Virus record (IMG/VR): IMGVR_UViG_3300037247_000994
Span: 1 to 20,976 of that record
DNA length: 20,976 bases
Reading direction: 5' to 3' (one strand)
DNA from: a virus
Part shown: in pieces, positions 1-20,976 of the stretch
How the letters are laid out: each line of letters starts with the position of its first letter
Numbering within the stretch: the first letter of the stretch is position 1
The notes under the pieces: generated by a model
Told to the model about the DNA's origin: nothing
The model's database searches: none
What the model saw: only the letters and a program-made list of their open reading frames with translations
Translations under genes and position numbers: made by a program

Positions 1-2
1 CG

Positions 3-251
3 TCACGTTTGTGCATATCCTCCCCGACCGGGCAGTGTGCTCGCCTTTTCCTCCGCCTGCGCGTTCATCTCGGCGGCCGTGATGGCGTGCTTCCCAACTC
101 CTCCCCTAAACTTGCGGGCCACTCCGCAGCGACGACAGCGCCCGCGCGCGCCAGGCGTCGAACGCGATTCGATATCCCAGACGTGCCGCTTCGTGAGCGA
201 CATGGGACACCAGTGACGGCAGCCGGGGCCACAATTATGGGTATAAGCCAC
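3..251 (-). CDS. Small zinc-ribbon protein (phage)
   Basis: An 82-residue protein starting at GTG 251, just after the metallophosphoesterase stop codon; an ATG at 281 would lengthen it by 10 residues and overlap that gene. It has an N-terminal Cys cluster (C7, C11, C15), then the pattern H23-x-W25-x-I, a Gly-rich turn and C39-R-R-C42-G ending in a Phe. This His-x-Trp followed by CxxCG-x4-F layout recurs in small zinc-ribbon proteins of many phages, whose role is unknown. It probably binds zinc. It is last in the operon that starts near 3348, and its stop lies three bases from the window edge. The start codon is uncertain; the coding assignment is moderately secure. Confidence 0.6.
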   Translation of the reverse strand: MAYTHNCGPGCRHWCPMSLTKRHVWDIESRSTPGARGRCRRCGVARKFRGGVGKHAITAAEMNAQAEEKASTLPGRGGYAQT

Positions 252-252
252 G

Positions 253-1608
253 CTACACCCTCGGCACCCGCTCGCTCTCACGGCCGATGACCTCGATGGC
301 GCGCACCTCGCCCACCGTCGCCAGATGGATGCGAGTCTGCTGCGTCTTGCGGCGCTTCGGATGCATGAACATGATGTCCTGGCTCGGTAGGTTGGCGGTC
401 GGGCGGCTGCCCTCTAGCACCTGTGGGGACGGGCCGACGAAGCAGCCGTTCTGGATGACCTCGCCGCCAATCTCGTCCTCGGCAGACTCGGCGGTGTGCA
501 GGTGGCCCTTGCACATGAAGTTGACGACCTCACCGACCACCGCGTTCATATGCAGTTTGTTGTCGAAGGCTCCCGTGTATGTCCGGCGCAAGCCGCCGAT
601 CTTGTGCCCGTGACGGAGGTAGAACGACCAGCCCTCGATTTCCGTCATGAGGAAGAACGGCCGGGCAATGTGGAAGTCCACCATACCGCCCACCAGCGAC
701 ATGACGCCCGCCGGGGACGTATACTTGTCCGCGCCCTCGCCGTACTCGATCCACGCACCGCCGGTCTGCTTCGATACAGCCTCGGCGATAAGCTGCCACG
801 CCCACAACTCCATGTTGTCCGGGCCGTAGGACTCGCGGTCACGGGCGGTGATGCGGCCGTGATTGCCGCGCACCTTCAGCCACACGGAATGCTCGAATCG
901 CTGCGTGAGGTCGAGGATGATCTGGGTCATGTCCACCACGAACCCCGCGACCTGGCGCTCCGCCGATACCTCCATCTGGATGCCCTGCGAGGGGAACATC
1001 AGCCCGTGGCCCTCGAAGTCGTCTCCGAGCGCCAGTCCGTAGAAGCGCGGCACCTTCATGAAAATCTGCCGCATCTGCGCGAATCGCAGCAAGCCATCTC
1101 GCCACCGGCAGAGCCGTTCGCGGGCCAGGTCGATGTTGTACTCGCCGATACCGCCGCTGACCTTTCGGTCGATCTGGGAGCCATAGTGCAGGTCGGAGAA
1201 TAGCGCCACCATCGACTCCGGCGTATCGAATCCCATCTCCTCAATCCGCGTCGCCTTGATGTGATCAGGCACCGCCCGTAGGCTGTCAGCGCTTTCCAAG
1301 ATCAGGCCGCGCAATTCCTCACGGCGCTCCGTCTCCTGCTCCTCACGGGACGGCGGCTTGTCCTTCACCTCGAAGGGCTGGCCCTGAACGCGCTTGCGCT
1401 TGAGCACATCCCGAATGATGTCCCGCGACAGGTCGATCCCATAATCCTTGCCGGAGAACGCCTGGTTCACCGCGGCCGCCACACCATCATAGTTGGCGTG
1501 CTCAGGCGCAGCGCCTTCGGCGAGAACGCGAATGTGGGCACGCACAAGCTCCCGTAGCTCTTGTGGCATATCACGGAGACGGGTGTACATCAGCTTAGCC
1601 ATGCTCAT
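253..1608 (-). CDS. Calcineurin-like metallophosphoesterase with N-terminal extension
   Basis: A 451-residue protein with the dimetal phosphoesterase signature in order: S-D139-L-H141, G195-D-D, G248-N-H, an HGH near 333 and G368-H-L-H. The first ~125 residues precede the catalytic fold and are predicted mostly helical and charged, possibly a small helical DNA-binding-like region. I chose ATG 1608 because it gives an ATGA overlap with the upstream resolvase stop and has GGGAG just upstream; the in-frame start at 1641 would overlap the resolvase by 37 bases. It is separate from the Mre11 homologue at 5317-6294 and has no Rad50 gene beside it. The substrate could be DNA ends, a cyclic nucleotide or a phosphomonoester; the sequence does not decide. 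The fold assignment is strong. Confidence 0.88.
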   Translation of the reverse strand: MSMAKLMYTRLRDMPQELRELVRAHIRVLAEGAAPEHANYDGVAAAVNQAFSGKDYGIDLSRDIIRDVLKRKRVQGQPFEVKDKPPSREEQETERREELRGLILESADSLRAVPDHIKATRIEEMGFDTPESMVALFSDLHYGSQIDRKVSGGIGEYNIDLARERLCRWRDGLLRFAQMRQIFMKVPRFYGLALGDDFEGHGLMFPSQGIQMEVSAERQVAGFVVDMTQIILDLTQRFEHSVWLKVRGNHGRITARDRESYGPDNMELWAWQLIAEAVSKQTGGAWIEYGEGADKYTSPAGVMSLVGGMVDFHIARPFFLMTEIEGWSFYLRHGHKIGGLRRTYTGAFDNKLHMNAVVGEVVNFMCKGHLHTAESAEDEIGGEVIQNGCFVGPSPQVLEGSRPTANLPSQDIMFMHPKRRKTQQTRIHLATVGEVRAIEVIGRESERVPRV

Positions 1609-2084
1609 TCTCCCTTCGGTGGTACGTTGTTGCAGCCCCACGCCGCAATGCAGGCGGCGTCGTAGGCGTCCTGCGGCTGATCGGCTGGCACCCCTAGCAC
1701 CTTCTGTGCGTAGGCGGCGATTTCTTCCTTCGAGGCATTGCTACCGCCGAGCAGCCCTTTCTTCCAGATGGTGTTATCGATCAGCGAATGATCGATCTTC
1801 CGCCGCCAGAGGTACGACCGGATGATGCCCACCACCTGGGCCTGGTCGCGGAGGGCCTTGGCATTGGTCTTCCCCCGAAACTGTGCCAGCACCGGGGTCT
1901 CGACATAGACCCATCGCACTCCCTGCCAGATGACCGGCGAATCTTCGAGTAGTGCCGCGAGCGCCTGAATTCGGTCTTCGGCTCTGCGCCCGGCGGCCTG
2001 AAGGCGATAGATGTTCGGCCCGCCGTCGTCCAGCACCACGATCTGAATCGCCTTCGTGTCTGGGTCGATGCCCGCAATCCTCAT
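1605..2084 (-). CDS. RuvC-like Holliday junction resolvase
   Basis: A 159-residue protein of typical RuvC length. It opens with the RNase H-fold strand R-I-A-G-I-D7-P-D-T and carries the second acidic residue in V-Y-V-E62-T-P and the third and fourth in D139-A-Y-D142. These are the four metal-binding carboxylates of RuvC-type resolvases. The expected role is cutting four-way or branched DNA made by recombination, to clear the genome for packaging. It shares ATGA-type overlaps with the genes on both sides (2081-2084 and 1605-1608), so it is likely translated in a coupled way. Family membership is clear; whether it prefers Holliday junctions or replication forks is not visible. Confidence 0.88.
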   Translation of the reverse strand: MRIAGIDPDTKAIQIVVLDDGGPNIYRLQAAGRRAEDRIQALAALLEDSPVIWQGVRWVYVETPVLAQFRGKTNAKALRDQAQVVGIIRSYLWRRKIDHSLIDNTIWKKGLLGGSNASKEEIAAYAQKVLGVPADQPQDAYDAACIAAWGCNNVPPKGE

Positions 2085-2533
2085 GCCTTCGCTTCCTCCC
2101 CCTCCTGTGGCTCCTCCGGCTGGTCGGGCGCACCCTCATCAGCCGGGTCAAGGTTCAATTCGCTGACTCCGAGGCGCTGCACGTCCTCGTGGGAGGCGAG
2201 CCGGACAGCCTCGCGCCCTGTAATCAATTCATACAACACTTGGCGGGTCTGATGCAAGACGTCCTTCGCCCACTCGCCATCCTCGGTAGACACGAAATTG
2301 TTGATGATCATGACCTCATCCTGATCAATAGGGAAGTCGACGTCTTTGAGGTCGGGGTCGGACTCAAGGGAGAAGTGGGCGAGGTAGAGGCGCGCGCAGA
2401 AGTCCATCACCCTGCTCGGCGCGGCGAAGGTGGCAGCGGGATCAACGAGAGGCCGAACCGCTTCGCGCAGACCGAGGCAGATGTCCCTGCTCAGTCGGAG
2501 GTGTTGATATTCTCGTACCACGCCCTCACCCAT
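2081..2533 (-). CDS. Hypothetical protein with acidic C-terminal tail
   Basis: A 150-residue protein I do not recognise. The first ~115 residues look globular and mixed helical, with a hydrophobic stretch around DFCARLYLAHFSL and a DQDEVMIINNFVS segment. The last ~25 residues are Pro- and Glu-rich and end in EGEEAKA, probably disordered. It starts with ATG five bases beyond the upstream stop (2539) and its stop overlaps the start of the RuvC-like gene. The operon position suggests a job in DNA processing, but that is inference only. No Cys pairs, membrane segment or known catalytic motif is visible. Confidence 0.75.
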   Translation of the reverse strand: MGEGVVREYQHLRLSRDICLGLREAVRPLVDPAATFAAPSRVMDFCARLYLAHFSLESDPDLKDVDFPIDQDEVMIINNFVSTEDGEWAKDVLHQTRQVLYELITGREAVRLASHEDVQRLGVSELNLDPADEGAPDQPEEPQEGEEAKA

Positions 2534-2538
2534 CCCGC

Positions 2539-3189
2539 TCAGTCCTCGTACTCCTCGTGCTCCAAGAAATCGTGCTGCGCGAAATTGTATTGAAGATCAA
2601 CAACCTCATCGACCTCATCGACCTCATCGACCTCATCGACCTCGCGGTAGAATGCGCGCACCTCGAAGTCGTACTCTAGGCCCTCCTCCTTCATCCAGGG
2701 CAAGTAGATGTGATTCCACTCGATACAGAGCTTGCGCTTCAACCGGAGCGGGAGCGCAATAAGCGGGAGCGGGCGCGTCTTCCAACCATTCGGCCGCCTG
2801 TCGGTCGGCATATCCTGGAACAACTCGCAGAAGCGCCGCAGGTTGGCCTTGCTCGCTTCGTACTGCCCAGGCTCCGGCACATCCGGTGAACCGCTGCCGA
2901 TCCACGTCACGAAGTACACACGCTTCATGCGCGTAGCCTCGATGTCAATCTGGTACTGGAAGCCAGCGACACGGCGCACGGCCTCCTCATCGGTCAGCCG
3001 CACACAGAAGAGACAATCATCGGCGACGATGGCTGGCTCCTTCCAGCGCCGCCGCCGGTCGATCTCAACCGTGGTCGTCTGTTGTGGTTGCCGATACGGA
3101 TGGCCCACAAGATAACCAGCGTACCGCTGCGCAATCAGCGTGTGTTCGTTCGCTAGCTCTCGCGGCGGATGAACCGTCTGTTGTGCCAT
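2539..3189 (-). CDS. Hypothetical protein with EVD tandem repeat
   Basis: A 216-residue protein of unknown function. The N-terminal part is basic (RRRRWKEPAIV around residue 50); the middle has a strand-rich stretch (MKRVYFVTWIGSG) and a conserved-looking W-N-H-I-Y-L-P-W segment. Near residue 187 the coding DNA contains a 9-bp tandem repeat that gives repeated Glu-Val-Asp, and the protein ends in an acidic, His-containing tail (EHEEYED). ATG 3189 follows GGAG about six bases upstream. It is the second gene after the promoter at 3376-3384. The acidic repeat is probably a flexible tail. No family could be assigned. Confidence 0.75.
   Translation of the reverse strand: MAQQTVHPPRELANEHTLIAQRYAGYLVGHPYRQPQQTTTVEIDRRRRWKEPAIVADDCLFCVRLTDEEAVRRVAGFQYQIDIEATRMKRVYFVTWIGSGSPDVPEPGQYEASKANLRRFCELFQDMPTDRRPNGWKTRPLPLIALPLRLKRKLCIEWNHIYLPWMKEEGLEYDFEVRAFYREVDEVDEVDEVDEVVDLQYNFAQHDFLEHEEYED
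2602..2643. repeat. 9-bp in-frame tandem repeat
   Basis: The plus strand shows about 4.7 copies of GACCTCATC in a row; the first copy differs by one base. Read on the minus strand in frame it encodes repeated Glu-Val-Asp in the 216-residue protein. The period is a multiple of three, so copy-number change would keep the frame. Confidence 0.95.
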
Positions 3190-3207
3190 ACCTACTCCCG
3201 AAGCCGA

Positions 3208-3348
3208 CTACGGACGGCTGTAACGCTCAGCATCCTCGCGCTGGCTGGGGCACAGGCGCTCAGGGTTGTAGTGACGCTCCGGGTCAATCGTCGGCTCCAC
3301 GCGGGTCGGAGTCTGGGTCGGGGTCTGGGTCTGGGTCTCGGTTGCCAT
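3208..3348 (-). CDS. Small Thr/Gln/Pro-rich protein, first gene of the left operon
   Basis: A 46-residue protein that is easy to overlook. ATG 3348 is preceded by AAGGAGG with an eight-base gap, one of the strongest ribosome binding sites in the window, and a TATAAT promoter lies about 28 bases further upstream. The N-terminus alternates Thr with Gln or Pro (ETQTQTPTQTPT) and is surely unstructured; the second half is charged, with RHYNPERLCPSQRED, and contains one Cys. The stop is TAG at 3208, 18 bases before the next start codon. The function is unknown. The strong initiation signals, and not homology, are why I call it real. Confidence 0.7.
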   Translation of the reverse strand: MATETQTQTPTQTPTRVEPTIDPERHYNPERLCPSQREDAERYSRP

Positions 3349-3375
3349 CTGGTTGCCTCCTTGTCAGGATACCCC

Positions 3376-3384
3376 ATTATAGCA
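3376..3384 (-). promoter_or_regulatory. Extended -10 promoter for the left operon
   Basis: On the minus strand TGC-TATAAT (3384 to 3376) is a perfect -10 hexamer with the TG extension. No good -35 is present at 17 bases (GTGGCG), which extended -10 promoters tolerate. It points to the 46-residue gene at 3348, whose AAGGAGG follows about 15 bases later. It would restart transcription of the genes from 3348 down to 3 beyond the plus-strand HNH gene. Confidence 0.65.
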
Positions 3385-3423
3385 CGTCAGACGGCGGCCG
3401 CCACCTCTTGTGCCTCTGCCCCT

Positions 3424-3452
3424 TTGATATGTCCTCCGCAATCTGCTACAAT
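3424..3452 (+). promoter_or_regulatory. Sigma70-type promoter for the plus-strand HNH gene
   Basis: TTGATA at 3424-3429, a spacer of exactly 17 bases, then TACAAT at 3447-3452 with a TGC extension (3444-3446). This is the best full promoter match in the window. Transcription would begin about 3458-3461, at or just before the ATG at 3462, so the message would have almost no leader. Confidence 0.7.
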
Positions 3453-3461
3453 ACATGAGCC

Positions 3462-3935
3462 ATGAGATGCACCAATTGCAGCAAAGAACGCGATACAGCG
3501 TCGAAACTGTGTGAGCAATGCCGCGAGACGAGTCAACGTGCCTCGCAACGACATCGGGATAAACTGGCAGCGGCTGGGCTGTGCCGGGACTGTGGCCAAC
3601 AGGAATTGTCCTCCAAAAAATACTGCGCGATCTGCCTGCAAAAAAGGGCCGAAGCGGGCCATCGCCTTCGACAGCAAGTCATGGAAGCCTATGGCGGACG
3701 ATGCGTCTGCTGTGACGAGACGGACTGGCGGTTTCTCACCATTGACCATACCGAAGACAATGGGGCCGAGCATCGCCGACAGATCGGCCCAGGAGGAGCC
3801 AACTTGTATCGCTTCCTCCGGGACAATAATTGGCCGCGCGAAGGTTTTCAAGTGCTCTGCGCCAATTGCAATGTAGCTAAGCATCAGTTTGGTTTTTGCC
3901 CTCACCAGGATTCTTCAGCACCTCAACTTCGGTAA
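3462..3935 (+). CDS. Zinc-rich HNH endonuclease, only plus-strand gene
   Basis: A 157-residue protein with five CxxC pairs (C3/C6, C17/C20, C41/C44, C55/C58, C81/C84), then the HNH core: F-L-T-I-D95-H96, and C133-A-N-C-N with a trailing His. This layout, zinc knuckles followed by C-x2-C, DH and CxNCN, matches small phage HNH proteins that are often free-standing homing-type nucleases. It has its own promoter and no Shine-Dalgarno sequence, and it lies against all neighbours in direction. Its last 59 bases overlap the 3' end of the Rad50 C-terminal gene tail to tail. It looks like an inserted cassette. It presumably nicks or cuts DNA; the target is unknown. Confidence 0.85.
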   Translation: MRCTNCSKERDTASKLCEQCRETSQRASQRHRDKLAAAGLCRDCGQQELSSKKYCAICLQKRAEAGHRLRQQVMEAYGGRCVCCDETDWRFLTIDHTEDNGAEHRRQIGPGGANLYRFLRDNNWPREGFQVLCANCNVAKHQFGFCPHQDSSAPQLR

Positions 3936-4578
3936 CGGCTCGCGCCACACGAAATCTATAAGCCGCGTCCGCCGCGTCTACATACTCTGGTTCTTGAGTA
4001 ACCATCAACAATTGGAAGCCGAGCCGATCAATGAGCGCGGCCATCATCTCCGCCAATGGATGACGGAACTCGATGCTGAGGTGGGCGAACGGCTCGTCCA
4101 GGACGAGTACGAGCCGCAACAGCGGCCGGGAGGCCATGATCAACAGGACGCGGAGCAGGAAGGCAATGATGCCGATGTAGCCGCCACCCTGGCCCGTCAT
4201 GACGTCTTCCTCCTGCCCGTCCTTGATGAGCACAAATTCCACGGCGCTCATATCCGCCTTCGTTGATGGCCTAATCTGTAGTTGTAGCTCCTCGCCGAAC
4301 ACGTGAGACAGACCCTCGGAGACGATGGCCTCGGTCGACTTCTGGAACTTGCGCTGCCAGACCTGCTCCATCCCCTGAAGCCGGTCGAGGACGGTGCGCA
4401 GAATCTCGGCCTCATCGCCAGTCGCGGTGACGCGCTCCTCGGCCTCGGCGAGCGTGGCGGCAATCGCCTCCCGCGCACCTTCGTGCCGGGCCAGTTCCTG
4501 GTTGAGCGTGGTGAGACGCGCCTGGAGCCGGGCCGCGATCTCGGCGACCTCAAGCAAGGACGGATTCGGCTTCGTCAA
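3877..4578 (-). CDS. Rad50/SbcC-like ATPase, C-terminal half
   Basis: A 233-residue protein that is only the second half of a Rad50-type SMC ATPase. Residues ~8-90 form a coiled coil; then come the ABC signature region (T128-G-Q-G-G-G followed by a hydrophobic helix), Walker B with LRLVLVLD161-E162-P and a D-loop, and an H-loop position where VTQEPEYV has Gln in place of the usual His. No Walker A is present; that sits in the gene at 6284-7231. The start is TTG 4578, with GGAGGG six bases upstream, overlapping the preceding coil gene by 29 bases. The C-terminal ~12 residues overlap the convergent HNH gene and may have been altered by its arrival. Expected to pair with the N-terminal half and Mre11 in end resection. 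Confidence 0.85.
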   Translation of the reverse strand: MTKPNPSLLEVAEIAARLQARLTTLNQELARHEGAREAIAATLAEAEERVTATGDEAEILRTVLDRLQGMEQVWQRKFQKSTEAIVSEGLSHVFGEELQLQIRPSTKADMSAVEFVLIKDGQEEDVMTGQGGGYIGIIAFLLRVLLIMASRPLLRLVLVLDEPFAHLSIEFRHPLAEMMAALIDRLGFQLLMVTQEPEYVDAADAAYRFRVARAVTEVEVLKNPGEGKNQTDA

Positions 4579-4810
4579 GCTGTCCCTCCAATTGCCCTAG
4601 GTCTTCCCGGATGCTTTCGATCAGTCGGTTCTCCTGGCGCTCTAGATCGCGGTCAGGATCGAGACCTAGTTGCTCGATGGCGTCGTCAGCGGCGGTCAAC
4701 TGATCCTCGGCCGCCTTCTTCTTCGTGCGCGCCTCGGTCGTGCGCGTCTTGGCGCGGTCGACGCGCTGGCGCAGATCGAGTACCTGTTGGGTTGGATCAT
4801 CTTTAGCCAT
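4550..4810 (-). CDS. Small coiled-coil protein, probable Rad50 coil segment
   Basis: An 86-residue, highly charged, almost entirely helical protein with heptad-like spacing (QQVLDLRQRVDRAK; LERQENRLIESIREDLGQLE), broken near residue 48 by LGLDPDRD. I place the start at ATG 4810 because GGAGGG lies six bases upstream; the longer reading to 4897 has no such site. It sits directly before and overlaps the Rad50 C-terminal half. The natural reading is that it supplies part of the descending coiled-coil arm missing from the split ATPase, or bridges the two halves. That role is inference; coil character is directly visible. Confidence 0.72.
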   Translation of the reverse strand: MAKDDPTQQVLDLRQRVDRAKTRTTEARTKKKAAEDQLTAADDAIEQLGLDPDRDLERQENRLIESIREDLGQLEGQLDEAESVLA

Positions 4811-5051
4811 AAACACCCTCCGGGCCGTGGCGGCGGCCATCACGCACATTGAACCCCCCGTGGCCGGTCGTTGGCGCGTGCCCCGCGTCCAAATCATAGC
4901 AGCACCGGGCTCCTAGCCGCTTGGCCTCATCGCGGAGAGCGATGCCGCACTCGTTGCACCATTCCACACGCTTGCCGCCGATCATGTCCCAGACACACTC
5001 GCCTGTCGGACACGGGTTCTCCGGGAATTCCGTCGGATCATGATGAGGCAT
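4803..5051 (-). CDS. Small Cys-rich zinc-finger-like protein
   Basis: An 82-residue protein with C14 and C19 (NPCPTGECVWD), W-C-N-E-C-G at about residues 31-36, and a C-C pair near residue 51, enough for one or two zinc sites. The C-terminal third is Gly- and His-rich and probably flexible. ATG 5051 has GGAGG seven bases upstream. Its start overlaps the end of the previous zinc protein and its stop overlaps the start of the coil protein at 4810. No family is recognised. Its place between Mre11 and the Rad50 C-terminal half suggests an accessory part of that complex, which is inference. Confidence 0.72.
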   Translation of the reverse strand: MPHHDPTEFPENPCPTGECVWDMIGGKRVEWCNECGIALRDEAKRLGARCCYDLDAGHAPTTGHGGFNVRDGRRHGPEGVYG

Positions 5052-5316
5052 TGATCGGCCTCCGTTCCTCGGCCCGGCAGTCCTGGCAGCGGTCGCCGTC
5101 TTTCTCTACCAGTTCATCGCAAGACCGGCAACCAAAACCCTTGCCGTCACGACACGCCTCACAATAGAGCTTGTCCCCGACCACAAGCCAATCGCAGTCG
5201 GTGGCGTGCCCCTGTGCCTTTTCAGGACTGGGGTGATGAACGATGTAGTCGGTTTCAAGCTCCTCGCCGCAGCCATCACAAACTGCGATGTAGCAAGTCA
5301 TCTTCGGCGTGGCCAT
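5038..5316 (-). CDS. Small multi-zinc-finger protein
   Basis: A 92-residue protein with four Cys pairs: CDGC, CEAC, CRSC and CQDC, plus a single C near residue 41. The first half resembles a treble-clef-like knuckle (VCDGCGEELETDY), the second half two close rubredoxin-like knuckles. ATG 5316 directly abuts the Mre11 stop at 5317 and has GGAGGAGG upstream. It is most likely a DNA- or protein-binding adaptor. I cannot assign a named family. Its neighbours on both sides belong to the Mre11-Rad50 group. Confidence 0.78.
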   Translation of the reverse strand: MATPKMTCYIAVCDGCGEELETDYIVHHPSPEKAQGHATDCDWLVVGDKLYCEACRDGKGFGCRSCDELVEKDGDRCQDCRAEERRPINASS

Positions 5317-6294
5317 CTAGTCCTCCTCCGCTTTCGTCAGATAGTACCTCAGCCGCGCGACGACCTCCTTCGGATCGTCCTTGGTGTATCGAGCAATTAG
5401 CTCCTCCAGCGGCGTCTCTTCTAGCTCCAGGGACGAGGCCAAGTTCTCGGCGAAGTCCCCAAGCTGCCGCTCCGGGGCCACCTCCTGGTCGAAGAATACC
5501 TCCTCGGCCGGGCGGGCGGACATGAGCGGGTGCCGCTCGAACTCGATCTCACCATGATCGAGCGTTACAGTCAATACCTCCGGTCGCCGCTCCAGATTGT
5601 GCTTGGTGCGCTCAACGCGGGCGACACTGCCAATGTTGGCGTACCAGCAACCGGACGGCAACTGATGGATGCCCAGGTCTCGATGATCATGCCCGCACAA
5701 GAGCACGTGCAGCAATTCGGTCGGCAGCTTGTCGGCATTGTGGTGCGGATAGATGGCGTCCTGGCCCGGCGGCAGAATCATAGCATGGGCAACCATGATC
5801 GTGTACCCGTTCTTGGGCCGCATCGCTACCTCGTCCTTCTTGAGCTTGAAGATGTTCGAAAGGTTGTCAATGTACGGCTCCCAATTTCGGGGCACGAGCA
5901 GCACCTTCTCGCCGCCCTTGACGGGCTCGATGACACGGGCTTCATCCAACCAATTGAGCGCGCCTGACTTGACCATGACACCGAACGGCATAGTGAATGC
6001 CGAGTCCGCGCCGGAATAGGAGAAGTCATGGTTGCCGCCAACACCGTAAATCTCGCAGGGCCGTCGCCGGTACAAGTCCACGAGCCGCACCAGCAGCCGG
6101 TTGATGTTGACGACGCCCCGGAACTTGTGGAACCAGTCGCCGGTGTCGACGATGAAGTCACAGCCGGTGCGGTCAGCGATGTCGAACGTCTCCTCCTGCT
6201 TGGCCAGAATGTCGTCCATGTAGGACTCCGTGCGGCCGAGCGGTGGCCGGTCGGCGTTGTGCAAGTCGTTCCTGACAAGGAACTTAATGCTCAT
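5317..6294 (-). CDS. Mre11/SbcD-like DNA exonuclease (gp47-type)
   Basis: A 325-residue metallophosphoesterase with the Mre11 motif series: R-N-D10-L-H12, G52-D-W-F-H-K, G87-N-H-D, V-A-H170-A and G201-H-D-H204. Together with a Rad50 homologue, such proteins resect DNA ends to expose single strands for RecA loading; T4 gp47 is the phage prototype. I chose ATG 6294, giving MSIKFLVRNDLH and an 11-base overlap with the Rad50 N-terminal gene; the ATG at 6321 adds nine basic residues with less support. The usual Ser of the SDxH motif is Asn here. It sits between the two separated halves of Rad50, an arrangement I do not know from standard phages. Confidence 0.88.
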   Translation of the reverse strand: MSIKFLVRNDLHNADRPPLGRTESYMDDILAKQEETFDIADRTGCDFIVDTGDWFHKFRGVVNINRLLVRLVDLYRRRPCEIYGVGGNHDFSYSGADSAFTMPFGVMVKSGALNWLDEARVIEPVKGGEKVLLVPRNWEPYIDNLSNIFKLKKDEVAMRPKNGYTIMVAHAMILPPGQDAIYPHHNADKLPTELLHVLLCGHDHRDLGIHQLPSGCWYANIGSVARVERTKHNLERRPEVLTVTLDHGEIEFERHPLMSARPAEEVFFDQEVAPERQLGDFAENLASSLELEETPLEELIARYTKDDPKEVVARLRYYLTKAEED

Positions 6295-7231
6295 GTTCCC
6301 CCCACGTTTCCGTCGAGCCACAGAGCGGGCAAGCTCCTAGCTCCTTCACCAGCGCGTTGTACTGATCCTCGACAGCCACGAGCGCGATTCGGGCCTCCTC
6401 GACCTCCTGCTCCGCTGCCTCGGCCGCCTCCCCGCGTTCCCGCGCGTCAATCACCGCGTTCACCACGTCATCCAGCACGGCCACGCGCTCCGACAGGACT
6501 TCAATCTCCTCCATTCGCGGGAGAGTCAAGTCGGCGATGAGCAGGGAACCGGCGATGTCTTGAACAATGTCGTCGGCCTGCCTGACGATGCCAAGTTGCC
6601 GATCAATGGTGCGCATCAACTTATTGGCCCGCTCCATAACATTGCGGACACGCCGCACATTCGGCAATTCACCAAGCTGCGCCTTTACTCGCTCGACCTC
6701 CGCCTCGGCCGTTGTGTGATCGCGCTCGACGCGCTTCAGATCGCGGCGGCAGTCCATCTGCCCCTCCACCAGCACCGAGAGCTTGGTGAGCTTGGCCAAG
6801 GCGCGGGCGGCGAGCGTCGAGGATTCAGTGAGGAGCAGCGGCGGGTCGTGCTGTGACTGGAATTGAGGCGTGAAGGACACGCTCTTGTCGATCTCGATCC
6901 GCCGAATGCCCAGCGTATTCGTGATCTCCTCCGGCACCGCGCGGCCAACGCGCGTGTACACTTGGTCATCAGATGTGTAAGTCGCGCCCTTGTCGCGGGG
7001 CTTCTCCCACTCGACCGTCTTGCCGCCGTCGAGCGTGAGCCGCACCCCCGCCTTCTGCTGCTTGTGACGGATGAAGCGTTGCCCCACTTGGTTGAAGCAG
7101 AGTCCTTTGAGCGAGCGGATCAAGGAGGACTTGCCGTTGCCGCTCGGCCCCACGATCACCGTGAAGCGGCCGAGCAGCAGGTCAATGTCCTCAAGGGACT
7201 GGTAGTCCCGTACCTCGATCCGTTCGAGCAC
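6284..7231 (-). CDS. Rad50/SbcC-like ATPase, N-terminal half ending at the zinc hook
   Basis: A 315-residue protein that starts like Rad50/SbcC: a strand-rich lobe with Walker A G28-P-S-G-N-G-K-S-S, a Q-loop region around FTPQFQSQHD, then about 130 residues of coiled coil (residues ~165-295). It ends with C301-P-L-C304-G, the zinc-hook motif found at the apex of the Rad50 arm, only 11 residues before the stop. No signature or Walker B motif follows; these lie in the gene at 3877-4578. The start is GTG 7231, adjoining the upstream stop, with GGAG about nine bases before it. Length is about half of a normal Rad50. The clean end after the hook argues for a true split and not a sequencing error. 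Confidence 0.87.
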   Translation of the reverse strand: MLERIEVRDYQSLEDIDLLLGRFTVIVGPSGNGKSSLIRSLKGLCFNQVGQRFIRHKQQKAGVRLTLDGGKTVEWEKPRDKGATYTSDDQVYTRVGRAVPEEITNTLGIRRIEIDKSVSFTPQFQSQHDPPLLLTESSTLAARALAKLTKLSVLVEGQMDCRRDLKRVERDHTTAEAEVERVKAQLGELPNVRRVRNVMERANKLMRTIDRQLGIVRQADDIVQDIAGSLLIADLTLPRMEEIEVLSERVAVLDDVVNAVIDARERGEAAEAAEQEVEEARIALVAVEDQYNALVKELGACPLCGSTETWGEHEH

Positions 7232-7522
7232 CTAGACCGGCTCCATTCCGGCGTCCGGCTCCGAGTAGATAACGATGGCCTGCGTCAACGTGGCAATGGC
7301 CTGCTGCACATCAACGTATGTGGACCACAACAGCAACGTACATGGCCGAGCGAGGTCGTCATCTCGGCGGTCGTGCTCGACGACGATCTCACTCAGGCGC
7401 TTGGCAGCGTCGGCCACGTCCGTGCAGGCTTCCTGCATCATCTCGGCTTCGACAGTGAGTGAGCACTCGCCGTCATGGGTGCAGCACTCCTCGCCATCAA
7501 TCAACCCACTGACCTGACACAT
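7232..7522 (-). CDS. Hypothetical protein
   Basis: A 96-residue acidic protein starting at ATG 7522, which overlaps the RecA stop as TAATG. The N-terminus has several Cys (C2, C13, C14, C20) with HDGEC, a possible metal site; the middle is a helix rich in Ala, Asp and Glu; the last third holds a hydrophobic helix around QQAIATLTQAIVIY. No family is recognised. Lying between RecA and Rad50-N, it is probably part of the recombination operon. Confidence 0.72.
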   Translation of the reverse strand: MCQVSGLIDGEECCTHDGECSLTVEAEMMQEACTDVADAAKRLSEIVVEHDRRDDDLARPCTLLLWSTYVDVQQAIATLTQAIVIYSEPDAGMEPV

Positions 7523-8607
7523 TATGCCACCTCCGGGAAGCGTTTGCGTACTGTCTCTGTCCAGAACTCCTCGCGGGCCGCCACAGCAATGCGCTCGCGC
7601 AGCCCCGGCGTGTCCGCGAGAATCTGATGGAAGTCCGTCTCATGGAACGACTCGTCGACGTCAGCCATCTTGAACCAGGAACCCTTCTTCTGGATCATGC
7701 CGAGCTTCACGGCAGCCTGGAAATGGGCGTGATCATCGTCGAAGCCGTAATCGAACGTCACCCGAATCTCGGCCTTGCCGAACGGGTTCGAGCACTTGTT
7801 TTTGCTGACCTTGGCGCGGGCCATGATGCCGTAGGCCGGACTATCCTTGTCCCCGCGTCGCAATTCCTGCGCCTTCCGCATGTCGATGATGGTGCTGGCG
7901 TGGAATTGTAGCGGGTGCTTAGCAACCATCGTGCTCGTATCCCCACCACGAACCATGCCAGTCTGGATATTCTCCTTGTTCTGGTTGACGATGACCAAGA
8001 CGATGTTCTCCTTGGCCACGATGGGAATGATGCGCTTCAGAGCAGCACTCATGATCTTGGCACCCTGCCCGATGGCCTGGCCTTCTACACCGAACTCGCC
8101 CTCAGACTCGGCCTTCGTCTGCGTACCGCCCACGCTGTCCCAAACGATGGTGGCCAGCGCGTCCGGCGCCTCCTCCCGCACCGCCTTGATGCTCTTTTCG
8201 ACCAACCGGATCGCCTCCTCCATCGTCTCCGGCTGCGCAATCAGCAGGTCTTCGCGGGCCAGGCCCAGGCGAGCAGCACGGGATTCGTCGAACGCGAATT
8301 CGGCGTCGAGCAAGATGGGGACACCGCCGCGTTGGGCGGTCTCGGCCAGCAGGTGCGTGGCAAGCGAAGTCTTGCCGGAGGACTCCCAACCACGCACCAC
8401 CGTCAGGCGGCCGACAGGGATGCCCGGCATGTTCAGCGCCAGATCGAGAGCCAGGTTCTGGGTCGAGAGATAGTCCTTGGCCCCGGCCACCTCGCCGGTC
8501 AGGATGCTCGATTCCTCGCCCTCGCTCTGGCGAATATGCTGGACTACCGCGTCAATGAGACGGGCGGGGCGCTCCTCGCCCGTCTCATCCCTCTTGCTTC
8601 GTCGCAT
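7522..8607 (-). CDS. recA: RecA/UvsX-type recombinase
   Basis: A 361-residue RecA-family ATPase. Walker A is G73-W-E-S-S-G-K-T80 (bacterial RecA has GPESSGKT), followed by LLDAEFAFDESRAARLG, the RecA DAE segment; Walker B is LATIVWDSV near 151-159, and the DNA-binding loop region includes IVNQNKENIQTG with the RecA-like N-Q. It forms filaments on ssDNA and drives strand exchange, here likely for recombination-dependent replication and repair. ATG 8607 directly follows the SSB stop. The sequence is closer in style to phage RecA than to T4 UvsX. Neighbouring SSB and Mre11-Rad50 genes fit the role. Confidence 0.94.
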   Translation of the reverse strand: MRRSKRDETGEERPARLIDAVVQHIRQSEGEESSILTGEVAGAKDYLSTQNLALDLALNMPGIPVGRLTVVRGWESSGKTSLATHLLAETAQRGGVPILLDAEFAFDESRAARLGLAREDLLIAQPETMEEAIRLVEKSIKAVREEAPDALATIVWDSVGGTQTKAESEGEFGVEGQAIGQGAKIMSAALKRIIPIVAKENIVLVIVNQNKENIQTGMVRGGDTSTMVAKHPLQFHASTIIDMRKAQELRRGDKDSPAYGIMARAKVSKNKCSNPFGKAEIRVTFDYGFDDDHAHFQAAVKLGMIQKKGSWFKMADVDESFHETDFHQILADTPGLRERIAVAAREEFWTETVRKRFPEVA

Positions 8608-9582
8608 CTAGTCCAAGTCCTTCACGCGGCCGCGGACTCGGCTGCTGCCGGAGTTACCCCCGCCGCTGGACGGCTTGGGCTTGCGGCTGCGTGGCTTCTC
8701 TTCCGGCTCTTCTTCCGGCTTCTCCTCCGGCTCTTCCTCCGGCTTCTCGCGGGCACGGCGTCGGCGCGGCTCTTCTTCCGGCTTCTCCTCCGGCTCTTCC
8801 TCCGGCTCCTCACGACGGCTCCGACGACGTGGCTTCTCTTCCTCCGGCTCGTTTTCGTCGTCGTTGTTGCCGTTATCGTCCTTCGACTCGGTGCGGCTGC
8901 GGCCGCCCGACAGGCCCTTGTACGTGCGCTCCATCTCCTCGTCAGTGAGGAAGCTCTGCACCTCGGCCAGATTAGGCAACTCGTACTCCTCGTCCGCGAG
9001 AGCCCGGAACAACTCGGCGACGCTGGCGTTGCGGCTGTCCAAGAGTTTTTCGGACGGGAATGGCTTCGGCCGCGTCGGAGTGGCATCGTACTTGGTGTTG
9101 ATGCCGCTACCGATCTTCTCGACGATGATGTCGAAGCCCTCCGTGAAGGACGTGAAGTCGCCGTAGTCCTCCTCGTTGAGCCAGAACTTCTTCAACTGCC
9201 GGAAGATCGTCTTGGGGCAGGGCCAGACCTGCACGCCGTTCTGGGGCTTCTCCAGATCGACGATATTGAGCAGGTAGCGGGGGCGGGCACCCATCGCCTC
9301 GGCCTCCGCCTTTTCGTCGTCGTCGCCCTTTGCAAGACGCTTCACCAGACGATCCATGTAGCAGGCCTCGGCTACGCCGGACATCACCGGACACGGCACG
9401 GCCCGCTCATCAGGGCCGACATTGAAGTGAGTCCCCGTGGCGAACCAGAACTCCTCCACGTCCTCCGCCCACGGCGGCATGACGCGGATGTGGCTGTCGC
9501 CCTCCGGGGGGTTCCAGAAGTCCGCGCCTCCCCCGACCGGCGCATTTTCAACCGCCTCTCGACTGGGCGTACCGTAGCTCAT
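8608..9582 (-). CDS. gp32-like single-stranded DNA-binding protein
   Basis: A 324-residue protein. Residues ~20-220 resemble the gp32-type SSB of T4-like and related phages: FWNPPEGDSHIRVMPPW near the start, then a probable metal site from H52 and Cys residues 64 and 74, and a YLLNIVDLEKPQNGVQVWPCP strand region. From about residue 225 it becomes low complexity: an Asp/Asn stretch, then alternating Glu-Pro-Lys blocks and Arg clusters to residue ~300, ending Ser/Gly-rich and basic. gp32 tails are usually purely acidic. ATG 9582 follows AGGAGGAGG. The role is to coat ssDNA and recruit recombination and replication partners. The SSB call rests on pattern and on position next to recA. Confidence 0.8.
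   Translation of the reverse strand: MSYGTPSREAVENAPVGGGADFWNPPEGDSHIRVMPPWAEDVEEFWFATGTHFNVGPDERAVPCPVMSGVAEACYMDRLVKRLAKGDDDEKAEAEAMGARPRYLLNIVDLEKPQNGVQVWPCPKTIFRQLKKFWLNEEDYGDFTSFTEGFDIIVEKIGSGINTKYDATPTRPKPFPSEKLLDSRNASVAELFRALADEEYELPNLAEVQSFLTDEEMERTYKGLSGGRSRTESKDDNGNNDDENEPEEEKPRRRSRREEPEEEPEEKPEEEPRRRRAREKPEEEPEEKPEEEPEEKPRSRKPKPSSGGGNSGSSRVRGRVKDLD
8665..8890. repeat. Degenerate in-frame repeats in the SSB tail
   Basis: The plus strand carries many imperfect copies of TCTTCCGGC and TTCTCCGGC, encoding Glu-Glu-(Glu/Lys)-Pro units on the minus strand, broken by Arg-rich blocks. Units are multiples of three, so gain or loss stays in frame. Confidence 0.85.
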
Positions 9583-9598
9583 GTGTGTGTTCCTCCTC

Positions 9599-9754
9599 CT
9601 ATGATAGTCGGCTGACGATCAGCGTCAGCAATGCGGCGACGGCCAGCCAGTAGCCAGTGCTAAGAGCCAGGGTCGCCAAATGGCTCACTACACGTTCGAC
9701 GGGCGTTTGCCCGAATTGCCAGCGCAACAGCAGCCACAGGTTGAGCAAGTCCAT
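9599..9754 (-). CDS. Small single-pass membrane protein
   Basis: A 51-residue protein starting at ATG 9754, or 54 residues from ATG 9763; both start codons overlap or adjoin the upstream stop at 9756. Residues ~23-48 are hydrophobic (STGYWLAVAALLTLIV) and fit one membrane helix, with a basic R-L-S end; an amphipathic Trp/Leu-rich stretch precedes it. There is no signal-peptide cleavage site to see. Phages often carry such small inner-membrane proteins of unknown role. It stands between the SSB gene and a small unknown gene, with a 16-base gap before SSB. Confidence 0.6.
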   Translation of the reverse strand: MDLLNLWLLLRWQFGQTPVERVVSHLATLALSTGYWLAVAALLTLIVSRLS

Positions 9755-9755
9755 G

Positions 9756-9995
9756 CTAGTCATCCTGGGCGCTGGATCGCTGCGCCCGCACCGCGTCCAC
9801 CAGCCGGTCGAAGTCGTCCCAGCTAACATCCACGGCCTTGCCATCGAGCACGATGCAGACACAGTTTTTGGTCAGCGTGAAACTGATCTCCTGTGTCTTC
9901 ACCGGAGCCGTCCGACTGAGTACCACTACCGGATAGATGGCTTCGTCCAATTTCTCCTCAGTGACCTCGATGTCAGTGCGCTCTTGCAACACCAT
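9756..9995 (-). CDS. Hypothetical protein
   Basis: A 79-residue protein starting at ATG 9995, with GGAGGAG about eight bases upstream and only one base after the preceding stop; the much longer in-frame reading to 10145 has no such site. It has a β-strand-rich middle (ISFTLTKNCVCIVLDGKAVDVS) followed by an acidic amphipathic helix, V-S-W-D-D-F-D-R-L-V-D-A-V. It is probably a small compact fold. No family is recognised. Confidence 0.7.
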   Translation of the reverse strand: MVLQERTDIEVTEEKLDEAIYPVVVLSRTAPVKTQEISFTLTKNCVCIVLDGKAVDVSWDDFDRLVDAVRAQRSSAQDD

Positions 9996-9996
9996 C

Positions 9997-10185
9997 TTAG
10001 TCCTCCTCCAGCTTGTATGCCTTGCGCATCCGCCGCGCCGTTCGCTCCAACAGCCGGACGGCGGCCTCCGCCTCTTCCAGCGGCCGGTTGAACGGCGTGT
10101 GTCCGCGCCGGGCACTCGATAGATGCCCGCTGATGGTCTCGACATCAGCCTGCGCGACCTTGAGTGTATCTGCTCGACTCGCCAT
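9997..10185 (-). CDS. Small helical hypothetical protein
   Basis: A 62-residue, basic and helical protein (LEEAEAAVRLLERTARRMRKAYKLEED), starting at ATG 10185 with GGGAGGG upstream and one base past the previous stop. The helix spacing suggests a coiled coil or helical hairpin around a central Gly-His-Thr-Pro turn. The function is unknown. It lies in the run of small genes between the possible UvsY-like mediator and SSB. Confidence 0.7.
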   Translation of the reverse strand: MASRADTLKVAQADVETISGHLSSARRGHTPFNRPLEEAEAAVRLLERTARRMRKAYKLEED

Positions 10186-10186
10186 A

Positions 10187-10651
10187 TTAGCCCTCCCTCC
10201 CCACAGCCGCCATCTCTGCGCGGTCGCGGTTATTCACTGCGATAAGCGCCTGGAGCCGCTGCTCTAGAGCGCGCTTGATGACACCGAGGTATCCGGCGTT
10301 GCGCCGGGCCTCGAACATCTCCTCCTGCGCCTCCTCGTACTCCGTCTCGCGGAGGATGCGGCGCTGGATGATGGCCTCCGTCACCTTCTCGTCGTCGTCG
10401 CGGGCCTCTCGCCGCAGCTTGTCGTCCAAGTCGGCCTCGACGCGATCCAGCCGTCGCTTCTTGGACAACAGCAGCACATCCGCCTCCTCCGAGAGAATCG
10501 ACCAGTAGGAGTAGAGCGACGGCTGCTCAGTAAGCTGCTCAATGACGTGCGTCGGATCGACCTTGAGCGCAGCGTAGGCTTCATCCAGGTCGAAGGGAAC
10601 GCCATCGACCTTGATCTCGCCGTCGACCGGCAGGCTCTTAGGCGCTGGCAT
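10187..10651 (-). CDS. Helical protein, candidate UvsY-like recombination mediator
   Basis: A 154-residue protein starting at ATG 10651 (GGAGG six bases upstream; the longer reading to 10705 is unsupported). Residues 1-35 are mixed; then comes LYSYWSILSEEADVLL and a long charged helix (RRLDRVEADLDDKLRRE), a KVTEAIIQRRIL segment, and a final helix with YLGVIKRALEQRLQALIAVN. This order, an aromatic helix followed by a charged helix, a variable linker and a closing helix, resembles the layout of T4 UvsY and of helical phage proteins found beside RecA and SSB genes. UvsY loads the recombinase on gp32-coated ssDNA. The similarity is of layout only, so the name is tentative. Confidence 0.7.
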   Translation of the reverse strand: MPAPKSLPVDGEIKVDGVPFDLDEAYAALKVDPTHVIEQLTEQPSLYSYWSILSEEADVLLLSKKRRLDRVEADLDDKLRREARDDDEKVTEAIIQRRILRETEYEEAQEEMFEARRNAGYLGVIKRALEQRLQALIAVNNRDRAEMAAVGREG

Positions 10652-11216
10652 CGGCCACCTCCAAGACACGCTCGATAGCGGCGCAGAGCGCGGGGATGTC
10701 CCCACGGACGCTGGGGATCACAACGTCGAACTCGGCCTCCTGCCATTCGCGCTCGCTAGCGTGCGACAAGCGCGCCAACGTCACCTCGCGGGGCTCACCG
10801 TGCGCCTCGGTATAGGTGAGCACGTCCTCGACGGACATGTCGACCTTGATAACGAGGAAGCCCCAGTCGTGCAGCATCTCGATCTCGTTGTGGAACCGCA
10901 CGTCATTGAACACGAGCGGACAGTTTGAGGCACCACGATGCAGATCAATCTGCTGCTCGGCCTGCCTAACCCAGTAGTTCGGATCAGTGGCCCGGCGGAA
11001 CTCAGTGCCCCAAACTTGGAGCACCGGCCGCACCTGTGAGCGCAGCGGTTCTTCATCCAGATCGGCGGGCGGGCAGCCTACCCCACGTGCGACTTCCTCC
11101 TTGAGCGCGTGAGCGAAGCCGAGGCGCGTGTAGTTGTACTTGGCGATCAGGTAATCGGCGATGGTGTCCTTCCCCGACCGCATGTATCCCGCGAGACCGA
11201 TGTCTGGCAACCCCAT
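10638..11216 (-). CDS. Deoxynucleoside monophosphate kinase (gp1-like)
   Basis: A 192-residue P-loop kinase: I-G-L-A-G10-Y-M-R-S-G-K16-D-T, in which G-x-x-x-(A/S)-G-K-D-T is the hallmark of phage dNMP kinases, then FAHALKEEVA, RPVLQVWGTEFRR and a V-F-N-D-V-R-F Walker-B-like strand. It phosphorylates dNMPs to dNDPs for viral DNA synthesis. Start choice: ATG 11216 or 11219; GGGGAGG lies five bases before 11216, which favours it, while 11219 gives a TAATG overlap. The open frame continues upstream but lacks signals. It follows a nucleotidase gene and overlaps the possible mediator gene by 14 bases. Confidence 0.88.
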   Translation of the reverse strand: MGLPDIGLAGYMRSGKDTIADYLIAKYNYTRLGFAHALKEEVARGVGCPPADLDEEPLRSQVRPVLQVWGTEFRRATDPNYWVRQAEQQIDLHRGASNCPLVFNDVRFHNEIEMLHDWGFLVIKVDMSVEDVLTYTEAHGEPREVTLARLSHASEREWQEAEFDVVIPSVRGDIPALCAAIERVLEVADASA

Positions 11217-11218
11217 CA

Positions 11219-11884
11219 TTACCTCCCCACCATCAGCGTAATGAACTCGGCGATGGAATCGACTTCCTCGATGCCGTAGGCACCGGCGCTCGTGAGGCAT
11301 TCGCCATCCGTCTCCTCCGCACGGCGGGTGAAGAAACGCTGGTTCCAAGGCTGCCGCAGGAGGTATACCTTCGCGGGACTCTGGAGCGCGATGCTCGTGA
11401 CATGGGCCACCGCGTCGTCGAGGTGGAAACGGATGTCCTTCTCCGTGATCACGCCCGCCTTGTCCGGCGTCAGGATCACGTGGGCCGGATCGGCGGGCAG
11501 CCCGTTCTTCATGAGCCATTGCAGCGTGATCTGCGTTAGCTCCACCGTGTTCTGTGATCCGAAGCTGAGGTTCCCGAAGAAGGAGCGGGAGGAGACCCAG
11601 AACAACTCGTGGCCCTGAGCGGCGGCGCGCTGGATAGCGGCCCCGTCCTCCGGCGACACCAAGCAGCCCAGCCCGCCGAAGAACTCTTCCAGATTGGCGC
11701 TGATGTACTCCCTCAGCGCCGTGTTGAGGGCGGCCTGGCGCTCCCGCATGAAGACGTCCAAGTCTTCGGGCGTCAAGTCCATCGGCTGTGAGAGCGGGCG
11801 GATACCGATCTTCTTCGCGGCCTCCGCGCGGGCAGCGAAATAGTCCGCGACCACGCCGTCGATGTCAAGTGAATAGCGTGCCAT
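11219..11884 (-). CDS. HAD-family nucleotidase-like phosphatase
   Basis: A 221-residue HAD-superfamily protein: motif I S-L-D7-I-D9-G-V-V-A-D, motif II W-V-S98-S-R, a Lys in TPDKAGVITEK (142 or 149) and motif IV F-H-L-D156-D157. The order and length fit 5'(3')-deoxyribonucleotidase-like enzymes, which remove phosphate from nucleotides. ATG 11884 has AAGGGGG about nine bases upstream. Its end overlaps the dNMP kinase start, so the two are likely made together; they may tune the dNTP pool or dispose of host nucleotides. The exact substrate is not visible. Confidence 0.83.
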   Translation of the reverse strand: MARYSLDIDGVVADYFAARAEAAKKIGIRPLSQPMDLTPEDLDVFMRERQAALNTALREYISANLEEFFGGLGCLVSPEDGAAIQRAAAQGHELFWVSSRSFFGNLSFGSQNTVELTQITLQWLMKNGLPADPAHVILTPDKAGVITEKDIRFHLDDAVAHVTSIALQSPAKVYLLRQPWNQRFFTRRAEETDGECLTSAGAYGIEEVDSIAEFITLMVGR

Positions 11885-12155
11885 CTGGTTTGACCCCCTT
11901 CTGCTGGCTGCGACTAGAATAGCGCCAGCGTTTCACTCTGGTATTACGGACTCCCCTCGTTTCGGCCAAGAACCGTTCCGCCTTCAGCGCGGCCTCCTCC
12001 GGGTAATGGGCGGCAATTCGTTTGACCCAACACTGGATGCGGAGCACATCATCGGTGTTCTCCCCCGGCAGGGTGCCAGGCGGATCATGCTCGACGAGGA
12101 TGTCGAAAAAGGTTGGTTGGCGAACGATGACGTTGGGTGTGTCCACGCTTTCCAC
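11865..12155 (-). CDS. Hypothetical protein
   Basis: A 96-residue protein with a GTG start at 12155, or three codons later at 12146. It contains FFDILVEHDPPGTLPGE, then a helix around QCWVKRIAAHYPEEAALKAERFLAE, and a basic C-terminus. It overlaps the nucleotidase start by 20 bases. The helix and the RVKRWRYSSR end suggest nucleic-acid or protein binding, but nothing specific is visible. It is the first clear gene after the repeat-flanked promoter region at 12157-12345. Confidence 0.68.
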   Translation of the reverse strand: MESVDTPNVIVRQPTFFDILVEHDPPGTLPGENTDDVLRIQCWVKRIAAHYPEEAALKAERFLAETRGVRNTRVKRWRYSSRSQQKGVKPDGTLFT

Positions 12156-12156
12156 C

Positions 12157-12243
12157 TTACAGGGCCTCTCCCTCGTAGGTCAAGGGCTTTCGGGGTGTTT
12201 GTGGTGTGTTGATCAAGTTGATCGTGTTGATGCCCTCCCTCAT
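12157..12243 (-). CDS. Possible 28-residue leader peptide
   Basis: An ATG at 12243 opens a 28-codon frame ending at TAA 12157, beginning MREGINTINLINTPQTPRK. It starts about 50 bases after the TATAAT at 12292-12297. No Shine-Dalgarno sequence precedes the ATG, and part of the frame is built from the GATCAAC repeats, so the reading may be accidental. It is listed because it fills the gap exactly up to the next gene. Confidence 0.25.
   Translation of the reverse strand: MREGINTINLINTPQTPRKPLTYEGEAL
12208..12231. repeat. Triplet of GTTGATC repeats, 9-bp spacing
   Basis: On the plus strand GTTGATC occurs at 12208-12214 and 12217-12223, and GTTGAT at 12226-12231, each starting nine bases after the last. 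The same motif in opposite orientation occurs at 12322-12345. Regular spacing close to one helical turn suggests a protein-binding array. Confidence 0.75.
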
Positions 12244-12291
12244 AGTGATCGCGCGCCCGTTAGGGGGGAACATCTCAGAAGAGAAGAGAGT

Positions 12292-12297
12292 ATTATA
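12292..12297 (-). promoter_or_regulatory. Possible promoter (TATAAT) between repeat arrays
   Basis: TATAAT read on the minus strand from 12297 to 12292, in a locally A/T- and purine-rich stretch. The -35 position at 17 bases (GGGGTC) is poor and there is no TG extension, so it would need an activator, or be a weak phage promoter. It faces the nucleotidase and dNMP kinase operon and lies between two repeat triplets. Confidence 0.45.
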
Positions 12298-12321
12298 GAA
12301 GCGAGAGCACGTCCGACCCCT

Positions 12322-12345
12322 AATCAACATGATCAACAGATCAAC
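12322..12345. repeat. Triplet of GATCAAC repeats, inverted relative to 12208
   Basis: On the plus strand AATCAAC at 12322-12328, GATCAAC at 12331-12337 and GATCAAC at 12339-12345, with spacings of nine and eight bases. They begin right after the last sense codon of the endonuclease VII-like gene (stop 12341-12343) and are the reverse complement of the array at 12208-12231. Confidence 0.75.
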
Positions 12346-12637
12346 ATTCCCACTTTTCCAGGTATGCGAGGGCAGATTCATGGAACCGTCGATTCTCCAC
12401 GAAGGCGAGTGCATAATTGCACCGGCGGCAGAGGAGGCCACGAACTTGCCCGGTGTCATGGTTGTGATCAACAGAGAGCCATGCTCGCCGACCATCCCGG
12501 TCGCGCGCCCGCTCCGGCTGGCGACAGATTGCGCAGACGCTTCCCTGCTCCTCGAACATCTGCCGGTACTCCACGATCCGCAGCCCATATTTTCGGAGTA
12601 GGTGCCTCCGCCGTTCGTAGCCAGTTCTAGTCTGCAA
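12341..12637 (-). CDS. Recombination endonuclease VII-like HNH protein
   Basis: A 98-residue protein with the endonuclease VII pattern: R-K-Y-G-L near residue 15, Q-G-S-V-C35-A-I-C38, then L-S-V-D57-H-N-H60, a T-G-Q-V-R-G-L-L segment and C70-R-R-C73-N74. The family (T4 gp49) resolves branched DNA; small phage versions may also act as nicking or homing nucleases. TTG 12637 is the likely start, overlapping the primase-helicase stop by 11 bases, with AGGGG about eight bases upstream. It is shorter than T4 gp49 and has no clear dimerisation extension. The family call is strong; its role in branch resolution is inferred. Confidence 0.87.
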   Translation of the reverse strand: MQTRTGYERRRHLLRKYGLRIVEYRQMFEEQGSVCAICRQPERARDRDGRRAWLSVDHNHDTGQVRGLLCRRCNYALAFVENRRFHESALAYLEKWEC

Positions 12638-14951
12638 GGATGTAGCCCCTGGCCACGTTCTGAATGACCCCCAACGACTCCATCGCGTCGAGGATGATCT
12701 TCAACTGCGGTGTCGGCACGCGACGGAAGTGCTGCTGGAGATCGCGCTTCTTGATGGGCTGCTGCTGCGCGATGTAGTCCTTGATCTGCTCCTGCCACCG
12801 CGCCTGCTTCTCCTCAATGAGTTTACCCATCAGCGCGCGCGTCACGGTCTCGGCATAGCGGGCCGCCTTCCAGCCCAGGTCGATGTCCTCTCCGACGATG
12901 GTGTTGCGATGGCCCTCGGTCATGACGGCGTAGAGCAGGGCAAACTTCATGGCGTACTCCGGCACCCGTTCGGTGGCGGCAATCTCTTGCTCATCGCTGC
13001 CCTCACGCCGCCCCTCCATCCACGTGAGGTAGTTTTCGTCCCAGACCTCTTCGGCGTCCGAGGCCAGGGCAAACTCGACGTTGTACGTCTTGCCGTCCTC
13101 CCCCGCCACGGCCTCGAAGGCGTCACGGATGTGCGCAATGACCTTTGCCCATACCTTCGGTGCAGGCGGACGGGTGCGAGGCAGCGGCTCGACCTGATGG
13201 CCGTCCACGAACAGGATGCGGTTGCCGAAGCCGCTCGTCCACTCGATCTCGTCGAAGTGCTGGCTGAGCTTGCTGAGCGTGCTGTCCGAGAGGATGCTGG
13301 TGCAGGAGTTGACGAGCACCAGCGGGCGCTTGCGCGTGCGGAGCCGGATGTCCTTCGGGCAATCGAAGGCCGTCAACAGGTGCGGGATGAACCCCGCGCC
13401 GCCGCCACCGGCGGTGGCCTTTGACAGCAGGCGGCAGAACTCATCCTGGTGGATAAGCAGGCGGCGCTCTGGCTTGCCCATCAAGTCCTCTTCGTCAAGC
13501 TCGTGGCCGTCCCTTGTCCTTTCCTTCCAGCCCATCATCACCTTGATGGCATCGTACTCGTCCTGGCCCTCGGCGTCCGCAAACACAGCCGCCTCTAGCA
13601 GCCCCTCGGCACTGCCCATCGCCTGCTCAATGGTCAGGGCCGTACCAGGGAGCCGGTCGACGTCTTCCTTGTCGTACAGCGCCTCCACAAGCTCGATGGC
13701 CCGCGAGTTGGCGGTGGACTTGAAGCTCGCCGTCGGGCCAATGAGCACGGTGTACTGATTGGGGTACAGGCGGCGGCTCTGGTAGACGAAGGCGCGGCGG
13801 CCGAACACGGCCCCAATCACGTTCATCAGGGCGAAGAAATGGTACTCGTCGCAGGCAGCGGTGTTCAGGCGCAACGACTCGCGGTAGTCCTCCCACGGCT
13901 GCACCCAACATTCCTTCGGCAGACCGGCCGGGTCGTGGTTCCGTCGTGTGCGCTCGGCTTGCTTCTTGTCGCGGGCGGGCATGTCCTCGGCGGGCCAGAC
14001 CTGCTTCTTGGTCTGGTCGAGCGCCTGCTCGAAGGCATCCGGGTCGCCCTCGACGCGCAGCCACAAGTCAGTCAGGTCGCCGCCTTTGCCCAGGTCTTCA
14101 GGCAGTTGGATCGTCGTGACCGCGAGGCCCGCCTGCGCCAACTCGACCGCCAACTTCTCGGTGGACTCCGCGCCGGTCGGGTCAACGTCGTAGATGACGT
14201 AGACCTCCTTGATCCCTGCCTCGGTCAACTTGTTGATGGCACGTTGGTTGGGCATGTTGCCCTCGCCCGCCAAGAAGCTGATGGCCGGGAAGCCCGCGCG
14301 CGTCATGATCCAAACGTCCGGCGCGCCCGCACAAACGTAGACCAATTTCTCGCGGGGCAACTTGGGAATGACGCGCTGCAAGTTGTAGACGAGGCTCTGG
14401 CTTTTGACGCCGGACTCAGAGAGCTTCGGCTCCCAATGGTACTTGGGCCGCGAGGTAATGTTCTTGTCGTACCATGCGCCCCGCTTGATCTGGTAGTGCC
14501 GCTGGCGCTTCTTGAGGCCGTCGATCTCATAGTCGATCTCGATGTCGGGGTCGACTTCGGGATCGTCCACGGGAATGCTATAGCCGCCCGCGCCCGGCCC
14601 GATACCGAACTTATCGATCAGCCAGTCGCGGGGCAGCAGTCGCCGCTCCGCCAGGTCGCCCACCACATCCTTCGGCCGCTTTCCGCGACGGCGGATGCTG
14701 GTGCGGTCGAGAATGAAGTCCTCCAGGGCGTTCAGGTTCGTGACGCTGCTCATGGGCGAGCAGGACGCCATGCACTTGACGCCGCCGCTCTCTGGGTTCA
14801 CACGCAGAGACGGCGTGCTGTCATCGTGTCCTGGGCAATGGATGCTGATCCAGCCGTCCTCGTTCTGCTCTAGGTCACAGCCGTCGAGTACAGCGGGCCG
14901 CAGCGCCAGGATGCTTTCCCAAACGGCTGGCCAGGGCGGCAACTTCGCCAC
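12627..14951 (-). CDS. Primase-helicase fusion (CHC2 zinc finger, TOPRIM-like, DUF3987-like ATPase)
   Basis: A 774-residue protein. Residues 35-66 form a CHC2-type zinc finger (C39-P-G-H42, C60, C64). Residues ~200-290 look like TOPRIM: V-Y-V-C-A-G-A-P-D, then V-Y-V-I-Y-D-V-D-P-T-G. The Glu expected before the first Gly (E-G) is Ala here. The C-terminal ATPase, like DUF3987 helicases of phages and plasmids, has Walker A I-G-P-T-A-S-F-K411-S-T, Walker B-like L-L-I-H-Q-D-E504-F and FGNRILFVDG, a possible arginine-finger strand. The last ~80 residues look like a small winged helix. The start is GTG 14951 in a TAGTG overlap with the upstream gene. It is the likely replicative helicase; primer synthesis is uncertain because of the missing Glu. 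Confidence 0.88.
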   Translation of the reverse strand: MAKLPPWPAVWESILALRPAVLDGCDLEQNEDGWISIHCPGHDDSTPSLRVNPESGGVKCMASCSPMSSVTNLNALEDFILDRTSIRRRGKRPKDVVGDLAERRLLPRDWLIDKFGIGPGAGGYSIPVDDPEVDPDIEIDYEIDGLKKRQRHYQIKRGAWYDKNITSRPKYHWEPKLSESGVKSQSLVYNLQRVIPKLPREKLVYVCAGAPDVWIMTRAGFPAISFLAGEGNMPNQRAINKLTEAGIKEVYVIYDVDPTGAESTEKLAVELAQAGLAVTTIQLPEDLGKGGDLTDLWLRVEGDPDAFEQALDQTKKQVWPAEDMPARDKKQAERTRRNHDPAGLPKECWVQPWEDYRESLRLNTAACDEYHFFALMNVIGAVFGRRAFVYQSRRLYPNQYTVLIGPTASFKSTANSRAIELVEALYDKEDVDRLPGTALTIEQAMGSAEGLLEAAVFADAEGQDEYDAIKVMMGWKERTRDGHELDEEDLMGKPERRLLIHQDEFCRLLSKATAGGGGAGFIPHLLTAFDCPKDIRLRTRKRPLVLVNSCTSILSDSTLSKLSQHFDEIEWTSGFGNRILFVDGHQVEPLPRTRPPAPKVWAKVIAHIRDAFEAVAGEDGKTYNVEFALASDAEEVWDENYLTWMEGRREGSDEQEIAATERVPEYAMKFALLYAVMTEGHRNTIVGEDIDLGWKAARYAETVTRALMGKLIEEKQARWQEQIKDYIAQQQPIKKRDLQQHFRRVPTPQLKIILDAMESLGVIQNVARGYILAD

Positions 14952-15256
14952 TAATCGTGCTCCTCGTGCTCCTCGTGATCTTCATCGCCCATGCCGGTGT
15001 GGATGCAGACGTGAACGTCGTGGGCCACCACGTCCAGGTCGAGATCGCTGCCGTCCGGGTTGCCCGTGACGGCCTTGGCGATGGCATCCTCCGGCGAATC
15101 GGCGCGTTGGACGAGAATTGTCTGGTGGGTGTCGATGTCCACCAGGTACTCGCCGCTCTCGCCAGGATCATCCTCTCGCGGCTTCACCGGGAACTCCTGG
15201 ATGTTGACAGGGCCGACTGGTGCTCCCACGCGGGACGATTCATCATTGTGGCTCAT
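14951..15256 (-). CDS. Acidic hypothetical protein with His/Glu tail
   Basis: A 101-residue protein starting at ATG 15256, which forms an ATGA overlap with the methylase stop and has GGGGAGG six bases upstream. The first 30 residues are polar; the middle has a strand-helix layout (GEYLVDIDTHQTILVQRADSPEDAIAKAV). The end is acidic with repeated His-Glu-Glu (EDHEEHEEHD), from a short 9-bp DNA repeat. It may bind metal through the tail. Function unknown. Confidence 0.72.
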   Translation of the reverse strand: MSHNDESSRVGAPVGPVNIQEFPVKPREDDPGESGEYLVDIDTHQTILVQRADSPEDAIAKAVTGNPDGSDLDLDVVAHDVHVCIHTGMGDEDHEEHEEHD

Positions 15257-16524
15257 GCTTTCCTCCCCTTCAAGCGCCGCAGCGCGATTCCGCAATACTC
15301 TGGGCTGATGTCGACCCCAATGAAGCCGAAGCCCTCCTCGGTGGCGGCCAGCAGCGTCGAGCCGCTTCCGCAGAACGGGTCGAGCACTACGCCGTCTGGC
15401 GGCGTCACCAGGCGGACGAGCCAGCGCATCAGGGCGATGGGTTTGACCGTCGGGTGCTTGTTGTCCTCGCCGCGCTCCTTCTTCGTTGCCTTCGGGCAGT
15501 AGAAGAAGCGTGACGCCCCGTCAGTTTGGGCGTCGACCATCCCGGCCGGGCAATCGGGCTCATGGGCGAAGCCTCCCCCTTCGCGGCGCGTGGCTCCGGG
15601 CGTACCTGTAATGTTCGTGGCCCCCTTGTCCGCGTAACGGCGGCCCTTCGCTGGTTCCTTAGCGCGGCTCTTGACCTTCTCCGGCAGCGGCTGAGGATCA
15701 ACGCACGTACATTGTAGCAGAACATTGGCTGGCCAGCGACCCAGAGCGTTAGTGCGCTCAACTGATGCCCGCTGTGCCTCCGCCATCTTCTCCTTGCTGC
15801 CCTTGCTGAAGCCGAGATCGCTGCCTACGACGCCCTTCCGCTTCGCCGGATCGCTCTGGGGCGTGTGGACGACCTCGCCGCCCGTCGAAATGCGGGTGCC
15901 GTCGATGTTCAGCGCGCCGGTGCCCCACTTGAGGACGTTGGCGGCGACGGTCTCTTCTGTCAATGGCTTCCGGGCCAGCAGGATCGGCTCCCATGCGGGC
16001 TTGAGCGCCGTCCCCCAACCCCCCCACTCTTTAGCGGCGTTGGTGGCCGGTGCCGTCAAGTATTTAGGCCGTGCCTGTCCTCCAGAGTAAACAGATTCCG
16101 TATGCACACGCTGACGATAATTCGGGTCACGTCCCACTACTTCTCGTTCCGCCCCAGCCGCCTTGTCGATAGCCTTGCTCACGTCCATTGACTTCGGCAT
16201 CCCCTGTCCGTACAGCCAGATCAGCAGGTCGCGCACCTCGAACCCCGCGTCCTCGACGGCGCACCACATTCGATGATGCGTGCGGGTGCCGCCGAACACG
16301 ACCATGTGACCGCCTGGCTTCAAGACGCGCAAGCACGCCTTCCAGGTCTCCGGCCGGAACGAGACGCCGCTGGCGTCCCAGCCTTTGCCCATGAACTTTA
16401 GCTCGTAGGGCGGGTCGACGGCGATAGCCTCCACTGAATCATCCTCCAGGAGCGCCAGGGCCTCCAGGATGTCGCCCTCGATAATGAGGCCGTCCATCTT
16501 GTCCAGCCAGTGTTGCTTCGTCAT
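15253..16524 (-). CDS. DNA methyltransferase, beta-class (N4-cytosine or N6-adenine)
   Basis: A 423-residue SAM-dependent DNA methylase. Motif IV D37-P-P-Y comes first and the SAM-binding motif I D382-P-F-C-G-S-G near the end, the order of beta-class enzymes. About 300 residues between them include the target-recognition region, with several blocks (GQGMPKSMDVSKAIDKAAG, KATKKERGEDNKHPTVKP) typical of phage methylases of this type. Methylation target cannot be read off. It starts at ATG 16524, three bases after the Dam-like stop, with no visible Shine-Dalgarno, so translation may depend on coupling. The likely role is shielding phage DNA from host restriction. Confidence 0.9.
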   Translation of the reverse strand: MTKQHWLDKMDGLIIEGDILEALALLEDDSVEAIAVDPPYELKFMGKGWDASGVSFRPETWKACLRVLKPGGHMVVFGGTRTHHRMWCAVEDAGFEVRDLLIWLYGQGMPKSMDVSKAIDKAAGAEREVVGRDPNYRQRVHTESVYSGGQARPKYLTAPATNAAKEWGGWGTALKPAWEPILLARKPLTEETVAANVLKWGTGALNIDGTRISTGGEVVHTPQSDPAKRKGVVGSDLGFSKGSKEKMAEAQRASVERTNALGRWPANVLLQCTCVDPQPLPEKVKSRAKEPAKGRRYADKGATNITGTPGATRREGGGFAHEPDCPAGMVDAQTDGASRFFYCPKATKKERGEDNKHPTVKPIALMRWLVRLVTPPDGVVLDPFCGSGSTLLAATEEGFGFIGVDISPEYCGIALRRLKGRKA

Positions 16525-16527
16525 CGA

Positions 16528-17379
16528 CTATTCAATTCGGATCGCCGCCTTCGGATAGTTGGGCGAGAACCATACGCACTCCTCCTGCGTACCGCGCTTG
16601 CCGCCCCGCTTTACGCGGGCCGCGTTGTTGGGCCGACTGATGAGGCGCTTGCGCCAGCCAGCCACTTCGAGCGGTTCATAGATTTCGTGTTCATAACCGC
16701 TCAGAACGGCCAGGCCCTTGATCGGGAGCAGTGCCGCCACCAGTGCTCGATGCTGATCGTTGGACATTTCATTGGCGTAGCTCGCTTTGTCCACGCGCTC
16801 AGAGTGAACGTAGGGTGGATCGAGGTAGAACAACGTCTCTGGATCGTCGTACCGCTTGATGCACTTTTCGAAGCCCTCGCCGTCAATCTGCACCCGCCGG
16901 AGCCGTTGGATGGCCTCTGGTAGCCGATCAATCACACGGAGCCAGCGGCTCGTGGCCGCAGACATTCCGCCGCTGGAATTGGCCTTACAGAACCGCCAGC
17001 CCGCCGTCGTGCTGCCGGAGAACGATTGGTGCATGACCACGAAGAACCGCCGGGCCTTCTCCATTTCGTCGATGCCCTTCGCGCGCCAGTTGTCGCGGCA
17101 GAATTTATACTCCTGCCGACTGTGTGGCGTCAGCAGCAGCAGATCGCGCAGCAGATGGCCATCCTCGCCGTCCCGGTACTTGTCCTGAAGTACAGTGAAG
17201 AAGTTTACCAGCCCGTCGTCGATGTCGTTGTAGACCTCGACCTCTGCCGGTTCTTCAATAGCAAACAGAAGGGTTGCGGCACCGCCGAAGACCTCAACAT
17301 AGTTATGATGTGGCGGCAGGGGCAGCAGGTACTTCACGAGCCATCCCTTTGCTCCATACCAGCGCGCGGGCGTGAGCAT
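16528..17379 (-). CDS. Dam-type (D12 class) N6-adenine methyltransferase
   Basis: A 283-residue protein of normal D12-class length. Motif X is R-W-Y-G-A-K-G near residue 7, motif I V-E-V-F-G-G-A-A31-35, acidic E-V-Y-N-D near 50, and motif IV L-D187-P-P-Y190. Alpha-class Dam homologues methylate adenine, often in GATC, but specificity is not visible. It starts at ATG 17379 in a TAATG overlap with the nuclease gene. Phage orphan Dam enzymes guard against GATC-type restriction. The GATC-containing repeats at 12208-12345 could be substrates if it is a GATC methylase; this is speculative. Confidence 0.9.
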   Translation of the reverse strand: MLTPARWYGAKGWLVKYLLPLPPHHNYVEVFGGAATLLFAIEEPAEVEVYNDIDDGLVNFFTVLQDKYRDGEDGHLLRDLLLLTPHSRQEYKFCRDNWRAKGIDEMEKARRFFVVMHQSFSGSTTAGWRFCKANSSGGMSAATSRWLRVIDRLPEAIQRLRRVQIDGEGFEKCIKRYDDPETLFYLDPPYVHSERVDKASYANEMSNDQHRALVAALLPIKGLAVLSGYEHEIYEPLEVAGWRKRLISRPNNAARVKRGGKRGTQEECVWFSPNYPKAAIRIE

Positions 17380-17936
17380 TAGGCGATCCTCCGGTAGAAC
17401 TCCTCGTATTTGGCCCGTAGGTGATCTCCTTCATCGAGCACCTTCATCTTTCGGGCGTTCACAAACCACGTGGAGTAGCGCGACCAGTCCGTCTGCACCG
17501 CCTCGTTGAGCGGCCCACGACCGATCTCCTGTGCCCGTTCTAGCGTGGTGCCATAGAGCCGGGCTTCATCAACGATATAGAAGAGGATGTACACCCGAAT
17601 CGTCCCATCCTTCGAGTGATCGATGTAGCGGCTGAGTTGGTTGCGCTCGATACCCGCATCGCTGGTGCCCATCGCGTGGGTGTAAGTGAGTTCCGACTTT
17701 CCCTTCGCCTCGACGAGCCGTAGCTCACGGCCCCGGAGCAACGTGAAATCCGGGTGCGAATCAGGGACATCCAGGTTCTCCGTGACATGCCAGCCATGCG
17801 ATTCTTCGGTCTCCTTGAGCCACCAACCAACGAGCGATTGCGCCGCTCGGCCGATGCGCTTGTCCTTTAGAGATAGTTGCTTCTTCACTCCAGCCTCACT
17901 CTTCTTCGGAATCTTGCCACGGGAGCTTTTGGCCAC
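17379..17936 (-). CDS. PD-(D/E)XK-type nuclease
   Basis: A 185-residue protein whose core reads S-H-P62-D63-F-T-L-L, 12 residues, V-E76-A-K78, the PD...ExK catalytic pattern; N-Q100-L-S-R-Y follows, as in RecB-like and resolvase-like nucleases. It is basic at the N-terminus. The start is GTG 17936 (AGGA upstream), but GTG 17888 with GAGG upstream is possible, giving 169 residues and no overlap with the gene at 17896-18054. It lies directly before two methylases, so a restriction-like or a junction-resolving role is possible. The nuclease fold is clear from motif; cut specificity is unknown. Confidence 0.72.
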   Translation of the reverse strand: MAKSSRGKIPKKSEAGVKKQLSLKDKRIGRAAQSLVGWWLKETEESHGWHVTENLDVPDSHPDFTLLRGRELRLVEAKGKSELTYTHAMGTSDAGIERNQLSRYIDHSKDGTIRVYILFYIVDEARLYGTTLERAQEIGRGPLNEAVQTDWSRYSTWFVNARKMKVLDEGDHLRAKYEEFYRRIA

Positions 17937-18054
17937 GTCGTCCTAAATCCCAGCCCGACTCTACCCAGACACGGAATGTGTATTGCCAATCCTTTCGGCC
18001 GACAAGCAGACCAGCAAGCCACCAGCGGAAGCGTCGCGTGCGGGAGCGTTTCAT
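17896..18054 (-). CDS. Small basic protein overlapping the nuclease gene
   Basis: A 52-residue frame starting at ATG 18054 in an ATGA overlap with the stop of the upstream gene, and ending at TGA 17896. The N-terminus is very basic (MKRSRTRRFRWW), a short hydrophobic LAGLLVG follows, then aromatic residues (WQYTFRVWVESGWD) and an acidic end. It fills most of the 114-base gap between the nuclease and the winged-helix gene and overlaps the nuclease by 41 bases if that gene starts at 17936. The coupling overlap is the main support. Function unknown. Confidence 0.55.
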   Translation of the reverse strand: MKRSRTRRFRWWLAGLLVGRKDWQYTFRVWVESGWDLGRRGQKLPWQDSEEE

Positions 18055-18686
18055 GATTCCCTCATCTTCGGCAGTGACACGCCGCCCTTATCCTTCCACT
18101 CGCTCACCAGGCGCGGCAGGTGGAATTGGAAGAACGGCAGCGTGGACGGCTCATCGGCTCGCCGATGGCGGAAGAACCAGGTGGCGACCTGCTTCAACGT
18201 CTCCAGCGAGTACGTGCGCAGCATCTCGTCAATGAGCGCCGTGTCCCGGCCCCGGCCTCGCTGCGGGCGCGGGTACGGTTCCTCGACATGGCGCTCGTGT
18301 AGTTCGCACCAATGATTGATGAATTCCCAGACCGTGCGCCACGGCGTCTTGGGCGCACTGGCGCGCTTCTCGACTGGCGGGGCGTCGGGATCGACCTCCG
18401 GCACCGCGTTTACGGTGATCGTCGGCGGCCGCTCCTCCGTGTCGAGCCAGAGGAAGCCGTACCCCTCTAGCTCCTGGACGACGACACCGAAGCGCGTCTT
18501 GCTGATGCCCAGGTATCGGGTGATGCGGGTGATGCTGACCTCCGTCCCCGCCAGGCGGTCGTCTGACAGCGCCTCATAGACCATGCTCGCCTCCCGCGAG
18601 ACGACGTGCTTCCAGTGCTCATCCCAGTGGTCAGGGAGCCGGTCTAGCGGCTCGGCGTGCGTAATGCAGAATGTGGCGTCAGCCAT
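18051..18686 (-). CDS. Winged-helix-like replication or regulatory protein
   Basis: A 211-residue protein. Residues ~30-80 read as a winged helix: helix EASMVYEALS, then ITRITRYLGISKTRFGVVVQELEGYGFL, the classic recognition-helix and turn followed by wing strands. A proline-rich linker follows, and the C-terminal half holds aromatic helices (WRTVWEFINHWCELH, LKQVATWFFRHRR). The layout resembles DnaD-like or phage O-type replication proteins, which bind an origin and recruit the helicase; a plain transcription regulator is possible. ATG 18686 overlaps the helicase stop by 8 bases. Fold assignment moderate, role tentative. Confidence 0.7.
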   Translation of the reverse strand: MADATFCITHAEPLDRLPDHWDEHWKHVVSREASMVYEALSDDRLAGTEVSITRITRYLGISKTRFGVVVQELEGYGFLWLDTEERPPTITVNAVPEVDPDAPPVEKRASAPKTPWRTVWEFINHWCELHERHVEEPYPRPQRGRGRDTALIDEMLRTYSLETLKQVATWFFRHRRADEPSTLPFFQFHLPRLVSEWKDKGGVSLPKMRES

Positions 18687-20367
18687 TCGACCCCCTTACG
18701 TCACCTTTCCTAATCCTAGCCATTAGCGCCTTCGGTGTCAATGTCTCCTGCGGGAATCCGGCATCCTTCACTGCTTGGAGCCGTTGCTTGCTGTGCCCGA
18801 CGAGGTACTTGTCCGAGTGGGAGTCCCAGATGTCGAACACCGCGAGGTAGTCCTTGCCCTCGACTACTCGCAGCCCGCGCCCGATGCGCTGGATGACCTT
18901 GTGACGCGCTTTGCCGCCCCCAGCTAGGATGAGCGCCCCAATCTCCGGTACGTTCACGCCCTCGTCGAAGATCGTCGTGGAGATAGCACAGGTGATGCGG
19001 CCGTCCTGTAACGCCTCCATCACCGCGAGGCGCTTCTCCGTCGAGTCGGTGCCGGAGATGAATTCGGCGCGCACATCGATCTCTCGGAGGGCGCGCTTGA
19101 TGTTGCGGCCCTGCTCTGACCATGCCACCAAGATCAGCGTAGGCACGCCCCATCCCTCAGACGTGCCCTGCGCGATCTCCGCGATGAGCCGATTGCGCTT
19201 CACGTGGTCGGCGATGCCGTCGCGGTACACGTCGATGTACCGCATCTCCTCGTCATCCAAGAGCGGGAACTTCGGGGCGACCGTAACCACGAACGGCTCC
19301 GTCAGCCAGCCTTCCTCAATGGCCTCCTTCGCCTTGAACGAGTAGAAGATTTCGCCCGTGGCCCCAGTGAGCTTCAACTCAGTGATGGGGTCGGACTTCG
19401 TAGGCGTGGCGCTGTAGCCGAAGCGCCAGTAGGCGGGGATGCAGTTGACCACGGGCCACCATGTCTTGGCCGTGGAGCGGTGGCACTCGTCTAGGTGCAG
19501 GGCGTCGAACGTCGCCAGCCATTCCCGCGTCACCTCGGACTCGGTGAAGTCAAGCTCGCCGCTGCAACGACGGAGGCCCTTCTTCACGTCACAGGTGCGC
19601 TGGTCTAGCTCCCCTGCCGCGCCACAGCGCAGGCAGACTGGCATCAGCCGCCGCACGAGCGTTTGGTAGAGGGCGGCCGTGATGAGGCCGGGTGATTCCA
19701 CGTCATCGCCCACGATGCCGTACAGGTGCTCTGGGTCAGCGTTAGGGAAGGCGAGACGGGCCGCCTCACGGTCGGTGCCCTGGAACCGGCGGATGGTCTG
19801 CCACGCCAGGTCGCGGGAGGCGACGATGATGAGGGAGCGGCACGCCAGCCGCCGGATCATCTCCGCCATGATCTCTGTCTTGCCGGTGCCGGTCGCCGCG
19901 TCGAACACACCGCGCTTGGCCGCCTCAGCGCGATTACAGGCGTCCTCCTGGTAGGGCCGGAGGTCAATGTTGGTCAACTGCCCGCCCACTAGCTGGGGCT
20001 CAACCAGGGGCGGCTGCGAGCGATCTTCGATGTCGACGTCGACGCCTAGCTCCTGGAGCCGCGCCCCGGTGCGGGCTGTCAATCCACCAGGGAGGGTGCC
20101 GCTCTGCCGCCGGTAAAGAGAAATGTATCCATCCCAGGTGCCGTTCCGATACTTCGGCATAAACGCGAACCCCTCCGGTCGGAATCGAAGGAGTCGATAC
20201 GTTGCATCGACTACGCCGGGATCGTTGGTACGAAGACGTGCCCATACTTCATTATAAACGAGGTGGGCCGTGGCCCCCGCGCTGGGCAGGATGGGCACAC
20301 GGCTTACGGCGCGCTTCTTGGCCCGCCACTGCTTGACTCGCCAGTAGGAACCTTTCTTACGCGGCAA
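18679..20367 (-). CDS. UvsW-like DEAH/DECH superfamily 2 helicase
   Basis: A 562-residue SF2 helicase. An N-terminal region (residues 35-120) with FMPKYRNGTWDG is the UvsW-type DNA-binding element. Motif Q/I: L-R-P-Y-Q and A-T-G160-T-G-K-T-E; motif II D293-E-C-H; motif III S319-A-T-P; motif V D-E-G-V-N; motif VI Q493-R-I-G-R-G-L-R. Between I and II a four-Cys insertion (C245, C248, C259, C268) forms a probable zinc knuckle not found in T4 UvsW. The expected role is unwinding R-loops and branch migration of recombination intermediates. It overlaps its neighbours by about ten bases on each side. Confidence 0.9.
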   Translation of the reverse strand: MPRKKGSYWRVKQWRAKKRAVSRVPILPSAGATAHLVYNEVWARLRTNDPGVVDATYRLLRFRPEGFAFMPKYRNGTWDGYISLYRRQSGTLPGGLTARTGARLQELGVDVDIEDRSQPPLVEPQLVGGQLTNIDLRPYQEDACNRAEAAKRGVFDAATGTGKTEIMAEMIRRLACRSLIIVASRDLAWQTIRRFQGTDREAARLAFPNADPEHLYGIVGDDVESPGLITAALYQTLVRRLMPVCLRCGAAGELDQRTCDVKKGLRRCSGELDFTESEVTREWLATFDALHLDECHRSTAKTWWPVVNCIPAYWRFGYSATPTKSDPITELKLTGATGEIFYSFKAKEAIEEGWLTEPFVVTVAPKFPLLDDEEMRYIDVYRDGIADHVKRNRLIAEIAQGTSEGWGVPTLILVAWSEQGRNIKRALREIDVRAEFISGTDSTEKRLAVMEALQDGRITCAISTTIFDEGVNVPEIGALILAGGGKARHKVIQRIGRGLRVVEGKDYLAVFDIWDSHSDKYLVGHSKQRLQAVKDAGFPQETLTPKALMARIRKGDVRGSNG

Positions 20368-20776
20368 TGGCGGCTCGCTTTCGCCTGCGGTAACGGCGTG
20401 AGGCTTCGTTCACACACATTCGACATCCTCGCCAACCACTGGGATAGGTGTAGAGATTATCGCCGGAGTAGGAATGCCCGGCCGGGCAATGGGTTTTACG
20501 TCGATGGGATGAATCGCCCCGCAAATTATTGATGCGGTGCGTAACCGCTTCCAGATGCAAGGGGCGGACGCAAGCAGGACGGCGACAGAGATGATCCAAT
20601 TCCAGGCCGTCGGGGATGGAACCGACCCAGTGCTCATACGCCCAACGGTGGGCTAGCACCATATGGCCGCCAGCCCAGAAACGACCATAGCCGCCATTGT
20701 TTTTCGTGCCAAGCCAGAGCCAATGAGTCGAGGTCTTCCGCACCTTGGCCCAGAATCGGGCTTCCTCGTTCGCCAA
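20357..20776 (-). CDS. HNH homing-type endonuclease
   Basis: A 139-residue HNH protein: W-L-W-L-G-T-K-N-N-G-G-Y-G near residue 20, then A-H-R-W-A-Y, L60-D-H-L-C64, P-A-C-V-R-P-L-H-L-E and N84, which is the HNH_3-type core, followed by a second zinc-binding part (C97, H101, C118, C121) and a basic C-terminus. The start is TTG 20776, two bases past the upstream stop codon, and its end overlaps the helicase start by 11 bases. Such proteins are frequently mobile and cut intron-less targets in related phages. The family call is strong. Confidence 0.88.
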   Translation of the reverse strand: MANEEARFWAKVRKTSTHWLWLGTKNNGGYGRFWAGGHMVLAHRWAYEHWVGSIPDGLELDHLCRRPACVRPLHLEAVTHRINNLRGDSSHRRKTHCPAGHSYSGDNLYTYPSGWRGCRMCVNEASRRYRRRKRAAIAA

Positions 20777-20779
20777 GGA

Positions 20780-20976
20780 CTACTTCTCCGCAGGCTGTCG
20801 CGGTTCGGGCTCCGCGTCCGGCTTCGCCTTGTCCTTCGGCGTCAGTTTCACAATCTCCGCAGTCAGCTTCTCGATGGCCTGCTGGGCGGCGCGAAGTTCC
20901 TGGATGAGTTGCTGGTTCTCCGAGCTAAGGATGGTGCGCTCGACCTCGACCTCGGCGAACCGCGCTTTCAGGACGG
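20780..20976 (-). CDS. Partial gene, coiled-coil protein C-terminus
   Basis: An open frame enters from the right edge and ends at TAG 20780; 64 codons lie in the window and the start is outside. The visible part is a long charged helix with heptad-like spacing (ENQQLIQELRAAQQAIEKLTAEIVKL) followed by a Lys/Pro/Glu-rich, probably disordered end. It is not in the same frame as any neighbour and ends two bases before the HNH start. The function cannot be stated from this part. Confidence 0.65.
   Translation of the reverse strand, partial: VLKARFAEVEVERTILSSENQQLIQELRAAQQAIEKLTAEIVKLTPKDKAKPDAEPEPRQPAEK

Follow-up and report, generated by a model that had tools for sequence, protein, structure and literature searches.

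A split Rad50 gene set beside Mre11 in a viral record and in its relatives among phages and Bacillota

Textbooks present Rad50 and the related SMC proteins as single chains that fold back on themselves. In the Mre11–Rad50 and SbcD–SbcC complexes (E. coli SbcCD, the archaeal and eukaryotic MR complexes and T4 gp47–gp46), a calcineurin-type nuclease adjoins an ABC ATPase that carries a Walker A lobe, a coil, a CxxC hook and a Walker B lobe. The same elements are present in the locus described here, which lies in a 20,976-nucleotide viral stretch (IMG/VR record IMGVR_UViG_3300037247_000994, positions 1 to 20,976) referred to below as the window. Unlike SbcD–SbcC, Rad50 here appears as three polypeptides (N, E and C), a GGG signature stands in for LSGG, and the hook terminates a chain. 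Pyrococcus furiosus Rad50 is naturally a single chain, which was truncated in the laboratory to give an N and a C chain. In the crystals of these (1f2t, 1f2u and 1ii8) the head is likewise built from two chains, and the structures are among the best fold matches of N and C.

Other unusual gene layouts of the same complex have been described. Mre11/Rad50 fusion proteins (Mimivirus R555 and others) are spread across phages, plasmids and bacteria (PMC3175470); those join Mre11 to Rad50, whereas in the window Rad50 itself is cut and Mre11 is separate. In the parts of a jumbo-phage account drawn on here (PMC7824862), DNA polymerase III and RNA polymerase subunits are split, SbcC and SbcD are near universal, and no split SbcC is reported. 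As with the enzymes described in those parts, a cellular enzyme is encoded in pieces in phages; unlike them, the split Rad50 also occurs on bacterial chromosomes. PHROG families 16465 (exonuclease), 18563 (unknown) and 15167 (ATPase) match N, E and C, respectively, and PHROG does not describe them as pieces of a single protein. In the literature searched, subscription papers and preprints lying outside its coverage, there was no account of Rad50 or SbcC in split form.

Gene layout and identity of the Rad50 parts

A RecA-type gene precedes the operon. Rad50-N (6284..7231, minus strand; 315 amino acids, GTG start) comprises an ABC ATPase N-lobe with the Q-loop and fold of Rad50/SbcC, a helical arm and a C-terminal zinc hook. 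Its Walker A motif, GPSGNGKS, is encoded at 7127..7150 (minus strand), and the CPLC hook motif (residues 301–304; 6320..6331, minus strand) follows the arm 11 residues from the stop, at the chain end rather than between two coil segments. The Mre11/SbcD-type nuclease gene (5317..6294, minus strand) overlaps the end of Rad50-N with its ATG at 6294; its product matches Pfam Metallophos (2e-11) and the SbcD-like phrog_100 (3e-7) and retains the calcineurin-like phosphoesterase motifs DxH, GD, GNHD and GHxH. Two Cys-rich ORFs follow (5038–5316 and 4803–5051), and then the gene for E (4550..4810, minus strand), an 86-residue two-helix coil protein proposed as the hook-distal portion of the returning arm. 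Rad50-C (3877..4578, minus strand; 233 amino acids) starts inside the coil gene in a different frame, at a TTG (4578) behind a GGAGG ribosome-binding site (4585..4589, minus strand) that is kept in the relatives L002 and L003. It consists of a long N-terminal helix, a QGGG signature replacing LSGG (4180..4191, minus strand), a Walker B motif, LVLVLDE (4093..4113, minus strand), and the C-lobe.

The first-pass annotation had described a Rad50 with its N and C genes apart, the former bearing Walker A and ending 11 residues past CPLC, the latter bearing Walker B and no Walker A, with Mre11, two Cys-rich ORFs and an 86-residue coil between them; frames, coordinates and profile matches bear this out. 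In profile searches of both halves, Rad50-N exceeded the Pfam AAA_23 cut-off (29.2 bits versus 27) and matched phrog_16465 (8e-26), while Rad50-C aligned to the C-terminal end of the Rad50 model PRK03918 (positions 666–877 of 878, 4e-7) and to the C-terminal chains of Pyrococcus Rad50 (2e-6). For the relative L091, N and C fall at opposite ends of this single Rad50 profile (positions 3–458 and 681–876 of 878), and its N protein matches the Rad50 zinc-hook Pfam family weakly (0.0076). An AlphaFold model of Rad50-N, of low confidence (pLDDT 64, pTM 0.37), resembles the Rad50/SMC N-terminal chains 1f2u_C, 1ii8_A and 9a9j_A, and a model of the Rad50-C homologue of L045 resembles 1f2u_B/D and 9a9j_B. 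Walker A residues G28, G33 and K34 are invariant among 15 relatives, as are Walker B residues D161 and E162 among 16 aligned split C proteins.

The ABC signature of the window's Rad50-C is degenerate (GQGGG). Its GGG columns are at least 90% conserved among the 16 split C proteins, and the motif is mostly xGGG across the split clade, as against LSGGE in the canonical SbcC rows. Because the signature serine is absent throughout the split family, and the His-switch histidine is replaced by Gln in the window clade (nearly all remaining split members have His), ATP use may, judging from these sequences, differ from that of canonical enzymes.

Occurrence of the split set in phages and Bacillota

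A search for the same layout in relatives found the split with intact frames in about 95 loci. N, E and C each had a gene of their own in 95 loci (about a dozen of them near-identical prophages), the two ATPase lobes being encoded in different genes at every one. Mre11 accompanied them in 80 of the 95 as judged by genome context, many of the remainder being short stretches that may cut it off. The sources were phages of Bacillales, Microbacterium, Microcystis and Tunturiibacter, two huge phages, and Bacillota genomes. On chromosomes, 14 loci formed recA–(recX)–M–N–E–C–rny operons (M being the Mre11 gene), and further copies lay in herA–M–N–E–C operons. Of 399 Bacillota genomes, about 62 carried C as a short gene of its own, in most cases with an equally separate E immediately upstream. 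Canonical SbcC turned up in 3 of 22 genomes having the split set versus 6 of 12 lacking it (Fisher p = 0.04), and the split set is probably the main Mre11–Rad50 complex in many Bacillota where canonical SbcC was not found. In Alkaliphilus sp. B6464, the one named annotated example examined, E and C are annotated as hypothetical proteins.

All split copies group in a single clade that excludes canonical SbcC (SH-aLRT 97), and where fused homologues were sought, no N–E–C fusion was found within the GGG family. Achromobacter phage Motura gp57 (731 amino acids), a candidate fused member, was rejected on its canonical-type LSGAE signature and internal CETC hook, that is, by motif and not by tree. 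Single-protein scans found no viral relatives of the C proteins of L056, L065 and Mvi-JY20. N and C may also be encoded far from each other, in separate parts of the genome about 100 kb apart in Tunturi_5 and 40–90 kb apart in Magritte. A tandem repeat in the N arm, considered as a general feature, was confined to Tunturi_5 (three units) and LR745208 (two).

E matches phrog_18563 (3e-5), equals the E gene of vB_BboS-125 in size and was aligned with 15 relatives. Its L045 homologue has helices predicted at residues 3–44 and 49–73, a prediction made on the E–C read-through of L045. Among the 95 loci, E adjoins C with a gap of at most 20 nt in 85 and overlaps it in 40. Joining of E to C by programmed frameshifting was considered and rejected; since C is preceded by a conserved ribosome-binding site and starts at a TTG of its own, and the frame relation varies among loci, separate translation of the two is likelier. 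The earlier view that the 86-residue coil belongs to the set is upheld by homologues that accompany N and C in phages and bacteria. On sequence grounds E, and not the Cys-rich proteins, is the predicted conserved third piece of Rad50.

A CxxC lies 3–28 residues from the end of the N subunit in nearly all relatives. In Microbacterium phage Magritte and its relative G405, however, N has no cysteine at all, yet N, E and C are all kept. The set can therefore do without the zinc hook, and the presence of E does not depend on the hook. That hook and E were lost together was discarded once an ORF-by-ORF scan found E in Magritte, G404 and G405; an earlier E search had missed these copies, so its negatives are weak.

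The proposed complex and its alternatives

The window most probably encodes a Mre11–Rad50 complex in which three polypeptides make up Rad50, N and C contributing the head and E part of the arm, with Mre11 as the nuclease; the argument of the first-pass annotation that the arm has to be put together from more than one chain, and its extension to the head, are supported by the recurrence of the set with an E homologue in phages and bacteria. N would supply the Walker A lobe, the ascending helical arm and a CxxC hook at its extreme C terminus, and C a long helix with the signature, Walker B and the C-lobe after it. We strongly infer that N and C form one composite ABC head, much as the separate Pyrococcus chains do in crystals. 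With moderate confidence, E is predicted to be a distal arm piece, a plausible role in which it would make up the returning arm together with the N-terminal helix of C, E lying beside the hook. Two such N–E–C units would bind a Mre11 dimer and, with moderate confidence again, could join at their tips, the CxxC pairs of their N subunits holding the bridging zinc. By analogy with the family, the complex would have putative nuclease and DNA-tethering functions, processing or tethering double-strand DNA ends so that the adjacent RecA-type protein can use them in recombination. In N, the helical segment spans about 130–160 residues in the window and up to about 300 elsewhere, against about 150 for E plus the C helix; because this segment is often longer than the returning one, the arm cannot be a simple two-stranded hairpin in all members.

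The recurrence of this split across many phages, and beside recA and herA on bacterial chromosomes, suggests a stable alternative design next to Mre11 rather than a broken gene. The exact operon is held by just one assembled record, of 20,976 bases, but there is virtually no chance that it is a Rad50 disrupted by frameshift, assembly break or decay: about 95 loci share the split with its break in one and the same position, each of N, M, E and C is under purifying selection (dN/dS 0.09–0.24 versus two relatives), and the start codon and ribosome-binding site of C are conserved in three relatives. The frameshift or assembly break that the first-pass annotation had named as a possible refutation is ruled out by this recurrence of the intact split, and the fused homologues that it had named as another did not turn up within this family. 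Its suggestion that the two zinc proteins complete the hook fared less well. Both ORFs lie inside the operon, and one of them, P0005, weakly resembles a zinc ribbon; however, the close relative L003 has neither and L002 just one, and none lies between the Rad50 parts in distant relatives, although the CxxC of N is kept there. Because they are not conserved, the Cys-rich proteins do not appear to complete the hook, and it is extremely unlikely that they complete or bridge it.

It is possible, if doubtful, that E stands outside the arm as a separate adaptor or regulator binding the N–C–Mre11 complex or another repair protein. Its retention where the hook cysteines of N are gone would fit such a role; its two predicted helices, with the break between them, could form a free-standing hairpin, and in LR745208 and L014 E and C are separated by a further gene that looks clamp-like by eye. 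Nevertheless, E almost always adjoins C, often overlapping it, is conserved from cyanophage to Clostridia and provides a coil of roughly the length that C is missing. The split could also be a regulatory device, N and C meeting only on a signal that times the existence of the ATPase. The distant N and C genes of Tunturi_5 and Magritte indicate that co-translation is not needed, and the signature is altered clade-wide, but in most members the genes are packed into tight operons with ATGA-type overlaps, which suggests that the proteins are always made together and renders this reading unlikely. Weak similarity of N and C to the defence ATPases MAD3, LmuB and GajA could point to anti-phage or inter-phage defence instead of repair; these matches fall mainly on shared ATPase parts, and the chromosomal copies neighbour recA, recX, rny and herA, the phage copies recombination genes, so that a defence system is very unlikely.

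Taken as a three-polypeptide repair complex, the set has a slightly better than even chance of representing a Mre11–Rad50 lineage with a serine-less signature, at least one branch of which would be the chromosomal repair machine of Clostridia, encoded next to recA or herA. In this lineage the arm could be opened or exchanged at its joints, and one sub-branch would have lost the coil entirely and fused the head to Mre11. How the distant hook and the head communicate is a question that Rad50 and SMC proteins share, and natural chain breaks show which connections are dispensable. A Rad50 interrupted both at its hook and within the returning arm is a ready system in which head, arm and hook can be tested separately.

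Organization of the split Rad50 genes

The window is an entire IMG/VR record (20,976 bases, completeness unstated). Its minus strand holds a module for phage replication and recombination, with genes for an exonuclease, a RuvC-like resolvase, SSB, a RecA-type recombinase, a primase/helicase, methyltransferases and a helicase. Downstream of the RecA-type gene, one small ORF is followed on the same strand by Rad50-N (6284-7231), Mre11 (5317-6294), two Cys-rich ORFs (5038-5316 and 4803-5051), an 86-aa coil protein, termed E (4550-4810), and Rad50-C (3877-4578). As proposed in the first-pass annotation, Rad50 is divided between two genes, Walker A being on N only and Walker B on C, with Mre11 and the coil protein between them. 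Rad50-N passed the Pfam AAA_23 cut-off and has a CPLC motif 11 residues before its end, Mre11 retains its catalytic motifs, and E matches the 77-position PHROG 18563. Rad50-C, in which a long helix precedes a degenerate signature and Walker B, aligned to an archaeal Rad50 model over its final 212 positions and also matched Pyrococcus Rad50 C-terminal chains. It starts at a TTG preceded by a GGAGG that lies inside the E gene in a different frame, an arrangement kept in two relatives.

In the window clade alone, Rad50-C has Gln (VTQEPE) in place of the His-switch histidine. A plus-strand ORF (3462-3935) with an HNH-like Cys/His pattern, and no significant Pfam match to HNH, converges with Rad50-C and overlaps its 3' end by 59 nt; the final residues of Rad50-C in the close relative L002 differ from those of the window. 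The other close relative encodes a homologue (L003:9764-12007) of the window phrog_284 exonuclease (253-1641) bearing an intein-like insert.

Recurrence in phages and Bacillota

The split recurs in close and distant relatives alike. Both close IMG/VR relatives, L002 and L003, share it. Among distant relatives, N and C were separate in Microbacterium phage Magritte, an uncultured phage of 485 kb, Microcystis phage Mvi-JY20, Tunturiibacter phage Tunturi_5 and Bacillus phage vB_BboS-125, and also in additional Bacillales phage, prophage or chromosomal loci. With profiles built from the phage and Bacillales relatives, N, E, C and Mre11 were all separate genes in every sufficiently long stretch. 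The genome search covered Bacillota and phage, plasmid and IMG/VR collections; a separate C was found in ~62 of 399 Bacillota genomes and E in about as many, mostly directly upstream of C, absence calls being weak because divergent E genes were missed. Separate N, E and C occurred in 95 loci (~12 of them near-identical prophages), 80 of which also had Mre11. The CxxC of N lay 3-28 residues from the C-terminal end in nearly all 95; E and C were ≤20 nt apart in 85 and overlapped in 40. L119, a chromosomal locus whose N frame is broken (109 aa, then a 1 kb gap), was excluded from the count.

In vB_BboS-125, a 78-aa coil protein gene of the PHROG 18563 kind immediately precedes C, and an AP2/HNH-type gene between N and E (L012:6584-7156) is possibly a homing endonuclease at the split site. 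In two huge-phage relatives, E and C are separated by a sliding-clamp-like gene (L008:13124-14257, L014:7895-9013).

Probable assembly of the head, arm and hook

ABC heads of Rad50 type are built from both lobes, so N and C must meet, and we consider it very probable that they associate into one head. N and C of the chromosomal locus L091 cover positions 3-458 and 681-876, respectively, of one 878-position Rad50 profile; the window N model matches Rad50 N-terminal crystal chains and the E-C model of locus L045 the C-terminal ones. The Pyrococcus Rad50 head was reportedly crystallized with N and C on separate chains (1f2t, 1f2u, 1ii8), similar to the head proposed for the split proteins.

In the L045 model, C starts with a helix of ~84 residues, and the two E helices, of 42 and 25, bring the combined length to ~150 residues, against ~130-160 modelled helical residues in the window N. 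E, beside the hook, and the C helix could therefore form the returning arm, with E rather likely as its distal part. The modelled length match is only approximate, N reaching up to ~300 helical residues elsewhere, and in longer members N may double back on itself. The N arm of Tunturi_5 (L009:6992-8449) contains three tandem units of ~43 aa with an LxVP motif.

The hook itself would be the CxxC of the N subunit. This motif is missing from N of Magritte (L006:8001-9053) and genome G405 (L150:1324-2385), neither N having any cysteine; N, E and C are still present in both. The earlier suggestion that the two Cys-rich proteins complete the hook was not borne out: L003 has no such gene, L002 has one, and in distant relatives none sits between the parts of Rad50. 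These proteins are lineage inserts, and they need not be linked to the hook.

Relationship to Mre11-Rad50 and SbcC

A tree of 79 sequences, inferred from concatenated N- and C-lobes, separated all split members and three coil-less fusions from canonical SbcC (SH-aLRT 97, by a quick method without bootstrap and with several long branches). The split clade has xGGG in place of the LSGG signature. The fusions (L076:2764-4818, L077:3652-5754 and L078:3583-5670; 684-700 aa), located next to an addB-like gene in bacterial chromosomes, join Mre11 and the Rad50 N- and C-lobes in one chain with no coil or hook, and nest among split chromosomal members. Across three close relatives, dN/dS was 0.09-0.24 for each of N, Mre11, E and C, similar for the RecA gene, and 0.32 for P0005, a Cys-rich protein.

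In genome G240, the split operon is flanked by recA-recX and rny-ymdB, and mutS and mutL lie close by (names assigned by reading sequences); recA and rny neighbours are common to 14 loci. In other loci, a HerA-type ATPase gene precedes Mre11 (Pfam HerA central domain, 3e-20), HerA being a partner of Mre11-Rad50 in archaea (PMC4351679). Chromosomal Mre11-N-E-C operons beside recA/recX/rny or after a herA-type gene were seen in L091, L098, L105, L122 and L103.

No description of a split Rad50 or SbcC was found in the literature searched, and database entries label the pieces exonuclease, ATPase, chromosome segregation protein or hypothetical protein. Known Mre11/Rad50 fusion proteins have the reverse layout (PMC3175470), Mre11 being joined to Rad50, whereas here Rad50 itself is divided; other split enzymes are described in jumbo phages (PMC7824862). 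Among the defining Rad50 features tested, the single chain and the signature serine are absent from the split set, so the complex is a variant of Mre11-Rad50 rather than a strict member. A canonical SbcC of full length turned up in 3 of the 22 genomes that carry the split set and in 6 of the 12 that lack it (Fisher p = 0.04, from few and partly chosen genomes); the split complex may thus replace canonical SbcC in its genomes.
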